Assembly: GCF_019923725.1 (NCBI RefSeq)
Contig: NZ_JAHXRI010000006.1
Coordinates: 873,696 to 937,695, forward strand
Source: Zwartia hollandica
Lineage (GTDB): Bacteria; Pseudomonadota; Gammaproteobacteria; Burkholderiales; Burkholderiaceae_B
DNA length: 64,000 bases
Direction of reading: 5' to 3'
Below the pieces are notes generated by a model. That model saw nothing but the letters and a program-made list of their open reading frames with translations. It ran no database searches and was not told where the DNA came from. Position numbers and translations under genes: made by a program. Numbering within the stretch: position 1 is the stretch's first letter; each line of letters begins with the position of its first letter. This document shows, in pieces, positions 1 to 64,000 of the stretch.

Positions 1-487
1 AAAGGTTAAGTAGGATAAATGGAAAGTAGTGTAGTGTTTCGACAAAAATGATGCCGCTTAAGCCCTCCATCACAGGGATGCTAAAGCCAAAGAGATCCAT
101 CAAGATCAGGTTGACTGCACCCGAGCGTCCAAAGATCAATTGCATCGCCGCTGCGCCAACAAAAGCCGGCATCACTAAAGGCAATACCCCCAGCGTTTGG
201 ATTAAGACTGCTCCCCTAAACTGAAACCGCATGGTTAGATATGCGAGGGGTATAGCAATCAGTGTGGCGCCAAGAACGGTCATCCCTGCGACAAATAAGC
301 TGTTCGCAAATGACTCTCTCATTAAGGAAATTTGAAAGAACGCGAAAAAATGCGAGAGCGTTAACCCACCGTGTCCGTCTGAAAAAGCTGTGTAGACAAC
401 CGAGACAATTGGACTGATAAGGAAGACGGCTAAAAAAACCGCAATCGCGATTGCAATTGCGGTCAGACCCAGGCTGTTACGTTTCAA
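1..487 (-). CDS. ABC transporter permease, N-terminal part (cut by window edge)
   Basis: Inner-membrane permease of a binding-protein-dependent importer, of the ferric iron/organophosphate type. I translated the reverse strand directly: a first hydrophobic helix (about residues 8-27) is followed by the periplasmic stretch usual in these permeases (VVYTAFSDGHGG), then further helices and the run LPLVMPAFVGAAAMQLIFG. Only about 162 residues lie in the window; the C-terminal part, including any EAA loop, is outside. The only reasonable start is TTG at 485-487, 11 nt after the stop of the binding-protein gene, with a weak GAG upstream. It forms one operon with the binding protein. Substrate cannot be read from this fragment. 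Confidence 0.8.
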   Translation of the reverse strand, partial: MKRNSLGLTAIAIAIAVFLAVFLISPIVSVVYTAFSDGHGGLTLSHFFAFFQISLMRESFANSLFVAGMTVLGATLIAIPLAYLTMRFQFRGAVLIQTLGVLPLVMPAFVGAAAMQLIFGRSGAVNLILMDLFGFSIPVMEGLSGIIFVETLHYFPFILLNL

Positions 488-498
488 CGTAAGCTCGA

Positions 499-1803
499 CT
501 ATTTGGCAGAATTAGCGAGAGTCACCGCACGAGCGTAATTTGCTTTAGCGCGAGTGGCCCACTCTTCTTCGATTTTTGCTTTGGCTCTGGATGCTTCGGC
601 ATCAGATTTGTTGCTCTTAAATAGAGCAAGTAGAGTTTTGTCTTGAATTTGCTTTTCATCGACCGCTGGAGAGAAAGCGAGTTGGCGGGCCTCTTCAAGT
701 TGAGCACTAGATTTTCCGCCTAAACGCTTCTCCGCGTCATGAATCGCTTTAGTGGCCGCTACCAGCTCTTTATGACGGAACGTAATCATTTGATCGAATA
801 GCGATCGCACCACCATGTAGCGCGTTTCCGAAAGCTGCGAGTCAAAGTTCACCTTGGCCTGGATTGTTCCGCTAAACGGGTTGGGATAGTCTGGCGGTGC
901 TTTTTTGTAGGTGGCTGGCAATACCGGCAGGCGACTAATTTGTTTGTCCAGCAGTAGTTGCTGCCCCTCGGGGGATAGAGTGAATTCAATAAAACGTTTG
1001 CCTGCTTCGGGAGATTTTGCGCCGTCAATCAATGCGATATTCGCTGGAACAATCGAGGTGACAGATGGGTATACAAAATCAACAGGCATGCCTGAATTTT
1101 TTGCCGCTAAGCCAAAGAAGTCAATTACCAAGCCGATACCGAACTGACCGTTCGAAACGCCATCAGGGACGCCGAAGCTGCGCTCGGTGATTGCAGCACA
1201 GTTACCGCTAATGGCCATAATTTGAGCCCAGCCCTTAGTCCAACCTTCTCCCTGAAGGATGGTTTCAACAGTTAAATGCGTCGTGCCAGAGCGAGAGGGG
1301 CTTGAGGTGGCGACGTGACTAAAGTAAATGGGCTTAACCAAGTCAGCCCATTCCTTTGGGGCAGGTAGCTTGTTCGCCTTCATGTAACGTGTGTTCCACA
1401 TTAAGCCATACCCCGCAAGCGCTTGGCCGCGGTAGAAGCCCTTGGGGTCATTAACGGGATAGTTGCCAATTTTGGTAGGGATTTCCGGGTTTCCGGGGCC
1501 AATGTTTACCAGTAATTTTTGTTGAGATAGGACCTCAAAGGCGTCCGGTGCTGAGGCCCAGAACACCTCCACACGTGAGCCTGGACTCTGTTCGCGCACG
1601 TAGGCGATACCAGCGGCAGTGTTTTTATTAAGAATTTCAACGGTATCGGATGGGTATTTAGCTTCGTACGCCTTCTTGTATGCTGCGGTCAGCTCCTTGG
1701 GGAAGGATGTAACAACCGAAATCGTCTCTGCGTGAACAAGACAAGGGGAGAGCAAGGCAAGTGAAAGGGCGGCGAAACTTAAGCGGAAAGCGCTAGATTG
1801 CAT
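499..1803 (-). CDS. ABC transporter substrate-binding protein (AfuA/PgtC-like)
   Basis: Periplasmic receptor of the importer whose permease follows. The start at 1803 is preferred over the upstream in-frame ATG because AGAGG stands five bases before it and a clean signal peptide follows (cleavage near LVHA/E). The mature protein opens with VVTSFPKELTAAY and has EILNKNTAAG soon after, resembling the family that includes ferric-iron and phosphosugar receptors (FbpA, AfuA, PgtC). At 434 residues it is longer than a typical FbpA (about 330); the extra length is a charged, probably helical C-terminal tail (about residues 340-434) rich in Lys, Ala and Glu. The paired tyrosines of iron-binding FbpA are not evident, so a phosphorylated or organic ligand is at least as likely as iron. 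Confidence 0.8.
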   Translation of the reverse strand: MQSSAFRLSFAALSLALLSPCLVHAETISVVTSFPKELTAAYKKAYEAKYPSDTVEILNKNTAAGIAYVREQSPGSRVEVFWASAPDAFEVLSQQKLLVNIGPGNPEIPTKIGNYPVNDPKGFYRGQALAGYGLMWNTRYMKANKLPAPKEWADLVKPIYFSHVATSSPSRSGTTHLTVETILQGEGWTKGWAQIMAISGNCAAITERSFGVPDGVSNGQFGIGLVIDFFGLAAKNSGMPVDFVYPSVTSIVPANIALIDGAKSPEAGKRFIEFTLSPEGQQLLLDKQISRLPVLPATYKKAPPDYPNPFSGTIQAKVNFDSQLSETRYMVVRSLFDQMITFRHKELVAATKAIHDAEKRLGGKSSAQLEEARQLAFSPAVDEKQIQDKTLLALFKSNKSDAEASRAKAKIEEEWATRAKANYARAVTLANSAK

Positions 1804-2109
1804 ATTGGCCTCTGGGTAATTGTGCAATAGAGTTGCGCATTGAGCGCGAATAGATACAGGGAAATGGTAACAGGGTCAGAGGTCGTTTTGATGTCTTAAC
1901 CGATGAAAAGAATTGTTTAGGCAGGCTTTTAAATCTCGTTGGGTTCTTTGCCTAGTGCGTTGATGTTCAATTATCATGTGGGCGCTCTTTGGGCAGTCAT
2001 TTACCAGCCAAAGATAAATAAAAAGAATGTAAACATCATGAGACAAGTTTTTAAGCGTAGCGCCCAAGCCTTAACCGCTAGCAACTAGATTTACTCAAGG
2101 AGAGCGACC
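1804..2109. other. Intergenic region between divergent units
   Basis: About 300 bases between the ABC binding-protein gene (minus) and the AMDase-like gene (plus). It must hold promoters for both directions. Short open frames here lack ribosome binding sites and family resemblance. I see AT-rich patches around 2005-2055 but no convincing -35/-10 pair or operator. Confidence 0.6.
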
Positions 2110-2835
2110 GTGGACGGTTGGAGAGCAAGGTTAGGGTTCTTATTGCCACCTGGAAATCCAAATGTGGAGCCTGAGTTGATTGCGATGGCCCCCAAAGGTG
2201 TCTCCGTGCATTTTGGTCGGATGATCGCGCGGGGGGTCCCAGGAGCCCACGATGGGCAGGACGCGCGCACGCGTTGTCAGTTGGACCATATCGATGAGCC
2301 AACGGAAATGTTGGCGCACTTGCGTCCTCAGGTCATCGCCATGGCGCATACTGCGTCAAGCTACATGCTGGGTCGGGAAGGCGAAATCGCTCTGACCGCA
2401 CGTCTTGAAAAGCAATATGACATTAGGTTTACGTCGGCGTTTGTGAGCGTCGTTGCAGCGATGGAAGAGCTGGGTGTTAAGAAAATCGCGCTCGGCACCC
2501 CCTACGCTGAAGCTCAAACATTAGCTGGCAAAGCCACCCTCGAAAGCTACGGATTGAAGGTCGTGAATTATCACCGGCTAGAGAATGTTCGCAACATATA
2601 CGAAGAGACGCCAGCGCGAGCGTATGCCTTAGCGAAGGCAGCAAACACCCCCGAAGCTGAGGTGGTCTTTTTGAGTGGCGTTGGGATGCCAACGGTCGAG
2701 GTCCTGGATGCGCTTGAGAAGGATCTCGGAAAGCCGGTTATTTCCAGTGTGGCCGCAATGATGTGGAACTGCTTGCGTATTGCGGGCGTACAGCCTGTTA
2801 TACCCGGCTATGGTCGCTTGCTGGCAGGCGAGTGA
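2110..2835 (+). CDS. Arylmalonate decarboxylase/maleate isomerase-like protein (Asp/Glu racemase superfamily), catalytic Cys missing
   Basis: Cytoplasmic, 241 residues, the usual length for maleate isomerase and arylmalonate decarboxylase (about 240-250). The start is GTG, fixed by AAGGAG at 2097-2102. Family features are the N-terminal GFLLPPGNPNVEPEL, the run RMIARGVPG, and a C-terminal half of the same fold with GKPVISSVAAMMWN. Relatives use a cysteine in one or both halves. Here the first site reads AMAHTASSYM (residues 78-86) and the second LSGVGMPT (188-195), so neither expected position carries Cys; C56 and the Cys in MMWNC lie elsewhere. It may have a changed mechanism. It heads the tctBAC/oxidoreductase unit and probably acts on the imported acid. 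Confidence 0.75.
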   Translation: MDGWRARLGFLLPPGNPNVEPELIAMAPKGVSVHFGRMIARGVPGAHDGQDARTRCQLDHIDEPTEMLAHLRPQVIAMAHTASSYMLGREGEIALTARLEKQYDIRFTSAFVSVVAAMEELGVKKIALGTPYAEAQTLAGKATLESYGLKVVNYHRLENVRNIYEETPARAYALAKAANTPEAEVVFLSGVGMPTVEVLDALEKDLGKPVISSVAAMMWNCLRIAGVQPVIPGYGRLLAGE

Positions 2836-2865
2836 TATTTATCGTAGGTTCTTCGGAGGTCGTGC

Positions 2866-3306
2866 GTGGTTGAGCGCGGATTAAATTTACTCTGGGTTGT
2901 TTTAGGTTTGGCGACGATGGTCAACGCCTGGACGCTAGGCCTGTTCGGTTCGATGGGACCCGACAGCGGTCTGTTCCCGATGATCTGCGGTGTCATCATC
3001 ACAGTATGTGGCTTGATGCTGATGATTAATCGCTCTACGCGTGCGGGCAAGCCCGACTGGCCGGTTGCAGCAGGGCGGCGGCGCATACTGGGCGTACTGG
3101 GGGGGCTGATTGGGTTGACGGTGACGTTACCTTACTTGGGCTTTGCGATTTCAAGTGCACTCACTACTTTTGTATTGCTGCAAACAGTCGAGCGTTCACG
3201 TGTGCTCGAGTCTGTCATTTTGACACTCGTGTCAGTCTCGGTAATCGTGTATGTATTTGGTCATTTACTTGGCTTGTCTTTGCCTCGCGGTCCCTGGGGT
3301 TGGTGA
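2866..3306 (+). CDS. tctB: Tripartite tricarboxylate transporter small membrane subunit TctB
   Basis: Small inner-membrane subunit of a TctABC importer, 146 residues with about four hydrophobic segments, matching the TctB family. The GTG start is supported by GGAGGT at 2855-2860. The first segment is followed by GPDSGLFPMICG, a loop typical of TctB (the P-x-x-P-x-G/F-P region). Its stop overlaps the ATG of the next gene (TGATG at 3304-3308), so TctB and TctA are probably translationally coupled. Substrate specificity lies in the TctC-type receptor, not here. Confidence 0.9.
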   Translation: MVERGLNLLWVVLGLATMVNAWTLGLFGSMGPDSGLFPMICGVIITVCGLMLMINRSTRAGKPDWPVAAGRRRILGVLGGLIGLTVTLPYLGFAISSALTTFVLLQTVERSRVLESVILTLVSVSVIVYVFGHLLGLSLPRGPWGW

Positions 3307-4799
3307 TGGAGGCAATCAATGGCCTAGCGATGGGATTTTCGGTGTTGTTTACACCTGAAAATTTATACTTCTGCTTTCTCGGGAGTCTGGTTGGCACCTT
3401 GGTTGGCGTGTTGCCAGGAATTGGGCCCCTTGCTGCCTTAGCGCTTTTGTTGCCCGTCACTTTTCAGTTAGCCCCAGTCGCAGGATTGGGGATGCTGTGC
3501 GCGATCTTTTATGGTGCCATGTATGGCGGATCGACGACCTCCATCTTGGTCAATATTCCTGGTGAGGCAGCGTCAGTCGTGACCGCTTTAGACGGGCATG
3601 CGATGGCTAGGCAAGGTCGAGCGGGGTCTGCACTTGGGATCGCAGCGATTGGCTCGTTTATCGCTGGCACGATCTCCCTCGTTGCGTTGACTTTCTTTTC
3701 CCCCTTGTTGGCCTCGGTCGCGATTAGTTTCGGCCCGCCTGAAAACTTTGGGTTGATGGTGCTTGGGCTTGTATCGACTCTGTATATGATCGGAGGATCT
3801 ACAGTGAAGGGCGTTCTGATGATTGCCCTTGGATTTCTTGCCGCAACCGTTGGAATGGATATTGTTAACGGCCAGGATCGGTTCACTTTAAACAATGTAA
3901 ATCTAGCTGGCGGAATTGAGATTTTGTCCGTCGTGATCGGACTGTATGGTGTGGCGGAAATTCTCGCGAATTGTGAAACGATCGTAAAGAATCAGTTACT
4001 TGCCGATAAAGTTCGTGGACTCTGGCCCTCTTTTAAAGATTGGAAGGCGTCCTGGAAGCCGATGATGCGCGGCAGTTTCTTGGGATTTTTCCTTGGTCTT
4101 GTTCCGGGTGGTGGACCGGTTACGGCTTCTTTTGTGTCTTACACGCTCGAGAAGCGGTTAGCCAAAAATCCTGAGCGCTTTGGCAAGGGTGCAATCGAAG
4201 GTGTTGCGGGACCTGAGGCAGCGAATAATGCTGCTGTTTCCGGTGGCATGATTCCATTATTTACCTTGGGTATTCCGGGCAATGCCGTCACGGCGTTACT
4301 GTTGGGTGCGCTGGTGATACAAGGTGTACAGCCAGGCCCAACATTCATTACACAGCGACCAGACTTGTTCTGGGGTGTTGTCGCAAGTATGTACGTAGGC
4401 AACGTCTTTTTGCTACTCCTTAACTTACCCCTGATCGGCTTGTGGGTACAGTGTCTTCGGGTGCCATATCGGGTATTGTTTCCGTTGATCCTGCTGTTGG
4501 CCGTTGTCGGAACATACTCCGCTAATAAAAACGTTTTCGATTTGTGGGTCATGCTTGGTTTCGGTGTCGTGGGCTATGTCCTGCGTAAACTGCAGTACGA
4601 GTTTTCACCATTCTTGATCGCGTTTGTGCTGGCCCCAATGCTTGAGCAATCGCTGCGACAGTCCTTAGTGATGTCGCCGCATGGTATGTTGATTTTTGCT
4701 GAAAGGCCGATTGCGGCCTGTTTGATTGGTATAAGTTTGATTTTAGTAGTGCTAGTTTTTCGTCAACGAAAGTTGAACCAACCCGGAGGAGACATATAA
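3306..4799 (+). CDS. tctA: Tripartite tricarboxylate transporter large membrane subunit TctA
   Basis: Large, multi-spanning subunit that carries the solute across the inner membrane, driven by an ion gradient in characterised systems. 497 residues, as expected. The two family signatures are visible: LVGVLPGIGPLAALALLLP near residue 35 and LVPGGGPVTASF near residue 265, the inverted-repeat glycine/proline motifs of TctA. The ATG at 3306 overlaps the tctB stop; in-frame TTG and GTG just upstream are less likely. It is the only TctA in the window, so several of the nine Bug receptors here may have to share it or use permeases elsewhere. Confidence 0.93.
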   Translation: MEAINGLAMGFSVLFTPENLYFCFLGSLVGTLVGVLPGIGPLAALALLLPVTFQLAPVAGLGMLCAIFYGAMYGGSTTSILVNIPGEAASVVTALDGHAMARQGRAGSALGIAAIGSFIAGTISLVALTFFSPLLASVAISFGPPENFGLMVLGLVSTLYMIGGSTVKGVLMIALGFLAATVGMDIVNGQDRFTLNNVNLAGGIEILSVVIGLYGVAEILANCETIVKNQLLADKVRGLWPSFKDWKASWKPMMRGSFLGFFLGLVPGGGPVTASFVSYTLEKRLAKNPERFGKGAIEGVAGPEAANNAAVSGGMIPLFTLGIPGNAVTALLLGALVIQGVQPGPTFITQRPDLFWGVVASMYVGNVFLLLLNLPLIGLWVQCLRVPYRVLFPLILLLAVVGTYSANKNVFDLWVMLGFGVVGYVLRKLQYEFSPFLIAFVLAPMLEQSLRQSLVMSPHGMLIFAERPIAACLIGISLILVVLVFRQRKLNQPGGDI

Positions 4800-5804
4800 A
4801 TGAAACTGATCCACTCTTTTGTTAGTTTGCTGGCTGCAGCCGCCTCGGCAACCGCCATGGCACAAGTATCACCTGAGGTGGCGAAATTAAAGCCAAAAGA
4901 CTTTCCCACTCAGTCAATTGAGTACACCGTGGTTTATCCAGCTGGCGGAGGGATGGACCTCACAGCGCGGCAGCTAGCAAAATATGCTGAACAAGTGAGT
5001 GGCGACAAGATTTTGGTGAACAACCGTACCGGTGGGGCAGGTATGGTTGGGCATACTTACCTCGCAACGCAAGCCAAACCAGACGGCTACACCGTCGGCA
5101 TTCTAGCTAACCTTGTGTGGGGTGACGCTATGTTGCGCGGCAAAGAAAAATGGTCTTTGTCGAATCTAGAGACCATCGCCTATATCAATAGCGATGCGCT
5201 GGCCTGGGTGTCTGCAACAAAGGGACCGTTCGCTGGCAAGTCAGCTAAAGAGATCGTACAGACAGCGAAGGATAAGCCAGGCACCGTGCGCGTTGCGATT
5301 GTGCCGGGCAGTATGTGGGAGTATCTGATTGATCAGATTGAAGCAGCGACCGGTGCAAAGTTTTTGCGTGTGCCCTTTCAGGGTGGTAAACCCGGCATTG
5401 TTGCCTTGTTAGGCGGTAACGTCGATATTGCACAGGGGTTTTACGGCGAGTTCGAGAGCTATTTACAGGCTGATCAGGTCAAACCGATTGCGGTCGCAAG
5501 CAGCAGTCGTCTGGGCAATATGAAGGATGTAGCAACCTTCAACGAGATCTTTGGAACTAAAGACATCGTTTGGAACATCATCCGTTTGGCTGTTGTGCCT
5601 AAAGGTACGCCAGCAGATCGCAAAGCCTATTTGGCAGCCACGATTAACGCGGCGGTCCGCACACCCGCCTTGTCGGCAGAGTTTGCAAAGCTTGGTGCAT
5701 ACGCCGATCCGCTCTTGACCAATCCTGCAACGGCGGCAGCTGAGCTTGATAAGATGGCTCAGGCCGAACGTGCGTTTTATGTCAAAACAGGTCGACTGAA
5801 GTAA
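4800..5804 (+). CDS. tctC: Bug/TctC periplasmic receptor of the TctABC system
   Basis: High-affinity periplasmic solute receptor, 334 residues. A signal peptide ends near AMA/QV. The mature N-terminus carries about 20 extra residues before the usual first strand (IEYTVVYPAGGGMDLTAR); other family marks are LVNNRTGGAGMVGHTYLA, KPDGYTVG and VPFQGGKPGIVALLGG. CGGAGGAGA lies 9-17 bases before the ATG, and the tctA stop is immediately adjacent. Being encoded with tctBA, it is very probably their dedicated receptor. It is more divergent from the classical Bug pattern than the other eight receptors here, in line with a specialised ligand. Confidence 0.9.
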   Translation: MKLIHSFVSLLAAAASATAMAQVSPEVAKLKPKDFPTQSIEYTVVYPAGGGMDLTARQLAKYAEQVSGDKILVNNRTGGAGMVGHTYLATQAKPDGYTVGILANLVWGDAMLRGKEKWSLSNLETIAYINSDALAWVSATKGPFAGKSAKEIVQTAKDKPGTVRVAIVPGSMWEYLIDQIEAATGAKFLRVPFQGGKPGIVALLGGNVDIAQGFYGEFESYLQADQVKPIAVASSSRLGNMKDVATFNEIFGTKDIVWNIIRLAVVPKGTPADRKAYLAATINAAVRTPALSAEFAKLGAYADPLLTNPATAAAELDKMAQAERAFYVKTGRLK

Positions 5805-5811
5805 CCTGAAT

Positions 5812-8244
5812 ATGACGGATGCACTGTTATCCGAACCGCTTGTCCTGGCGGGCAAGCGGTTACGTAATCGCGTCGCACACGCATCGATGACGACTCACAT
5901 GGGGTATCAATCTCAAGTGAGTGATCGACAGATTCAGTATTACGAAAATCGTGCGAAAGGTGGTGCCGCACTTATTGTTACGGAGCCCTTATTGATGGCT
6001 CCCCATCAGACAAATCCCGCACGTATCAGGGTTTGGAATGATGATAATTTGGGTGGCCTCAAACGTTGGGCCGACGCAGTAGAAAAACATGATTGTCGAC
6101 TCCTTGGTCAGATTCAGGATCCAGGAAGAGGTCATCACGATGCAGGCCGTAACTACAGCGCACTTGCGCCTTCAGCGCTCCCCGACGATTTAAGTTGGAC
6201 GATGCCTCATGCACTGACGCTCACCGAGATTAAAAATTTAATCGCTGACTTTGCCTTGTCGTCTGCACGTTTGCAACGCTGCGGCTTTAGTGGTGTTGAA
6301 TTATCTGGTGCACATGGACATTTGTTTAGTCAGTTTATGTCGCCATGGTCGAACCGACGTACCGACGAGTATGGTGGTGACTGGGAGAATCGTACGCGCT
6401 TTGTACGTGAGTTGGTTTCAAGCATACGTGATTTATGCGGGCGTCAATTTATTATCGGTTTGAAGTTGCCAAGTAACGACGGCATTCCGAAAAGTATTGG
6501 GCCGGAGGAGGCTGCAGTTTTGGCTGATCTCTTTACCCGTTCTAAAGAGGTCGACTACGTTTGTTTTGCTCAAGGGGCGCATGCGCGCTCGCTTGAGACG
6601 CACGTCCCTGACAGAAATGGTCCAAACGTTCCATACATTGGACTCATTAGAAAACTTAAGGCTTCGTGTAACGAGGTTGCCGTGATGGCGCTTGGCCGAA
6701 TCACGGATCCGGCCGAAGCTGAGGGCATACTGACTCGAGGTGACGCGGACCTAATAGGAATGGGTCGTACGCTCTTGGCTGATCCAGCTTGGTACAACAA
6801 GGCCATGCAAGGCCGAACGAACGATATTCGCTACTGTATTTCTTGCAACACCTGTTGGGACACGATCATTACCTATGGTGAGCCCCTAGCGTGCGTCAAC
6901 AACCCTCGTGTCGCCGAGAAGAGAGAGGTCGATTGGTGGCCAAAGCCTGCAAAGCGCAAGCATCGCGTTGTCGTGGTGGGCGCTGGCATTGCGGGGATGG
7001 AAGCCGCTTGGGTTGCTGCCGCGCGGGGACATTCAGTCACTTTATTGGGGACGGGATCGGAGGTTGGCGGTAAGGCACGGTTGCGTGCTCAGCTACCAGG
7101 TGGGGAAACGATTACGAGTATTTATGACTATCAAATGGTTTGTGCACAGAGGGCTGGTGTAGATATCCAGCTTGGGAAGCGCGCTGAACTTCAAGACATT
7201 CTGTCATTGAATCCTGACTCTGTGATTCTGGCCACAGGGGGAACGATGCATCGCCCTGAATGGGTACCTGAGGAAATCGCGCGTGAGGGTTGGGTCACTA
7301 ATCTCCCGAGTGCCATGCATGACGTTGTCAAGCTTTCGTCTCGTCAAGCGGGTACTGCTGTGGTCTTTGATATGGATCACACTGAGGGTACCTACGCCGC
7401 GGTAGAACTCTTGGCGCAGCGCTTCGAACGCGTTGTTCTGATGACACCTCGTGCGCTGATCGCACAAGATGAGTCACTCGTTACGAGACAAGGAATTTTG
7501 CGCCGACTGTCGATGGCGCGAGTTGAAATGTTATTGCTCAGTGAACCGGTTTGGTCTGAGCAGTTCGAAGACGGAGTGCTTGAGTATAAGAACGTTTATA
7601 ACGGGGATCTCGGTCGGATCGAGAATATTTCTTTCTTGTCCTATGCGACGCCTCGTGCGGCGAATGTTGATCTCGTCGAGCCACTCAAGGCGTATGACCT
7701 TGAACTTTATCTTGTAGGCGATTGTCGTGTGGCGCGAGGCTTGATGGGCGCGACACGCGATGGTCACAAAGCGGGTGAATCTGTTGGTAGGTACATTAAC
7801 TTTAGAAAGGAGACGCCAATGTCCAGCACGACTGTACGTAATATTGATGTAGATACTGCGCTCAAAGCAATCAAAGCGGCACGAGAGAAAGCGAGCGCAT
7901 TGAAAGTAAATATGTCCATCGCCGTATGTGATGCGGCCGGCCACCTCAAGGCCTTTGTTCGAATGGACGGTGCTTCCTTAATCTCGCTTCAAATCGCGCA
8001 AGATAAAGCGCATACGGCGATATCGGGTGGTATACCAACGCATAAATGGCACGAGTACATCAAAGATGATGCGCCATTGATTCATGGCATCGTCCACACA
8101 CCTAGGTTCATCATTTTTGGTGGTGGCTATCCGATCATGGAGAATGGTCAGATGATTGGCGGCATTGGCTTGAGCGGCGGCCATTATTCTCAGGACATGG
8201 AATGTGCTGAGGCAGCCCTAAAAGCGATCGGGCTGCCGGAGTAA
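5812..8244 (+). CDS. Old-yellow-enzyme/TMADH-type FMN, Fe-S oxidoreductase fused to an HbpS/GlcG domain
   Basis: 810 residues in three parts. Residues 1-340 form an OYE-type FMN barrel (HGHLFSQFMSPWSN at 168-181, GMGRTLLADP near 317). Cysteines 342, 345, 348 and 361 give C-x2-C-x2-C-x12-C, the 4Fe-4S spacing of trimethylamine dehydrogenase rather than of dienoyl-CoA reductase. Residues 383-665 form a nucleotide-binding domain starting with VVVVGAGIAG. Residues 670-810 are a GlcG/HbpS-like domain ending in GGYPIMENGQMIGGIGLSGG. Relatives of the first two parts reduce C=C bonds or oxidise amines, with electrons passing through the cluster. It starts 8 bases after tctC, with little SD. The joint at 7804-7821 still contains AGAAAGGAGA and an in-frame ATG, so the HbpS part may also be made separately. 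A single-base sequence error fusing two genes is the main alternative. Confidence 0.85.
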   Translation: MTDALLSEPLVLAGKRLRNRVAHASMTTHMGYQSQVSDRQIQYYENRAKGGAALIVTEPLLMAPHQTNPARIRVWNDDNLGGLKRWADAVEKHDCRLLGQIQDPGRGHHDAGRNYSALAPSALPDDLSWTMPHALTLTEIKNLIADFALSSARLQRCGFSGVELSGAHGHLFSQFMSPWSNRRTDEYGGDWENRTRFVRELVSSIRDLCGRQFIIGLKLPSNDGIPKSIGPEEAAVLADLFTRSKEVDYVCFAQGAHARSLETHVPDRNGPNVPYIGLIRKLKASCNEVAVMALGRITDPAEAEGILTRGDADLIGMGRTLLADPAWYNKAMQGRTNDIRYCISCNTCWDTIITYGEPLACVNNPRVAEKREVDWWPKPAKRKHRVVVVGAGIAGMEAAWVAAARGHSVTLLGTGSEVGGKARLRAQLPGGETITSIYDYQMVCAQRAGVDIQLGKRAELQDILSLNPDSVILATGGTMHRPEWVPEEIAREGWVTNLPSAMHDVVKLSSRQAGTAVVFDMDHTEGTYAAVELLAQRFERVVLMTPRALIAQDESLVTRQGILRRLSMARVEMLLLSEPVWSEQFEDGVLEYKNVYNGDLGRIENISFLSYATPRAANVDLVEPLKAYDLELYLVGDCRVARGLMGATRDGHKAGESVGRYINFRKETPMSSTTVRNIDVDTALKAIKAAREKASALKVNMSIAVCDAAGHLKAFVRMDGASLISLQIAQDKAHTAISGGIPTHKWHEYIKDDAPLIHGIVHTPRFIIFGGGYPIMENGQMIGGIGLSGGHYSQDMECAEAALKAIGLPE
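7809..7821 (+). promoter_or_regulatory. Internal Shine-Dalgarno and ATG at the fusion joint
   Basis: GGAG at 7809-7812 stands six bases before an in-frame ATG (7819-7821, codon 670 of the 810-residue protein), inside a longer AGAAAGGAGA. It is as good as the ribosome binding sites of true gene starts in this window, and better than that of the host gene. It lies exactly where the HbpS/GlcG-like domain begins, so a free 141-residue HbpS-like protein could be translated from the same message. Confidence 0.6.
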
Positions 8245-8270
8245 GCCTAGGCCGCTCGGTAGGAGTCTGG

Positions 8271-8954
8271 TTAAGACACTTTATCGAGTAGCTCGACCTC
8301 GTAGCGATGTGTGAGCTCACATTTGCGCACGGGGTCGATTAGGCGCATTTCAAATAGAGGTGATGGACGGATGGCGCCTCGGGTCCCGACCGTCCCACAA
8401 CTCATTGCTGTACCTTTGGGGAGCGTCCCCTTGTTTGTATAGCGAGAAATAAGATCCAGGGGGGGTAGCAGGGCAGATAACGGTCCAGATTGATACAGCA
8501 CCTGTATGCCGTTTTCATATACGTATGATTCGATGATTAACTGATCCCAGTGTGCTGCGACATCTGAAAATAGCCAAGCCTGTCGGCCAACGGGTTTGCT
8601 ACAAACTTGCTTAGAAAGTGCCACACTTACTGTCTCCAGGCCGCGATCAGTATGGTCGGAGGTGAGCGAAATCAATAATTGATCGTTGTGCATAAATACA
8701 AACACTTCGACCTCGCCCGAGCCCTCGTTGCCAACCATTTGCACAATCGAATCTTGGGTAAGCAGCTGATTCGATACGCGATAAAACAAAGGCACTGAGC
8801 TCGGACGTGGAACGCCAATGGCTGCAAGCTCTTCAATGTGGTGTTCAATCGCAGCATGATCACGGCCAGCCCAACCCGCGATAATCATTTGTTCAATGTT
8901 TGTCTGTATTTTGGTTACTGTATTGTTGTTTATCAGATCAAAAAGTAGATTCAT
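8271..8954 (-). CDS. DUF2848 family protein
   Basis: 227 residues, cytoplasmic, no signal peptide or membrane segment. I recognise the DUF2848 pattern: SVPLFYRVS near residue 54, a central SDHTDRGLE, and a C-terminal LPKGTAMSCGTVGTRG. The DHTDR and GTAxxCGT elements recall fumarylacetoacetate-hydrolase-like proteins, but that relation is my inference. It begins 7 bases after the DctM stop and is the last gene of the LysR/DUF1445/TRAP unit, so it probably processes the compound imported by that transporter, perhaps as a hydrolase or decarboxylase of a keto or hydroxy acid. No biochemical role is established that I know of. Confidence 0.75.
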   Translation of the reverse strand: MNLLFDLINNNTVTKIQTNIEQMIIAGWAGRDHAAIEHHIEELAAIGVPRPSSVPLFYRVSNQLLTQDSIVQMVGNEGSGEVEVFVFMHNDQLLISLTSDHTDRGLETVSVALSKQVCSKPVGRQAWLFSDVAAHWDQLIIESYVYENGIQVLYQSGPLSALLPPLDLISRYTNKGTLPKGTAMSCGTVGTRGAIRPSPLFEMRLIDPVRKCELTHRYEVELLDKVS

Positions 8955-8961
8955 AGGGTTC

Positions 8962-10242
8962 TCAAAAAAATCTAGTCATCCAAAGTGCAATGTCGGGAAA
9001 TACTGCTAAAAGCGCTAACAAGGCAAGCATTGCAACAACAAAAGGCAGCGATCCCACGATCACCGGAGTCATCGAACCGCTTGATCGCAGGCTTTGCACA
9101 ACGAACAGATTCAGCCCGACAGGTGGAGTGATCAAGGCTGCCTCGACGAGTACGATAATAACGATCCCAAGCCAGATCGGATCGTAGCCCAAAGCAATCA
9201 TGACGGGCGCCACAATCGGAATCGTTGTGATCATCATCGATAACGTTTCCATGAAGCAACCTAGCACTAAATAGAAGACAATAAGAATCACTAGCATCCA
9301 TTGTGCAGAAACGCCGAGCCCCGATATTGCATTTGTCAGTGCAGTGGTTAGGCCTGTCGCAGACATCACGAAGTTTAAGAAGCTTGCGCCGATGACGATA
9401 AGCATGATCATGGCCGAGGCGCGCATCGTGTTTTCGATGGACTCACGCATCATCGCAATACTCAAGCGTCGGTAGGCGGCAGCCAACGCCATTGCACCAA
9501 AAACACCTAGGGCCGCTGCCTCCGTCGGAGTTGCTACTCCGGCGTAAATCGACCCAACAACCAGTAAAAAGATCCCCATAGGAGGTATCAGGTGGGTCAA
9601 GGCCTTAAGCCTCTGAGCCCAAGTTGCATGAATCCGTTGACCACCCCAGTGCGGTTTCGCGGCACAAGCAAAAATGATCGTCGCCATAAACATTAGCGCC
9701 AAGAGCAGCCCAGGAATAATTCCTGCTAGGTAGAGCTTTGGCACTGAAGAATTCGTCAGCACGCCGTAGATGACCAAATTGATTGAAGGCGGGATCAAAA
9801 TCCCAAGGGTTCCGCCGGCCGCAATACTGCCCAAAAAGAGTGGCTCGTTATAGCCATATTTTTTTATCTGTGGCAGCGCTACTGTCCCTACCGTGGCAGC
9901 CGTGGCGACACTGGACCCCGAGGTGGCCGCGAACAGAGCAGAGGCACCAATATTTGCGTGCATCAGACCGCCCGGCAGCCAAGATAACCAAAGACTGAGA
10001 GCAGAGTACATGCGCTCTGCAAAGCCTGCTCGCAAAAGAATCTCTCCGAGCATAATGAACAACGGAATCGCAACGAGTAGGAATTCGGTGTTCGTGGTCC
10101 AAGCCAGTTCACCCATCGCCCGAGACAGAGGTAGCATGGAATATATCTGATCCAAAACAAGGCCGAGTACTCCTAGTGCCGCACCAACAGGGATGCTCAG
10201 GCCGATCAGGATCAATAAGAGTGTCAGTGCAGTTGAGATCAT
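8962..10242 (-). CDS. dctM: TRAP transporter large permease (DctM)
   Basis: Inner-membrane transport subunit of a TRAP importer, 426 residues with about 11-12 hydrophobic helices, the normal DctM length. Recognisable stretches are FATSGSSVATAATVG (residues about 108-122), GGTLGILIPPSINLVIYG, and YAGVATPTEAAALG. The start ATG overlaps the DctQ stop (ATGA), which indicates translational coupling. It works with the DctQ and DctP genes just upstream; TRAP systems use a sodium gradient to import carboxylates, often sialic, dicarboxylic, keto or aromatic acids. Ligand unknown. Confidence 0.92.
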   Translation of the reverse strand: MISTALTLLLILIGLSIPVGAALGVLGLVLDQIYSMLPLSRAMGELAWTTNTEFLLVAIPLFIMLGEILLRAGFAERMYSALSLWLSWLPGGLMHANIGASALFAATSGSSVATAATVGTVALPQIKKYGYNEPLFLGSIAAGGTLGILIPPSINLVIYGVLTNSSVPKLYLAGIIPGLLLALMFMATIIFACAAKPHWGGQRIHATWAQRLKALTHLIPPMGIFLLVVGSIYAGVATPTEAAALGVFGAMALAAAYRRLSIAMMRESIENTMRASAMIMLIVIGASFLNFVMSATGLTTALTNAISGLGVSAQWMLVILIVFYLVLGCFMETLSMMITTIPIVAPVMIALGYDPIWLGIVIIVLVEAALITPPVGLNLFVVQSLRSSGSMTPVIVGSLPFVVAMLALLALLAVFPDIALWMTRFF

Positions 10243-10847
10243 GATCCGCGCTCCTCTTGTACACGACGTTGTCCCGCTTGCGCTTCTTCAAGCGCTTCTT
10301 CTTTGGAAAGTCGCGCACCGGCCAAGCTGTTGACGCTTTGATAATCGCCGGTGATTAAGGCACTACTGGCCCGAGTCAGCATCAAGGCCAACACAATCAC
10401 CATCCAAATTAGGCCAACAAACCACAGCCCTTGCGGTATCCAAAGAGGTGTTGCGAGCGGCGTATTGGCAAACGAATTTTGAATCCAGGACGTGGCAAGC
10501 ACTTCATAGGCGTAGCGAGTAAGCATGGTTAGAAAGACAGCCAGCGCGACTAAGGAAAGCCAGTCGAGCATTGCGGCTACGCGCACCGAGAAGTGCTGAT
10601 AAAGAATATCGACTCGAACGTTCGCGCGCTCGAGAACGACTAGCGCGAGTGACCAGGTTGTACTGATGGCGAAGGCGTATCCAGATAACTCGTCCGCTCC
10701 GCCAACTGATATCGCAAACAACTTTCTGACAATTACATCAAAACAAACAAGGCCGGCACTCAATAGCGTGAGGATGCCACCACCCCAGACTCCCCAGCGA
10801 GAGATCTTAGTTGCCCATGGCAGCATACTGTGCGATTGAGTGCCCAT
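10239..10847 (-). CDS. dctQ: TRAP transporter small permease (DctQ)
   Basis: Small membrane subunit of the TRAP system, 202 residues, four hydrophobic segments, slightly longer than usual through a charged C-terminal tail (residues about 165-202, rich in Glu, Ala and Arg). The element ALVVLERANVRVDILYQHFS between helices 2 and 3 is the characteristic DctQ loop (R-x-x-H/N-V-R-V-D). It lies 11 bases after dctP and overlaps dctM by four bases. Confidence 0.88.
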   Translation of the reverse strand: MGTQSHSMLPWATKISRWGVWGGGILTLLSAGLVCFDVIVRKLFAISVGGADELSGYAFAISTTWSLALVVLERANVRVDILYQHFSVRVAAMLDWLSLVALAVFLTMLTRYAYEVLATSWIQNSFANTPLATPLWIPQGLWFVGLIWMVIVLALMLTRASSALITGDYQSVNSLAGARLSKEEALEEAQAGQRRVQEERGS

Positions 10848-10858
10848 ACGTTTGCCTA

Positions 10859-11905
10859 TTACTTCTTTGCAGTAACGTTAAGTTTTTTACCGATCGTGGT
10901 ATTGAAATCTGCCACACATTGATCTGAGCAGCGTGCCGCCCACTTAGGCAAAATAACGTCGCCGAGTAGCTTGTTGAGCAATGCCTTGTCTGCCTCTGAC
11001 GGTTTGACTAGCGTCATTTTCCCTTTTACGTCAAAAGGACATCCAGGCGAACCCGTATTGCAGGCATAGCCTTGCTCTGTTTGCTCGTTCGCAGCATTCC
11101 ACATGGTTGTCATCAACGTATTGATGTTGGTCTGCAAGAAGGATTGAACTTTAGGATCGATTTTGTCCCAAGCTTTTTGGTTTACTGCGTGAATTTGCTG
11201 ATTCCAGTTGATCGGAAGCGCCAAAAGATGCGTGGATACTTCGTACCACTTTGCGGAGTAGCCAGAGAGGGATCCAGTGATCGCGCAATTTACGACCTTG
11301 TTCTGCAATGCGGGGACAACTTCACCAAACGCGAGGGTGACGCTTGTGCCGCCGAGAGCTTGAATAAACTCTGCCTGAGTCCGGCTGCTTGTACGTACTT
11401 TTTTACCCTTTAGATCGGTAAGATCTTTTATTGGTGCGTTACAAAAAATCACCTGAGCAGGGTACGGTGACAAACCAAGAATCTTTACGTTGTTATTCCC
11501 ACCGTAGAGTTTTCCGTAAATGGGGGCAAAAAGATCGGTGATTTCACGCGCCGTCTTTACATCGGGAGCTAAGCCAGGAAGATCGATTGCTTCATTGATG
11601 GGGTTGTCGCTGGCGAAATAGGAAAGGGTCGCTGTCCCAAACTCAATCACACCCTGACCAATGAGTCGCATCAGTTCAGGACCTTTAAGTCCCATTTGGT
11701 TAAAGCCTTGGATTTCAGCAGTGACCTGTCCTTTCGATGCTTCGGGGATTGTTTTTGTCCAAAAAGGCTGCTCAAAGTCTTTATAGGCTGTGAGGTTGTT
11801 CAGACCCCCAACGACTTTAAGTTGTGTACGAGGCAGGTCTTGCGCAGCGACGTTTGTCGCCATGAGTGTTGCAGCACTAATTACTGCGAGCATCAGCATT
11901 TTCAT
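10859..11905 (-). CDS. dctP: TRAP transporter solute-binding protein (DctP)
   Basis: Periplasmic receptor, 348 residues, signal peptide ending near VAAQ/DL. The ATG is supported by AGGAGATG eight bases upstream. The ligand-contacting region reads LKGKKVRTSSRTQAEFIQAL, where the first Arg matches the carboxylate-binding arginine conserved in most DctP proteins. Further marks are ALQNKVVNCAITG and WYEVSTHLL. Unusual are four cysteines near the C-terminus, in CNTGSPGC and CSDQC, which could form two disulfides and mark a subfamily. First gene of the dctPQM-DUF2848 group, preceded by an inverted repeat at 11937-11968. Binds an organic acid of unknown identity. Confidence 0.9.
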   Translation of the reverse strand: MKMLMLAVISAATLMATNVAAQDLPRTQLKVVGGLNNLTAYKDFEQPFWTKTIPEASKGQVTAEIQGFNQMGLKGPELMRLIGQGVIEFGTATLSYFASDNPINEAIDLPGLAPDVKTAREITDLFAPIYGKLYGGNNNVKILGLSPYPAQVIFCNAPIKDLTDLKGKKVRTSSRTQAEFIQALGGTSVTLAFGEVVPALQNKVVNCAITGSLSGYSAKWYEVSTHLLALPINWNQQIHAVNQKAWDKIDPKVQSFLQTNINTLMTTMWNAANEQTEQGYACNTGSPGCPFDVKGKMTLVKPSEADKALLNKLLGDVILPKWAARCSDQCVADFNTTIGKKLNVTAKK

Positions 11906-11936
11906 GAAAGCATCTCCTAATTAACGGGAAGAAAAT

Positions 11937-11968
11937 CTGTATCGGTTACCCGCTTAGCGTCGATACAG
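11937..11968. promoter_or_regulatory. Inverted repeat upstream of dctP
   Basis: Perfect 8-base arms CTGTATCG (11937-11944) and CGATACAG (11961-11968), separated by 16 bases that hold a smaller CGC-TAA-GCG dyad. It lies between the DUF1445 stop and dctP. On the minus strand the hairpin is followed by ATTTTC, too weak for a typical terminator. It could be an operator, an attenuator or an mRNA processing signal separating the levels of the two parts of the operon. Confidence 0.4.
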
Positions 11969-11992
11969 GGAACAGCCTAAAAATAGTTATCG

Positions 11993-12769
11993 TTAAATAA
12001 TGGATAGTTGAGAGTTGAGCTTGTCCGTCACTAGCATGTACCCCGGGGCATGTGTGATGCAAAAATCAGGCTTTGAGGCCATCAAGACGGCTTGTGGGGT
12101 CACACCGCAAGCCCAAAAAACCGGGATTTCGTCGTGCGCAATAGGTACGGGTTCACCAAAGTCTGGTTTTGATAAATCGGCAATGCCGATTTGTGCAGGG
12201 TCACCGAGGTGCACGGGCGCGCCGTGAACGGACGGGAATTTTGATGTGATTTGAATCGCTCGGATCGCGTCGGCTGCTTTAAAAGGCCTCATGGACACGA
12301 CCATCGGACCATGAAATGGGCCTGCAGGCGCTGTCGCGATGTTGCTCTTGTACATTGGGACATTGGAACCACATGAAATGTGTCGAACATCAATACCGTC
12401 AGCGACGAGTGCCTCTTCAAAGGAAAATGAGCAACCAAGCGCGAAGCTCACTAAATCATTTCTCCAAAAACGCGAGATATTGGTCACCTCTTCTACCAAC
12501 TCGCCGTTGCGCCAAACCCGATACCGCGGAATATCTGTGCGTACATCTAAATTCTCCCCAAAGCCTGGGAAGAAGGTGCTACCGACATCGGCAACAGACA
12601 GAATTGGGCAAGGTTTAGGGTTGCGTTGGCAAAATAATTGAAAGTCGCTGGCTAAGGCTTTCGGTAGGATGACAAGGTTGGCCTGAACAAACCCCGGGGC
12701 TGCCCCGGCCGTTGGCTGCTGAAATGTGCCGTTTCGGATATTTAGTCGCACTTGCTGCGATGCCAGCAT
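11993..12769 (-). CDS. DUF1445/YcsI family putative hydro-lyase (D-glutamate cyclase-like)
   Basis: 258 residues with the chosen start: GGGAG precedes the ATG at 12769, and residues before it in the longer frame do not match the family. Characteristic stretches are [30 protein letters not shown], broken here as [10 protein letters not shown] then [12 protein letters not shown], followed by [23 protein letters not shown] and [14 protein letters not shown] near the end. Relatives include the D-glutamate cyclase domain that converts D-glutamate to 5-oxo-D-proline, and members often sit beside YcsF/LamB and biotin-dependent oxoprolinase genes, which are absent here. It lies between a LysR gene and a TRAP transporter, so a role on the imported acid is likely; exact reaction unknown. 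Confidence 0.8.
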
Positions 12770-12824
12770 ACAAAATCTCCCAAAGATTGCTTTTTTTCTA
12801 TTCAATGCCAAGGGAAGTGTACTG

Positions 12825-12841
12825 TCCAATTATCATTTGGA
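12825..12841. promoter_or_regulatory. 5-7-5 dyad upstream of the DUF1445-TRAP unit
   Basis: TCCAA (12825-12829) and TTGGA (12837-12841) form a perfect dyad around seven bases, the geometry of LysR-type binding sites. It lies about 55 bases before the DUF1445 start and just downstream of a LysR gene read in the same direction, so it is a candidate site for that regulator. Confidence 0.45.
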
Positions 12842-12848
12842 ATCAGTA

Positions 12849-12869
12849 TCGATAAATTTTATTTATCAA
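12849..12869. promoter_or_regulatory. AT-rich inverted repeat overlapping the lysR stop
   Basis: GATAAA (12851-12856), TTTTA, TTTATC (12862-12867) is a perfect 6-5-6 inverted repeat, extendable by two bases per side with one mismatch. It overlaps the stop codon of the LysR gene and lies about 80 bases before the DUF1445 start. Candidate second operator or promoter element for the DUF1445-dctPQM-DUF2848 unit. Confidence 0.4.
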
Positions 12870-13753
12870 TGATATTGCCCGGATACTTTTTCGGCGAGCT
12901 TGGCAAGTGCGCGCGCAATATGTTCATCGGGACCCTTCGCCCAAGATGCGGTGAAAGCGAGCTCTGGGAGCTCCGATGCTGTCACGTTAAGAAGGCAAAG
13001 TCGCCCTTCGCTAAGTTCTGCTTTTAAAAAAGTGGGGGTGATGACGGCGACCCCAATCGCGTCTAGGGTCATGCGCACCACAACGGACAGCGATGCGCTG
13101 CCGTACATGCGAGGGGCATGGATTCCTGATGCTGTGATGAGGCTACGGACAAAGTGGTGTGGGGCACTGGCTGCGGAATAGGTAATGATTGGGTACTCGC
13201 ATACTTGCTCGAGCGACACCTTGTTGTTGAGGCCGAGTTTTGGACTTGCGATCCACGCGAGTGGGTACTTGCAGATCGGGATGTTTTCGAGTTGTGGTGA
13301 TAGGAGGGGCCCCAGTAGAAACGCGAGATTGAGTCGATGCGACAGCACTTGCTCTCGCAATACAGGCGTTGTTTCGACTTCGAGTTCGACGCTCACAGAA
13401 GGATAGCGCGCATGAACGGATTCCAAGAACTGCGGGAGCCACGTTTGTACTATTGTTTCAGACACGCCAATTCTGACCTGACCAGTAATCGTATTCGGGC
13501 TTTCTGCAGCATTCAACATTTCTTGCTTGAGATCCAGCATTCGCTTAGCGTGCTCCAGGAGTTCAAGACCTTTGGTTGTCAGTTTGACACCGCGGGCGTT
13601 GCGCTCCAAGAGCTTTACGCCGAGAGAGGACTCTAGCGATGCAATCCGCTGTGAAACGGCTGGTTGCGTGGTGTTCAATTTGTGTGCTGCAGCACGAAAA
13701 CTAGTCAGGGTAGCGACCCAAACGAAGGTTTCCAGATTGCGGATCTCGATCAT
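12866..13753 (-). CDS. LysR-type transcriptional regulator
   Basis: DNA-binding activator/repressor, 295 residues, the standard length. The winged helix-turn-helix occupies residues about 1-60 (TSFRAAAHKLNTTQPAVSQRIASLE, given here as FRAAAHKLNTTQPAVSQRI) and the effector-binding domain residues about 90-290 (QVRIGVSETIVQTWLPQFL onward). It reads away from a Bug gene 85 bases off and runs toward the DUF1445/TRAP genes, so it may control both. Two dyads at 12825-12869 are candidate sites. It is the only obvious DNA-binding regulator encoded in this window; the effector is probably an organic acid. Confidence 0.92.
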   Translation of the reverse strand: MIEIRNLETFVWVATLTSFRAAAHKLNTTQPAVSQRIASLESSLGVKLLERNARGVKLTTKGLELLEHAKRMLDLKQEMLNAAESPNTITGQVRIGVSETIVQTWLPQFLESVHARYPSVSVELEVETTPVLREQVLSHRLNLAFLLGPLLSPQLENIPICKYPLAWIASPKLGLNNKVSLEQVCEYPIITYSAASAPHHFVRSLITASGIHAPRMYGSASLSVVVRMTLDAIGVAVITPTFLKAELSEGRLCLLNVTASELPELAFTASWAKGPDEHIARALAKLAEKVSGQYH

Positions 13754-13838
13754 AAAAAGAGGGAGGCTGTCATAAGTGCTTTTGGGAGGGTTCGTTGTAT
13801 TCTGCGGTTACTGTCGAATAAAAAAGGAATCACGCATC

Positions 13839-14807
13839 ATGCGAACCTTAAACATAGCACTGTTGTTGAGCTCGCTGTTTGCTTCTGCTTGGGCCGTCGC
13901 GAGTCCAGCCGACAAATATCCAGAGCGTCCTGTGCGAATTGTCGTGCCATTTGTGGCAGGTGGTGGCGGTGACTTCATCGCTCGAGCGTGGGCCGATAAG
14001 CTGTCCGAGGTGATCAAGCAGCCCGTGATTATTGAGAATCGAGGGGGTGGCAATACTGTTGTGGGTACTGAGCAAGTCGCTAAAGCAGCACCAGACGGCT
14101 ATACCTTGCTATTAGTGAGTCCAACCATTTCGACGAACCCTACACTTTTACCCAACCTTCCTTACAAGACCCCCGAATCTTTTGCCCCAGTTGCTCAGGT
14201 GATTACCTATGCAATGGGAGTCGCCGTTCATGCGGGCTCCCCTATCCAAAACATCCCTGAGTTGGTTGCCTACGCAAAAAAGAACCCAGGCAAGCTAACC
14301 ACCGCCACATCGGGTGAAGGCTCGGCGACCGATTTGGCTGCAGAGTTGTTTATGGAGAAAACGGGTATCAAAATCACAAAGGTGCCTTATAAGGGTGCGG
14401 GCCAGGGCGTGCTCGATGTCGCTAGTGGCCATGTGGATATGCTCTTTACCGGGATGTCGCAACTCAAGCCACAACTTGATGGGAAACGTATTCGCTTAGT
14501 TGCGACGTCAGGTTTACAGAGATTGAACTCTGCACCAGATGTCCCCACTATTGCCGAGCAAGGCTACCCCGGTTTCGAGGCAGTCGTGTGGTGGGCAGTG
14601 CTAGCGCCAGCTGGTACCCCATCCGAAATTATTGAGAAAATAAACGCATCGCTTAAAACAAGTCTGGCACATCCAGATGTCGGGAGACGCTTGGCAGTCA
14701 TTGATGGAGTGGTAAAGGTTTCCTCTCCCAAAGAGTTTGATGGATTTTTGCGTTCTGAAATCGAGACATGGCGACGATTATTAAAGCCCTCGGTATCAAA
14801 CAAGTAA
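13839..14807 (+). CDS. Bug family periplasmic receptor
   Basis: Periplasmic solute receptor of the tripartite tricarboxylate transporter type, about 322 residues. The ATG at 13839 is chosen because AAGGAAT precedes it and a signal peptide (cleavage near VAS/PADKYPERP) begins there; the upstream in-frame part is not signal-like. Family elements: VRIVVPFVAGGGGDFIAR, NRGGGNTVVG, APDGYTLLLV, KVPYKGAGQGVLDVASGHVD and VPTIAEQGYPGFEAV. Divergent from the LysR gene and followed after 40 bases by a hydroxyacid dehydrogenase, which suggests import of a 2-hydroxy or 2-keto acid. No permease adjoins it. Confidence 0.9.
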   Translation: MRTLNIALLLSSLFASAWAVASPADKYPERPVRIVVPFVAGGGGDFIARAWADKLSEVIKQPVIIENRGGGNTVVGTEQVAKAAPDGYTLLLVSPTISTNPTLLPNLPYKTPESFAPVAQVITYAMGVAVHAGSPIQNIPELVAYAKKNPGKLTTATSGEGSATDLAAELFMEKTGIKITKVPYKGAGQGVLDVASGHVDMLFTGMSQLKPQLDGKRIRLVATSGLQRLNSAPDVPTIAEQGYPGFEAVVWWAVLAPAGTPSEIIEKINASLKTSLAHPDVGRRLAVIDGVVKVSSPKEFDGFLRSEIETWRRLLKPSVSNK

Positions 14808-14848
14808 TGAAATAAGTCGATGTGGCTTGAGTGAGTAGGATGGAACAA

Positions 14849-15799
14849 ATGAAGTCGTATGCATTGGTGATGGTGTTTTTAACGGAAGCGCACCGAGAGT
14901 TAGTCGCGCAAAATTTCGAATTGATTTATGCACCGAATGAAGGCACAAGCGCAGATCGTAGTAATAGTGCTGCACACATCGCCGCACATGCTGACAAGAT
15001 CCGAATCGTTTTGACTAATGGTGCGACCGGCATCACGACCGATGAGATCAATGCATTGCCTAAATTGGAAATTTTGTGCACCTTAGGTGTTGGCTATGAG
15101 ACTGTTCCAGTTGAGTACTTAAAACAGCGCGGCATTAGAGTGTGCAACGCAGCTGGTACGAATGAAGATTGTGTCGCTGATCACGCGATGGGACTTTTGC
15201 TCTCTGCAATTCGCGGTATTCCAGCCTTAAATAATGCTGTGCGCAAAGGGGTTTGGCGTGACGCGATTCCTAGGCCACCGAATGTGTCAAATAAACGTCT
15301 CGGACTTCTCGGTATGGGTGGTATTGCAAAGAAGATTGCAAAGCGTGCGTTGGCGTTTGATATGCAGATCGGATACTACAGTCGAACACGCCGTGATGAG
15401 ACAGGGTTTGAGTTTTTTCCTGACTTACTGTCGCTCGCCACGTGGTGTGATTTTCTCGTTGTGGCAGCGCCTGGCGGGAAGGAAACATTTCACATTATCA
15501 ATGCAGCAGTCTTAAAGGCGCTTGGTCCGCAGGGCGTGCTGGTCAATATCGCGCGAGGTAGTTTGGTGAATACCGAGGCGTTAGCGACGGCTTTACAAAA
15601 TAATGTCATCGCGGCGGCGGCGCTTGATGTGTATGAAAGCGAACCAAAGCCGCCCTTGGCGTTGCTAGAGTTTGAAAATGCGATCATCACGCCACACGTA
15701 GCGGGTTTATCGCCCGAGGCAATGCTGGCCTCGGTCGAGTGTTTTATTGATAACGCAAACTTGCATATTGCGGGTAAGCCGTTACGCACACCGCTTTAA
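14849..15799 (+). CDS. NAD(P)-dependent D-2-hydroxyacid dehydrogenase (glyoxylate/hydroxypyruvate reductase type)
   Basis: Interconverts 2-keto and D-2-hydroxy acids in the cytoplasm with NAD(P)H. About 316 residues. Visible: substrate-domain motif LCTLGVGYETV, nucleotide-binding GLLGMGGIAKKIAKRA, VNIARGSLVN, acidic residue in DVYESEP and catalytic His in IITPHVAG. Three possible starts (GTG 14831, ATG 14840, ATG 14849); the last is taken because AGGATGG then has a normal distance. Close paralogue of the enzyme at 61638: both share AAPGG, NAAVL, ALGPQG and VN. Probably co-transcribed with the Bug receptor before it. Confidence 0.88.
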   Translation: MKSYALVMVFLTEAHRELVAQNFELIYAPNEGTSADRSNSAAHIAAHADKIRIVLTNGATGITTDEINALPKLEILCTLGVGYETVPVEYLKQRGIRVCNAAGTNEDCVADHAMGLLLSAIRGIPALNNAVRKGVWRDAIPRPPNVSNKRLGLLGMGGIAKKIAKRALAFDMQIGYYSRTRRDETGFEFFPDLLSLATWCDFLVVAAPGGKETFHIINAAVLKALGPQGVLVNIARGSLVNTEALATALQNNVIAAAALDVYESEPKPPLALLEFENAIITPHVAGLSPEAMLASVECFIDNANLHIAGKPLRTPL

Positions 15800-15826
15800 T
15801 GCATCCCGCTCGAAAGGCCTGCAGAA

Positions 15827-16816
15827 TTACTGAGGTGTAAAGCCAGCTTCTTTCACAATGCGTGTCAAAACTGGACGCGTGTTATTTAAGTAGTCTTGGA
15901 AGTCTTTGCTTGTGCCACCTAAGACGGTGTATCCGTTACTGTGGATCGATTTCTTGTCGAATTCGGGATCTTTTAATATTGCTTCAACATCCCTCGCGAT
16001 CTTATCGATGATGGCTTTTGGGGTTCCGGCAGGTGCGGCGAGCATCATTTTGAAACTCAGATCACCACCTTCTAAACCTTGTTCAACCATTGTCGGCACC
16101 TCTGGGAACATCCAATTACGCTTAGATCCGTTTGTCGCAATCGGGATCAGCGCTTTGGCTTCAATTTGTGGCTTTGCAAGGTGAGGGGGGAGCCAAGCGC
16201 TATCGACTCGCCCACCAAGCATGTCGGCAATAATCGGGTTCATACCGTTGTAAGGGATGTGATTCATTTTGTAGCCACCCGTTAGTCCACCCAGAATCCG
16301 CATCCGGAATTCCGAGGGGCTTCCCACAGCCTCTGAGCCGAAAGTCACCTGGCCAGGATTTTGTTGCGCCAGTGATAACAGCTCTTTGAGGGTGCGTGCT
16401 TGAACTCCTGGGCGGACAACTAGAAAAGCAAAGCCCTCGGCGATCCGTATGATAGGTTCGAAATCTTTTTCTGGGTTGTAGGTTAGACTTTTCTTGAGCA
16501 GACCATTGACAAGAAATGCTGCGTCACTGCCCATGAAAAGAGTGAGCCCGTCAGGTTTACTCTTTGTGACATAGCTCGCACCCACTGCTTCAGAGGCGCC
16601 CGGCTTATTCTCCACAATGACGGGCTTACCCCATGTTTGTTCTAAACGGTTCGCGAGCGCTCGACCTACTACATCGGTGATGCCACCCGGTGTATACGGA
16701 ACGACCAGTTTGACGCTACCACTTGGGTACGCTGTATTACTGCCCTGTGCCTGTGTGGAAAGCGAAATCGACACAAATAGCGAGGCAACAAAAACTCTTA
16801 GCACGGTGGTGTTCAT
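15827..16816 (-). CDS. Bug family periplasmic receptor
   Basis: About 329 residues. The ATG at 16816 follows GGGAG and starts a signal peptide ending near TQAQ/G; the earlier in-frame ATG is four codons upstream without spacing for an SD. Typical elements: VKLVVPYTPGGITDVVGR, NKPGASEAVGASYV, KPDGLTLFMG, HIPYNGMNPIIADMLGG and VPTMVEQGLEGG. The phrase GSEAVGSPSEFRMRIL differs from the usual TSG-x-GS-x-xHL-x-xE segment of other Bugs here, so its ligand pocket is probably distinct. It is convergent with the hydroxyacid dehydrogenase and divergent from the Old Yellow Enzyme gene. Confidence 0.88.
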   Translation of the reverse strand: MNTTVLRVFVASLFVSISLSTQAQGSNTAYPSGSVKLVVPYTPGGITDVVGRALANRLEQTWGKPVIVENKPGASEAVGASYVTKSKPDGLTLFMGSDAAFLVNGLLKKSLTYNPEKDFEPIIRIAEGFAFLVVRPGVQARTLKELLSLAQQNPGQVTFGSEAVGSPSEFRMRILGGLTGGYKMNHIPYNGMNPIIADMLGGRVDSAWLPPHLAKPQIEAKALIPIATNGSKRNWMFPEVPTMVEQGLEGGDLSFKMMLAAPAGTPKAIIDKIARDVEAILKDPEFDKKSIHSNGYTVLGGTSKDFQDYLNNTRPVLTRIVKEAGFTPQ

Positions 16817-16978
16817 CTCATCTCCCATGGTTGTCTATATATTCCAACACTGTATTTCGTTGAAAGCAAGACCTGCGTATGAATCCTCAGAGTTGTTTAT
16901 GGGAGGTTAAGTCAATATGAGTGTTGCAATCGAGTCCTATATTTGTGACACTCTCTATAGAAAAAAACTGGGGATATC

Positions 16979-18154
16979 ATGAAGACAAAATTATTTTCAC
17001 CGCTACAGATTCGTGATCTCACGCTGAAGAATCGTATCGCGCTCTCGCCGATGCTGACCTATTGTGCGGATCATGGTCACTTAACTGATTGGCATCTTGC
17101 GCATTACGCAAAGTATGCAGTGGGTGGTGTTGGTCTCGTGTTCGTCGAATCAACAAAAGTGGATCCCCGAGGTTGCACAACACCAAACGATCTTGGCCTG
17201 TGGAAAGACGACTTTATTGCGCCGATGGCGCGCATTACTTCGTTTGTCAAGGCGCAGGGCTCAGCAATTGGTATTCAGCTTGGCCACTCGGGCCGCAAGG
17301 CAAGAAACTCTTTGCCGTGGGAAGGGCGCCTTCCGCTTGGTCCTGAGCAAAAAGGCGTCGATCATGACGAGGAGTGGGAGTTAATTGCTCCAAGCGCTGT
17401 TGCGGCTGGCTCTAAGGCGAGTGTTCCACGTGAGATGAGCCTTCAAGACATTCAAGACCAGATTGAGATGTGGGGTAAGGCCGCTGTGCGTGCTGACGCG
17501 GCGGGCTTTGACGTATTGGAAATCCATGGTGCACATGGATACTTATTGCATCAGTTTTTGTCTGCGGCAGCGAATCAGCGCAAAGATCAATATGGCGGCT
17601 CACTCCAAAATCGTATGCGTTTCGCAATTGAAGTTGCAGAACAAGTGCGCTCTGTGTGGCCGACTGGTAAACCATTGTTCTATCGTGCCTCCGCGGTAGA
17701 CGAGGCGGGCCTGACGGTTGAGGATACCGTCGCGCTTTGCCGCGCGCTAAAAATTGCCGGTGTGGACGTCATTGATTGCTCAACGGGTGGTATGTCTGAG
17801 CACTCTATCGCTAGCGGCGTCACTCGTCCTGGTTATGGATATCAAGTGCCTTATGCCGAGCAGGTTCGACGTGATGCGGAGCTACTCACCATGGCGGTGG
17901 GCTTAATCATTCATGCGGACCAAGCGGAATCCATTCTACAAAAAGGACAGGCAGATTTAGTTGCCATTGGCCGTGAGCTCTTACACAACCCGAACTGGGT
18001 GCTTGATGCAGCAGATAAGCTCGATGAAGAAAATATCTTCTCGAACATCGCACCGAATTATGGCTACTGGCTCGAGAAAAGATCAAGCACAGGCTTTAAA
18101 GGCAAGACATCAACGCGTTTAAATGGTATCGATGTACCGCCTCGTGCTAACTGA
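16979..18154 (+). CDS. NADH:flavin oxidoreductase, Old Yellow Enzyme family (YqjM/XenA-like)
   Basis: FMN enzyme that reduces activated C=C bonds with NAD(P)H. 391 residues, a single barrel with no Fe-S or second domain, unlike the large enzyme at 5812. The thermophilic-like (YqjM) features are seen: LKNRIALSPMLTYCADHG near residue 20, IQLGHSGRKA near residue 98, EIHGAHGYLLHQFLS near residue 182, NQRKDQYGG and GRELLHNPNW. Alone on its strand between two minus-strand Bug genes; only 3 bases separate its stop from the convergent Bug stop. Physiological substrate unknown; enoates or unsaturated ketones are usual. Confidence 0.92.
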   Translation: MKTKLFSPLQIRDLTLKNRIALSPMLTYCADHGHLTDWHLAHYAKYAVGGVGLVFVESTKVDPRGCTTPNDLGLWKDDFIAPMARITSFVKAQGSAIGIQLGHSGRKARNSLPWEGRLPLGPEQKGVDHDEEWELIAPSAVAAGSKASVPREMSLQDIQDQIEMWGKAAVRADAAGFDVLEIHGAHGYLLHQFLSAAANQRKDQYGGSLQNRMRFAIEVAEQVRSVWPTGKPLFYRASAVDEAGLTVEDTVALCRALKIAGVDVIDCSTGGMSEHSIASGVTRPGYGYQVPYAEQVRRDAELLTMAVGLIIHADQAESILQKGQADLVAIGRELLHNPNWVLDAADKLDEENIFSNIAPNYGYWLEKRSSTGFKGKTSTRLNGIDVPPRAN

Positions 18155-18157
18155 GCG

Positions 18158-19141
18158 TTACTGCTGGGTGATGTTGGCCGCTTGTATGAGGTGAGTCCAT
18201 TTTTTTATCTCCGTATCCAAAAATACACCCAGCTCTTTTGAAGTTCCACCGCCTGGCAATAAGCCGTGCGCCTCGATTTTTTCTCGGACGTCTGGCATTT
18301 GTAAAATCTTTACGACTTCAACGTTGAGTCGTTCCACAATGGCAGCAGGGGTTTTGGCTGGAGCGAAGAGTCCAAACCAGCCCACCACTTCATACCCGGG
18401 GAGACCTGCTTCGGCTACGGTGGGCACATCGCTCAGACTTGGGACGCGTTTTGAGCTAGTGACTGCCAGCGAGCGAATTTTTCCTGCTTTGACTTGTGGC
18501 AATGCTGCAGGGACAGTCGAAAAATACATTTGTACACTTCCGGCGATTAAATCCGTCACGGCTGGACCACCGCCTTTATAGGGTACGTTGACGATGTCCA
18601 ACCCTGACGTAAATTTAAAAAGCTCTGCGGCAAGATGCGAAGTGGTCCCTACGCCAGACGTTGCATAGTTCAATGCGCCAGGTTTGTCTTTCGCAAGCTT
18701 GATTAAGTCTGCGAGCGATTGAACCGGGAGCTGCGCATTGATGACTAGCAGTAGAGGCGCTGACGCGACGAGCGTGATCGGGGCAAAATCTTTCTGTGTA
18801 TCAAAGGGCAGTTTGCGATACAGACCAGGGTTGACGGGAAAGGAGGTAATGGGCATGACCAAGGTGTAGCCGTCTGGTTCCGATTTCGCGGCAATATCTA
18901 CCCCCACATTACCGCCTCCCCCAGGTTTATTCTCAATAATGACTGGGGTCGATAGCGTTTCGCCAAGCTTTTGCCCCACGACGCGCGCGACAAAGTCTGT
19001 GCCACCACCGGCAGCGACAGGTACGATTATTTTTATTGGTTTTTGGGGGTAGGCATTTTGTGCGTGCGCGGACGCCCCGGATACAAGCCATACCGTGATC
19101 AGTATCGCTAAGGTAAGGCACCTTTGTTGAAGGTTGGGCAT
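18158..19141 (-). CDS. Bug family periplasmic receptor
   Basis: 327 residues with a signal peptide ending near AHAQ/N. CGGAGA stands seven bases before the ATG. Classical Bug pattern: IKIIVPVAAGGGTDFVAR, NKPGGGGNVGVDIAAK, EPDGYTLVM, TSGVGTTSHLAAELFK, NVPYKGGGPAVTDLIAG and VPTVAEAGLPGYEVVGW. A TauD-like dioxygenase gene runs divergently from it, with a nested dyad (19165-19189) in the shared upstream region, so the two may be co-regulated. No membrane subunit is encoded beside it. Confidence 0.9.
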   Translation of the reverse strand: MPNLQQRCLTLAILITVWLVSGASAHAQNAYPQKPIKIIVPVAAGGGTDFVARVVGQKLGETLSTPVIIENKPGGGGNVGVDIAAKSEPDGYTLVMPITSFPVNPGLYRKLPFDTQKDFAPITLVASAPLLLVINAQLPVQSLADLIKLAKDKPGALNYATSGVGTTSHLAAELFKFTSGLDIVNVPYKGGGPAVTDLIAGSVQMYFSTVPAALPQVKAGKIRSLAVTSSKRVPSLSDVPTVAEAGLPGYEVVGWFGLFAPAKTPAAIVERLNVEVVKILQMPDVREKIEAHGLLPGGGTSKELGVFLDTEIKKWTHLIQAANITQQ

Positions 19142-19164
19142 GGCGTGTCTCCGCTGATAGCATC

Positions 19165-19189
19165 GCCTGTAGGAGTCATGACTGCAGGC
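19165..19189. promoter_or_regulatory. Nested dyad between divergent Bug and TauD-like genes
   Basis: A perfect 10-base palindrome AGTCATGACT (19174-19183) sits inside the arms GCCTG (19165-19169) and CAGGC (19185-19189). It is 24 bases upstream of the Bug start and some 120-170 bases before the dioxygenase start. Candidate operator for one or both divergent genes. Confidence 0.4.
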
Positions 19190-19354
19190 TTAGTCTGCTA
19201 AGGATTTATTTTGATTTGATTTTTCTCAAACCATCATAAAGCAGTGGCGCTCAATACGCTAGGAGATCGTTTTCTAGCGTAAGCAAGTACCAATTTTTGG
19301 CTTATGATTACCAAAGTTAGTATTCAAAAAAATCTAGAACATTTGGGGCATGGT

Positions 19355-20182
19355 ATGCAGATCAAACGACTATCGGGCGCAGTGGGCGCCGAAATTCTTG
19401 GCGTGGATCTTGTAGGAAAGATTTCCGACGCCTTAATCGCAGATATCCGTCAGGTGTGGTTGGAACATGGCGTTGTGTTCTTTCGCGACCAGAACATGTC
19501 GATGGACCAGTTCCAACATTTTGCGCAGCGCTTTGGCGAGATCGTTGAATATCCCTTTGTCAAAGGCCTTCCTGACCACCCCTTCATTATTCCGGTATTG
19601 AAGCTACCCCACGAAAAACATAACTTTGGTGGCATTTGGCACACGGATACGACTTATCTACAGACGCCTCCCATGGCTACGATGTTAATTGCAGAGGAGC
19701 TACCACCGTATGGAGGTGATACCTTATTCTCGAGCAACTATGCTGCCTACGAGGCCCTGTCGCCTGACTTGCAACGTGTGCTTCAAGGCCTGCGCGGTGT
19801 GAACTCATCTGCGAAAGCAACCGTGACTAAAACACGTGAGGATCGTGTCGGCGATTCCGCTAAAGAAGAGAATGTGCGTAAGGAGCTCGTTTCAGAACAT
19901 CCCGTTGTGCGTACACATCCCGAGACAGGCCGAAAGGCGCTCTACGTTAATCCTGGGCATACGATGCGCTTTGCAGGCTGGACCGAGGAAGAAAGCGCTC
20001 CTTTGCTTGATTTCCTATTCGAGCATCAAGTCAAGCCAGAATTCACCTGCCGTTTTTCTTGGGCACCTAAGTCGATCGCCCTTTGGGATAACCGTTGCGT
20101 GATGCATAACCCCGTAAACGACTACCACGGGCACAAGCGTTTGCTCTATCGCATTACTTTGAAAGGCGATACGCCAGCGTAG
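19355..20182 (+). CDS. TauD/TfdA family 2-oxoglutarate-dependent dioxygenase
   Basis: Non-haem Fe(II) dioxygenase that couples substrate hydroxylation to decarboxylation of 2-oxoglutarate. About 275 residues from the chosen start, typical for TauD/TfdA; an ATG at 19304 would add 17 residues that do not look like the family. Iron ligands appear as HTD in GGIWHTDTTYL and a distal His in VMHNPVNDYHGHKR; the Arg in HGHKRLLYRITL fits the 2-oxoglutarate clamp. N-terminal GAEILGVDL and HGVVFFRDQNMS are also typical. Relatives act on taurine, alkyl sulfates or phenoxyacetates, but specificity cannot be read here. Confidence 0.9.
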   Translation: MQIKRLSGAVGAEILGVDLVGKISDALIADIRQVWLEHGVVFFRDQNMSMDQFQHFAQRFGEIVEYPFVKGLPDHPFIIPVLKLPHEKHNFGGIWHTDTTYLQTPPMATMLIAEELPPYGGDTLFSSNYAAYEALSPDLQRVLQGLRGVNSSAKATVTKTREDRVGDSAKEENVRKELVSEHPVVRTHPETGRKALYVNPGHTMRFAGWTEEESAPLLDFLFEHQVKPEFTCRFSWAPKSIALWDNRCVMHNPVNDYHGHKRLLYRITLKGDTPA

Positions 20183-20183
20183 G

Positions 20184-20200
20184 GACGCGCGGCGCGCGTC
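20184..20200. repeat. GC-rich palindrome after the dioxygenase gene
   Basis: GACGCGC-GGC-GCGCGTC, perfect 7-base arms, lying directly after the stop and before the terminator hairpin. It may fold as a separate small hairpin in the 3' end of the transcript. Confidence 0.4.
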
Positions 20201-20206
20201 ATGTGC

Positions 20207-20245
20207 ATGCCGGAAGGCCCCATAACGCCTGATCCGGCATTTTTT
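20207..20245 (+). terminator. Rho-independent terminator of the dioxygenase gene
   Basis: Arms ATGCCGGA (20207-20214) and TCCGGCAT (20233-20240) with an inner AGGC/GCCT pairing, followed by a T run (20240-20245). It overlaps the end of the convergent ABC binding-protein gene by a couple of bases. Confidence 0.8.
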
Positions 20246-21257
20246 ATTTGGTTGTCAGAGTTTTCTTCAACGCCACGCCAGTCTGCTTGTTCACAAACTC
20301 GGTCGTCGCGACTTTAGCTAGATCAACATCATTGGCCTTGTAGAGCCCGGCCTTAACCATCTGCTGATAAAAATCCTGAATACGCGCTGAAGACATTGCC
20401 CCGATTCCTTGGTTTTGTGCCTCTCCAGAATCCACAATGCCCTGCTGCTTCATGAGGACGACTGAGGCCTCTATCTCCGAGAGGGAGATTTCTGGGTTGT
20501 CTTTCATCATCAGGGCATTCGCAGCAGAACGGTCTCCGTACATAAAATTCACCCAACCAATAACTGAGGCATCCACGAAACGCTGCACGAGTTCAGGATT
20601 ATTTTTTACGGTGTCGGTGCGCGTTTCAATCAGCGTGCTGTAGGTTGAGAAGCCGTGATCCGCCAATAGATGCACGATGGGCTCAAACTTCCCTTGCTCC
20701 TTGATGTAGGTAGGCTCAGCGACGGAGTAGCCTTGCTGAATGGCTTTGGGCTGCGCAAGGAAAGGACCGAGGTTGTAGTTATAGGGTTTGAGCACCTCAT
20801 CTTTGAAGCCATGTACGACTTTTAGCCATTGCCACCAAGTGAACTGGCCATCTTTCGCAATGAGTGCGGTAGGTGCATTCTTCAGTGAAGCGAAGCTCTC
20901 GTAGCCCTGACCCGGATGAGCCATCAAGGCTTGTGGATCCTTCTGAAAAATAGCCGCGACCACAACAACAGGTACACCATTCTTCACGTTATCAAAGCTG
21001 TGCAGCAGATTCCCAGTCATCAGGAAATCAATGCGTTTCGCAGGCAGCAGCGGGCGGTTGTTGACCTGAGGGCCGCCTTGGCGAATCGTCACGTCTAGGC
21101 CGTACTTCTTATAAGTCCCATCGGCAACTGCTTGATAGAAACCACCGTGTGCGGCCTGCGCTTTCCAGTTGGTTGCAAAGGTGACTGCTTGTTGTGCTTG
21201 TGCCGCTGGAAGCAGCAAGAGCGATAAAAAAAGAGAGTGCACAAGTCGTAAGGTCAT
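20244..21257 (-). CDS. ABC transporter substrate-binding protein, NMT1/THI5-like (ThiY/SsuA family)
   Basis: Periplasmic receptor, 337 residues, signal peptide ending near AQAQ/Q. AGGAGTG precedes the ATG. The mature start VTFATNWKAQAAHGGFYQAVADG followed by YKKYGLDVTI is the NMT1/ThiY pattern (N-W-x-x-x-x-x-H-G-G-x-Y); other marks are DFLMTGNLLHSFDNVKNG and AEPTYIKEQGK. Relatives bind thiamine pyrimidines, riboflavin, sulfonates or nitriles. No riboswitch is visible upstream of the operon, which argues weakly against a vitamin precursor. Last of the three genes ATPase-permease-receptor. Confidence 0.85.
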   Translation of the reverse strand: MTLRLVHSLFLSLLLLPAAQAQQAVTFATNWKAQAAHGGFYQAVADGTYKKYGLDVTIRQGGPQVNNRPLLPAKRIDFLMTGNLLHSFDNVKNGVPVVVVAAIFQKDPQALMAHPGQGYESFASLKNAPTALIAKDGQFTWWQWLKVVHGFKDEVLKPYNYNLGPFLAQPKAIQQGYSVAEPTYIKEQGKFEPIVHLLADHGFSTYSTLIETRTDTVKNNPELVQRFVDASVIGWVNFMYGDRSAANALMMKDNPEISLSEIEASVVLMKQQGIVDSGEAQNQGIGAMSSARIQDFYQQMVKAGLYKANDVDLAKVATTEFVNKQTGVALKKTLTTK

Positions 21258-21266
21258 AAAACACTC

Positions 21267-22061
21267 CTAGGAGCTCTGATCGAACTCGTCAATTTGCTCA
21301 GAACTGTGCCAGCTCCTGAGTAAAAAAAATGAAAGGATATTAAACAACACGAATACCAGTACACCTGTCAATACCAACAATGCCAGTGCGGCAAACATCT
21401 TTGGCGTCTCTGTACGAAAGCTTGCTTCAAGAATCCGTGAAGCAAGTCCCGTCTCCCTTCCTGCCGAGCCAGCCACCATCTCCGCAGTGACAGCGCCGAT
21501 CAAGCTCAACCCGCCGGAAATCTTCAAACCAGTTAAAAAGTACGGTAGTGCTGCTGGAGCGCGCAGGAGTGTCAGCCGTTGCCACGGGCTCGCGCGATAG
21601 AGCCTGAAGAGCTCCACTAAGTTTCGATCGGTGGCGCGCAACCCTGTTACGGTATTCGAAAGAATGGGGAAAAAAGCAACAATCCATGCGCAGAGTAAGA
21701 GTGCAACGGTTGTGCTTTCGATATAGATCAACATCAGAGGGGCGATCGCGACAATGGGTGTCACTTGAAGCACAACAGCGATTGGAAAAAAAGCGCGTTC
21801 TAGTCGTGGCGAAAGAGAAAATACGGAGGCGATCAGAATGCCACCAAGGCAGGCGAGAGCCAAGGCACCAAGAGTGATCTTGATGGTGAACCACCAACTC
21901 GTCGCAAGAGAGGACCAGTTGTCGATTAGGGTGGTTGCGATGCGGCTCGGAGCTGGAAGGGTGTAAGCGGGGATGTCAGCCCATCGAACGCCAAGCTCCC
22001 ACAGCACTAAGCATGCGATTAGCGTGAGCGCAGGCAAGAGGCTATTGATAAGCGTCTTCAT
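21267..22061 (-). CDS. ABC transporter permease (SsuC/TauC/ThiX type)
   Basis: Inner-membrane permease of the same importer, 264 residues, about six helices. N-terminal LWELGVRWADIPAYTLPAPSRI is the usual SsuC opening, and the EAA loop is seen as LFRLYRASPWQRLTLLRAP near residue 165. Its ATG overlaps the ATPase stop by one base (TAATG), so the two are translationally coupled. The receptor gene follows after 9 bases. Confidence 0.9.
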   Translation of the reverse strand: MKTLINSLLPALTLIACLVLWELGVRWADIPAYTLPAPSRIATTLIDNWSSLATSWWFTIKITLGALALACLGGILIASVFSLSPRLERAFFPIAVVLQVTPIVAIAPLMLIYIESTTVALLLCAWIVAFFPILSNTVTGLRATDRNLVELFRLYRASPWQRLTLLRAPAALPYFLTGLKISGGLSLIGAVTAEMVAGSAGRETGLASRILEASFRTETPKMFAALALLVLTGVLVFVLFNILSFFLLRSWHSSEQIDEFDQSS

Positions 22062-22843
22062 TAGCTGCTTTCGCTAGGTGTCGTCGACAGCGTAAGGGCA
22101 GATGCCAGCGCGCGGCAGTGATTCGAAAATCTATCTGAGTCTCGAAATATCGACGTCCTGGGATAAGGCTCACCAATCGTTCGTTCGTGAAGGATTCTCC
22201 CTGGCCTGGCTCCCATGACTAGAACACGGCTGCTTAGGAAAACAGCCTCAGCAATATTATGAGTCACAAAGAGCGTTGCGATGCCTCGTTCTTGCTGCCA
22301 ATGTAATAAGTCGTTGTTTAGACGATGTCGCGACAAATCATCTAGCGCGGCAAAGGGCTCATCCATCAACAAAATTTTTGGCTCCGTGATGAGCGCTCGA
22401 GCGATGGATACCCGCATCTTCATGCCGCCCGACAACTGTCTTGGGAATGCTTGCGCGAAATCTTCAAGACCTACGCTTTTTAGAGCGGCCTCCACGCGAG
22501 CGCGAGAATGGGATCGACTGAATCCTTGTAAGCGTAGGGGCAGCCACACATTATTGAAGACACTCGCCCATGGCATTAGCGTTGACTCTTGGAACACAAA
22601 GGCGGTTGCGTATTGTTGCGCGCCGTCATCAGCAGGCGCATGAACTGTTCCAGCGCTTGGAATTTCCAGTCCCGCGAGCAAGCGCAGTATGGTACTTTTT
22701 CCGCAACCGGACGGGCCAAGTAGGGTGACAAATTCACCAGAGCCGATAGAGAGCGATACCTCTGAAAGCGCCAGCACACCGGTATCGAACCGCTTGGACG
22801 CCTTAATTATTTCTGCCGTCGGCGGTTTGGCTGATAGTTCCAT
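22061..22843 (-). CDS. ABC transporter ATP-binding protein (SsuB/TauB/ThiZ type)
   Basis: Cytoplasmic ATPase that powers the importer, 260 residues. Walker A GPSGCGKST near residue 44, Q-loop FVFQESTLMPWASV, signature LSGGMKMRVSIARAL, Walker B ILLMDEPFAALD, and switch His in FVTHNIAEAVFL. First gene of the three-gene unit, with a weak SD; only about 50 bases separate it from the TRAP gene upstream on the same strand, so the TRAP operon message could run into it. Confidence 0.93.
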   Translation of the reverse strand: MELSAKPPTAEIIKASKRFDTGVLALSEVSLSIGSGEFVTLLGPSGCGKSTILRLLAGLEIPSAGTVHAPADDGAQQYATAFVFQESTLMPWASVFNNVWLPLRLQGFSRSHSRARVEAALKSVGLEDFAQAFPRQLSGGMKMRVSIARALITEPKILLMDEPFAALDDLSRHRLNNDLLHWQQERGIATLFVTHNIAEAVFLSSRVLVMGARPGRILHERTIGEPYPRTSIFRDSDRFSNHCRALASALTLSTTPSESS

Positions 22844-22895
22844 CTTGGTGTGTTACTGCATCAAAACAATGACACCGAGATTAACAGTGTCTCCG

Positions 22896-24239
22896 CTATT
22901 TAATGAGATACATCGGCAACCACATAACCAAACTTGGGAAAATAATTGCAAGCGTCAGTCCAATTAACTGAAGGATCACGAAAGGGATGATTGCCTTACA
23001 GATGTCTGTCATGCTGATTTCGGGCGGAGCGATGCCTTTCAAGTAAAAAAGTGCGTAGCCAAAGGGCGGAGTCAAAAAGCTGGTTTGTAAGTTTATTGCG
23101 ACCAAGATGGCGAACCAAGTCAGCTGCTGAGCAGGTGTTAAACCTAGCCCAAAATCGAGCGCAGAAATAATTGGTGCAAAAAGCGGTAAGACAATGAAGC
23201 TAATTTCAATCCATTCAAGAAAAAAGCCAAGAATGAAGATCAAGATCATCACCACGGCGAGCGTGCTATAGGGGCCACTAGAAAGTGCACTGACCATGTC
23301 CTCGATCATTGAGTTGCCGCCGATGCGCTTAAAAATGACAGAAAAGCATGTTGCACCGATCGCCACAAACAAGACCATGCCGCTCGTCTTTCCCGTTTCA
23401 AGAACGACTTCTTTTAAATTAGAATAATTAAGTTTTCCAGCGGCAGCAGCCATGATGATGGTGCCAGCCGCACCAATCGCAGCTGCCTCTGTTGGCGTTG
23501 CGATACCTGCAATAATTGAACCTAGCACGCCCATGATTAGGCAGACGGGCGCGAGCAAATCGCAAGTCAAGGCAAACCAGAGTGGCCGCTTATCGTCAAC
23601 ATCTGCGACACCGGCGGGCGCTTTGTGTGGAAAGAAAAATGCGATAGCTAAGATGTAAATTATATAGAGGGCACCCAGCAACAAGCCTGGGATCAGCGCA
23701 CCCATGAATAGGTCGCCCACCGATATTTGGAGAATATCTCCGACAAGAACCAACATAATCGACGGTGGGATAAGAATCCCTAATGTCCCTGAGGCGCAAA
23801 CGATACCTGCTGCAAGCCCCTTGTCGTATTTTTGACGCAGCATGACCGGCAACGAAAGTACGCCAAGCAGAACGACGGAGGCTCCTACGATGCCTGTTGA
23901 GGCGGCCATCACGATTCCTAGGAGCGCCACGGAGATCGCCATACCTCCGCGCATGCCGGCAAATAAGCGCTCTAACGATAGCAAGAGCTTGCGCGCGACA
24001 TCTGATTTATCGAGCATTAAGCCCATAAAAATGAACAACGGCACAGCAAGTAGTAACCAGTTCGCAAGCGTGCCCGTAAAAATGCGGGAAACAACGGTGC
24101 CCAGAAACAACACAGGGATGTCGCCAAAGAAGCAAAAGGCAACGCCGACGCCGGCTAACAAAAAGGCGACTGGGTAGCCCGTAAAGATTCCGACAATAAG
24201 TGCCAGAATCATCGCAAGTGGTAGAAAGTAATCGCCCAT
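22896..24239 (-). CDS. dctM: TRAP transporter large permease (DctM)
   Basis: Membrane transport subunit, 447 residues, slightly longer than the DctM at 8962 and clearly a different subfamily. Marks: GIVMAASTGIVGASVVLLG near residue 110, CASGTLGILIPPSIMLVLVG, SIIAGIATPTEAAAIGAAG, and a late LQTSFLTPPFGYALFYLKG. The run FLTPPFGYALFYLKGIAPPE is typical of the larger TRAP permeases linked to aromatic-acid, keto-acid or mannitol/chloroaromatic receptors. Third gene of a DctP-DctQ-DctM unit with short gaps. Confidence 0.92.
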   Translation of the reverse strand: MGDYFLPLAMILALIVGIFTGYPVAFLLAGVGVAFCFFGDIPVLFLGTVVSRIFTGTLANWLLLAVPLFIFMGLMLDKSDVARKLLLSLERLFAGMRGGMAISVALLGIVMAASTGIVGASVVLLGVLSLPVMLRQKYDKGLAAGIVCASGTLGILIPPSIMLVLVGDILQISVGDLFMGALIPGLLLGALYIIYILAIAFFFPHKAPAGVADVDDKRPLWFALTCDLLAPVCLIMGVLGSIIAGIATPTEAAAIGAAGTIIMAAAAGKLNYSNLKEVVLETGKTSGMVLFVAIGATCFSVIFKRIGGNSMIEDMVSALSSGPYSTLAVVMILIFILGFFLEWIEISFIVLPLFAPIISALDFGLGLTPAQQLTWFAILVAINLQTSFLTPPFGYALFYLKGIAPPEISMTDICKAIIPFVILQLIGLTLAIIFPSLVMWLPMYLIK

Positions 24240-24259
24240 GATTCGCTTGATCTTTTTAG

Positions 24260-24862
24260 TTAAGTTGCATTTGATGAATCATCGATACGTCGCTGTGGTC
24301 GGCCACTTAGCAAGAATCCGATATTGCGAATCACTCGACCCAGGCCGCAGGCAAACAACAGCGCCAGACCAAGAGGAATTATTGCTTTTACGAGATAACG
24401 ATCCGTTAGCCCGCCATAGTCAGACTTTTCGCCAGAGCGATAGGCGAGGTCGACGAAACCAAGCGATAGCCAAAAGATGATTGCACAAAAGGGCAGTAAC
24501 AAAAATATGTCGCCAAGCAGATCAATAGTGACTTTTTTTCGATCAGAAAGATTTGCGTAGATCAGATCCACGCGAACATGACGCTCTTCGACCATCGTAA
24601 AGGCGGCGCCGAGCATCACAATCACGCCCAATAGATGCCACTCAAGCTCGGTTAAGCTCGCCATGGTTAAGCGTGAGCCAAAGAGTGGGATTGAAAAGCC
24701 CCAACCAAAAAGCTCACCAAGACGCATCAAACCACCCACCACTCCAACCAAGACGGAAAGAATAATGGGTAGGATGAGCCAAGAACTCAGACGACCCGGC
24801 CATGCACTCAACTGCATTAGTGCTTGGCCGAACCGCTCTAGTGGGTGCATCTTGGTGTTCAC
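24260..24862 (-). CDS. dctQ: TRAP transporter small permease (DctQ)
   Basis: Four-helix membrane subunit, 200 residues. The start is GTG at 24862 because AAGGTG lies six bases upstream; an ATG four codons later is the alternative. Family loop: TMVEERHVRVDLIYANLSDR between helices 2 and 3. Helix 1 follows an amphipathic N-terminus with LSAWPGRLSSWLILPII. It lies 10 bases after dctP and 20 bases before dctM. Confidence 0.88.
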   Translation of the reverse strand: MNTKMHPLERFGQALMQLSAWPGRLSSWLILPIILSVLVGVVGGLMRLGELFGWGFSIPLFGSRLTMASLTELEWHLLGVIVMLGAAFTMVEERHVRVDLIYANLSDRKKVTIDLLGDIFLLLPFCAIIFWLSLGFVDLAYRSGEKSDYGGLTDRYLVKAIIPLGLALLFACGLGRVIRNIGFLLSGRPQRRIDDSSNAT

Positions 24863-24872
24863 GGGTTACACC

Positions 24873-25919
24873 TTATTTTGTTGGGAGACTTTGCAATTCC
24901 ATCCAAGCATTGGCGGTCTTGGCATACGCGTTAAGTGAATCCAGAGCTTCTTTAAAGATAGGGTCACTCTTAGCTTCTTCTTGGAGCACTTCGGCAGATG
25001 CCTTGCGCAAGGCTTGAAGCACGGGGTCGGGGAAGCGTAATACCTTGATGCCTTTGGCTTTGAACTCTTCGAGGACGGGGCCTTGCGCAGCAGGTGCGAC
25101 TGCCATCGACCAAATCACGTTTGCCTTACATGCGGCGATAAATTGCTTTTGTTCAGTCTCGGAGTATTTCTTCCAGACGTTCATGTTGATAATCAAAGAG
25201 TTCCAGCTTGCAGGTTGGTGCCAGCCTGGAAAGTAGTAGTACTTGGTGATGTTTTGAAAGCCGAGGGACTTGTCGATGATAGGAAGCGAGAACTCTGTAG
25301 CTTCAATTCGTCCTCGTTCGAGCGCAACGTAGATTTCCCCGCCAGCGATCAGTTGTGATGAGGCACCGAGCTTGTTGATGACTTTGCCACCAAGCCCAGA
25401 AATCCGCATTTTCAGACCCTTAAAGTCGTCTGGCGAATTGATCTCTTTATTAAACCAGCCGCCCGCCTCGGGTGCAGTGAGGTGGCAAGGGAGTACTTTC
25501 ACGTTGTACTTGTCGTAGGCCTTTTGCAAGATCTCCAAACCGCCGCCTTCCCACATCCAGCCAAGAAAGACTTCTGGTCCTGGGCCAAAAGGCATAGCAC
25601 CCATCAGGCCTGTTACGGGGACAGTGCCGGCCCAGTAGCCAATCCAATCCCAGCCTGCTGGGACAGCTCCGGAGCTCACCGCGTTGAATACTTCTAGCGC
25701 AGGTACGAGTTCACCAGCGCCGTGCACTTTCATGCGCAGCTTGCCGCCGGACACGTCGGCGAGTAGCTTGCCTAGGTTCTCGGCGCCTTCGCCCAGATAA
25801 ACCATATTTTTTGGAAAGGTACTAGCAACGTCCAACGCGCGTTGCGCTTTAGCTTCTTGAGGTTGCGAGACGCCGAAAATAAATGCTGCGGCTGCGGCTA
25901 GGGCTAGGGCTTTTTTCAT
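24873..25919 (-). CDS. dctP: TRAP transporter solute-binding protein (DctP)
   Basis: Periplasmic receptor, 348 residues from the ATG at 25919, which follows AAGGAGA and begins a signal peptide ending near EAKAQ/R. The ligand region reads DDFKGLKMRISGLGGKVINKLG, shown in part as FKGLKMRISGLGGKV, with Arg at the expected carboxylate-binding place. Other marks: GGEIYVALERGRIEATEFS and YYYFPGWHQPASWNSLIIN (shortened), a pattern typical of TRAP receptors for 2-keto and lactate-like acids (TakP type). First gene of the unit. Ligand unproved. Confidence 0.88.
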   Translation of the reverse strand: MKKALALAAAAAFIFGVSQPQEAKAQRALDVASTFPKNMVYLGEGAENLGKLLADVSGGKLRMKVHGAGELVPALEVFNAVSSGAVPAGWDWIGYWAGTVPVTGLMGAMPFGPGPEVFLGWMWEGGGLEILQKAYDKYNVKVLPCHLTAPEAGGWFNKEINSPDDFKGLKMRISGLGGKVINKLGASSQLIAGGEIYVALERGRIEATEFSLPIIDKSLGFQNITKYYYFPGWHQPASWNSLIINMNVWKKYSETEQKQFIAACKANVIWSMAVAPAAQGPVLEEFKAKGIKVLRFPDPVLQALRKASAEVLQEEAKSDPIFKEALDSLNAYAKTANAWMELQSLPTK

Positions 25920-26211
25920 GGATTCTCCTTGGAGAGCTCGAGTTTTCAAATCGACCATGACAGGCGCCTGCTCGATACGCTTATCCGAGGCTCGGTCAGA
26001 ATGGCCGAACGCCCAGATGAAGGTACCGTGTGCAGCATGCTCCTCCCAAGGCCGACGGCGTAGTTGCTGGCGGCTTTGCAGTGTCTATCGCACTGTTCAC
26101 TCAATTCTCGCCAAAGAAAGTCGAGCTGTCAATCAAACAATAGGTGTATGCGGGTAAGTCTTATGTGACAATCGAACTCGGACATAAACGATCACTTGAG
26201 GCTTGCTAGGT

Positions 26212-27837
26212 ATGCGCACGAGCGTAATTCGCTGGACTAACCAACACATATTTGGGATATGTCGTGATTTTCATCTGTCCTATCTGCCACCCCTAATGGT
26301 TTATTTAGCGGCGGGTGTCTCGAGCCTGACAGCGATCGTTGGTACCTTCTTTGTGAAAGACTATCTCAGCCTATCGAGCGCCGTCTTGGCCTCTCTGAGT
26401 TTCTGGATAGCCATTCCTTGGTCTCTCAAAATGGTCTTTGGCCACCTGGTTGATTTATTTTGGCGCGCCAAAAATCTAATTTTATTTAGTGGCGCGCTTC
26501 TGATCGCCACAAGTTTGTTAATCATGATCGGCTTGATTGGTGAGCGGGAGGCCATGCAGCGGATTCTGCCGGTCGATACCTGGTACATCATTAGCGCGTT
26601 GCTAGCACCCATGGGTTACGTCTTGCAGGATTCCGTTGCGGATGCAATGACAGTGGAGGCGGTGCCCCGTATCGATAGCGATGGTGTGGCAATTGAGCCT
26701 GAGAAGATAAGGTTGATGCACACAACCATGCAGACATTAGGACGCGTCGCTGTGGTTGGCGGCTCTCTTTTAGTTTCGGTTGTGAACTTGTACGTATTTT
26801 CTGGCGTAGAGAGCATGAGTGAAGCCCAAAAAGTTCAAGGCTACTTGTATGTTTATTGGACGGCATTGATTATTCCCTTGCTCTCCGTAGTAGGCGTGGT
26901 GATCGCTGCTTGGCTCAAGGGGCGCGCGCGCAAGCAGCTTGAAGCTAAAGGCTTAGATCGGGGGCAAGTCGAACAAGTTCTCAACGTGCACGGCACGCCC
27001 ACGGCTCCTAACTGGACGATTTTGATCGGTAGTTTTGTGTTCGTACTGTTCACCTTGACGATCGGATTGAGTCAATTTCCGTATGGTCAAGAAATTATAT
27101 TTGTGGGGTCGCTCGCGATCATCTTGTATTTGATTGCTCGTATGACGAGCGAGCTGGCACCCGATATGCGGATGACTCTCGTGGGCACGGCACTCGTGAT
27201 TTTTATGTTTCGTGCAGCACCAACGCCGGGGCCAAGTATCGCGTGGTGGGTGATTGATGACCTTAAGTTTGATCAGTACTTCATGTCTGTATTGACGCTA
27301 GTTGGTGGCGTTTTGTCCCTTGTGGCTATGTTTGTTTTTCGTCGATTTATGGCAGAAAGACCAATTACTTTCGTGATTGGGATGTTGGCTCTGCTAAGCA
27401 CAACCTTCGCGGTTCCGACTCTCGGCATGTATTACGGGCTACATAATTGGACAAGTGCGATGACTGGAGGGATCGTAGATGCCCGCTTTATCGCGCTAGT
27501 TGATACTGCGGTTGAGTCGCCCTTAGGTCAGTTGGCGATGATCCCCATGCTCGCATGGATCGCGCGCTCTGCGCCAGAAAATCTCAAGGCTACCTATTTT
27601 GCAGTGATGGCTTCTTTCACGAATCTTGCGCTGTCGGCGAGTCAGCTGGGAACAAAGTATTTAAATCAAATATATGTTGTGACCCGAGAGGTGCGCGATC
27701 AGTCAACGGGCGTGATCAAGGTGGCGGCCGACTACACGCAGCTTGGCCCGTTACTCACGATCTGCTTAATTCTTGGCCTCCTGTTACCGTTTGCTGCAAT
27801 CGCGTTTGTGAAGTGCACAAGATTTAAAGCAATTTAA
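26212..27837 (+). CDS. BT1/MFS-like membrane transporter
   Basis: Integral membrane protein of about 541 residues with around 12 hydrophobic segments. The element FWIAIPWSLKMVFGHLVDLF near residue 65 resembles the folate-biopterin transporter (BT1) signature, in which a PW-x-x-K-x-x-x-G-x-x-x-D loop joins helices 2 and 3. ATG at 26212 is preferred to the upstream TTG. Isolated on the plus strand between a divergent TRAP operon and a convergent lipoprotein gene. Substrate could be a pterin or folate, but bacterial BT1-like proteins are mostly untested, and a general MFS role cannot be excluded. Confidence 0.7.
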   Translation: MRTSVIRWTNQHIFGICRDFHLSYLPPLMVYLAAGVSSLTAIVGTFFVKDYLSLSSAVLASLSFWIAIPWSLKMVFGHLVDLFWRAKNLILFSGALLIATSLLIMIGLIGEREAMQRILPVDTWYIISALLAPMGYVLQDSVADAMTVEAVPRIDSDGVAIEPEKIRLMHTTMQTLGRVAVVGGSLLVSVVNLYVFSGVESMSEAQKVQGYLYVYWTALIIPLLSVVGVVIAAWLKGRARKQLEAKGLDRGQVEQVLNVHGTPTAPNWTILIGSFVFVLFTLTIGLSQFPYGQEIIFVGSLAIILYLIARMTSELAPDMRMTLVGTALVIFMFRAAPTPGPSIAWWVIDDLKFDQYFMSVLTLVGGVLSLVAMFVFRRFMAERPITFVIGMLALLSTTFAVPTLGMYYGLHNWTSAMTGGIVDARFIALVDTAVESPLGQLAMIPMLAWIARSAPENLKATYFAVMASFTNLALSASQLGTKYLNQIYVVTREVRDQSTGVIKVAADYTQLGPLLTICLILGLLLPFAAIAFVKCTRFKAI

Positions 27838-27849
27838 GCAAGCCCTTGT

Positions 27850-28725
27850 TTATTTTTGTTGAGCTAGGCGCGTTGGTGTCAAACTCGCGAAATCTTCCGC
27901 GTAATCTCTCAGCTTGGTTTTTAAATACCGGCTCTGTGTGGGCGTCATGCTGTTTAGTAAGGCAGCGGTCGTTTCAGCCCAGTCCTTACGAAGGGATTCT
28001 TGCAGGCTAATAAGTTTCGGATCGCGATACTCAGATAGGCTTTTTGTATAAAGTGTCAACGCGGTCTCGGCTTGAGTCGGGTCTTTGTCACGCTGCCCAG
28101 TGAGTGTGTCAAGCAGCGCTGTCTGTCTAAGTTGACGCTCATTTGCCCATAACGCAAATGACGCTGCTCGACGATCCGCAAGTTGAGTCAAACTCAGTTT
28201 TTGTTGGTCCGTTAACGAACCTAGCCAATCTTCATAGCGCTTGAGCATACGAGAGTGGTGTTTTTTGCGAGTGCTGCTACTGTCAGAGTTTTTCAAATAG
28301 TTATCAGCGTACTCTTTGTTTTCCGTTTCAAAACGGGCACGTAGTTGCGCAATCTGGGTTGGCTTGAGGCTGACGGCGATAGGTGCTAGTTGCTTTGCTG
28401 CTTGGATGCTCAGCGCCAGAAGTGCCTCTTGCACTTGCTGGTACATGACGACGATCTCTTCGGGCGTGAAGGGCTCAGCTTTATCGAGCCGGCCGGACCA
28501 CAGTTTTAGCGCGCTTGAATACTGCGGCAGGGCGGTCGAGCTATGCCAGTTCGAAAAGTCGATTAACTCTGCGTCTAATAGTTGTTGTTGCTGAGCGTCA
28601 AGATTGACGTATGCGTTCAAACGGTAGGACAGGTAATTAGGCGCGTAGTGATAGGCTATTTTTATTGAGCTGCATCCGGTGAGCCATGCCGTGCAAAACA
28701 GTACGATAATTAACGATCTGTGCAT
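27850..28725 (-). CDS. DUF6279 family lipoprotein
   Basis: 291 residues with a lipoprotein signal peptide and lipobox LTGC (Cys about residue 18), so it is expected to be anchored in the inner or outer membrane facing the periplasm. After it comes SSIKIAYHYAPNYLSYRLNAY, shortened here to IAYHYAPNYLSYRLNAY, which is the hallmark of the DUF6279 family. The rest is highly helical and charged, with repeated Gln/Leu/Ala runs. Function of the family is not known to me. Monocistronic; convergent with the BT1-like gene by 12 bases. Confidence 0.82.
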   Translation of the reverse strand: MHRSLIIVLFCTAWLTGCSSIKIAYHYAPNYLSYRLNAYVNLDAQQQQLLDAELIDFSNWHSSTALPQYSSALKLWSGRLDKAEPFTPEEIVVMYQQVQEALLALSIQAAKQLAPIAVSLKPTQIAQLRARFETENKEYADNYLKNSDSSSTRKKHHSRMLKRYEDWLGSLTDQQKLSLTQLADRRAASFALWANERQLRQTALLDTLTGQRDKDPTQAETALTLYTKSLSEYRDPKLISLQESLRKDWAETTAALLNSMTPTQSRYLKTKLRDYAEDFASLTPTRLAQQK

Positions 28726-28747
28726 TGTGGAGCTCTACAGTTTGCCT

Positions 28748-28766
28748 AATAGCTTAAGGGGCTATT
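28748..28766. promoter_or_regulatory. 6-7-6 dyad between divergent genes
   Basis: AATAGC (28748-28753) and GCTATT (28761-28766) around TTAAGGG. It lies between the DUF6279 gene start and the deacetylase gene start. Candidate operator only. Confidence 0.25.
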
Positions 28767-28822
28767 GTGCCAGTTATGCGTTGCGAAATATAAAATAAAG
28801 TTCTCTTGAGTGCGTATTGAAC

Positions 28823-29740
28823 ATGGACGTCTATTACTCAGATCACTTTGTGCTCCCCTTGCCTCAGGGGCATCGATTTCCTATGTCCAAGTACCGGTTG
28901 TTACGAGAAAGTCTCAGTACGGTACCTGGGTTGAGCTTTCACGAAGCACCCGCGGCGAGCGATACCCAGTTACTGTTGGCGCATGATCCCCTCTATGTAA
29001 CGAAAGTGATTTCGGGCACGCTCGATGCGAGAGAGCAGCGAGAGATCGGATTTCCATGGAGCACAGAGATGGTTGAGCGCTCGCGCCGGTCCGTCGGAGC
29101 GACCATCGCGGCCTGTCAGTCAGCGTTCGAGTCGGGTGTTGGTGTTAGCTTGGCCGGAGGCACACATCACGCCTATCGTGAAAAGGGGAGCGGCTTTTGT
29201 GTGTTCAATGATGCAGCAGTCGCTGCTCGGGTGCTCCAGCGCACGCTAGGCGTGCGAAGGATTGCAATCATTGATTTAGATGTTCACCAAGGCAATGGGT
29301 CAGCTGCGATCTTTCGTCACGATCCGACCGTGTTTACGTTGTCGCTTCACGGGGATAAGAATTTCCCTTTTCGTAAGGAGCCCAGCGATCTCGATGTCGC
29401 ACTACCCGATGCATGTGACGACCAAACCTACCTTGCCGCGCTGGGGCAAGCACTCAGTAACTTGGATCAGCGTTTTAATGCCGATTTCTTGATCTTTTTA
29501 GCTGGTGCCGACCCGCACGAGGGCGATAGGCTTGGAAGATTGAAGTTGACTCAACAGGGCTTAGCTAGCCGGGACGAGTTCGTTTTTTCGTATGCGCTGA
29601 CCCGCCGCCTGCCATTGATGATCTGCATGGCAGGGGGATACGGGACGAACATTGAGACGACGGTCTCAGTGCATCGGCAAACAGTCTGCCTCGCGTTTGA
29701 GCATTATCAAAAGTATGCCCAGCAATCAGTTGTAGAATGA
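28823..29740 (+). CDS. Histone deacetylase family protein (AcuC/acetylpolyamine amidohydrolase fold)
   Basis: Zn-dependent amidohydrolase of the class II HDAC-like group, about 305 residues. Visible: SLAGGTHHAYREKGSGFCVFNDAA (shortened: GGTHHAYREKGSGFCVFND), with the catalytic double His; metal ligands in IIDLDVHQGNGSAA and in AGADPHEGDRLGRL; and MAGGYG, close to the usual Gly-rich end motif. In bacteria such enzymes remove acetyl groups from polyamines or small molecules rather than from histones. ATG at 28823 used; the SD is weak. A small cupin gene follows after 40 bases, possibly in the same transcript. Confidence 0.9.
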   Translation: MDVYYSDHFVLPLPQGHRFPMSKYRLLRESLSTVPGLSFHEAPAASDTQLLLAHDPLYVTKVISGTLDAREQREIGFPWSTEMVERSRRSVGATIAACQSAFESGVGVSLAGGTHHAYREKGSGFCVFNDAAVAARVLQRTLGVRRIAIIDLDVHQGNGSAAIFRHDPTVFTLSLHGDKNFPFRKEPSDLDVALPDACDDQTYLAALGQALSNLDQRFNADFLIFLAGADPHEGDRLGRLKLTQQGLASRDEFVFSYALTRRLPLMICMAGGYGTNIETTVSVHRQTVCLAFEHYQKYAQQSVVE

Positions 29741-29780
29741 AACAATCGTTTTTTTAACTTAGAGCAAGGAGTCTCCCGCC

Positions 29781-30281
29781 ATGGGCCACACACTCGAACA
29801 GTTTTCTCGGCAGTGTCACGACTTTTTAAAAAATAACCCCGGCCCAGCCGGACGTGAAAAAGTGGCTGGCCTGCTCAAAGAGATCTTGCTAGATAAAGAG
29901 TTTATTGAAAAGCATCTTCATGCAAACGTAGGTGAGCGCGAAGTGATTTATGAAGATCCAGAGCTCGGTTTTTGTGTGGTGGCTCACAATTACCCCGGCG
30001 CTAAAAATTCTACTCCTCACGATCATGCACACTCTTGGGCTATTTATGGCCAGGCGCGCGGCGAGACAGAGATGTGCGATTACGAATTGATCGAAGCCGC
30101 AACGGCTGATAAGCCTGGCAAGGTCAAACTAACTAAACGCTATAAGTTGGTCCCAGGCGTTGCGCACGTCTATAACGAAGGAGACCTTCATTCGCCGGAG
30201 CGTAAAGCGTCGACGAGTCTCATTCGTGTCGAAGGTACTAATATGGCTAAAGTGACTCGTTTCAAGTTCGAAGCGATCTAA
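29781..30281 (+). CDS. Small cupin-fold protein (cysteine-dioxygenase-like)
   Basis: 166 residues, cytoplasmic. The metal-site motif of cupins is visible as TPHDHAHSWAIYGQARGETEM near residues 76-97 (shortened: HDHAHSWAIYGQARGETE), and the second His comes in VPGVAHVYNEGDLHSP near residue 137. The distribution of His residues suggests a metal-binding dioxygenase-like cupin, but no specific reaction can be assigned. AAGGAG lies nine bases before the ATG. Followed by a strong terminator, so it ends the transcription unit with the deacetylase-like gene or its own. Confidence 0.65.
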   Translation: MGHTLEQFSRQCHDFLKNNPGPAGREKVAGLLKEILLDKEFIEKHLHANVGEREVIYEDPELGFCVVAHNYPGAKNSTPHDHAHSWAIYGQARGETEMCDYELIEAATADKPGKVKLTKRYKLVPGVAHVYNEGDLHSPERKASTSLIRVEGTNMAKVTRFKFEAI

Positions 30282-30295
30282 ATATGCAAGGCACG

Positions 30296-30331
30296 AAAAA
30301 GGCGTTTGACTTTTAAGTCAAACGCCTTTTT
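30296..30331. terminator. Bidirectional rho-independent terminator
   Basis: AAAAAGGCGTTTGACTT (30296-30312), two-base loop TT, and its perfect complement (30315-30331). A and T runs flank the stem, so it can stop transcription from both the plus-strand cupin gene and the minus-strand Bug gene. Confidence 0.93.
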
Positions 30332-30353
30332 ACATGCTTCTTTTTATGTGGAA

Positions 30354-31352
30354 TTAGTTGCTGGTTGATATCCCAGCATTTTTAATGACAACGCCCCAGC
30401 GGTCGTACTCTTTCTTCATATAGGCTTGCGAGTCTGCGGGTGTGCCAAAGACAAGTTGGGCGCCACCGGCCTCCAGACGTTTCTGTGCCTCGGTACCATT
30501 CAGAGACTTGATCAAGGCCTGATTGAGCTTGTCCACAACTTCTTTGGGTGTCTTGGCTGGCACCATTGGCATATACCAAAGTGAGGAGATCATCTTTGGA
30601 AAGCCTAGTTCAGCAAAAGTGGGGAGGTCTGGCGCTAAGCTGTTTCTCTTGGGGCTCACTGCCGCGATCGCACGCAACTTACCGCTCTTGATATGAGGCA
30701 TGAGTGAAGGGAAGCCGTCGAACATAATGTCAACCTGACCGCTCGCGACATCGACCACCGCAGGCGCCGAGCCCTTGTAGGGAACGTGTAGCATCTTAAT
30801 GCCGGCTTCGGTCATAAACAGCTCTGCTGTCAGGTGCGGAGCACTTCCGGCACCAGGAGTGGCAAAGCTCATCTGTCCATTCTTCTTTTTTGCTAAGTCA
30901 ATAAGATCTTGAACACTGTTTACAGGTAAGTTTGCATTGACAGCAAGAACTAACGAAAACTCGGCGACAACTCCCAGCGGCATGAAGTCTTTGAAGGGGT
31001 CATACGGAGTCTTTGTATAGAAGTGCGGCCCAATCCCGTGCGTCGAAATGGCGCCTTGAAGGAGGGTATAGCCGTCGGCCGGTGCCTTTGCAACGAAAGC
31101 GGTCGCAATCGTGCCACTTGCTCCAGCCTTGTTTTCGATCAGGACCGACTGCCCTACTTGTTTGGAGAGTGCCTCACCGATCGTACGCGCGACAAAGTCT
31201 GCGGCACCGCCGGGGGGAACTGTCACGACCATCGTGATCGGCTTGTCTGGGTAAGCTGCCTGGCTGTGTGCCGAGATTGGGGTCAGAGCAAGAGGGAGCG
31301 CCAGGATAAGGGTATGGCGTACGAGTCGTGTCAAAAGGGCGCGAGTATGCAT
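30354..31352 (-). CDS. Bug family periplasmic receptor
   Basis: About 332 residues from the ATG at 31352; a longer frame with an ATG seven codons upstream exists. Signal peptide ends near AHSQ/A. Classical elements: ITMVVTVPPGGAADFVAR, NKAGASGTIATAFVAK, PADGYTLLQG, TPGAGSAPHLTAELFM, HVPYKGSAPAVVDVASG and LPTFAELGFPK. Runs into the bidirectional terminator. The divergence from other Bugs in the window is moderate. A deacetylase/allantoinase-like gene lies just upstream in the same direction, 44 bases away, so the two may be one operon. Confidence 0.9.
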   Translation of the reverse strand: MHTRALLTRLVRHTLILALPLALTPISAHSQAAYPDKPITMVVTVPPGGAADFVARTIGEALSKQVGQSVLIENKAGASGTIATAFVAKAPADGYTLLQGAISTHGIGPHFYTKTPYDPFKDFMPLGVVAEFSLVLAVNANLPVNSVQDLIDLAKKKNGQMSFATPGAGSAPHLTAELFMTEAGIKMLHVPYKGSAPAVVDVASGQVDIMFDGFPSLMPHIKSGKLRAIAAVSPKRNSLAPDLPTFAELGFPKMISSLWYMPMVPAKTPKEVVDKLNQALIKSLNGTEAQKRLEAGGAQLVFGTPADSQAYMKKEYDRWGVVIKNAGISTSN

Positions 31353-31396
31353 ATTGAGAGTCCAGTAGATCAAAAAATAAAAATGTTAGAGCTAGC

Positions 31397-32296
31397 TTAC
31401 TTGAGGGTACTGCCAGGAACAACCCCATCAGGCAGACTATTTATGTGGTCATAAATTTCACCGGGTCTTGCCAGCCAAATGTCGTCGCGGTGGGCAAGAA
31501 TATGTTGCATCACACGACGCAGCTGACGCAGACGATAGGGCTGCCCAAGAATGAAGCTATGCAGCACAATGCTCATCACAAGGGGGCGTTTACTCGATTC
31601 CTCAAGCATCTCATCAAATTGGTCAATGAGATTCTCACAAAACAACTGTGCCGGGGTCCGTCTAGACACGCACTCAATTGAGTCATTGAGATCGTGGGAG
31701 TAGGGTATGGCAAGAATTCGCCCATGCTTGGTGCGAAACCACACGGGTTGATCGTCCAGTGGCCAGTCCATCATGTATTTAAACCCTTGCTCTTTCAATA
31801 GATCCGGAGAATCGTAGGTTTGTGAGATGTAGGGCGCTAACCACCCCTTTGGGGCGATACCTTCATGTTTGAAAATCGTTTGTGCTGCCTCGCGTATACA
31901 GGCCCGCTCTTGCTCAAGCGACATGTCGACCTGCCTTTCTGCATTGGTGCGCCCGTGCCCGACGATTTCGTCACCACGCTTGCTGAATGCGGCAATCATC
32001 TCTGGGCAGTAGTCGTAGAGCTCGGTGTTGACTAACAAGGCATATGGGAAGTCTAAGTCATTAGCAAGCTCAAGAAGTCTCCAGGCCCCCACTCTGTTAC
32101 CGTAGTCTCGCCAAGCAAAGCTGCGTGAATTTGGTTGAGGATGGGGAACCGCATAGTCGTTACCCATGCCTTCGCCAAACGCAAAGTGCTCGACGTTTAG
32201 GCTAAAGTGGATGGCTAGCCGTTTGCCGTTTGGCCAACTGTAGTCTGGTCGACTCGAAATCGCTGAATAGTCATACCGATCATGAGATTTCAACAT
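31397..32296 (-). CDS. Polysaccharide deacetylase family protein (allantoinase PuuE-like)
   Basis: About 299 residues, cytoplasmic. Fold signatures of NodB-like amidohydrolases: DFPYALLVNTELYDYCPEM near residue 85, GDEIVGHGRTNAERQVDMS near residue 110 with the metal-binding HGRTN, and VMSIVLHSFILGQPYRL near residue 250. The HG-x-T-N and late LH-x-F-I-x-G-x-P-x-R patterns match the PuuE/cyclic-imide branch rather than chitin deacetylases. The start at 32296 has GGAG at nine bases; an ATG three codons before is nearly adjacent to it. May hydrolyse an amide or ureide; linked to a Bug receptor gene downstream. Confidence 0.82.
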   Translation of the reverse strand: MLKSHDRYDYSAISSRPDYSWPNGKRLAIHFSLNVEHFAFGEGMGNDYAVPHPQPNSRSFAWRDYGNRVGAWRLLELANDLDFPYALLVNTELYDYCPEMIAAFSKRGDEIVGHGRTNAERQVDMSLEQERACIREAAQTIFKHEGIAPKGWLAPYISQTYDSPDLLKEQGFKYMMDWPLDDQPVWFRTKHGRILAIPYSHDLNDSIECVSRRTPAQLFCENLIDQFDEMLEESSKRPLVMSIVLHSFILGQPYRLRQLRRVMQHILAHRDDIWLARPGEIYDHINSLPDGVVPGSTLK

Positions 32297-32370
32297 ATAA
32301 GCCATGCTCCAAAAGACTTAAAACAGTGATGTAATTTGATAGATGGTAGCTTCACCCTTGCGGAAAATCT

Positions 32371-33273
32371 ATGAAAATAAAATTAGCGGAAAACTTTAGG
32401 GCCGTCTTCTATGCGCCTTTTTATGCCACCAATGCTTTAGGACTGTTTAAGCAAGAAGGGATTGAGATCGAATTAATCGATTCTGCCTCGCCAGGTAGTG
32501 GAATTGCAGACATGCTCGCAGGAAACATCGACGTTGTTTGGGGGGGGCCGCTACGTGTGATCAAACAACGTGATCAGGAAGCCGATTCTGAAAATGCACT
32601 CGTTGCGTTCTGTGAGGTTGTTGGCAAAGACCCGTTCTTTTTAGTAGGACACAAACATGACAAGCCATTTAGCCTATCGGACTTAACGGGTAAGAAAATT
32701 GGGGTTGTGACAGAAGTTCCGACTCCTTGGCTTTGCTTGCAGCAAGATCTTCGTGATGCGGGGCTGTCTATCGATTCGCTACAGGTCAATGCACAGCGCA
32801 CGATGGGTCAGAACCTGGAGGCGTTAAAGGCTGGCCACATCGACTACGCTCAATATTTTGAGCCGTTTGTCTCTCAGACGCTTGCGATGCGTGCTGGCGA
32901 GGTGTTGCATGCTGCCCATAGCCGTGGTCCGACTGCTTACACGACGTTCATCTCCACCCGCAAAATCATTGCGCAAAAACGGGCTTTATTTGATGCCATG
33001 ATTCGCGCGGTTGAAAAAATGGGTCCTTGGATCGATGCGCATACGGGAAGAGAGCTTGCTGGACTGGTCGCGCCGTTTTACCCCCATGTGGCGACGGACA
33101 TACTTGTGCAGTCTATGGATCGATATAAAGCAGCAGGTCTGTGGTTTTGTAAAAGGACGATCTCTCGAGTCGGCTTTGAGCGACTCAAGCTCAGTATGCG
33201 TGCAGGGGGATTCATTTCGAGCGATCCACTTTACGAGAACTGTATTGCTGAGTTTTCTCAGGAAGTGTCTTAG
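32371..33273 (+). CDS. NMT1/THI5-like solute-binding-fold protein without signal peptide
   Basis: 300 residues. The fold is recognised by AVFYAPFYATNALGLFKQEGIEIELI (shortened: FYAPFYATNALGLFKQEG), MLAGNIDVVWGGPLRVI, and DLTGKKIGVVTEVPTPW. The sequence starts MKIKLAENFRAVFYAPF, so no signal peptide or lipobox exists, and the protein should stay in the cytoplasm. CGGAAAA gives a reasonable SD for this ATG. No ABC permease or ATPase lies nearby. It may act as an enzyme or ligand sensor, as fungal THI5 uses this fold for pyrimidine synthesis, or export by another route is possible. Followed by the DSD1-like gene. Confidence 0.75.
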   Translation: MKIKLAENFRAVFYAPFYATNALGLFKQEGIEIELIDSASPGSGIADMLAGNIDVVWGGPLRVIKQRDQEADSENALVAFCEVVGKDPFFLVGHKHDKPFSLSDLTGKKIGVVTEVPTPWLCLQQDLRDAGLSIDSLQVNAQRTMGQNLEALKAGHIDYAQYFEPFVSQTLAMRAGEVLHAAHSRGPTAYTTFISTRKIIAQKRALFDAMIRAVEKMGPWIDAHTGRELAGLVAPFYPHVATDILVQSMDRYKAAGLWFCKRTISRVGFERLKLSMRAGGFISSDPLYENCIAEFSQEVS

Positions 33274-33330
33274 AATTCGGTCACTATCGTGACTGAACAA
33301 CTGCGTATTTACTCATACCGGAAATTGACC

Positions 33331-34446
33331 ATGTCTCCCTGGAAAGCTGCCCACGTTGGCGATCACTTTGATCAAATTGACACGCCAGCGCTCGTACTGG
33401 ACTTAGACATTTTTGAACGTAATGTTAAGTGTTTGCAGGATGCGCTTGCGGGGACGGGTGTGCGCTTGCGTCCGCACGCCAAAAGCCACAAGTGTCCTGA
33501 TATCGCCTTGCGACAGATCAAAAATGGGGCTGTTGGGATTTGTTGTCAAAAGGTGAGTGAAGCCGCAGTGTTTGTGGACGCAGGGGTTCAGGATGTGCTG
33601 ATTACCAATCAGGTGGTCGGTGCAAAAAAAGTTTCCCATGCACTAGATTTGGCGGCGCGCGCTCGGATCGGAGTGTTAGTTGATCACGAGGAACAAATCC
33701 GCGCTTTCGCGCAGGCAAGCGAGACACGTAAAGTAAAAATTGACGTCTACATTGAAATCGATGTGGGCATGGGGCGTTGCGGGGTCGACTCGATTGAGCA
33801 GACGGTGGCTCTAGCGCGACAAATTGAGCAGGCGCCTTACTTGAATTTCATGGGGCTGCAGTGCTACCACGGTAGTGCTCAACACTACCGTTTACCTCAA
33901 GAGCGTAAGGATGCGATTGCTGCAACTTGCGCGACAGCGACTGCCACCAAAGCGGCAATTGAAAAACTCGGCATCAAGGTTGAACGCATCACCGGTGCGG
34001 GTACAGGTTCGGTTATGCTTGAGCGTGATTCGAAGGTCTTCAACGAAGTGCAGGCGGGTTCCTACATTTTCATGGACAGAGACTATGCTGCGAATCAGCG
34101 CGATGGATTGGATCTACCTTTTGAGCACGCCTTATTCATCAAGTCAGCTGTACTGAGTCATCCGACTAAAGACCGTGCAGTGGTTGATGCAGGACTCAAA
34201 GCTTCGAGTGTAGACTCGGGCATGCCTGCAGTGTGGGGACGCGACGACGCGAGGTATTTAAAGGCATCCGATGAGCATGGTGCTTTGGAGTTAACGGTAG
34301 ATTCGACGCTTAAGCTCGGTGATGCCGTTATGCTGATTCCTGGGCATTGTGATCCCACGGTTAATTTGTATGACGAACTGATTTGTATTCGGGGTGACAA
34401 GGTAGAAGCCATTTGGCCCATTGCGGCTCGCGGCGCACTGCTATAA
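33331..34446 (+). CDS. DSD1/D-threonine aldolase family PLP enzyme
   Basis: Fold-type III (alanine racemase N-terminal) PLP enzyme, about 371 residues. The Schiff-base lysine sits in RLRPHAKSHKCPD (Lys about 51). The Zn/metal His and Cys appear in PGHCDPTVNLYD near the end, as in D-serine dehydratase, D-threonine aldolase and 3-hydroxy-D-aspartate aldolase (BhcC). GAGTGSVMLERDS marks the phosphate-binding region. Which of these reactions it performs cannot be read; the other genes of the beta-hydroxyaspartate cycle are absent here. The frame can be extended to a GTG at 33289 without an SD. It is followed by a Bug receptor gene 20 bases away. Confidence 0.88.
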   Translation: MSPWKAAHVGDHFDQIDTPALVLDLDIFERNVKCLQDALAGTGVRLRPHAKSHKCPDIALRQIKNGAVGICCQKVSEAAVFVDAGVQDVLITNQVVGAKKVSHALDLAARARIGVLVDHEEQIRAFAQASETRKVKIDVYIEIDVGMGRCGVDSIEQTVALARQIEQAPYLNFMGLQCYHGSAQHYRLPQERKDAIAATCATATATKAAIEKLGIKVERITGAGTGSVMLERDSKVFNEVQAGSYIFMDRDYAANQRDGLDLPFEHALFIKSAVLSHPTKDRAVVDAGLKASSVDSGMPAVWGRDDARYLKASDEHGALELTVDSTLKLGDAVMLIPGHCDPTVNLYDELICIRGDKVEAIWPIAARGALL

Positions 34447-34466
34447 AACAAAAAAGGGAGAGAACG

Positions 34467-35456
34467 ATGAGCAATAAGAAATCTTTGCAGGTGATGTTTG
34501 GTGCCGTGATGGCTTCAGGCTTGGTATTTGCGAGTGCGGTCACTCAAGCGCAATCGGTCGCAAATTACCCACAAGAGCCCGTGAAGTTTGTTGTGCCTTA
34601 TCCGGCCGGCGGCGTCAGCGATGTATCGAGCCGAACAATCGCTGCGGCGCTGGGTAAGAAGCTTGGCGCAAACATGGTGATCGAGAATAAGGCGGGCGCT
34701 GCCTCCACTGTCGCCAGCACCTATGTGGCTAGCCAAAAGCCCAATGGCTACACGCTCTATGCAGCCCCTGTTTCGATTGTGATCAATCCAGCGCTGCAAG
34801 GCACTGTGAGCTACAAACCTTACGAGAGTTTTACTCCGCTTTCTATGATGATGAGTTCGGCTTTTGTACTTCAAGTCAACAAGAGTCTGCCGGTCAATAG
34901 TGTTAAGGAGTTGATCGAACTAATTAAAAAGAACCCTGATAAATATGCGATTGGAACATCTGGGGTTGGCTCGATTAACCATCTTGCCGCGGAATACTTT
35001 ATCCGCGAATTTGGCTTGAAGATGGTTGTCGCGCATTACAAAGGCGGTATGCCTGCTGCACAGGATTTGTTGGGTGGACAAGTGCAAATGATGTTTTCCG
35101 CCGCCAATGAGGCGATCCCGTTTGTGACCAGTGATAAGACAAAAGGCTTGGCGGTGACGTCGCTTGAACGCATCTCAACGTTACCTAACTTGCCAACGAT
35201 GAACGAGGCTGCAGGGGTAAAGAATTTTGAAGCAACCTTCTGGTTGGCCTTAGTGGCACCTGCCGGGATGGATAAGGGACTTCAAGATCGCATCTCGGGT
35301 GCAATGCGTGACTTGGGAACGGATAATGAACTGCGGCAGCGCCTCAGTCAGCTCGGGATTGATCTGGTGACGTCCACGCCTGAGGTCGTTACCGCGAATC
35401 TTAAGCGCGACGAAGAGAAGTGGACCACGCTAATTCGGTCTATCAAAATCAATTGA
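34467..35456 (+). CDS. Bug family periplasmic receptor
   Basis: About 329 residues from the ATG at 34467, which has GGGAGAG five bases upstream and opens a signal peptide ending near TQAQ/S. Elements: VKFVVPYPAGGVSDVSSR, NKAGAASTVASTYVAS, KPNGYTLYAA, TSGVGSINHLAAEYFI, AHYKGGMPAAQDLLGG. Co-directional with and 20 bases after the DSD1-like gene, so the ligand may be an amino-acid-like or hydroxy-acid compound processed by that enzyme. An imperfect hairpin at 35470-35497 follows. Confidence 0.9.
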   Translation: MSNKKSLQVMFGAVMASGLVFASAVTQAQSVANYPQEPVKFVVPYPAGGVSDVSSRTIAAALGKKLGANMVIENKAGAASTVASTYVASQKPNGYTLYAAPVSIVINPALQGTVSYKPYESFTPLSMMMSSAFVLQVNKSLPVNSVKELIELIKKNPDKYAIGTSGVGSINHLAAEYFIREFGLKMVVAHYKGGMPAAQDLLGGQVQMMFSAANEAIPFVTSDKTKGLAVTSLERISTLPNLPTMNEAAGVKNFEATFWLALVAPAGMDKGLQDRISGAMRDLGTDNELRQRLSQLGIDLVTSTPEVVTANLKRDEEKWTTLIRSIKIN

Positions 35457-35469
35457 TAACTGTTGCGTA

Positions 35470-35497
35470 GATGTGTCGTGTACCTGCACGGCACATC
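35470..35497 (+). terminator. Possible hairpin terminator after the Bug gene
   Basis: GATGTGTCGTG, loop TACCTG, CACGGCACATC: an 11-base stem with one T-G pair. No U-rich tail follows, so it may be a processing or weak termination signal. Confidence 0.35.
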
Positions 35498-35511
35498 GTT
35501 GCTCGGCACAT

Positions 35512-35931
35512 TTATGCAGAAGTAAAAACTTGTGATGGGTCGGGCAGGCCCTTCACTTCGACAGCGTTACCTGAGTAGTCAAATACCAGAAACACGGATT
35601 GCTCGCGGGGCGTACCAATAAAAATCCTGTCTGGCTCCATAGCAAAAGGGACTTTTGCCTCTCGCAGTCTAGACAGCATTCTCTCGTAGATCTCCGGTTT
35701 CACGATGACACCATAATGACGGAGCGGGTAGTTGCCGCGTCCAATAGTGATCGAGGTGTGAGAGGCTTCTATCTCTGAGAGTTGTGCGACGAGATGATGT
35801 CCAAAAAAATCAATGTCGAGTCGGTCTTCTTGCTGACGCGAGATCTTGCACTCAAGGATTTCACCGTAAAACTTAATTGTTGAGGCGATGTCTTTAATAG
35901 GAACCGAAAGGTGAATCATTGCCTTGTTCAT
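35512..35931 (-). CDS. VOC (glyoxalase/dioxygenase) superfamily protein
   Basis: 139 residues from the ATG at 35931, preceded by AGGAAGCGCC. Single pair of beta-alpha-beta-beta-beta modules: MIHLSVPIKDIASTIKFYGEIL at the start (shortened: IHLSVPIKDIASTIKFY) and VFLVFDYSGNAVEVKG near the end, with Glu in the usual metal-ligand place. Similar small proteins include glyoxalases, dioxygenases and fosfomycin-type enzymes; nothing specific can be said. Monocistronic; a terminator lies just before its start. Confidence 0.82.
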   Translation of the reverse strand: MNKAMIHLSVPIKDIASTIKFYGEILECKISRQQEDRLDIDFFGHHLVAQLSEIEASHTSITIGRGNYPLRHYGVIVKPEIYERMLSRLREAKVPFAMEPDRIFIGTPREQSVFLVFDYSGNAVEVKGLPDPSQVFTSA

Positions 35932-35952
35932 GGCGCTTCCTGTTGCAGTCAT

Positions 35953-35984
35953 AAAAAAAGGCGTGTCAAGAAGACACGCCTTTG
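35953..35984 (-). terminator. Rho-independent terminator of the TAXI-TRAP/Bug operon
   Basis: Stem GGCGTGTC (35960-35967) and GACACGCC (35973-35980) with AAGAA between them. The seven As at 35953-35959 become the U run when read on the minus strand. It lies 13-44 bases after the Bug stop and before the VOC gene. Confidence 0.9.
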
Positions 35985-35996
35985 TTCATTATCAGA

Positions 35997-36989
35997 TTAT
36001 TGCGGTTTGATATTTGCCGCTTTGACTACTGCTGCGTAGCTTGCCAAATCATTTTTGATTTGATCGCCGTAGGCTTTCGGCGTTCCGGGTGTGGCTGTTA
36101 TGCCTAACACCTCAAGGCGTTTCTTGACGTCCGGATCATTCAGCACTTCATTTAACGTGCTGTTCAGCTTCGTGATGACGGCCGTTGGAGTTTTGGCGGG
36201 AGCCAAAATACCCACCCATGAAGCAAGCAGAAAATTAGGCAAGCCGGCTTCGATGAATGTTTGCGTATCGGGTAACGAAGGTGAGCGCGCTGCGCTTGGC
36301 ACACCAACGGCTTTAATCCGCCCCGCCTTGATATGTGGGAGTGCCCCGGCAACTGCGGTGAAGACCAGAGGGATATTGCCTCCTTGAAGATCAATCATGG
36401 CTTGACCACCGCCCTTATAGGGAACGTGTACGAGCTTAGAGCCGCTTTTCATATTTAGCGTTTCGCCAGCGATATGTGGGGTGCTACCTAAGCCAGATGT
36501 ACCGTAATTCAGTCCGTTAGGCTCAGACTTTGATAGAGCAATCAGCTCTTTGATGTTGTTGGCCTTAACCGAGGGGTGTGCAACGATGACCAGATCTGCA
36601 TCGCCGATCTTACCAACTGGAGCGAAGTCCTTTATTGCATCAAAAGGTACCGAGGCAAACACATGTGGATTGATGACCATTGTGCCGTCAAAGCCGAGCA
36701 ACAAGGTGTAGCCATCTGGGTCTGCTTGAGCGACCTGATTTGTACCAATATTGCCGGATGCGCCTGGTTTGTTTTCTACGATAACTTGCTGACCAAGCCG
36801 CTTTGTCATTTGGTCGGCAATCAGTCGCGCGCTTGTATCGGTTACACCGCCGGGAGTGAATGGGACAATGAGGCGAATTGCCTTGTTTGGATATGTAGCT
36901 TGCGCATAGGTAGCACTGCTTAGAGTGCCAATAGTTGCTGCGAAGGCAGTTAATACTATGGCAAGAAATTTTCTTCTTTGAGTTTGCAT
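35997..36989 (-). CDS. Bug family periplasmic receptor in a TAXI-TRAP operon
   Basis: 330 residues, signal peptide ending near TYAQ/A. AGGAAA lies before the ATG. Typical elements: IRLIVPFTPGGVTDTSAR, NKPGASGNIGTNQVAQ, DPDGYTLLLG, TSGLGSTPHIAGETL, HVPYKGGGQAMIDLQGG. It is the third gene after the TAXI receptor and the fused TRAP permease, 27 bases from the latter, and the unit ends in a terminator. A Bug receptor beside a TRAP permease is unusual, since Bug proteins normally serve TctAB permeases; the two could transport the same ligand by different routes. Confidence 0.9.
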   Translation of the reverse strand: MQTQRRKFLAIVLTAFAATIGTLSSATYAQATYPNKAIRLIVPFTPGGVTDTSARLIADQMTKRLGQQVIVENKPGASGNIGTNQVAQADPDGYTLLLGFDGTMVINPHVFASVPFDAIKDFAPVGKIGDADLVIVAHPSVKANNIKELIALSKSEPNGLNYGTSGLGSTPHIAGETLNMKSGSKLVHVPYKGGGQAMIDLQGGNIPLVFTAVAGALPHIKAGRIKAVGVPSAARSPSLPDTQTFIEAGLPNFLLASWVGILAPAKTPTAVITKLNSTLNEVLNDPDVKKRLEVLGITATPGTPKAYGDQIKNDLASYAAVVKAANIKPQ

Positions 36990-37016
36990 GATTTTCCTCA
37001 GTTTTAGCGTTAACTA

Positions 37017-38903
37017 TTACACCGTTGCCCGCTTGGTGTTGTTCCATTGCAAAAGCGCCACGGTAGCCATTAATCCAAAGCCAATGACATCTGTGATTAG
37101 TCCTGGCTTGATAAGACAAGCGGCCGCGATCAGCAACAGCACCCGATGGGTAATCGTTGCATACCCTACCAGCCAGCCAAAAAATCCTCCTGCTAGGGCG
37201 ATTACGCCAATCAGGGCCGTGAGCACTGACCACAGAACCGTAATATAAGATGTGTCGTCTTTAAAGATAAGAAGTAGTGTAGGTTCGTAAACAAACATGA
37301 ACGGGACAATGTAGGCCGGTGCTGCGGCTCGCATCGCTGCAAAACCCGCCTCCCACATATTGGCTTTTGCGAGCGCGGCAGCCGCAAATACAGCTAGAGC
37401 CACCGGTGGTGTGATGGCTGACAAAATTGCAAAATAGAGAGCAAACATGTGAGCAGAAGGCGCGTCCACGCCCAGCTTAATAATGGCCGGGACGAGTAGC
37501 GAGACCATTACGATGTATGCAGGGGTGGTTGGCATGCCCATGCCGAGCACGATGCCTGCAAGAGCGGTCAGCAGTAGGGCAAGAAATAAGGAGTTGTTAG
37601 CGAGTTCAATCACGACTTGCGTGAAAACAATACCTAAACCAGTAATCGTGACGCAGCCAATCACAATTCCAGCGCATGCGCACGCCATCGCGACGGAGAG
37701 TGCGCTCCGAGCACCATCTTCTAGGGCCTGAATCACAGTCATCCACGTGATTCCAGTCCGCGTTAGCTTTCGCATTAGCGCTACTGGCAAACAGGAGATT
37801 GCTGCAATCAATGCACAAAGCGGTGCAGAGAAGCCCAAAAACAAACCGAAGAGAATAATAAGAATTGGAATGAACAAATGACCTCGTTCGAGCATCACTT
37901 GTTTGAATCTTGGTAACTCGCTCAGAGGAACTCCGGCAAGTTTGTAGCGCTTCGCTTCAAAATGTACGGCAAAGAAAACTGAGGCGTAGTAAAGGAGCGC
38001 TGGAATGACTGCCCATAATGCTACTTGAGCGTAGGGCACGGCTAAAAACTCCGCCATCACGAAGGCTGCAGCACCCATAACAGGCGGCATCAACTGACCG
38101 CCCGTCGAGGCGACAGACTCAACGGCAGCGGCAAACGATGGACGAAAGCCGGTTCGTTTCATCAGTGGAATAGTGATGGGGCCATCGACCATTACGTTAG
38201 CCACCGCACTTCCAGAGACGGTGCCGAACAACGAGGAGCTCACCACAGCAACCTTGCCGGGTCCACCAGCATATTTGCCGGTGATCGACATGGCGAAGTC
38301 CATGAATAATTGGCCAGTTCCACTCTTTTCCATAAAGGCACCGAAGATCACGAATAGCATGACATAGGACGCTGAAACACCAAGCGTCGAGCCAAAGATC
38401 CCCTCGGTTGAAAAATACAGTTGCTCCATCAGGACGGGCAATTTGATTTGTGTAAAGAATGCTGTGTAAGCGATGAAAATCATGGCTGTCACGGGCAGCG
38501 CCCAACCGATTACACGTCGAGTACCTTCGAGAACGATGACCACCATTACAAACGAATAGAACAGATCCGTCTTGCTTAGTTCGTCGATGTAAATGATGCG
38601 GCGAGTGAAGTTTTCATAGTCTATGAAGATATGCGCAATCGCAGCGATTCCCATGACTAACAGCAACATATCGTACGAGCGCGCCGCAACGCCACCCTTC
38701 GAACTTGAAGGGTAAAGCAGGAACACAAGCCCCAAGGCAAACATCAAGTGTGTTCCACGAAAGATGACCGCTTCGGGAGGGCCGAAACCCGCCACATACA
38801 TGTGATAAAGCGACATGGCAACAGCGAGGACCGTAATAAGAGTCTTCAGTGCCTTAGACGCTGGATCAATAGCGATACTTTCATCGGATATAACTTGTTG
38901 CAT
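37017..38903 (-). CDS. TRAP transporter fused permease (TAXI type)
   Basis: Membrane protein of 628 residues joining a small DctQ-like part (residues about 1-170) to a DctM-like part (about 180-600), the usual architecture of TAXI-TRAP permeases. Marks: VVSSSLFGTVSGSAVANVMVDGPITIP (shortened: LFGTVSGSAVANVMVDG), STGGQLMPPVMGAAAFVMAE, and LGMGMPTTPAYIVMVSLL. AAGGAA precedes the ATG. It follows the TAXI receptor gene after 39 bases. Imports an organic acid or amino acid by an ion gradient. Confidence 0.93.
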   Translation of the reverse strand: MQQVISDESIAIDPASKALKTLITVLAVAMSLYHMYVAGFGPPEAVIFRGTHLMFALGLVFLLYPSSSKGGVAARSYDMLLLVMGIAAIAHIFIDYENFTRRIIYIDELSKTDLFYSFVMVVIVLEGTRRVIGWALPVTAMIFIAYTAFFTQIKLPVLMEQLYFSTEGIFGSTLGVSASYVMLFVIFGAFMEKSGTGQLFMDFAMSITGKYAGGPGKVAVVSSSLFGTVSGSAVANVMVDGPITIPLMKRTGFRPSFAAAVESVASTGGQLMPPVMGAAAFVMAEFLAVPYAQVALWAVIPALLYYASVFFAVHFEAKRYKLAGVPLSELPRFKQVMLERGHLFIPILIILFGLFLGFSAPLCALIAAISCLPVALMRKLTRTGITWMTVIQALEDGARSALSVAMACACAGIVIGCVTITGLGIVFTQVVIELANNSLFLALLLTALAGIVLGMGMPTTPAYIVMVSLLVPAIIKLGVDAPSAHMFALYFAILSAITPPVALAVFAAAALAKANMWEAGFAAMRAAAPAYIVPFMFVYEPTLLLIFKDDTSYITVLWSVLTALIGVIALAGGFFGWLVGYATITHRVLLLIAAACLIKPGLITDVIGFGLMATVALLQWNNTKRATV

Positions 38904-38942
38904 GGTGCGAGTGTTCCTTCGTTACAGCGTGATCGCTAATAC

Positions 38943-39896
38943 TTAAAGCGCGCCCACTTCTTTGTAGTACTTGGCAGCGCCTGGATGGAGCGGTACGCCA
39001 ATGTCACTTGCCATCACTTTTGGTGTCAGGCCTTCCATAGCCTTACTGACAGCAACCAGCGATGGAACGTTTGTCGCCATTGCTTTCACCATTTCGTAGA
39101 CCGTCTTTTCTGGCATATCACAGGCGACAATCAGGTGCGTTAAGTAACCGATCGCCGGTACGTCCTGTGTTTGCTTTGGATATGTTCCTGCCTTAATGAT
39201 TAAGCGGTTGTAGCCAGGGTTTAGGTTTTTCATGTAAGCCATGGTTTTATCGTCGACGGGAACGAGGTTCACGTCACGTCCACTGGCCAAATCCATCACG
39301 GCTGACGCTGGTGAGGTAGTACCCAGCGTAAACACCTGAACATGCCCGTCTTTCATCATCGATACGGCGTCTGAATAGCTTGCCTGAAAATTGACCTTGG
39401 ACAGAGATTTATAAGTCATGTCATTGGCTTGGAGAATCAGGTCAGTGAGGAGTTCGCCTGTATTACCGCGAGATTGTGTCACTAGCGACTTACCCTTCAG
39501 ATCTGCGAAAGAATTAACTTTTGCAGATTGCAGTGCAACAACTTGAAAGAACTGTGGGTACAAGTTAGCCATTTGGCAAACTTTGGTCACTTTCTTTGGA
39601 AAGGGGGCACGCCCAGCTAAGCCGTCCACTGTGCTGCTCGAGTTACCGAATCCGATTTGTACCTTGCCCTCGTCTACGCCACGGACGTTGGCAATGCCAG
39701 CTCCTGGTGTTGAGGTGACCTGCAATCCAGGAATGGCCTTTTCCCACATTCCTTTGAGAGCGCCACCTAGTGGGACCCACACGCCGCCTTGAGGGCCTGT
39801 CATCAGAGTCACTTGTTGGGCCATCGTTGGCGTGCTGGCTAGCAGTGCTGCTGAAAGTGCTAGAGCGGTGAGGCTAACTTTTTTGAATTGTTTCAT
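38943..39896 (-). CDS. TAXI family TRAP solute-binding protein
   Basis: Periplasmic receptor, 317 residues, signal peptide ending near TMAQ/Q. Family pattern: VTLMTGPQGGVWVPLGGALKGMWEK (shortened: MTGPQGGVWVPLGGALKGMW), then a T-x-G-A-G-x-x-N element (STPGAGIANVRGV), VQIGFGNSSSTVDGLAG and SRGNTGELLTDLIL. TAXI receptors bind glutamate-like or other small acids. Its start follows AGGAGAGCC. It heads the operon; a candidate operator lies 42 bases upstream. Confidence 0.92.
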   Translation of the reverse strand: MKQFKKVSLTALALSAALLASTPTMAQQVTLMTGPQGGVWVPLGGALKGMWEKAIPGLQVTSTPGAGIANVRGVDEGKVQIGFGNSSSTVDGLAGRAPFPKKVTKVCQMANLYPQFFQVVALQSAKVNSFADLKGKSLVTQSRGNTGELLTDLILQANDMTYKSLSKVNFQASYSDAVSMMKDGHVQVFTLGTTSPASAVMDLASGRDVNLVPVDDKTMAYMKNLNPGYNRLIIKAGTYPKQTQDVPAIGYLTHLIVACDMPEKTVYEMVKAMATNVPSLVAVSKAMEGLTPKVMASDIGVPLHPGAAKYYKEVGAL

Positions 39897-39937
39897 GCGG
39901 CTCTCCTAAAGAAATGCGAGTGTTGGATAAGGCAAGT

Positions 39938-39956
39938 TATAGGGATTAGCCCTATA
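39938..39956. promoter_or_regulatory. 7-5-7 inverted repeat upstream of the TAXI operon
   Basis: TATAGGG (39938-39944), ATTAG, CCCTATA (39950-39956), perfect. It lies about 42-60 bases before the TAXI receptor ATG and, read on the minus strand, includes TATAAC as a possible -10. Good candidate operator for the TAXI-TRAP/Bug operon. Confidence 0.45.
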
Positions 39957-40074
39957 GGGGGATGGGCATAAAGTAAACAGTCGATTCTACACAGCGTAGT
40001 CAAATAAAAAGCCGTTTGGGAGGTCAACCTAGGGTTTGTCTCTACAGCGTGAACCCGAGGCGTAAGCGAGGTGC

Positions 40075-41145
40075 TTATTTTGGAAAGGTCACGACGTGAT
40101 CGACGCCTAACCGAATACCGATCTTTTCACCCACAGCATGATCATGGTGGCTCGGCACATAGGCCACTAGCTCAAGCCCTGAATCCAGGCGTAGGGTGTA
40201 GAGAAAATCTGCCCCCCGGAAAGTCTTACGCAAGACCGTTGCCAACAACGGGCTCGTGTCGTCATGTTGGATGTCATCGGCGCGCAGCAGTACGTCGACA
40301 ACTGTGCCGACGGGGTCATGGTGGTCATTATCTAGTTGCAGCCTACCGAGTTCGATCTCTACTGTCGCACCTTCTTGAATCGTCCCCGGCACAAACACGC
40401 CACGCCCGATAAAATCGGCGACATAGCGGCTACTTGGTTCGTGATAGAGATCGTAAGGTGTATCCCACTGCACCATCCTGCCTTGAGACATCACGCCGAT
40501 GTGGTCTGCTAGGGCAAAGGCTTCAAATTGGTCATGCGTGACCAACAGCGCAGTGACGCCATTGCTTTTAAGAATGTCCCGCATTTCTGCCGCAAGTCTT
40601 TCGCGTAGATCAATATCTAGGCTAGAAAAAGGCTCATCAAGCAGAATTAAGTCTGGTTCCGGTGCCATGGCTCGAGCCAATGCAACCCTTTGTTGTTGGC
40701 CACCGCTGAGTTCATGCGGGTAGGCGTCGGCTTTGTCTGCTAATGACACCCTTTCTAGCCAAGCGAGTCCAACTTCGCGTTGGGTATGCACTGGAAGTGA
40801 ACGGAGACCAAAAATGACGTTGCCCAACACATTTAAGTGCGGGAAGAGGGCGAAGTCTTGAAACACCATGCCAACGCGGCGCAGGTTGGGTGCGACCTGG
40901 ATGCGCGATGAACTGACAATCTTGCCACTTAGCTTGATTTCGCCTTCTTGAAGGGCCTCGAAACCGCAAATGGCCCTCAAAATAGTCGATTTTCCACAGC
41001 CTGACGGTCCTAGAAGACAGGCGATGTCGCCGCGCGCTAGACTGAGGCTTAAATCTTCGACAATTGGCAGCCAGCCCCGACCGTCTAGACGCGGGTAACC
41101 GACTCGGACGTGTTCAAGCGACAGTAGGGGTTGTGTCTCATTCAT
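40075..41145 (-). CDS. fbpC: Fe(III)-type ABC transporter ATP-binding protein
   Basis: Cytoplasmic ATPase of 356 residues with an extra C-terminal domain (about residues 240-356), as in FbpC. Walker A GPSGCGKST near residue 42, FQDFALFPHLNV, signature LSGGQQQRVALARAM, Walker B LILLDEPFSSLD, switch His in LVTHDQFEAFALAD. The chosen ATG at 41145 starts the recognisable protein; the longer frame is not supported. It is divergent from the permease gene, not in the same operon, which is a less common arrangement for fbpABC. Confidence 0.9.
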   Translation of the reverse strand: MNETQPLLSLEHVRVGYPRLDGRGWLPIVEDLSLSLARGDIACLLGPSGCGKSTILRAICGFEALQEGEIKLSGKIVSSSRIQVAPNLRRVGMVFQDFALFPHLNVLGNVIFGLRSLPVHTQREVGLAWLERVSLADKADAYPHELSGGQQQRVALARAMAPEPDLILLDEPFSSLDIDLRERLAAEMRDILKSNGVTALLVTHDQFEAFALADHIGVMSQGRMVQWDTPYDLYHEPSSRYVADFIGRGVFVPGTIQEGATVEIELGRLQLDNDHHDPVGTVVDVLLRADDIQHDDTSPLLATVLRKTFRGADFLYTLRLDSGLELVAYVPSHHDHAVGEKIGIRLGVDHVVTFPK

Positions 41146-41213
41146 CTTTATAATTTTCGCACTAACTGGGATTTGCTTCCAGAAACCGAGTTTTAGCCTT
41201 GCGGCCCCATTCA

Positions 41214-42806
41214 ATGCACCGTGTTGTTGCCCTGATTGCTTTAATGCTGTCCCTACCATTGCTAGGGCTGTTTATTCCCTTTTTCCAAACGCCGACCGAA
41301 GCTTCTGCGGTCGACCTTGGCGCACAAGGGACTTTATTGCATTTATGGCAATTTGTTCTAGGAGATTATCTCGTATCCACCTTTGTTCTTTTGTGTGGGG
41401 TGGGTGTTGGAATTTTTGTGCTCGGTGTTGGCAATGCGTGGTTAGTCGCAAACTACCAGTTTCCAGGTAAAAAAATCTTTGAATGGGCACTAATCCTGCC
41501 ACTGGCGATACCCACCTATGTGATGGCCTATCTGTTTGTCGATGTGTTGCAGTTTTCTGGTCCCTTGCAGACGTTGCTGCGTCAGATACTGGGCACAGAC
41601 AGTTTGTGGTTCTTTCCGGACCCTCGCTCGTTAGGCGGGGCAATGTGGTCTTTTTCGTTTTGTTTGTATCCCTATGTGTATTTGATTGCTCGTACTGCTT
41701 TTCTCGATCGAAGTGGCCGACTCTCGGAGGCAGCTGAAACGCTAGGTTATAGCGGCATGCAAGCCTTTTATCGGCTCGTGTTGCCGATGGCTCGCCCTGC
41801 TATTTTCGCTGGGATGGCACTGGCGCTGATGGAAGTGCTCGCAGACTATGGCGCAGTGTCCTATTTTGGTGTTGAGACCTTTGCTACGGGAATTTTTAAA
41901 GCATGGCTGTCTTTTAGTGACAGACTGGCTGCAGTGCAGTTATCCCTCGGGCTATTGGTTTTTGTCGGTTTGATTTTCTACATTGAACAAAGTAATCGTG
42001 CGCGCCTGCGTTACGCTAGTTCCGGGGTGATTCAGCGCGCGGTCTTGCCTAAGTCTTTGAGGGGGCGCAAAGCCTTTTGGGCATTCGCCTTTTGCGGTGC
42101 CACGTTGTTGTGCGCGTTTATTGTTCCCGCGCTCGCGTTGATCAATTTGCTGTGGCAGCAAGGCTTCAGTATGGATGTGCGCTATCTGCAGTGGCTGACG
42201 AACTCATTTTGGCTCTCGTGTGTCACGGCGTTGATTTCTGTTGCCTGCGCTGTGGCACTTGCTTATGCGGCACGCTTAACCAAAAGCAGGACCCTTGTCT
42301 GGGGAAATCGCTTACTGGGATTGGGCTATGCCCTGCCTGGGGCTGTGTTGGCGGTTGGCATTTTGTCCCTACTGGGCCTGATTCAAGCTGCTTGGATTAT
42401 GTCTGCGACATCCTGGGTGCTTATTTATGCGTATCTGATCCGTTTTTTGTCGTCGAGCCTGCAGAGCGTCGAGACCGGCCTGTCGCGCATTACGCCCTCC
42501 ATGGACGGTACGGCTGCGCTCTTAGGGGCGACGCCGTTTCAAGCGATGCGTGATATTCATTTCCCCCTCCTTAAGCGTAGTCTATTGACTGGTGGATTAT
42601 TCGTCTTTGTAGATGTGATGAAAGAGCTCCCCGCCACCCTACTGTTGCGTCCGTTCAATTTCGACACACTGGCAGTCGCCACCTATCAACTGGCTGCAGA
42701 TGAAAGGCTGGCAGAGCTTGCTTTGCCCTCCCTGACAATTGTGCTTGCTGGGCTGGTGCCAGTGATTGTCTTATCACGCGCCATGTCAGGATCAAAACGG
42801 TATTGA
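41214..42806 (+). CDS. fbpB: Fe(III)-type ABC transporter permease
   Basis: About 530 residues with two fused permease halves (about 12 helices), as in FbpB/SfuB. The EAA loops appear as AAETLGYSGMQAFYRLVLPMARPAI (shortened: ETLGYSGMQAFYRLVLP) and TAALLGATPFQAMRDIHFPLL, and the end half carries MKELPATLLLRPFNFDTLA, a signature of iron permeases. The ATG at 41214 lacks a good SD, and an in-frame TTG is five codons upstream. The stop overlaps a Fur-box-like site controlling the next gene. Confidence 0.92.
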   Translation: MHRVVALIALMLSLPLLGLFIPFFQTPTEASAVDLGAQGTLLHLWQFVLGDYLVSTFVLLCGVGVGIFVLGVGNAWLVANYQFPGKKIFEWALILPLAIPTYVMAYLFVDVLQFSGPLQTLLRQILGTDSLWFFPDPRSLGGAMWSFSFCLYPYVYLIARTAFLDRSGRLSEAAETLGYSGMQAFYRLVLPMARPAIFAGMALALMEVLADYGAVSYFGVETFATGIFKAWLSFSDRLAAVQLSLGLLVFVGLIFYIEQSNRARLRYASSGVIQRAVLPKSLRGRKAFWAFAFCGATLLCAFIVPALALINLLWQQGFSMDVRYLQWLTNSFWLSCVTALISVACAVALAYAARLTKSRTLVWGNRLLGLGYALPGAVLAVGILSLLGLIQAAWIMSATSWVLIYAYLIRFLSSSLQSVETGLSRITPSMDGTAALLGATPFQAMRDIHFPLLKRSLLTGGLFVFVDVMKELPATLLLRPFNFDTLAVATYQLAADERLAELALPSLTIVLAGLVPVIVLSRAMSGSKRY

Positions 42807-42831
42807 TAATCATTCTCATTTGATGTACTCT
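42803..42831 (+). promoter_or_regulatory. Fur-box-like site overlapping an fbpA promoter
   Basis: GATAATCATTCTCATTTGA (42805-42823) matches the Fur consensus in 13 of 19 positions. It overlaps a candidate promoter TTGATA (42803-42808), 17-base spacer, TACTCT (42826-42831). Iron-bound Fur here would block transcription of the binding-protein gene. It also overlaps the permease stop codon. Confidence 0.75.
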
Positions 42832-42860
42832 ACTCATATGTGTCCACCTCGGACTTTTCG

Positions 42861-43967
42861 ATGAGTAGCAAAATGAGTGGCAAAACGGGTTCTTCAAACA
42901 GCGCAACGCGTCAGACAGTATTTCAGGTCACGCGCGGCTTGGCGGTATCTCTATGTATGGCTGCAGCTCTGTGGTTTGCCCCTGCGTGGGCCGACAAACA
43001 GGCTGAGCTCAATCTGTACTCGGCCCGTCACTATCAAACCGACGAGGCGCTCTACAACGAATTTACGAAAAAAACGGGAATCAAAATCAATCGCATCGAG
43101 GCTTCAGATAACGCCTTAATCGAACGACTAAAAAGCGAAGGTGCAAAAAGCCCGGCTGATGTGATTTTGCTCGTTGATGCGGCAAGACTGTGGCGCGCCG
43201 AAAGTGACGGCCTGTTCCAGCCGATTCAATCTGACTACCTAGAAGCACGCATTGCACCAAATCTTCGCTCGCAGGCGCAGCCTGACGGGGTGAAGTGGTT
43301 TGGCTTCTCGACGCGTGCGCGGGTCATTGTGTACAACAAGGCGCGCATGCAGGCGAGCGATGTTGATAGCTATGAAAAACTCGCAGAGCCACGTAACAAA
43401 GGGCAGGTATGCACCCGGTCGGGATCGCACCCTTATATGTTGTCGCTAGTTGGTGCAATGATCGATCGTGAAGGTGTCCCGGCGACTGAGGCTTGGGCGC
43501 GTGGGATGGTTGCAAACATGGCGCGCGCGCCACGCGGCGGCGACACGGATCAGATTAAAGCGGTGGCTTCCGGTGAGTGTGGTGTGGCGTTGACCAACTC
43601 CTATTATTTTGTACGGATGCTACGTTCGAAGAAACCGGAAGATCAAGCCCTTATCGCAAAGCTCGGGTTCGTTTGGCCCAATCAGCAAACCAGTGGGACG
43701 CATATCAACATCGCGGGTGGTGGCGTTGCAAAGAATGCACCGCATCCCGCTGCTGCGAAAAAATTTTTGGAGTACCTTGCGAGCGATGCAGCACAAGCGT
43801 ACTTCGCCGATGGTAACAACGAGTGGCCCGTAGTCGCGAACATAAAGGTCGATAATGACGGGCTCAATAAGCTCGGTACTTTTAAGGTTGAGAATGTTTC
43901 CGTTGCTGCAATGGGCCGCAACCAAGTTGAAGCACAGAAAATTTTGGATCGCGCGCGCTTCAAATAG
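42861..43967 (+). CDS. fbpA: Fe(III) ABC transporter periplasmic binding protein
   Basis: Ferric-iron receptor, about 368 residues. LNLYSARHYQTDEALYNEF at the mature start is typical FbpA, and the iron-coordinating tyrosine pair is present in TNSYYFVRM. A long N-terminus precedes the hydrophobic part of the signal peptide (cleavage near AWA/DK). The frame opens at GTG 42840, but the predicted promoter would start transcription near there, so ATG 42861 (CGGA eight bases upstream) is preferred. A Fur-box-like site precedes it. A strong terminator follows at 44011. Confidence 0.93.
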   Translation: MSSKMSGKTGSSNSATRQTVFQVTRGLAVSLCMAAALWFAPAWADKQAELNLYSARHYQTDEALYNEFTKKTGIKINRIEASDNALIERLKSEGAKSPADVILLVDAARLWRAESDGLFQPIQSDYLEARIAPNLRSQAQPDGVKWFGFSTRARVIVYNKARMQASDVDSYEKLAEPRNKGQVCTRSGSHPYMLSLVGAMIDREGVPATEAWARGMVANMARAPRGGDTDQIKAVASGECGVALTNSYYFVRMLRSKKPEDQALIAKLGFVWPNQQTSGTHINIAGGGVAKNAPHPAAAKKFLEYLASDAAQAYFADGNNEWPVVANIKVDNDGLNKLGTFKVENVSVAAMGRNQVEAQKILDRARFK

Positions 43968-44010
43968 AAATTAAAGATATCGATTCAATCCCTCGAATAT
44001 CTCTAGAATG

Positions 44011-44051
44011 AAAAAGGCCTCGCTAATGAAACATTAGCGAGGCCTTTTTTT
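44011..44051. terminator. Bidirectional rho-independent terminator
   Basis: AAAAAGGCCTCGCTAATG (44011-44028), loop AAA, perfect complement (44032-44049), flanked by A and T runs. It serves fbpA on the plus strand and the 457-residue protein gene on the minus strand. Confidence 0.93.
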
Positions 44052-44086
44052 AAAGAGTTAGCTTTCGCTCCCTCTTTTATTCCGAC

Positions 44087-45460
44087 TTAGGCTCCCCAAG
44101 GACGGATCGCAGCTTTGAGCTTCTTGTAGCCGTCGATATACCGTGGGCGCTCACCGCCATAAATCTTATCGAAGGTTGCAAGCTGTGCATCGAGCCAGTC
44201 AGCCAACTGCTTATTACCTGGGTTCGCTGCCTTGTACGCCTCGTTGATTAGAACGAAGTGAATACGTGGGTCGTAGGGCTGCTTTTCGCCGCCAACAGTT
44301 TCGTCACCGTCCAACAAACGCAGAAGCATTGCATCGGCAGAGCCGAGTGTTTGTTCGTAAATGGGAGCGCCGTGGACACGATACATGACGCTGGTCATGT
44401 CTTTGCCGTTTGTCATGGTGAAGCCCATCTCTGTCCAAAGCTTCTTCATGTCGACTTTAGCGCCAACTTTGTCTAGAACAATCTGGCCCCAGTCGCGCAA
44501 TACATCGGGTGCGTCAGCCATCAGGTCTGTCAAACGATCGCCGTCGAGGTCCGTTGCGTAAACGATGCAAGGGCGTTGACGAATCATGTCATGCAGGAGC
44601 AAACCAAAGTTGGTGTCGGAGATGTGCTCGTAGATATCACCACCCCAGTTTTCCATGCCAGCTTTGAAGTCTTTTGGCAGGCAGGCAACGATTGCATCAA
44701 CGTTCGCGCGGTGCTCTTCGTAGGCGTCAACAGTGTATTGGCGCTTGAGCTTGAATTTTGTGCCCTGCAGCAGCCAACGCATGATGCCGGCATTGATCGC
44801 ATCTTCCTGAGCTTGTGTCGGCTTGGTCGCGACCCGGCCAATCTGACCGGTTTCGTGAACCATTTTTAGGAACAAGCGTGCAGCGTAGGCCATACGAACG
44901 CCCGGTGTGTTCATTTCTGAATGGATCACGCCCGTTGCTGGGTCAACTTTAAATTTCTTTTTGTCTTGCGAATAAGGCAGGCCTGGCATGAAACGGATGC
45001 TGGTGATGCCGCCATAGGGGCGCACGTTGCAATAGACACCTGCAGCAGTGCGCAGCGGCGCGTTTGCAGATTTACCGTTTACAACGACCTTCTTGCCGCC
45101 TTCGTTCACCATGAAGTCGCCGGCAGTCGACCACTTCAGTGCGGTGTAGTCGAGCTTGCCAAACCATTCCAACGACTCAAGTTTGGAGTCATGACGGAAC
45201 TGGGCCATCATTGGGACGCCAAGGAAGGGCAGGCCGAGCACGTCGAGTGCCATCAGAGTGCCGTTCAGTGCAAACATGTCTGTGAATGCGTGCGCAACGG
45301 GCTTGACGCCGCCGTGGGCATTCCCACCTTCCCAGATGATCGCATCGGGACACCCAGTGGGCTTGGCCGAAGAGCGCTTGTAGATACCGTCAAGCATCTT
45401 AAAAAGATCGCCGTTTTGTTCTTCTTGGGCGATTTTTAGCAAATCCAAATGTTGTGTCAT
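44087..45460 (-). CDS. Conserved-looking protein of unknown function, 457 residues
   Basis: I do not recognise the family. The protein has no signal peptide or hydrophobic segment, so it is probably cytoplasmic. It is rich in charged and aromatic residues. Notable stretches: CPDAIIWEGGNAHGGVKPVAH near the N-terminus (shortened: IIWEGGNAHGGVKPV), GVYCNVRPYGGITSIRFMPG near residue 140, and YATDLDGDRLTDLMADAPD near residue 295, where D-x-D-x-D spacing is suggestive of a metal-binding loop. The last part (YKAANPGNKQLADWLDAQL) is helical. GAGG lies about ten bases before the ATG. A strong terminator follows. Codon choice is like that of its neighbours, so it is a real gene. Confidence 0.85.
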   Translation of the reverse strand: MTQHLDLLKIAQEEQNGDLFKMLDGIYKRSSAKPTGCPDAIIWEGGNAHGGVKPVAHAFTDMFALNGTLMALDVLGLPFLGVPMMAQFRHDSKLESLEWFGKLDYTALKWSTAGDFMVNEGGKKVVVNGKSANAPLRTAAGVYCNVRPYGGITSIRFMPGLPYSQDKKKFKVDPATGVIHSEMNTPGVRMAYAARLFLKMVHETGQIGRVATKPTQAQEDAINAGIMRWLLQGTKFKLKRQYTVDAYEEHRANVDAIVACLPKDFKAGMENWGGDIYEHISDTNFGLLLHDMIRQRPCIVYATDLDGDRLTDLMADAPDVLRDWGQIVLDKVGAKVDMKKLWTEMGFTMTNGKDMTSVMYRVHGAPIYEQTLGSADAMLLRLLDGDETVGGEKQPYDPRIHFVLINEAYKAANPGNKQLADWLDAQLATFDKIYGGERPRYIDGYKKLKAAIRPWGA

Positions 45461-45651
45461 GAGCGAAAAGCCTCAAATTTGATAGGTGAGTAAAGATATG
45501 CAGTCCAACTGGGATTATCGCATTACTACGCGCCTTGACCAAGTTGCCCTCTGCGATTTGCACGCCGCGAGGCTGGGGCAGGCCTAGTGTCAATTTGGGT
45601 CTGTGGCGGTGCGTTTGACTTTTATCAATGCAAAAGTAGGAAAATTCTATT

Positions 45652-45679
45652 ATTATATTTATCAATAGATTATATTTAT
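45652..45679. repeat. AT-rich direct repeat upstream of the YeeE pair
   Basis: ATTATATTTAT occurs twice (45652-45662 and 45669-45679), 17 bases apart, in a strongly AT-rich patch from about 45640 to 45695. The 17-base period leaves the two copies about one and a half helical turns apart. Candidate repeated operator and promoter for the YeeE/YedE genes, 50-80 bases before the first ATG. Confidence 0.5.
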
Positions 45680-45731
45680 ATATAGTGTATAAAGCAATGG
45701 TTAGTAGGTTAATGACTTAAGGAGAATATCC

Positions 45732-46280
45732 ATGGCAATGCAATCGCAAACGCGGGTGGCAAGCGAGCCGTCGTCTCGCTGGACGCCCTATCTGGCAGGT
45801 GTAGGAATTGGTGTGCTGAGTTGGATTGTCTTTGTCGTGGTAGCCAATCCAATCGGCATCACAACTTCAATCGGTCAAATTGCCGGTGGTGTGATGAGCC
45901 CAATTATTGGTCCAGAGGCGGTATCGACAAACGCCTATTGGAAAACCAACGTCATGAAACTTGACTATGGGACTTTGTTTTTGATCGGGACATTTTTTGG
46001 TGCTTTGGCGTCATCGCTGATTTCTCGCACGTTTGCGATTGAGACCATTCCTAGCGTTTGGCTCGAGCGTTTTGGTCCGTCTAAAGCGAAACGCTATACG
46101 GCTGCAATAGTAGGTGGCGCACTAGCCATGTACGGCGCTCGCATGGCGGGGGGGTGTACGAGCGGTAACGGCATCTCGCAAGGTTTGCAGTTGGCCGTAG
46201 TCGGTTGGACATTCCTAATGGTGATGTTCACCTCCGGTCTGATCACTGCTGCAATTATGTTCCGTACACGTCAAACTTAA
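45732..46280 (+). CDS. YeeE/YedE family sulfur-transport membrane protein (first of pair)
   Basis: Membrane protein of 182 residues with about five helices. The signature GARMAGGCTSGNGISQGLQLAV near residue 137 (shortened: AGGCTSGNGISQG) carries the conserved Cys of YeeE/YedE proteins, which pass thiosulfate or related sulfur species. AAGGAGA precedes the ATG. The half-size form occurs in pairs, with the second gene 25 bases downstream. Confidence 0.92.
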   Translation: MAMQSQTRVASEPSSRWTPYLAGVGIGVLSWIVFVVVANPIGITTSIGQIAGGVMSPIIGPEAVSTNAYWKTNVMKLDYGTLFLIGTFFGALASSLISRTFAIETIPSVWLERFGPSKAKRYTAAIVGGALAMYGARMAGGCTSGNGISQGLQLAVVGWTFLMVMFTSGLITAAIMFRTRQT

Positions 46281-46305
46281 TAAACAAAAGATCCGGAGAA
46301 AAATA

Positions 46306-46851
46306 ATGTTCCCAATCAAAGGCGAATTCGCTCTAATTCTTGCTGTTATCTTTGGTTTTGCCTTCGGGTGGCTGTTACAACGAGGCAAAGTGACTAGTTA
46401 TAACGTTATCGTGAATCAATTTCGTTTTCGTGACTTCACCGTACTAAAAGTCATGATGACTGCCATTATTGTTGGTGGTATTGGTGTCTTGATACTTAAA
46501 GATGTTGGGTTAGCTAAGTTGCACATTCGTGATGCAAACATGCTTGGGACGATCGTAGGTGCTGCCATTTTTGGCGTGGGCATGGTGCTTTATGGCTATT
46601 GCCCTGGCACCGGTGTTGCGGCTGTGGCGACAGGTAGCGTGCATGCATTGGTTGGCATGGTGGGTATGCTGATCGGTGCCGTGTTGTACGCGTTCTCGTT
46701 TTCTTGGGTAAAAGCCAACATCCTTTCTGTTTGGGCTCTTGGTAAGGTAACGTTGCCTCAACTTTGGGGAGTGTCGCCGTGGGTGTTGTATAGCGCGCTC
46801 ACCGTTGGAGCAGGCTTTTTGTTCTATTGGGTAGAAAAGCAAAAGAAATAG
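46306..46851 (+). CDS. YeeE/YedE family sulfur-transport membrane protein (second of pair)
   Basis: Membrane protein of 181 residues, partner of the previous gene. The conserved cysteine sits in YGYCPGTGVAAVATGSVHALVG near residue 100 (shortened: GYCPGTGVAAVATGS). CCGGAG lies before the ATG. The two halves together should equal a full-length YeeE/YedE channel. No rhodanese, persulfide dioxygenase or ArsR-type gene is next to them here. A strong terminator follows. Confidence 0.92.
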   Translation: MFPIKGEFALILAVIFGFAFGWLLQRGKVTSYNVIVNQFRFRDFTVLKVMMTAIIVGGIGVLILKDVGLAKLHIRDANMLGTIVGAAIFGVGMVLYGYCPGTGVAAVATGSVHALVGMVGMLIGAVLYAFSFSWVKANILSVWALGKVTLPQLWGVSPWVLYSALTVGAGFLFYWVEKQKK

Positions 46852-46867
46852 AGAGCAAGAGTCTCAT

Positions 46868-46901
46868 AAAAAAACGCCGGTTTTCATGCCGGCGTTTTTT
46901 T
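46868..46901. terminator. Bidirectional rho-independent terminator
   Basis: AAAAAAACGCCGG (46868-46880), loop of eight, and CCGGCGTTTTTTT (46889-46901). It stops the YeeE pair and, on the other strand, the monooxygenase gene. Confidence 0.93.
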
Positions 46902-46918
46902 ATACTTAAGAGCGCGAA

Positions 46919-48520
46919 CTAAGCTGGCGTAAATTCAAAACCTTTGAAGCCGTTCTGAGCGACTTCATCACAAATCTTTCGATAGTGTGCGAGACCGCCA
47001 GCGTAGGGCATAAACACGCGAGGCTTACCTGGGACGTTAGCACCCAAATACCATGAGTGTTTCACTGTAGGCAATAGCGTTGCGTTCGCGGCGCGATCCA
47101 CTTCAGTCTGCCAAGAATCGCCAGACTCTTCAGTGGTCTCAATCACCGCAAGGTGTTTACCTTCCATGTATTGAATGCAGTTGGTGATCCACTCAACGTG
47201 TTGCTCAATCGCGGGTGGCATATTGCACAGCACCGAAGGGCTGCCAGGCCCCGTGATCGTGAACATATTAGGGAAGCCAGGTACTTGCAGGCCAAGATAA
47301 GTGCGTGGACCCGCGTGCCAGTAATCTTTCAGCTTACGGTTATCGCGCCCTGTGATGTCGAGTTTCAGTAGCGAACCTGTCATCGCGTCAAAGCCTGTTG
47401 CGAAAACGACGACGTCGGCATCAATCTCTTGGGTCGAGGTTTTAACGCCTTTTGTAGTGAGGCGTTCAATTGGTGTTTTGCGGATGTTCACCAAGGTGAC
47501 GTTGTCGCGGTTAAACGCTTCGAAGTAGCCCGAATCAATTGGTGGCCGTTTAGCTGCGAACGGATGGTCGATGTCGGCTAGATCTTCAGCCACCTTTGGG
47601 TCTTTGACGATCTCTTTGATTTTTCCACGGATGAACTCGGCCGCTGTTTCATTAGCCGCCGCGCTTGTCAGGATGTCACGGTAAAGAGCCCGAAACTGAA
47701 AACCACCCATTTTCCATTTTTCTTCATAGGCTTTGACTCGTTCGGTTTCCGCAACGTCGAGTGCTGAGACGTCTTCAATATAAAACCCGTGACCATTGGT
47801 ATTTGTGGTCATGATCTTATAGATGTCAGCTGCGTGCTGTTTCGCGTATTTTTTAAATTCAGGAGTTAGGGGGGCGTTACAAGCGGGAAGGCTGTAATTC
47901 GGTGTGCGCTGAAAGACAGTTAGATGTTTAGCCGTTGCCGCGATTACGGGCGTAGCTTGAATACCTGTCGAGCCAGTACCAATCAATGCCACCCGCTTGC
48001 CAGTGAAATCCACACCTTCGTGTGGCCATTGACCAGTGTGATACCACTCACCTTTAAAGTCAGCTAGGCCTTCGATCTTTGGCAGGTTTGCCGAAGAGAG
48101 GCAACCCACCGCAGTGATGAGGTACTTGGCGTTGTACTCTTTGCCATTCTCAGTCTTGATGTTCCAGCGGTTAGTTGCGGCATCGAAGTGCGCCTGAGAC
48201 ATCCGCGTGTTTAATTCAATGTCCGAACGCAACTTAAGCCTGTCTGCAACAAAGTTCATATAGCGCAAAATTTCTGGCTGTTGTGGGTAGCGCTCAGACC
48301 ATTCCCATTCATCGACTAAATCTTTCGAGAAGTAGTACATGTAAGTGTGGCTTTCTGAGTCGCAACGTGCGCCGGGGTAACGATTCCAGAACCACGTGCC
48401 TCCCACACCGCTCGCTCCGTCGAGCACCTTAGCTTTGAGGCCAAGTTTGTCACGTAGGCTGTAGAGTTGATACATGCCTGAAAACCCAGAGCCGATGATG
48501 ATAGCGTCTAATTTTTCCAT
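46919..48520 (-). CDS. Baeyer-Villiger-type flavin monooxygenase
   Basis: FAD/NADPH enzyme of 533 residues inserting oxygen next to a ketone or related group. FAD motif GSGFSG near residue 11; GGTWFWNRYPGARCD near residue 41; the BVMO fingerprint F-x-G-x-x-x-H-T-x-x-W-P is seen as FKGEWYHTGQWP near residue 153; NADP motif GTGSTG near residue 179. All type I BVMO elements are complete. No SD is clear before its ATG. A RidA-like gene lies upstream in the same direction with a hairpin between. A BVMO makes esters or lactones, so the hydrolase at 50005 could act next. Confidence 0.9.
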   Translation of the reverse strand: MEKLDAIIIGSGFSGMYQLYSLRDKLGLKAKVLDGASGVGGTWFWNRYPGARCDSESHTYMYYFSKDLVDEWEWSERYPQQPEILRYMNFVADRLKLRSDIELNTRMSQAHFDAATNRWNIKTENGKEYNAKYLITAVGCLSSANLPKIEGLADFKGEWYHTGQWPHEGVDFTGKRVALIGTGSTGIQATPVIAATAKHLTVFQRTPNYSLPACNAPLTPEFKKYAKQHAADIYKIMTTNTNGHGFYIEDVSALDVAETERVKAYEEKWKMGGFQFRALYRDILTSAAANETAAEFIRGKIKEIVKDPKVAEDLADIDHPFAAKRPPIDSGYFEAFNRDNVTLVNIRKTPIERLTTKGVKTSTQEIDADVVVFATGFDAMTGSLLKLDITGRDNRKLKDYWHAGPRTYLGLQVPGFPNMFTITGPGSPSVLCNMPPAIEQHVEWITNCIQYMEGKHLAVIETTEESGDSWQTEVDRAANATLLPTVKHSWYLGANVPGKPRVFMPYAGGLAHYRKICDEVAQNGFKGFEFTPA

Positions 48521-48588
48521 GGAGAGCTTGTCTTTTCTAAAAATTAATTAACGGAAGAAACACGTTTATATGAATGAAATAGTACCTC

Positions 48589-48616
48589 AAGCGGCGCCGC
48601 AATTATGCGGCCGCTT
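48589..48616. other. GC-rich hairpin between ridA-like gene and monooxygenase
   Basis: AAGCGGCGCCGCA (48589-48601), loop ATTA, TGCGGCCGCTT (48606-48616): an 11-base stem with a two-base bulge. It lies just after the RidA-like stop on the minus strand. It lacks a U run and may be a weak terminator or mRNA stability element. Confidence 0.4.
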
Positions 48617-48625
48617 AAGGTTGGC

Positions 48626-49093
48626 TCAGTGCCCTTCTGCTATCTGGATAATGGCTTCCACCTCGACGGTCATGCCATTTGGCAACGAGCCCATGCCGAC
48701 GGCTGAGCGCGCATGTTTGCCGCGCTCGCCTAGGATCTCCACCAAGATGTCAGAGCAACCATTGATTACTTTGGGCTGGTCACCGAAGTCTGGCTCTGCA
48801 TTGACCATACCCAGCAGCTTAACGACAGCCTCGACGTGATCGAGTGAGCCTACGGCTGCACGAATTGTCGCAAGCAGCTGCAAACCAACGGAGCGTGCAT
48901 CCGCATAGCCTCGTTCTACTGAGCAATCTCGCCCGAGGCGCCCAACGCTAATTTTTCCGTTGGCATCACGTGGTCCTTGACCAGAAAGGTAGAGGAGTTG
49001 GCCAACCCTGCGCCACGGCAGAAAGTTTGCAATCGGGGCGGGAGGCGTCGGTAGTTGAATGCCGAGCTCAACTAAGCGTTGTTCAGGTGTCAT
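48626..49093 (-). CDS. RidA/YjgF-like protein
   Basis: 155 residues from the ATG at 49093; the longer frame adds 40 unrelated residues. Longer than E. coli RidA (128), with an N-terminal extension (MTPEQRLVELGIQLPTPPAP), as in the YjgF subgroup often found in catabolic clusters. Core: LYLSGQGPRDANG, then VGLQLLATIRAAVGSLDHVEAV (shortened: LATIRAAVGSLDHVEAVVKL) and ARSAVGMGSLPNGMTVEVEAI. The Arg of canonical RidA that binds the substrate carboxylate is in the R-S-A-V-G part. It may be a hydrolase of imines or a related accessory enzyme. Confidence 0.85.
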   Translation of the reverse strand: MTPEQRLVELGIQLPTPPAPIANFLPWRRVGQLLYLSGQGPRDANGKISVGRLGRDCSVERGYADARSVGLQLLATIRAAVGSLDHVEAVVKLLGMVNAEPDFGDQPKVINGCSDILVEILGERGKHARSAVGMGSLPNGMTVEVEAIIQIAEGH

Positions 49094-49206
49094 GATGGAT
49101 GGTCTCTTGAAGCGGTTTGTCTTTATTTTTTTATTCACTTTAACATCCCAGAGTATGCTTTGTTGCAAATGCTCACAGAACACAGATGAAAAAAGGAGTT
49201 TGAGGA

Positions 49207-50013
49207 ATGTCAAAAGAACTGGGAAAAGGTACGGTACTTTGTGACGTCGATGCTCGCGGAGTCGTCACGGTCACACTGAACCGGCCGAAAGTAAATAACG
49301 CCTATAACGAAGATCTCATTAGTGGCTTGCATGAGGCCTTGGATCTTCTTGGTCCTAAGCCAGAGGCCCGTGCAATTGTGATTCGAGGAAATGGCCGTCA
49401 TTTTCAGGCGGGTGCGGATCTTGAGTGGATCTCTGGCGTTGGCGTGAAGTCCCCCGCAGAGAATGAACGGGTCTCGCGCTTAACCGCTGAAGCCGTGCGA
49501 CGTTTAGATATTGTGCCCGTCCCGACCGTGGCCCTCATCCAGGGCGGGTGCTTTGGTGGTGGGACTGGTATCGCCTCTGTTTGTGACATCGTAGTTGCTG
49601 CAGACAATGCAATTTTTGCTATTACTGAAGCCCGTTGGGGTTTGATTGCTGGAATTATTTTGCCGCAGTTATGCCATGCGATGGGCGTACGTAATGTGCG
49701 TCGCTATGCGCTGACCTGTGAGCGCTTCGGTCCTGAGGTCGCCTTACGTATAGGTTTCGTGCACGAAGTGTGCGCTCTTGAGGATTTGGAGGCGACTGGT
49801 GCGCGCATCGTGGATGGTCTATTGATGAACGCACCAGGTGCGGTGTCAGCGACAAAGATGCGAACACTTCAGGTCTCAGGTGCATTGCTTGACGACACGC
49901 TGTTCGATGAATTGATTCGCGAGCACTCAGCGCTTCGTCAACTGCCAGAATCTGCCGAAGGCACCGCTTCTTTTATTGAGAAGCGTACGCCAAAATGGTA
50001 TCCCTCAAAATGA
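49207..50013 (+). CDS. Enoyl-CoA hydratase/isomerase (crotonase) family protein
   Basis: 268 residues, cytoplasmic. Crotonase marks: VTVTLNRPKVNNAYNEDLI at the start, the oxyanion region FQAGADLEWI near residue 66, and QGGCFGGGTGIASVCDIVVA near residue 115. TEARWGLIAG follows in place of the usual E-x-x-x-G-L-x-P. It may hydrate, isomerise or cleave an acyl-CoA. AGGAG precedes the ATG. It is divergent from the RidA-like gene. Its 3' end overlaps the convergent hydrolase gene by nine bases. Confidence 0.9.
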   Translation: MSKELGKGTVLCDVDARGVVTVTLNRPKVNNAYNEDLISGLHEALDLLGPKPEARAIVIRGNGRHFQAGADLEWISGVGVKSPAENERVSRLTAEAVRRLDIVPVPTVALIQGGCFGGGTGIASVCDIVVAADNAIFAITEARWGLIAGIILPQLCHAMGVRNVRRYALTCERFGPEVALRIGFVHEVCALEDLEATGARIVDGLLMNAPGAVSATKMRTLQVSGALLDDTLFDELIREHSALRQLPESAEGTASFIEKRTPKWYPSK

Positions 50014-51201
50014 GCGGTAGACCGCAGACTCATAGTCGGTAAATAACTGAAGTGCGTGCGTATCAACGAAAGGCAGGATTTGCATCATGATCACACCCGC
50101 GATGCCTTTTGTTGGATCGATCCAAAAGTAGGCATTCGGCAGCCCCGCCCAGGCGAGGCTGCCGGCAGAGCGCCCCGTTGGTGCTTGTTGCTCGTTAATC
50201 ATAAAGGTCAGCCCCCAGGTTTTTTCTAGGCCTGGGAAAAATTCTGCGTCCAGCGACATAGCCTTGTTATCAGTGTGCAGCATGGATACGCGTAGCGGTC
50301 CCATAGCATTTTTAGACATGAGCGCAACGGTCTCAGGTTTAAGTAATTGATGACCGTTGCCTTTGCCTTGATTCAGAATCATGCGAGTAAAGCGCAGATA
50401 GTCGTCCGCGGTGGAGTACATACCGCCGCCACCGGGATCAATTTCTGTTTCTTGTGGAACTTCGAAAGGCAATACCGTTAGTGCGTCACTTGTCGCGTCA
50501 CGTTGATGCACCTTAGCTAACCGTGCGCGCATATCTGGTGTGATCTTAAAGCCCGTGCTCGCCATGCCTAGAGGTTCGGTAACGTGTTGCTTTAAGTATT
50601 CGCCCAAGCGAAGGCCTGTCGCGGTCGAGACCATCAAGCCTACCCAGTCGATATTGATCCCATATTCCCAGCGCTCGCCTGGATCAAAAGATAGCGGGAT
50701 ATCGATGGCATTACGTTGCCCTGAGCCTGCCCGAGGTAGCTGATGCAGTTTGAGATAGCGCGCCGAGTTTTCACTCCAGATATCTGAAGTGAAACCAGCG
50801 GTGTGCGTGAGCAGGTGACGCAGAGTAATTTGCCGTTTTGGTTTACGTAAAATGGGTTGTCCGTCAGAGCTCCAGCCTTCGATAACTTGTATGTGATCGA
50901 TTTCAGGCACGATACGTGCAGCGGGCTCGTCTAAATTCAACTTACCTTGTTCGACGAGTTGCATGGCGGCTGTACCGACAAGCGGCTTAGTCATCGACGC
51001 GATCCACATCACGGTGTCCAGACCCATAGCAGTCGGTAGGCCTTGGGCACGCAGTCCAAACGCACCTTCGTAAATGGTGTCGTTCCGAGTAGTCGCGGCA
51101 GCAGCGACTCCTGGGACCTTCCCAGAGGTGGTCGCAGTCTGCAGAACTGTGTCGGCGGATTTTTTTAGATTTGCTGTCTGAAGGCTGGAAACAGTAGTCA
51201 T
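50005..51201 (-). CDS. Serine hydrolase of the beta-lactamase/EstB family (class C fold)
   Basis: 398 residues with no signal peptide, unlike periplasmic beta-lactamases. The catalytic S-x-x-K is SMTK in MWIASMTKPLVG near residue 70, and the Tyr base is in WEYGINIDW near residue 180. These match family VIII esterases and 6-aminohexanoate or D-aminopeptidase-like enzymes rather than antibiotic-hydrolysing AmpC. It may hydrolyse an ester, amide or lactone; the Baeyer-Villiger monooxygenase nearby gives a plausible ester source. Confidence 0.88.
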   Translation of the reverse strand: MTTVSSLQTANLKKSADTVLQTATTSGKVPGVAAAATTRNDTIYEGAFGLRAQGLPTAMGLDTVMWIASMTKPLVGTAAMQLVEQGKLNLDEPAARIVPEIDHIQVIEGWSSDGQPILRKPKRQITLRHLLTHTAGFTSDIWSENSARYLKLHQLPRAGSGQRNAIDIPLSFDPGERWEYGINIDWVGLMVSTATGLRLGEYLKQHVTEPLGMASTGFKITPDMRARLAKVHQRDATSDALTVLPFEVPQETEIDPGGGGMYSTADDYLRFTRMILNQGKGNGHQLLKPETVALMSKNAMGPLRVSMLHTDNKAMSLDAEFFPGLEKTWGLTFMINEQQAPTGRSAGSLAWAGLPNAYFWIDPTKGIAGVIMMQILPFVDTHALQLFTDYESAVYRSF

Positions 51202-51314
51202 CGCGAGTCAGGTCTCTGAAATACAGTTGACGAAGGAAGCTGGACGTTGGTTAGGCGAGCTCATTAGTGAGGATTCTAACGCGGGGGACATGTATTCAGC
51301 GATAGAATCCAAGC

Positions 51315-53156
51315 ATGAGACATTCAACCCGACGTTCTACCGAGTTTGTGCACGACCCCGACCAACCCGCACCAAAGCGTCAGCATGGTGACTGGCGCGT
51401 TATCCGCGATCTACTGCCCTATCTACTTGAGTACAAATATCGCGTTCTATTAGCGATTGGGTGCTTGGTTGCTGCCAAGTTTGCCAATCTGGGCATCCCA
51501 GTCATGCTCAAGCAAATCGTAGATACGCTTGACGTGCGCCACAATGTGGCTGGCGCGTTGCTTGTTGTCCCGATTGGACTGGTCGCAGGCTATGGCCTGC
51601 TGCGCTTGTCGGCTTCTCTGTTTGCAGAGCTTCGCGAATTGTTATTTGCTCGGGTCACCCAACATGCGGTCCGTCAGATCGCGCTCGAAGTTTTCCAACA
51701 TTTGCATGCGTTGTCACTGCGTTTTCATTTGTCTCGTCAAACAGGAGGCGTGAGCCGAGACATTGAGCGTGGTACGCGAGCGATTCAATCTCTTGTGTCG
51801 TATTCGCTCTACAGCATCATTCCAACCCTAATCGAGTTCGTCTTGGTTTTGGGGTACTTTGCACTGAACTACGACTTGTGGTTTGCATCAATTACGCTCG
51901 CTGCACTCATTCTCTATATTGTTTTCACAATCATCGTGACGGAGTGGCGAACGCACCTGCGTCGCACGATGAATGATATGGACTCGCGTGCGAATCAGAA
52001 GGCCATTGACTCCTTACTGAATTTTGAGACGGTCAAATACTTTGGTAATGAGGCATTTGAAGCCAAGCGCTATGACGAAAATCTTTTGCGCTATCAAGCG
52101 GCAGCGATTAAGTCCCAGAAATCTCTTGCGCTGTTGAACGTTGGACAACAAGTCATCATTGCGATTGGTTTGGTGTTGATCCTGTGGAGAGCGACACTCG
52201 GTGTTGCCAATGGCTCAATGACGCTCGGCGATTTGGTTCTGGTCAACACTTTGATGATTCAACTTTACATCCCGTTGAATTTCTTGGGTGTGATCTATCG
52301 GGAAATTAAGCAGTCGCTAACAGATTTAGACCGCATGTTTACGTTGCTGGAGTCAGACCGAGAAGTTGCCGATGCGCCCAGTGCTCTGCCTTTGCGGATT
52401 GAAGATCATTCGCGTGGACCCGAAGTTAGGTTTGAGAACGTCTCGTTTCACTACGAGTCGAACCGACAAATTCTGCATGAAGTCAGTTTTGTGATCCCTG
52501 CTGGGACCATCACCGCAGTGGTTGGGCGCAGTGGCGCCGGCAAAAGTACCTTGGCTAGGCTGTTGTTCCGGTTCTACGATGTGCAAAAGGGCCAGATCTT
52601 GATTGATGGACAAGATATTCGCGAGGTGCAGCAGGCGAGTTTGCGTCAATCGATCGGTATCGTTCCGCAAGATACTGTTCTATTCAACGACACAATTGGC
52701 TACAACATTGCTTACGGTCGACCTGGTGCGACTGAGCAAGAGATCGCAGCTGCTGCGCGTGCTGCACAGATGTCACAATTCATTGATCACTTGCCGGAGG
52801 GTTATGCAACACAGGTTGGTGAGCGTGGCTTGAAATTGTCGGGTGGCGAAAAACAGCGCGTCGCCATTGCTCGAACGTTGCTAAAGCAACCGTCTATGTT
52901 GGTATTTGACGAAGCGACTTCTGCGCTTGATTCAAAAACCGAGCGGGCGCTGCAGGAAGAGTTGACGGGGTTGGCGCGAAATAGGACGACACTGATCATT
53001 GCACATCGACTGTCGACGATCGTGCATGCTGATCAAATTTTAGTGATGGACCACGGCCGAGTTGTTGAGCGCGGAACCCATCAGGAGCTGATTAACTTGG
53101 ATGGCGTCTACGCGCAGATGTGGCAGATGCAAAAACGGCAGGGGGATGACGTCTAG
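51315..53156 (+). CDS. Atm1/HMT1-like ABC exporter (fused membrane and ATPase domains)
   Basis: Homodimeric exporter, 613 residues. Six-helix membrane domain (about residues 30-335) and C-terminal ATPase with Walker A GRSGAGKST near residue 405, LSGGEKQRVAIART, Walker B LVFDEATSALD and IIAHRLSTIVHAD. The membrane-domain element SRDIERGTRAIQSLVSYSLY (shortened: ERGTRAIQSLVSYSL) and FNDTIGYNIAYGRPGA match the Atm1/ABCB7 branch, which exports glutathione-linked or persulfide compounds for Fe-S assembly or metal detoxification. SD weak. A near-perfect hairpin overlaps the stop. Confidence 0.9.
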   Translation: MRHSTRRSTEFVHDPDQPAPKRQHGDWRVIRDLLPYLLEYKYRVLLAIGCLVAAKFANLGIPVMLKQIVDTLDVRHNVAGALLVVPIGLVAGYGLLRLSASLFAELRELLFARVTQHAVRQIALEVFQHLHALSLRFHLSRQTGGVSRDIERGTRAIQSLVSYSLYSIIPTLIEFVLVLGYFALNYDLWFASITLAALILYIVFTIIVTEWRTHLRRTMNDMDSRANQKAIDSLLNFETVKYFGNEAFEAKRYDENLLRYQAAAIKSQKSLALLNVGQQVIIAIGLVLILWRATLGVANGSMTLGDLVLVNTLMIQLYIPLNFLGVIYREIKQSLTDLDRMFTLLESDREVADAPSALPLRIEDHSRGPEVRFENVSFHYESNRQILHEVSFVIPAGTITAVVGRSGAGKSTLARLLFRFYDVQKGQILIDGQDIREVQQASLRQSIGIVPQDTVLFNDTIGYNIAYGRPGATEQEIAAAARAAQMSQFIDHLPEGYATQVGERGLKLSGGEKQRVAIARTLLKQPSMLVFDEATSALDSKTERALQEELTGLARNRTTLIIAHRLSTIVHADQILVMDHGRVVERGTHQELINLDGVYAQMWQMQKRQGDDV

Positions 53157-53192
53157 GCATGGTGCAACGATGATCGCTATGCCTTAGACGTC
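53148..53192. other. Hairpin around the end of the ABC exporter gene
   Basis: GACGTCTAGGCAT (53148-53160) pairs with ATGCCTTAGACGTC (53179-53192) with one bulged base. It contains the exporter stop codon and lacks a U run. It could be a transcript-end stabiliser or a converging-strand structure between the exporter and the nitroreductase gene. Confidence 0.4.
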
Positions 53193-53205
53193 AAAGGGCA
53201 CAACT

Positions 53206-54039
53206 TTATTTCATTTGGAAGCCGAGGGTACGCAAGGCATCAACCAGCACGTCACGTCCGCCCATGGCCTCTGGGCCACGCACACGGTTTAGAGAGTGTA
53301 GATCCCAAGCACCCAGTGGTTTCATATTCTGCTCAGCGTAGAACTTTTCCATGATCGCGTTATAAGAATCAACGGCTTGCTTGTATGCCTGCGGCTGGTA
53401 GGTCTCTTTGTGTAAGACGGCTTCTTGCGGCAAGCGTGGTTTGACAACGTTATTGACCGCGGGATCGACATGTCCGATGCACATACCAAAGGTGGCGAAG
53501 CCCATGGGCGGCAAGCCTAGTTCCTTGGCGACTTCTAGTGGTTTATTCCGAATGGCACCGATATACACGACACCTAAGCCAAGTGACTCTGCCGCGACGG
53601 CGGCATTCTGCGAAGCCAACGCTGAATCTATCACGCCCATCATGAGCATTTCCATGTAGTTCAAACTCTCGGCTGGCTTTTGGCGATCTTTACCAAGCTC
53701 GTGCAAGCGGGCCAAGTCTGCGACCCACACTAAAAATAGGGGGCAGCTGCGAATAAAGGCTTGGTTCGCTGCCAGCTGTGAGAGGCGGTCTTTACGATCT
53801 TGATCTTGCACCGCAACAACGCTCCAGGTTTGCAGGTTGGAGGACGTAGATGCGGACTGCGCTGCAGCGACCAGAAGTTCGGCTGTGTTTGGAGCTAAGG
53901 GTTCGTTGGTGAATGCCCGCACTGAGCGGTGCTGCATGAGTGTTTCGAGCGTTGGATTCAACGCATCCAACACGGCAGGGTTATTGCCATAACGTGCTTG
54001 GAGTAAGGAGCTTAATGTGGCGTGTGATTGCTGGGTCAT
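53206..54039 (-). CDS. Nitroreductase family protein (NfsA-like)
   Basis: FMN-dependent NAD(P)H oxidoreductase, 277 residues. The FMN-phosphate region is HRSVRAFTNEPLAPNTAELL near residue 38, and the second flavin-contact part is AESLGLGVVYIGAIRNKP near residue 160. C-terminal LVDALRTLGFQ is usual for NfsA-type proteins, which reduce nitroaromatics, quinones or similar acceptors. Divergent from the metallo-hydrolase gene. Convergent with the exporter gene with about 50 bases between. Confidence 0.88.
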   Translation of the reverse strand: MTQQSHATLSSLLQARYGNNPAVLDALNPTLETLMQHRSVRAFTNEPLAPNTAELLVAAAQSASTSSNLQTWSVVAVQDQDRKDRLSQLAANQAFIRSCPLFLVWVADLARLHELGKDRQKPAESLNYMEMLMMGVIDSALASQNAAVAAESLGLGVVYIGAIRNKPLEVAKELGLPPMGFATFGMCIGHVDPAVNNVVKPRLPQEAVLHKETYQPQAYKQAVDSYNAIMEKFYAEQNMKPLGAWDLHSLNRVRGPEAMGGRDVLVDALRTLGFQMK

Positions 54040-54147
54040 GAGCGTGTGTACCGTTGTTCAAGATAAAAGGTTTATTCCAGTGCCGACAAGCATACCTTGG
54101 GTTACAGTTAACACCAAGATGTTCTGAAAAATTGCGGGGTTCGTCCA

Positions 54148-55029
54148 TTGGCAACGACAAGATTGGGTGCATTTGCAATCGAACGGGTAGTCGATCTTGA
54201 GCTTCCCTACGCTGCGGCGAGCCACTTTTTTCCCGACCTGACGCCTGAGATGCTGGCAACCTGTCAGCGCGAGTTTCAGCCGGGTCAATTGACGGCCGAT
54301 GGTCGTCTTGAAATGAGTTTCCATTCTTTTGTGATTAAAACGGAGCGCCACGTGATTGTGGTGGACACCTGCTGTGGAAATCACAAACAAAGACCTCTTC
54401 GACCTGCGTTTCATCAAATGGACACCGGTTATTTGGGTGCTCTGGCAAGCGCACAGGTCAATCCCGAAGAGGTTGATTTCGTGATGTGCACCCACCTGCA
54501 TTGGGATCATGTGGGATGGAACACGCAGCTTGTGGATGGTCGCTGGTGCCCGACCTTTCCAAATGCGAAATACATCATGTCAAAAACTGAATATGCGTAT
54601 TGGGATCGTGCTTATCGAGACGGCGTAAAAGACACGCATGCGCAAGCCTTTGAAGATAGCGTGGATCCGATTGTGCGTGCCAAGCAGGCAGTGTTGGTGG
54701 ATAGCGATTACGAACTTGATGATGGCATCGCGCTCGAAGCCTGTCCGGGGCACTCGCCCGGCAATTGCGTCATCAACCTTTCGTCGCAAGGTCAACGTGG
54801 TGTGATGACTGGCGATGTGTTGCATCATCAGATTCAACTGCGTTATCCAGAAATGTCCACAATCGCAGATGATGATCGGAACCTGGCGCGCAAGTCACGC
54901 ATGGCATTAATTGAGAAGCATGCAGGAACCGGCAATTTGATTTTTCCCGCGCACTTTCCAAATCCCAGCGTTGGACGGATTGAAGTAAATCAAACAGGCG
55001 GATTTCGGTTCGATACAAATGAACGCTGA
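54148..55029 (+). CDS. Metallo-beta-lactamase fold hydrolase (lactonase-like)
   Basis: 293 residues, no signal peptide. The Zn site H-x-H-x-D-H is MCTHLHWDHVGWN near residue 117, with further ligands in CPGHSPGNCV near residue 210 and the final His in FPAHFPNPSVG. The TTG start follows GGGG eight bases upstream. The sequence order matches MBL lactonases of the quorum-quenching/AttM type, but also other hydrolases. Its stop overlaps the start of the EamA gene (ATGAACGCTGA), so it heads a coupled three-gene operon. Confidence 0.88.
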   Translation: MATTRLGAFAIERVVDLELPYAAASHFFPDLTPEMLATCQREFQPGQLTADGRLEMSFHSFVIKTERHVIVVDTCCGNHKQRPLRPAFHQMDTGYLGALASAQVNPEEVDFVMCTHLHWDHVGWNTQLVDGRWCPTFPNAKYIMSKTEYAYWDRAYRDGVKDTHAQAFEDSVDPIVRAKQAVLVDSDYELDDGIALEACPGHSPGNCVINLSSQGQRGVMTGDVLHHQIQLRYPEMSTIADDDRNLARKSRMALIEKHAGTGNLIFPAHFPNPSVGRIEVNQTGGFRFDTNER

Positions 55030-55927
55030 TCCCGCTCGTCGCCGCAAGGCGATTTTGTTATTGGCTTTGCTGGTCTTGATTTGGGGAGTCAACTGGGTCA
55101 TTGCAAAAATGTCACTGGCCTATATCTCTCCGATATGGGTCACCGCACTGCGTTTGTTGCCCGCCTGCGTTTTGTTTTTCTCCCTGTGCTTTTTTACTGG
55201 TCGGTTAAGAGTTCCAGTCCGTGCGGACTTACCGGTCGTGTTTTCGATTGGCTTATTGCATATGGTCGGTTTCTCTGTGCTGGTCAGTATCGGCATTCAG
55301 TACATGACGGCAGGAAAATCAATTGTGTTGGCGTACACGACACCGCTTTGGGTGTTACCCGCCGCATGGTTTTTTCTTGGTGAAAAACTCACACGTCGTA
55401 AGTTGACTGGATTGGTGGTTGGGATGCTTGGACTTGTTTTGCTATTGCAGCCAGGTGAGCTCGATTGGTCTGATCGCGATGTCTTGATTGGGCATGGTTT
55501 TGTGTTGCTCGCCGCCTTGTTGTGGGCGGGCTCCATCGTATATGGACGCGCCCATAAATGGGTGACCCCGCCTTTCGCATTGTTACCTTGGCAGATGTTG
55601 GTTGGCGGTTTAACGCAGTTGGTCCTTGCGTTGGCAATCGAGGGCTTGCCTCAGATCAAGTGGTCCGTCGAGTTCCTTCTATTGGTCGGGTTTAATTGTT
55701 TGTTGGGTAATGGACTTGCCTATTGGTTAATGAATGTCGTGAGTCGCGATCTTCCTGCAAGTGCCGTTTCGATGGGATTGTTGGGCGTCCCCGTCATTGG
55801 ACTCGTATGCTCCAGTCTCGTGCTGGATGAAGCACTTGGACCTGCATTATTGATTGCTGCGGCGTTGATTATTTTTGGAATTATTTTAGGTACGACGACT
55901 CCGAGGAAAGCGCATGAACAAAAATGA
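55019..55927 (+). CDS. EamA/DMT family transporter
   Basis: Inner-membrane protein of 302 residues, ten helices made of two EamA halves. Marks: LVLIWGVNWVIAKMSLAYISP (shortened: WGVNWVIAKMSL) at the start and LGVPVIGLVCSSLVLDEALGP near residue 262. DMT transporters usually export amino acids or metabolites. It overlaps the metallo-hydrolase gene by 11 bases and the GrdB-like gene by 14 bases, so all three are very likely translationally coupled and act together. Confidence 0.9.
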   Translation: MNADPARRRKAILLLALLVLIWGVNWVIAKMSLAYISPIWVTALRLLPACVLFFSLCFFTGRLRVPVRADLPVVFSIGLLHMVGFSVLVSIGIQYMTAGKSIVLAYTTPLWVLPAAWFFLGEKLTRRKLTGLVVGMLGLVLLLQPGELDWSDRDVLIGHGFVLLAALLWAGSIVYGRAHKWVTPPFALLPWQMLVGGLTQLVLALAIEGLPQIKWSVEFLLLVGFNCLLGNGLAYWLMNVVSRDLPASAVSMGLLGVPVIGLVCSSLVLDEALGPALLIAAALIIFGIILGTTTPRKAHEQK

Positions 55928-56870
55928 TACCCCTACACCCCCGTCAGACGCTGAGTTAGGATTCGCTCCGGATGAAGATGCGCCGATTCCCTACATGAAA
56001 CGGACGCGGGATTGGTATCTGGCGCTAGGGTACGGGAACCCGTATCGATGGGCACATTACGTCGATGTGCCATTTACCCCCTTGGCTCAGCCGCTATCTC
56101 AGACGACGGTCGCCCTCATAAGCACCGCGTCACCTTACGATCCCACAAAAGGCGAGCAAGGCGTTGGTGCACCTTACAACGCCGAAGCGAAGTTTTATAA
56201 AGTCTACTCAGGCGATAGCTCGATTGACCACGATGTTCGGGTGTCGCATGTGGCGATTGACCGTAAGCACACGACCATGGAAGACAGTAACACCTGGTTT
56301 CCCTTGCCAGCGTTGCGCGCTGCTGTTGCGAAAGGTCGCATTGGTCGTCTAGCGACCCATTTTTTTGGTGTGCCAACCAACCGTAGTCAACGTCATACGC
56401 TTGAGGTGGATTGTCCAGAAGTGCTGCGTCGTTGCCGAGAAGAAAGTGTACAGGCTGTGGTGCTTGTCCCGAATTGTCCTGTGTGCCACCAAACCTTGAG
56501 TCTAGTTGCACGCTACCTTGAAGCAGCAGGTATATCGACGGTATTGCTTGCTTGCGCCAAAGACATTGTGGAGCACTGCGGTGTTCCACGCGCTATGTTT
56601 AGTGACTTCCCGTTGGGAAATGCGGCGGGCAAACCGAAGGATCCTGCGTCCCAGGCAGCAACTTTGGAGCTTGCGTTACGCACGCTCGAGTCCGCACCGG
56701 CTGCACGCACCACGGTGCAATCGCCCCAGCGCTGGAGCGAGTCGCACGCGTGGAAGCGTGATTACTCTAATGTGGAATGCGTCAGCCCTGAAGAGTTGAC
56801 CCGGTTGCGTGCAGCGAACGACCGGGCCAAAGAAGCGGCTAAAGCGTTACGAGATACTCAGTTGACGTAG
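55914..56870 (+). CDS. GrdB/PrdB-like protein (glycine/betaine/D-proline reductase family) with CxxC
   Basis: 318 residues. I recognise VSHVAIDRKHTTMEDSNTWFP then LPALRAAVAKGRIGRLA (residues 110-147; given in parts), which match the GrdB/PrdB pattern of H-x-x-x-D...N-x-x-F-P and G-x-I-G. The redox site is C188 and C191 in VPNCPVCHQT. In clostridial enzymes this place can hold selenocysteine; here both are ordinary Cys codons. No other glycine or proline reductase subunit lies nearby. A role as a thiol reductase on a small substrate is possible. It overlaps the EamA gene by 14 bases and the convergent Bug gene by 13. Confidence 0.8.
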   Translation: MNKNDTPTPPSDAELGFAPDEDAPIPYMKRTRDWYLALGYGNPYRWAHYVDVPFTPLAQPLSQTTVALISTASPYDPTKGEQGVGAPYNAEAKFYKVYSGDSSIDHDVRVSHVAIDRKHTTMEDSNTWFPLPALRAAVAKGRIGRLATHFFGVPTNRSQRHTLEVDCPEVLRRCREESVQAVVLVPNCPVCHQTLSLVARYLEAAGISTVLLACAKDIVEHCGVPRAMFSDFPLGNAAGKPKDPASQAATLELALRTLESAPAARTTVQSPQRWSESHAWKRDYSNVECVSPEELTRLRAANDRAKEAAKALRDTQLT

Positions 56871-57838
56871 AGCCCGGCAGATTTGATCAGCGGCGTGAAC
56901 ATGTTGATTTCATTTTGGAGATGCTCACGTAGTTTGGCAGGCGTTGCCAGTGCAGGTGCGACAGGTGCACTGCCGATGCCTTCGAGGCGCTCTTTCACGA
57001 CCGGATCCAAAACAGCTTTTGCTAAGGCATCAGACAGCTTGTCGATGATTGGCTTTGGTGTTCCCTTTGGCGCGTAGAGTCCAAACCAGATGCTGATGTC
57101 AAAACCCTTGACGCCGGCTTCGTTCAGGGAAGGGAGGTCGGGCAAAGACTCGAGGCGTTTGCTGCCCGCGACAGCATAGGCTTTTACGCGATTCGCTTTG
57201 ATCGCAGGCATGGTGCCGGTTGTTTGATCGCAAAGCAAATCTATTTGTCCACCCATTAAGTCATTCAGTGCTGGTCCAGTTCCTTTGTAAGGAATGAGTG
57301 TTGGCTTAATGCCAAGCGTTTCCATGAACAGCAGGCTACAGAGATGCGAAGCTGAGCCAGCACCCGCATTACCCATGCTGATTTTTTCGCCGTTCTTTCT
57401 GATGTAGTCCACGAACTCTTGCGTGCCCACGGGTGGGAAATCCTTACGTGCGACCAAGACCATAGGGCCAACAGTAGCCAATCCAATTGGTTCAAAATCT
57501 TTCACGGGGTCGTAGGAAAGGTTCTTGATCATTAGCGAATTGGTGGCATGGCTGATGTGAATCATGAGTAGGTTATAGCCATCGGGTGCAGACCTAGCGA
57601 CCTTCGCAGTACCGATACTTCCGCCAGCGCCAGCAACGTTTTCCACAACAATTTGTTGCCCAAGCGTTTTTTGCATCGCAGAAGCGAAAAGGCGAGTGAT
57701 CGTGTCACCTGGACCGCCTGGTGCATAAGGCATCGCCATGGTGATAATCTTTGATGGGTATTCTTGCGCAGAGGCAGATAGTGAGGCTATGGCCAACCCG
57801 GCAGCCACGATTAGTTTGCGTACTAAGACTGTTTTCAT
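56858..57838 (-). CDS. Bug family periplasmic receptor
   Basis: 326 residues, signal peptide ending near ASAQ/E. Elements: ITMAMPYAPGGPGDTITR, ENVAGAGGSIGTAKVAR, APDGYNLLMI, GNAGAGSASHLCSLLFM, LIPYKGTGPALNDLMGGQID and SLNEAGVKGFDISIW. The Cys in SHLCSLLFM is unusual for Bug proteins. Divergent from the lyase operon by 75 bases, with a 6-5-6 dyad between. It could supply the substrate of that operon, although the operon also has its own Bug gene. Confidence 0.9.
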   Translation of the reverse strand: MKTVLVRKLIVAAGLAIASLSASAQEYPSKIITMAMPYAPGGPGDTITRLFASAMQKTLGQQIVVENVAGAGGSIGTAKVARSAPDGYNLLMIHISHATNSLMIKNLSYDPVKDFEPIGLATVGPMVLVARKDFPPVGTQEFVDYIRKNGEKISMGNAGAGSASHLCSLLFMETLGIKPTLIPYKGTGPALNDLMGGQIDLLCDQTTGTMPAIKANRVKAYAVAGSKRLESLPDLPSLNEAGVKGFDISIWFGLYAPKGTPKPIIDKLSDALAKAVLDPVVKERLEGIGSAPVAPALATPAKLREHLQNEINMFTPLIKSAGLYVN

Positions 57839-57862
57839 TTTGACGGTGTCCCCCTAAGAAAA

Positions 57863-57879
57863 AGTAATTTGATATTACT
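57863..57879. promoter_or_regulatory. 6-5-6 inverted repeat between divergent Bug and lyase operons
   Basis: AGTAAT (57863-57868), TTGAT, ATTACT (57874-57879), perfect. It lies 25 bases upstream of the Bug start and 34 bases before the lyase start, well placed as an operator for both directions. Confidence 0.5.
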
Positions 57880-57912
57880 ATGTAAGTACCTTTTTTTTAG
57901 CTAAAAACCCCT

Positions 57913-59259
57913 ATGCCTATCTCGATGCTTGAATCCGCAATTTTTAAGGATATGTTTGGTACTGCCGCCATGCGTGCGGTGTTTGACGATGCCGCGACGT
58001 TGTATCGCTACACGGAAACTGAAATCGCCTTGGCGAAGGTTCAGGGCGAACTGGGCGTTATCCCCAAGGCCGCTGCTGCAGCAATCTGCCAACGCGCTGA
58101 TTCGACCAAACTTGATCTGGTGGAACTCAAGCGCGAAACTGAAATCGTCGGTTACCCGATTTTGCCCTTGGTGCATCAGCTATCAAAAATGTGCGGACCA
58201 GAGGGCGAGTATTTACATTGGGGTGCGACAACCCAAGACATCATGGACACTGCCACGGTGTTGCAGGTGCGGGCGGCGCTAGAAATCATCGAAACGGATT
58301 TGAAAGAGCTTGATCAGATTCTGGATCAGCTGTCTGCCACTTATCGCGATACACCCATGGCGGGCCGGACACATTTGCAGCATGCCTTGCCCATTACGTT
58401 TGGTTACAAAGCGGCGGTCTGGTTGCTTATGGTTCGACGTCACCGAGAGCGCTTAGCGCAGCTCAAGCCTCGCGTGTTGATTGGCCAGTTTGGTGGTGCA
58501 GCGGGAACGCTGGCCTCCCTCGGTGCTCAGGGCTTGCCGGTACAGGCGGCTTTGATGAAGGAGCTTGGCTTGGGTCTCGCCCCCGTCACCTGGCATGTCG
58601 CTCGAGATGGGCTCGTAGAGACCATTCAATTCTTGGCGTTAGTCACTGGATCGCTTGGCAAAATTGCCTTTGACATTATGTTGATGATGACGAACGAACT
58701 CGGTGAAGCATTTGAGCCTTTTGTTAAGGGACGGGGCGCATCAAGCACTATGCCTCAAAAACGCAACCCCATTTCGTGCGAGCTTATGTTGAGCGCATCT
58801 AAGTCGGTTAGGCAGCATGCGGGGCTCGCTTTAGATGCGATGGTTCAAGACTTTGAGCGTGCGACGGGTCCTTGGCATATCGAATGGGCTGCCATCCCTG
58901 AGTCATTTATTTTGACAGCAGGTGCCTTGCGCCAAGCCAAGTTCATGCTGGGTGGGCTAGAGGTGGATACCAAGCGCATGCTTAAAAACCTGGATCTGAC
59001 CGGTGGCCTGATTGTGGCGGAAGCGGTGATGATGGGGTTGGCTCCACATATTGGGCGTCAAACCGCGCATGATGTAGTCTATGACGCCTGCCGTATCGCA
59101 GCTACCCAAGGTAAGAAACTAGCAGAAGTTCTGTATCTTGATACGAAGGTGAACACTAAGCTTGATCGTGTACGTATCGATGCACTCTGCGATCCAGCGA
59201 ACTATTTAGGCGCTGCGCCACAGATGGTGGATCAAATGCGTGCCTGGCACAAAAGCTGA
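57913..59259 (+). CDS. Fumarase/aspartase superfamily lyase (PcaB-like)
   Basis: 448 residues, homotetrameric family in which the superfamily signature G-S-S-x-M-P-x-K-x-N-P is GRGASSTMPQKRNPISCE (residues 273-290). Other conserved blocks are LHWGATTQDI (101-110) and GRTHLQHALP (151-160). The stretch ERATGPWHIEW near residue 315 is the mark of the 3-carboxy-cis,cis-muconate cycloisomerase (PcaB) branch, whose length (about 450) it also matches. The wider branch includes lyases that release fumarate from succinyl-linked substrates. A class I fumarase gene follows at once, favouring such a lyase or a related role. SD is not evident. Confidence 0.9.
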   Translation: MPISMLESAIFKDMFGTAAMRAVFDDAATLYRYTETEIALAKVQGELGVIPKAAAAAICQRADSTKLDLVELKRETEIVGYPILPLVHQLSKMCGPEGEYLHWGATTQDIMDTATVLQVRAALEIIETDLKELDQILDQLSATYRDTPMAGRTHLQHALPITFGYKAAVWLLMVRRHRERLAQLKPRVLIGQFGGAAGTLASLGAQGLPVQAALMKELGLGLAPVTWHVARDGLVETIQFLALVTGSLGKIAFDIMLMMTNELGEAFEPFVKGRGASSTMPQKRNPISCELMLSASKSVRQHAGLALDAMVQDFERATGPWHIEWAAIPESFILTAGALRQAKFMLGGLEVDTKRMLKNLDLTGGLIVAEAVMMGLAPHIGRQTAHDVVYDACRIAATQGKKLAEVLYLDTKVNTKLDRVRIDALCDPANYLGAAPQMVDQMRAWHKS

Positions 59260-59267
59260 GGCTACCA

Positions 59268-60761
59268 ATGCGTGTGATTCGTGCTGCAGATATTGTTTCG
59301 AGTATTGCCGACGCTTTGCAGTTTGTCAGCTACTACCATCCGGCAGATTTCGTTCAGGCCTTAAAGAATGCCTATCAGAAGGAAACGTCTGCGCCCGCGC
59401 GTAATGCGCTGTTGCAGCTCTTGGTTAACAGCAAGCTTAGTGCACAGGCACATCGTCCGATCTGCCAAGACACGGGTGTAGCCCATGTCTTTTTCAAACT
59501 AGGAATGGATGCCAGAATTTCCGCAGATGGTAAGCAGCCGACGCCGAGTTTGCAGGCGCTCGCGGATGCTGGCGTCTCGCAGGGCTACACCTATGCAGGA
59601 AATCCCTTGCGCGCCTCGATGATTCGACAACCTCTTGGTGATCGCAGTAATACGGGCGATAACACGCCAGCTATCGTGCATATCGAAATGATCGAAGGCG
59701 ACACCCTGGAGGTGACCGTGGTGGCCAAGGGCGGTGGCGGTGATGTGAAGGCGCGTTATGCCATGCTTAACCCGAGCGATTCTGTGGCTGACTGGGTTGT
59801 GAGTCAACTTCCGGGGATGGGTGCTGGGTGGTGTCCTCCGGGTGTTTTAGGCTTGGGCATTGGCGGTTCGCCAGAACAAGCAATGGTGATGGCGAAGCGT
59901 TCGCTATTTGCGCCTATTGATATTCAGAGCTTGCGTGTACGTGACGACTTGGATGAGGCAGAGCGCTTACGCGTAGAAATTTTTGATCGCGTAAACGCTT
60001 TGGGCATTGGCGCACAAGGACTTGGGGGTGACGCGACAATCTTAGACGTCAAGATTGCTCAGGCCCCATCACATGCAGCGTTGTTGCCGGTTGCGTTGAT
60101 GCCAAATTGTGCTGCTACACGTTTCGTTTCTTTCACGCTCGACGGCTCGGGTCCAGCCAAGCTTGTCGCGCCCGATGCGGCCGTCTGGGATGACATACCG
60201 CAAACAATGCCCTCTGCAGATGGCCGTCGCGTCAACCTCGATACGCTTTCACTTGAGGAAGTGCGTTCTTGGAAAGCGGGTGAATTGCTGCTGTTATCGG
60301 GTCGTCTTTTGACCGGTCGAGATGCCGCGCATAAGCGCTTGACCGATATGCTGGCACGAGGTGAAACGCTTCCCGTCGATTTAAAGAACCGCGCAATTTA
60401 TTATGTGGGACCGGTTGATCCGATCGAAGGCGAAGCGGTTGGTCCTGCAGGCCCAACGACTTCTGCCCGAATGGATAAGTTTATGCCAGCCTTGCTTGAA
60501 AAAACGGGCTTGCTGGTCTCTGTCGGGAAAGCCGAGCGTGGACCGATCGCGATCGAAGCGATAAAAAAGGCAGGAGTCGCGTATTTGGTGGCTGTAGGCG
60601 GTGCTGCTTACTTGGTGTCTAAAGCAATCGAATCCGCAAAAGTGTTGGCTTTTGAAGATCTGGGCATGGAAGCGATTTATGAGTTTGTGGTGCGTGATAT
60701 GCCGGTCACGGTCGCGATTGATCATACGGGTCGTACGATTCATTGGATGAAGCCTGTTTAA
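59268..60761 (+). CDS. Class I fumarate hydratase (FumA/FumB-like, fused alpha-beta)
   Basis: Oxygen-sensitive 4Fe-4S hydro-lyase, 497 residues, with alpha (about 1-300) and beta (about 315-497) parts in one chain. The cluster cysteines are C66 in ICQDTGVAHV, C189 in GWCPPGVLG and C281 in MPNCAATRF. GLGIGGSPEQAMVMAKRSL and KGGGGDVKARYAMLNP are the usual alpha-subunit blocks, and GPTTSARMDKFMPALLEKTG the beta one. Could hydrate fumarate, or act on mesaconate or L-tartrate as relatives do. GAGG precedes the ATG; it starts 8 bases after the lyase gene. Confidence 0.92.
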   Translation: MRVIRAADIVSSIADALQFVSYYHPADFVQALKNAYQKETSAPARNALLQLLVNSKLSAQAHRPICQDTGVAHVFFKLGMDARISADGKQPTPSLQALADAGVSQGYTYAGNPLRASMIRQPLGDRSNTGDNTPAIVHIEMIEGDTLEVTVVAKGGGGDVKARYAMLNPSDSVADWVVSQLPGMGAGWCPPGVLGLGIGGSPEQAMVMAKRSLFAPIDIQSLRVRDDLDEAERLRVEIFDRVNALGIGAQGLGGDATILDVKIAQAPSHAALLPVALMPNCAATRFVSFTLDGSGPAKLVAPDAAVWDDIPQTMPSADGRRVNLDTLSLEEVRSWKAGELLLLSGRLLTGRDAAHKRLTDMLARGETLPVDLKNRAIYYVGPVDPIEGEAVGPAGPTTSARMDKFMPALLEKTGLLVSVGKAERGPIAIEAIKKAGVAYLVAVGGAAYLVSKAIESAKVLAFEDLGMEAIYEFVVRDMPVTVAIDHTGRTIHWMKPV

Positions 60762-60832
60762 TGGCTCACCCTCAAGCAGAGATTACTTTTGTTGTTTAAA
60801 GCGTAATTAAAAAAATATCAATAGGAGACATG

Positions 60833-61636
60833 ATGGGAACCGCTTCATCGATCGTTATGAATACCTCGCCTAAGATTCCACCTGGGCCTCTTAAAGGCAG
60901 GGTGAGCGCCGAGGAATGGAAGACTCGTGTGGAACTCGCGGCCTGTTATCGCTTAGTCTCGCTCTACGGTATGACCGATATGATTGCGAACCATATTTCT
61001 GCAATGGTGCCGGGCGAGCCCAATCATTATCTGATCAATCCGTACGGGATGTTGTATGACGAAATCACCGCCTCGAGCCTGATCAAAATCGATATCGACG
61101 GCAACATCATTGATCGTCCAAATGAAGATTACGGGATCAATCGCACGGGCTTTGTGATCCATAGTGCCATTCATTCTGTGCGACCCGATGCTGCGTGCAT
61201 CATCCATACGCACACGCGTGCTGGTATGACCGTGTCAACCTTAAAGTGTGGCCTGTTACCGCTGACACAAACCGCCACGCGTTTTGCCAAGGTTGCTTAC
61301 CACCACTTCGAAGGTATCTCTGTCGATTTGTCTGAGCAAAAAAGTTTGCAGCGTGACTTGGGCGATGCGGAGGTGATGATCTTGCATAACCACGGATTGC
61401 TTGCCGTTGGCCCGTCTATTCCAGAAGCCTTCAACAGTATCTATCGACTGGAGCTAGCCTGCAAAGTGCAAGTTGACGCGATGGCCTGCAACGCTGAGCT
61501 GATCATTCCTGAACCCGAGGTGGTTGCCAAAGCGAATGCACAGTGGAACCCGAGCGTAACCAGACGCTACGGCATTCTTGAATGGCCAGCGATGCTTCGT
61601 CAGTTAGATAAGAAAGACGATAGTTACAAGCAATAA
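60833..61636 (+). CDS. Class II aldolase/adducin family protein
   Basis: 267 residues, Zn-dependent. The metal site H-x-H...H-x-H: IIHTHTRAGMTVS near residue 125 and ILHNHGLLAVG near residue 186. The family includes L-fuculose-phosphate aldolase, ribulose-phosphate epimerase and decarboxylases of 3-oxo acids. The Asn-His-Ile element MIANHISAMVPGEPNHYLINP (shortened: NHISAMVPGEPNHYLINP) near residue 55 is typical. ATG at 60833 has AGGAG at five bases; ATG at 60830 would be too close. Follows the fumarase after about 70 bases and is tightly linked to the dehydrogenase after it. Confidence 0.9.
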   Translation: MGTASSIVMNTSPKIPPGPLKGRVSAEEWKTRVELAACYRLVSLYGMTDMIANHISAMVPGEPNHYLINPYGMLYDEITASSLIKIDIDGNIIDRPNEDYGINRTGFVIHSAIHSVRPDAACIIHTHTRAGMTVSTLKCGLLPLTQTATRFAKVAYHHFEGISVDLSEQKSLQRDLGDAEVMILHNHGLLAVGPSIPEAFNSIYRLELACKVQVDAMACNAELIIPEPEVVAKANAQWNPSVTRRYGILEWPAMLRQLDKKDDSYKQ

Positions 61637-61637
61637 G

Positions 61638-62588
61638 ATGATGCAACACGCTAAGCCCGAGGTCATTGTGGCGTTCCCGGTTGCTGGCGCGGCACTTGAG
61701 GCCTTGCGTGCGCATTACACGGTGCACCACGTTCCAGTTGTTGCTGAGCGCCAAGTCGCAGTCGATCAACTCGGCGCTCGAATCGTGGCAGTCATCACAA
61801 ACGGCACCTATGGATGGGACGCTGCACTGATGCGTCAGATGCCTAAACTAAAGGTGATTGCTGCCTTTGGCGCGGGTTATGAAAACATCGATGCGCAGGC
61901 TGCTTATGAACTTGGCATCGCAACGAGTCATGGCCGCGGCACGAACACAATTAGCGTAGCGGATCATGCGCTCACGTTGCTTTTTGCTATCGTACGTGAC
62001 GTTGTCATGTCCGCTGAAGGGTTGCAGAAGGGTAAGTGGCACACTATTCGTCACGCACGCCCAGATATTTCCGGACGACGCCTGGGGATTTTTGGGCTTG
62101 GTCTTATTGGGCAAGCGATCGCGACACGTGCGCGGGCGTTTGATATGTCGATCGCGTACTGCAATCGCAAGCCTAATCCAGACGTGGCGTATGAGTACGT
62201 GCCATCACTCGAGAGCTTGGCCGAGAGAGTGGACTTTTTGATTTGTGCTGCGCCGGGTGGTGCAGCCACACAGCATGTGGTGAATGCGGCCGTTTTGCGG
62301 GCGCTTGGGCCACAGGGCTATTTGGTGAATGTGGGGCGCGGCTCCGTTGTGGATTCAGACGCGCTGTCGTTTGCGTTGCGCAATGGACAAATTGCAGGCG
62401 CTGGGCTGGATGTTTTTGAGGGCGAACCGCAGCTGCCAGAGTCTTTAAAGGGCCTTTCAAATTTGATTGTGACTCCGCATATTGCCGGGTTTTCCCCTGA
62501 CTCCTTCGTGGGCTACATACGCTCAGTGGTCGAGAACGTTGATGCCTGTCTGGCAGGACGCCCCGCTGTCACGCCCATTCCCCTTTAA
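61638..62588 (+). CDS. D-2-hydroxyacid dehydrogenase (glyoxylate/hydroxypyruvate reductase type)
   Basis: 316 residues, paralogue of the enzyme at 14849. IAAFGAGYENID in the substrate domain, GIFGLGLIGQAIATRA for NAD(P), VNVGRGSVVDSDAL, DVFEGEP, and catalytic His in IVTPHIAG. It starts one base after the aldolase stop, so the two are co-translated. In the operon it may oxidise or reduce the 2-hydroxy acid formed by hydratase or aldolase steps. Confidence 0.9.
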   Translation: MMQHAKPEVIVAFPVAGAALEALRAHYTVHHVPVVAERQVAVDQLGARIVAVITNGTYGWDAALMRQMPKLKVIAAFGAGYENIDAQAAYELGIATSHGRGTNTISVADHALTLLFAIVRDVVMSAEGLQKGKWHTIRHARPDISGRRLGIFGLGLIGQAIATRARAFDMSIAYCNRKPNPDVAYEYVPSLESLAERVDFLICAAPGGAATQHVVNAAVLRALGPQGYLVNVGRGSVVDSDALSFALRNGQIAGAGLDVFEGEPQLPESLKGLSNLIVTPHIAGFSPDSFVGYIRSVVENVDACLAGRPAVTPIPL

Positions 62589-62600
62589 CGCTGGACCGGC

Positions 62601-62642
62601 TTGACAGTTTCACGACTGTCAGCGACACTTTGTCCGGACAAA
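62601..62642. promoter_or_regulatory. Two adjacent dyads with a possible promoter before the MaoC gene
   Basis: TGACAGT (62602-62608), spacer TTCACG, ACTGTCA (62615-62621) is a perfect 7-6-7 repeat. TTTGTCCGGACAAA (62629-62642) is a perfect 14-base palindrome. TTGACA (62601-62606) could be a -35 with a weak -10 (GACACT, 62624-62629). They may allow separate control of the MaoC and Bug genes. Confidence 0.4.
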
Positions 62643-62669
62643 CAACTAAACCAGACAAAAGAGGGTGGA

Positions 62670-63170
62670 ATGGAGATCAAGACAGTCGGACACAAGCGCT
62701 ATCAGGCTAGCTACGGGCGATACCTCGAGGATTTCGAGCTTGGTGCTGTGTATGAACATCGGCCAGGTCGGACTATTTCCGAGGCAGATAACACGCAGTT
62801 TTCGCTCATGACGATGAACTTTCATCCTATGCACTGTGACGCCGCGTTTGCTGCAAAGAGTGAATTCGGCAAGTTGTTAGTCAACAGTGGTTTGACGCTG
62901 GCAATTGTCCTTGGCATGACGGTTAATGACATTAGCGGCAAGGCAGTTGCTAACTTGGGCTGGAAAGAGATCAACTTAACCGCACCAGTCTTCCCGGGTG
63001 ACACGCTATATGCAGAGTCGGAAGTGCTAGAGGTGCGCGACTCCAAAAGCCGGCCAACGCAAGGCATGGTGACTGTTCGCACGCGTGCGTTTAATCAGAA
63101 TGGGGTCGAAATCATGAATTTCATTCGTACAGCCCTAGTGCCTAAACGTGGTCATGGCGTAGGCGATTGA
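62670..63170 (+). CDS. MaoC family hot-dog dehydratase (mesaconyl-CoA hydratase-like)
   Basis: 166 residues from the ATG at 62670, preceded by GAGGGTGG. The (R)-hydratase site is MNFHPMHCDAAFAAKSEFGK (shortened: NFHPMHCDAAFAAKSEFG) near residue 52, with Asp and His where MaoC proteins place them. VNLGWKEINL-like part reads NLGWKEINLTAPVFPGDTLYA. It resembles mesaconyl-CoA hydratase-type proteins (as in C5-dicarboxylate metabolism) but the single hot-dog is short. Suggests a CoA-thioester step in the pathway encoded by this operon. Confidence 0.88.
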   Translation: MEIKTVGHKRYQASYGRYLEDFELGAVYEHRPGRTISEADNTQFSLMTMNFHPMHCDAAFAAKSEFGKLLVNSGLTLAIVLGMTVNDISGKAVANLGWKEINLTAPVFPGDTLYAESEVLEVRDSKSRPTQGMVTVRTRAFNQNGVEIMNFIRTALVPKRGHGVGD

Positions 63171-63245
63171 GTCGCTCACGACTAGACAGTTAGTAGAAAG
63201 TCGAATCTGCAGTCCCATCACAAAAAACATAGAAGAGACAAGACA

Positions 63246-64000
63246 ATGAAAATGATCAAACGCTTCACTCTGGCTCTAACCGCAGTTGTGCTTACTTCCG
63301 TTGCTGTAACAAGTCATGCGCAGTACCCAGAAAGTCCGGTCAAGATGATTGTCGGCTTTCCACCAGGACAGGCGACAGATATCGTGGCGCGCTACATGGC
63401 GCAGAAGTTTGCTGACAATATTCCTGGTTCAAACTTCATCGTGGATAACCGTCCGGGCGCGTCTGGGATTCTGGGTAGTCGAATCGTCGCGGGTGCGGTA
63501 CCTGACGGATTGACCTTGATGATGGGGTCAAGCGCGACACTGGCGGTGAATCCCGCGTTATATAAGGATCTGCCGTACGACGTACTACGTGACTTCACGC
63601 CAATCAGCTTAATTGCCGTGGTGCCCCAGTATCTCGTGGTCAATCCAGACTTGCCAGTCAAAACAGTTCAGGATCTTGTCGCGTTAGCAAAAAAGAATCC
63701 AGGAAAAATAAATTATGGTTCTGGAGGGAGTGGTGTCACCAACCACCTCATCATGGAACTTTTCAAACAGGCTGCCGGCATCGATATGACTCACGTACCC
63801 TACAAGGGTGGTCCTGCAGCACTGACCGACTTGATGGCAGGTCGAATTTCGGTAATGTTTGAAACGGGACCAGGTGCGATTCCACACATTAAGTCTGGAC
63901 GGTTACGTGCAATCGCCGTTTCAAGTGCGGAACGTGCTGCGGTCACACCTGGTATCCCAACAGTTGCCGAATCAGGCTATCCAGGGTTTCAGGCCGTCGC
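63246..64000 (+). CDS. Bug family periplasmic receptor (cut by right edge)
   Basis: N-terminal 251 residues of a Bug receptor; the reading frame stays open to the window end. Signal peptide ends near SHAQ/Y. Elements read directly: VKMIVGFPPGQATDIVAR, NRPGASGILGSRIVAG, GSGGSGVTNHLIMELFK, HVPYKGGPAALTDLMAG and IPTVAESGYPGFQAV. It is 75 bases after the MaoC gene in the same direction, so it is probably part of the catabolic operon and takes up its substrate. Its Gln after FPPG (FPPGQATD) replaces the usual third Gly. Confidence 0.9.
   Translation, partial: MKMIKRFTLALTAVVLTSVAVTSHAQYPESPVKMIVGFPPGQATDIVARYMAQKFADNIPGSNFIVDNRPGASGILGSRIVAGAVPDGLTLMMGSSATLAVNPALYKDLPYDVLRDFTPISLIAVVPQYLVVNPDLPVKTVQDLVALAKKNPGKINYGSGGSGVTNHLIMELFKQAAGIDMTHVPYKGGPAALTDLMAGRISVMFETGPGAIPHIKSGRLRAIAVSSAERAAVTPGIPTVAESGYPGFQAV

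Follow-up and report, generated by a model that had tools for sequence, protein, structure and literature searches.

A single 810-codon frame, free of internal stops, lies at positions 5812-8244 on the forward strand of the 64,000-nucleotide stretch of Zwartia hollandica DNA analysed here (the window), and in it a flavoenzyme of the trimethylamine dehydrogenase (TMADH)/2,4-dienoyl-CoA reductase type (residues ~1-657) is followed by a linker of 12 codons and then by an HbpS-like domain that is complete (residues 670-810). We consider it probable, at roughly 70%, that this is a dual-product gene which arose when a stop codon was lost, and from which both an 810-amino acid fusion and a free 141-amino acid HbpS protein would be made, with both products under selection. 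A dual-product gene is indicated by two features of the joint, an invariant stretch, TTTAGAAAGGAGA, and a linker whose codons 658-663 vary only synonymously. Gene fusions serve to infer protein partnerships, but the event of fusion can rarely be observed. In this case an unfused pair in a related genus, a matching stop, a conserved linker and a retained start are all available, which makes the passage from two genes to a single gene with two products directly testable.

Domain layout, enzyme type and gene run

The features of the fusion and of its gene run are all on the forward strand. The flavoenzyme part (codons 1-657; 5812-7782) was delimited using Pfam, solved relatives and the point at which unfused relatives end. 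It contains an Oxidored_FMN barrel (PF00724; residues 8-336; 5833-6819) with a Pfam E value of 1e-57, above the cut-off, then four cysteines, C342, C345, C348 and C361 (6835-6894), forming a putative 4Fe-4S site on the grounds of conservation and alignment with 2,4-dienoyl-CoA reductase and histamine dehydrogenase, and finally a nucleotide-binding part (residues 385-491; 6964-7284), where Pyr_redox_2 (31 bits versus a cut-off of 26.1) and NAD_binding_8 both scored above their cut-offs. The linker, VGRYINFRKETP, occupies codons 658-669 (7783-7818), as defined by alignment and by the full-length structural model, which is confident across the enzyme and drops to pLDDT <50 at residues 662-675, as for a flexible tether. 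The HbpS/GlcG-like domain, possibly also a separate 141-amino acid protein, follows at 7819-8244, with a PF03928 match at residues 679-803 (E 8e-38; 129.8 bits versus a cut-off of 25). When this domain was modelled alone it gave a pLDDT of 90.6 and a fold matching NahX, OrfY, EfgA, PduOC and HbpS, while the full-length model was also low at residues 731-771, where the HbpS part has few covering sequences. A preliminary description of this DNA had proposed an uninterrupted reductase-HbpS frame, and this is confirmed by the 810 codons and by all three Pfam domains exceeding their cut-offs. It had also drawn the reductase part over residues 1-665; the part ends at ~657 and residues 658-669 belong to the linker.

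The best solved relatives of the enzyme part are 1ps9, 6qkg (NCR), 6de6, 3k30 and 1djq. By sequence, the FMN barrel, four-cysteine motif and C-terminal nucleotide-binding domain mark it as a multi-domain OYE, with these elements in the same order as in 2,4-dienoyl-CoA reductase, TMADH and histamine dehydrogenase, although unlike the members of that family the fusion carries an extra C-terminal HbpS domain. The active site of 2,4-dienoyl-CoA reductase we take to be formed by Tyr166, in the motif GSEGYL, and His252. His257 of the fusion aligns with the latter, whereas the GSEGYL Tyr, the active-site residue of 2,4-dienoyl-CoA reductase proper, is absent and replaced by His170 (6319-6321), as it is in 41 of the 44 aligned sequences. 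As the cysteines and His257 match but the Tyr has become His170, we regard the enzyme as a multi-domain OYE member and not as a dienoyl-CoA reductase proper, and His170 may mark a distinct subfamily. Scores for two NCBIfam equivalogs fell below their cut-offs, at 438.6 of 793.15 bits for mycofact_OYE_2 and 266.5 of 825 bits for BaiCD. Within an unrefined alignment Cys345 (codon 6844-6846) is replaced by Gly in 10/44 and by Ala in 3/44 relatives, and a normal Fe-S cluster may accordingly be missing from some members of the family. The window also holds a second, short OYE-type gene (~16991-18010; G000:C22:890686-891705), with 30% identity to the enzyme of the fusion over residues 6-331.

The fusion is the last gene of a run that opens with an arylmalonate-decarboxylase/Asp-Glu-racemase-type (Amdase-type) gene (2110-2835) and continues with TctB (2866-3306), TctA (3300-4799) and a TctC-type substrate-binding protein (4800-5804), all assigned using Pfam. 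Its own start, within 5805-5814, is ATG in the window and GTG in five fused relatives, and it stands 7 nt past the TctC stop with almost no Shine-Dalgarno (SD) pairing, which suggests translational coupling. We compared the flanks of 16 relatives from other genomes (L050, L086-L098, L104 and L105) and detected a TctC/Bug-type receptor gene within ~1 kb of the enzyme in 13, with none near L050, L091 or L105, making an imported carboxylate a fair guess for the substrate. Downstream of the fusion, positions 8271-13753 hold a block encoding DUF2848, DctM, DctQ, DctP, a D-Glu cyclase-type protein and LysR. In the window and in G212 (L101) this block separates the fusion from the next Bug gene, whereas in G127 (L102) and G216 (L103) it had no match in that interval.

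Occurrence of the fusion and signals at its joint

The preliminary description had suggested seeking the same fusion in related genomes and had held that relatives always carrying two genes would speak against it. The complete fusion was recovered from six of the 32 genomes of the genus that were searched, the window's own included, with open frames of 814-815 codons, and among these 32 genomes no unfused copy of the fusion gene was found (matches listed down to E ~4e-28). The six fused coding sequences are of equal length, contain one stop each and share 78-94% nucleotide identity. At fourfold-degenerate sites the window and L045 differ by 58.6%, and these two differ from the other four by 61-70%; this divergence is close to saturation and, judged by it, the fusion is old rather than recent. 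Several genomes of the genus, including the window's own, also carry paralogues that are ~54-56% identical and are without the HbpS domain. Six partial, ~50-75% identical matches at contig ends (two in G212 and one each in G203, G200, G211 and G213) were considered as unfused copies and rejected, with 74-100% identity to the paralogue groups versus 48-61% to the fusion, and with no HbpS match in any of the six.

Beyond the genus, a family sample of 200 genomes (E 1e-100 or better) yielded two fused genes and one separate pair, an order sample of 399 genomes (E 1e-120) yielded no further fusion, and a phylum sample of 378 genomes (E 1e-80) yielded the fusion in the window's own genome only. These were samples and not full sets, with the first 2-5 candidates per genome scored, and at their strict thresholds no fusion was found outside the genus. 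Among plasmid records, identity was 39.8% or less in the best 25 of the 2673 that matched. Two of these, H1 (matching to residue 739) and H2 (to 707), reached furthest past the linker among the matches listed and were rejected as fusions: both are ordinary oxidoreductase genes at their ends, and the remainder of each match falls outside the annotated gene as an alignment tail. HbpS-like domains as such are common, with PF03928 present in 22 of 56 genomes of the class, and among the 35 places listed from these genomes the window's is the only one in an open frame of >311 codons. An HbpS gene was absent from the wide flanks of 13 enzyme relatives from other genera, and G183 alone has one.

At the joint, the preliminary description had pointed to an SD-type sequence followed by ATG. 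Both are present, as AGAAAGGAGA at 7804-7813 and, at 7819-7821, the ATG of Met670, which is ATG in the six fusions and in L008, the unfused pair of G183. The six-fusion alignment places this SD sequence within a 13-base stretch (7801-7813) that is the longest run identical in all six, out of 2430 coding positions. The chance that codons 664-667 and 669 would all be free of synonymous change was 2.6e-4 when compared with the same amino acids elsewhere in the gene, while a whole-gene test was weaker, with a run of six codons free of synonymous change in 739 of 20,000 shuffles; these statistics are rough, as the six sequences are related. Codon 668, which lies between the SD and the ATG, varies non-synonymously (T/M/I).

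Predicted pairing with the 16S tail before Met670 was -8.7 kcal/mol in all six fusions, compared with -6.6 ahead of the unfused HbpS gene in L008 and -0.9 to -1.4 at the enzyme's own start. The tail used for these energies has A as its last base, against T in the genome; the anti-SD sequence is present at two places in the window's own genome. Ranked by weakest SD energy, Met670 comes first of the 29 start-type codons common to the six fusions. By the mean over the six it is beaten by Met776 (-9.8) and Leu787 (TTG; -8.9), although these vary widely among the six, from -6.5 to -13.4 and from -4.8 to -11.4, respectively, and in the window alone its energy is only fourth of 53 start-type codons. 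We also examined 466 internal in-frame ATGs of the window, each at least 60 codons into one of 55 mechanical open frames of at least 180 codons; 19 reach -8.7 kcal/mol, but a properly spaced AGGAG core is unique to Met670. A conserved SD and start codon are therefore present inside the frame, as in a dual-product gene, and on these comparisons the internal start looks to be under selection. That the second domain could start by itself, as had been supposed, is supported as probable.

It is rather unlikely that the 810-amino acid protein is the sole product and that the ribosome-binding site is simply left over from a once separate HbpS gene. The frame is indeed open in all six genomes, the linker sequence is conserved and FRKE could be conserved as protein. 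However, the SD stretch is invariant at the synonymous positions of its F, R, K, E and P codons, which is what the value of 2.6e-4 measures, and a relic would be expected to drift where fourfold sites elsewhere differ by 59-70% between deep branches.

The linker carries the corresponding evidence for the long product. Across the six fusions codons 658-663 vary at five base positions and all of these changes, including AGG versus CGT, are synonymous. The resulting identity, VGRYIN, was kept in 0/4000 neutral simulations at the full rate, in none at half rate and in a fraction of 0.00025 at quarter rate (4000 runs per rate, with tree branches set by hand from the fourfold distances), while the absence of a stop in these codons is by itself uninformative (0.39 at full rate). 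From this, the 810-amino acid product also looks to be under selection. The same simulations weigh against two proteins in practice, where internal initiation gives a working HbpS and the fusion is a tolerated by-product of the lost stop. We judge this improbable, despite an internal SD that is far stronger than the one at the upstream start, since residues 658-663 would then hardly have stayed identical in six genomes.

Origin of the joint

G183 belongs to another genus of the same family, and at its locus (L008/L079) TctB, TctA, TctC, a flavoenzyme and HbpS are in identical order to those of the window, with no match to the Amdase-type gene in the neighbourhood comparison. Its flavoenzyme and HbpS are separate genes, 27 nt apart and in the same frame, with the spacing seen in the fusions. 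Counted back from the HbpS ATG, the TGA of L008 coincides with codon 660 of the fusions (7789-7791 in the window), which encodes Arg in 6/6, as AGG in the window and L045 and as CGT in the other four. TGA is one base away from both CGA and AGA, which are Arg codons. A maximum-likelihood tree of 47 rows united L008 and the fusions in one clade (support 98/98), with the tree program marking L008 as a long branch of unsure placement.

We also checked where the enzyme ends in 49 rows (E 1e-100 or better, reaching residue 630), which comprised eight fused rows, including two partial second copies, and 41 unfused rows, including one second copy. Each of the 40 distinct unfused frames ends at the corresponding position, a little past the last helix, whether or not an HbpS gene follows. 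As all unfused relatives stop there, separate genes are likely the older state. Taken together with the G183 pair and its TGA at 660, the common frame and length in six genomes are better fitted by a stop-to-sense substitution before the six split, and by these alignments the fusion most likely arose through stop-codon loss. The separate pair is known in one of nine genomes of G183's genus. With only this one unfused pair known, the direction, fusion over fission, rests on the relatives without HbpS, and fission in G183 keeps some probability.

The preliminary description had instead suggested that a recent one-base change could have created the fusion, citing stops in another frame just before the joint. 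Both of these stops are present, TAA at 7797-7799 and TAG at 7803-7805, but a recent frame change is contradicted by six genomes with the same frame and by a G183 pair that is likewise in frame. The stops were also rejected as traces of the first gene's old end, since in G183 the unfused enzyme gene has its stop at codon 660, in the frame of the fusion. The TAG overlaps the conserved SD stretch with its first bases. That two separate genes are joined here by an error of sequencing or assembly, or by a frameshift of recent date, is highly improbable, for although these stops are close by and five of the fused records are metagenome assemblies, six assemblies that are 78-94% identical agree in length and frame and the unfused pair shows the identical frame and distance.

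Working model and comparison with known systems

In the dual-product reading, comparison with G183 supplies the first state, a flavoenzyme gene of a tripartite-tricarboxylate-transporter run with an HbpS-like gene directly 3' in the same frame. Re-initiation depends on the distance between genes (PMC10666635), and with little of it across a gap of 27 nt, as that source suggests, the HbpS gene of the unfused pair would probably need its own ribosome-binding site. Judging from the alignment, the TGA would then have become an Arg codon in the ancestor of the fused genomes, leaving the 12-residue linker to join the parts, while the HbpS ribosome-binding site and ATG would have been kept inside the coding sequence and both products made. 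The start of the 141-amino acid product would depend on AGAAAGGAG in the SD region, and that of the 810-amino acid product would not. Reductase and HbpS were previously suggested to work together, and most likely they do form a pair, either fused or in a complex.

Tetramers and octamers are the assemblies formed by HbpS-like domains, with EfgA reported as a tetramer (PMC8153426), HbpS as an octamer and isolated PduOC with haem as octamers (PMC4923194), and fused and free chains of the present protein could co-assemble in a similar way. Free HbpS chains would fill places in the oligomer and fused chains would tether the enzyme. An enzyme on every chain may crowd the oligomer, and free chains would then help. 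More tentatively, the old HbpS start may have been kept as a stoichiometry device, giving a mixed ring with fewer flavoenzymes than HbpS chains, an idea to which we give somewhat less than even odds. Within such a complex the enzyme would act on an unsaturated carboxylate that the adjacent TctABC transporter imports, reducing its C=C bond, and the HbpS part would bind or sense a small compound from that pathway, a carbonyl or a carboxylate. The role of the HbpS/GlcG-like family in catabolic gene clusters has been called elusive (PMC8153426), and here such a domain gains a physical enzyme partner. If the mixed ring is true, a small tethered metabolic complex would be made from one gene and HbpS-like domains could serve as enzyme scaffolds.

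Among the solved relatives of the HbpS part, NahX, EfgA, PduOC, OrfY and HbpS, the nearest is NahX (9jth; TM 0.92; 44-45% identity), and EfgA (6bws) shares 42% identity. The NahX and EfgA chains are single-domain, with 140 and 164 residues, respectively, whereas the HbpS part here is fused to an enzyme. One alignment, A1, which mixed short HbpS rows with long ones, was left unused, as it gave the HbpS row of L008 31% identity instead of ~67%. The EfgA pocket residues R42, K57, S114 and D121, proposed for small molecules (PMC8153426), are kept as R717, K732, S788 and D795 (R48, K63, S119 and D126 in domain numbering) and are invariant in 13/13 aligned sequences. A figure legend in the same paper describes this site as largely conserved across the family, so the match is not specific.

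PduO of Salmonella likewise combines an enzyme, an adenosyltransferase, with a C-terminal HbpS-like domain (PMC4923194). Its enzyme differs from the flavoenzyme described here, and its haem-coordinating His18 (PMC4923194) is absent, with Leu15 of the HbpS part in its place when the alignment is extrapolated backwards by two columns. With no matching His, PduO-type haem binding is not supported, and the earlier suggestion of a haem-binding HbpS partner appears weakly based, with the EfgA pocket residues conserved instead.

Both kinds of arrangement are known, nested starts on the one hand and enzyme-HbpS fusions such as PduO on the other, while their combination was not found in the literature surveyed, where titles and abstract openings held no description of such an enzyme-HbpS fusion. 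In-frame internal starts that yield a C-terminal piece are reported for Cas11b (PMC11899642) and SpaO-short (PMC13059759), and in these, as proposed for the fusion, one gene gives a large protein together with a piece of its C-terminus. What differs here is that the nested start seems once to have opened a gene of its own, and that the unfused pair persists in G183.
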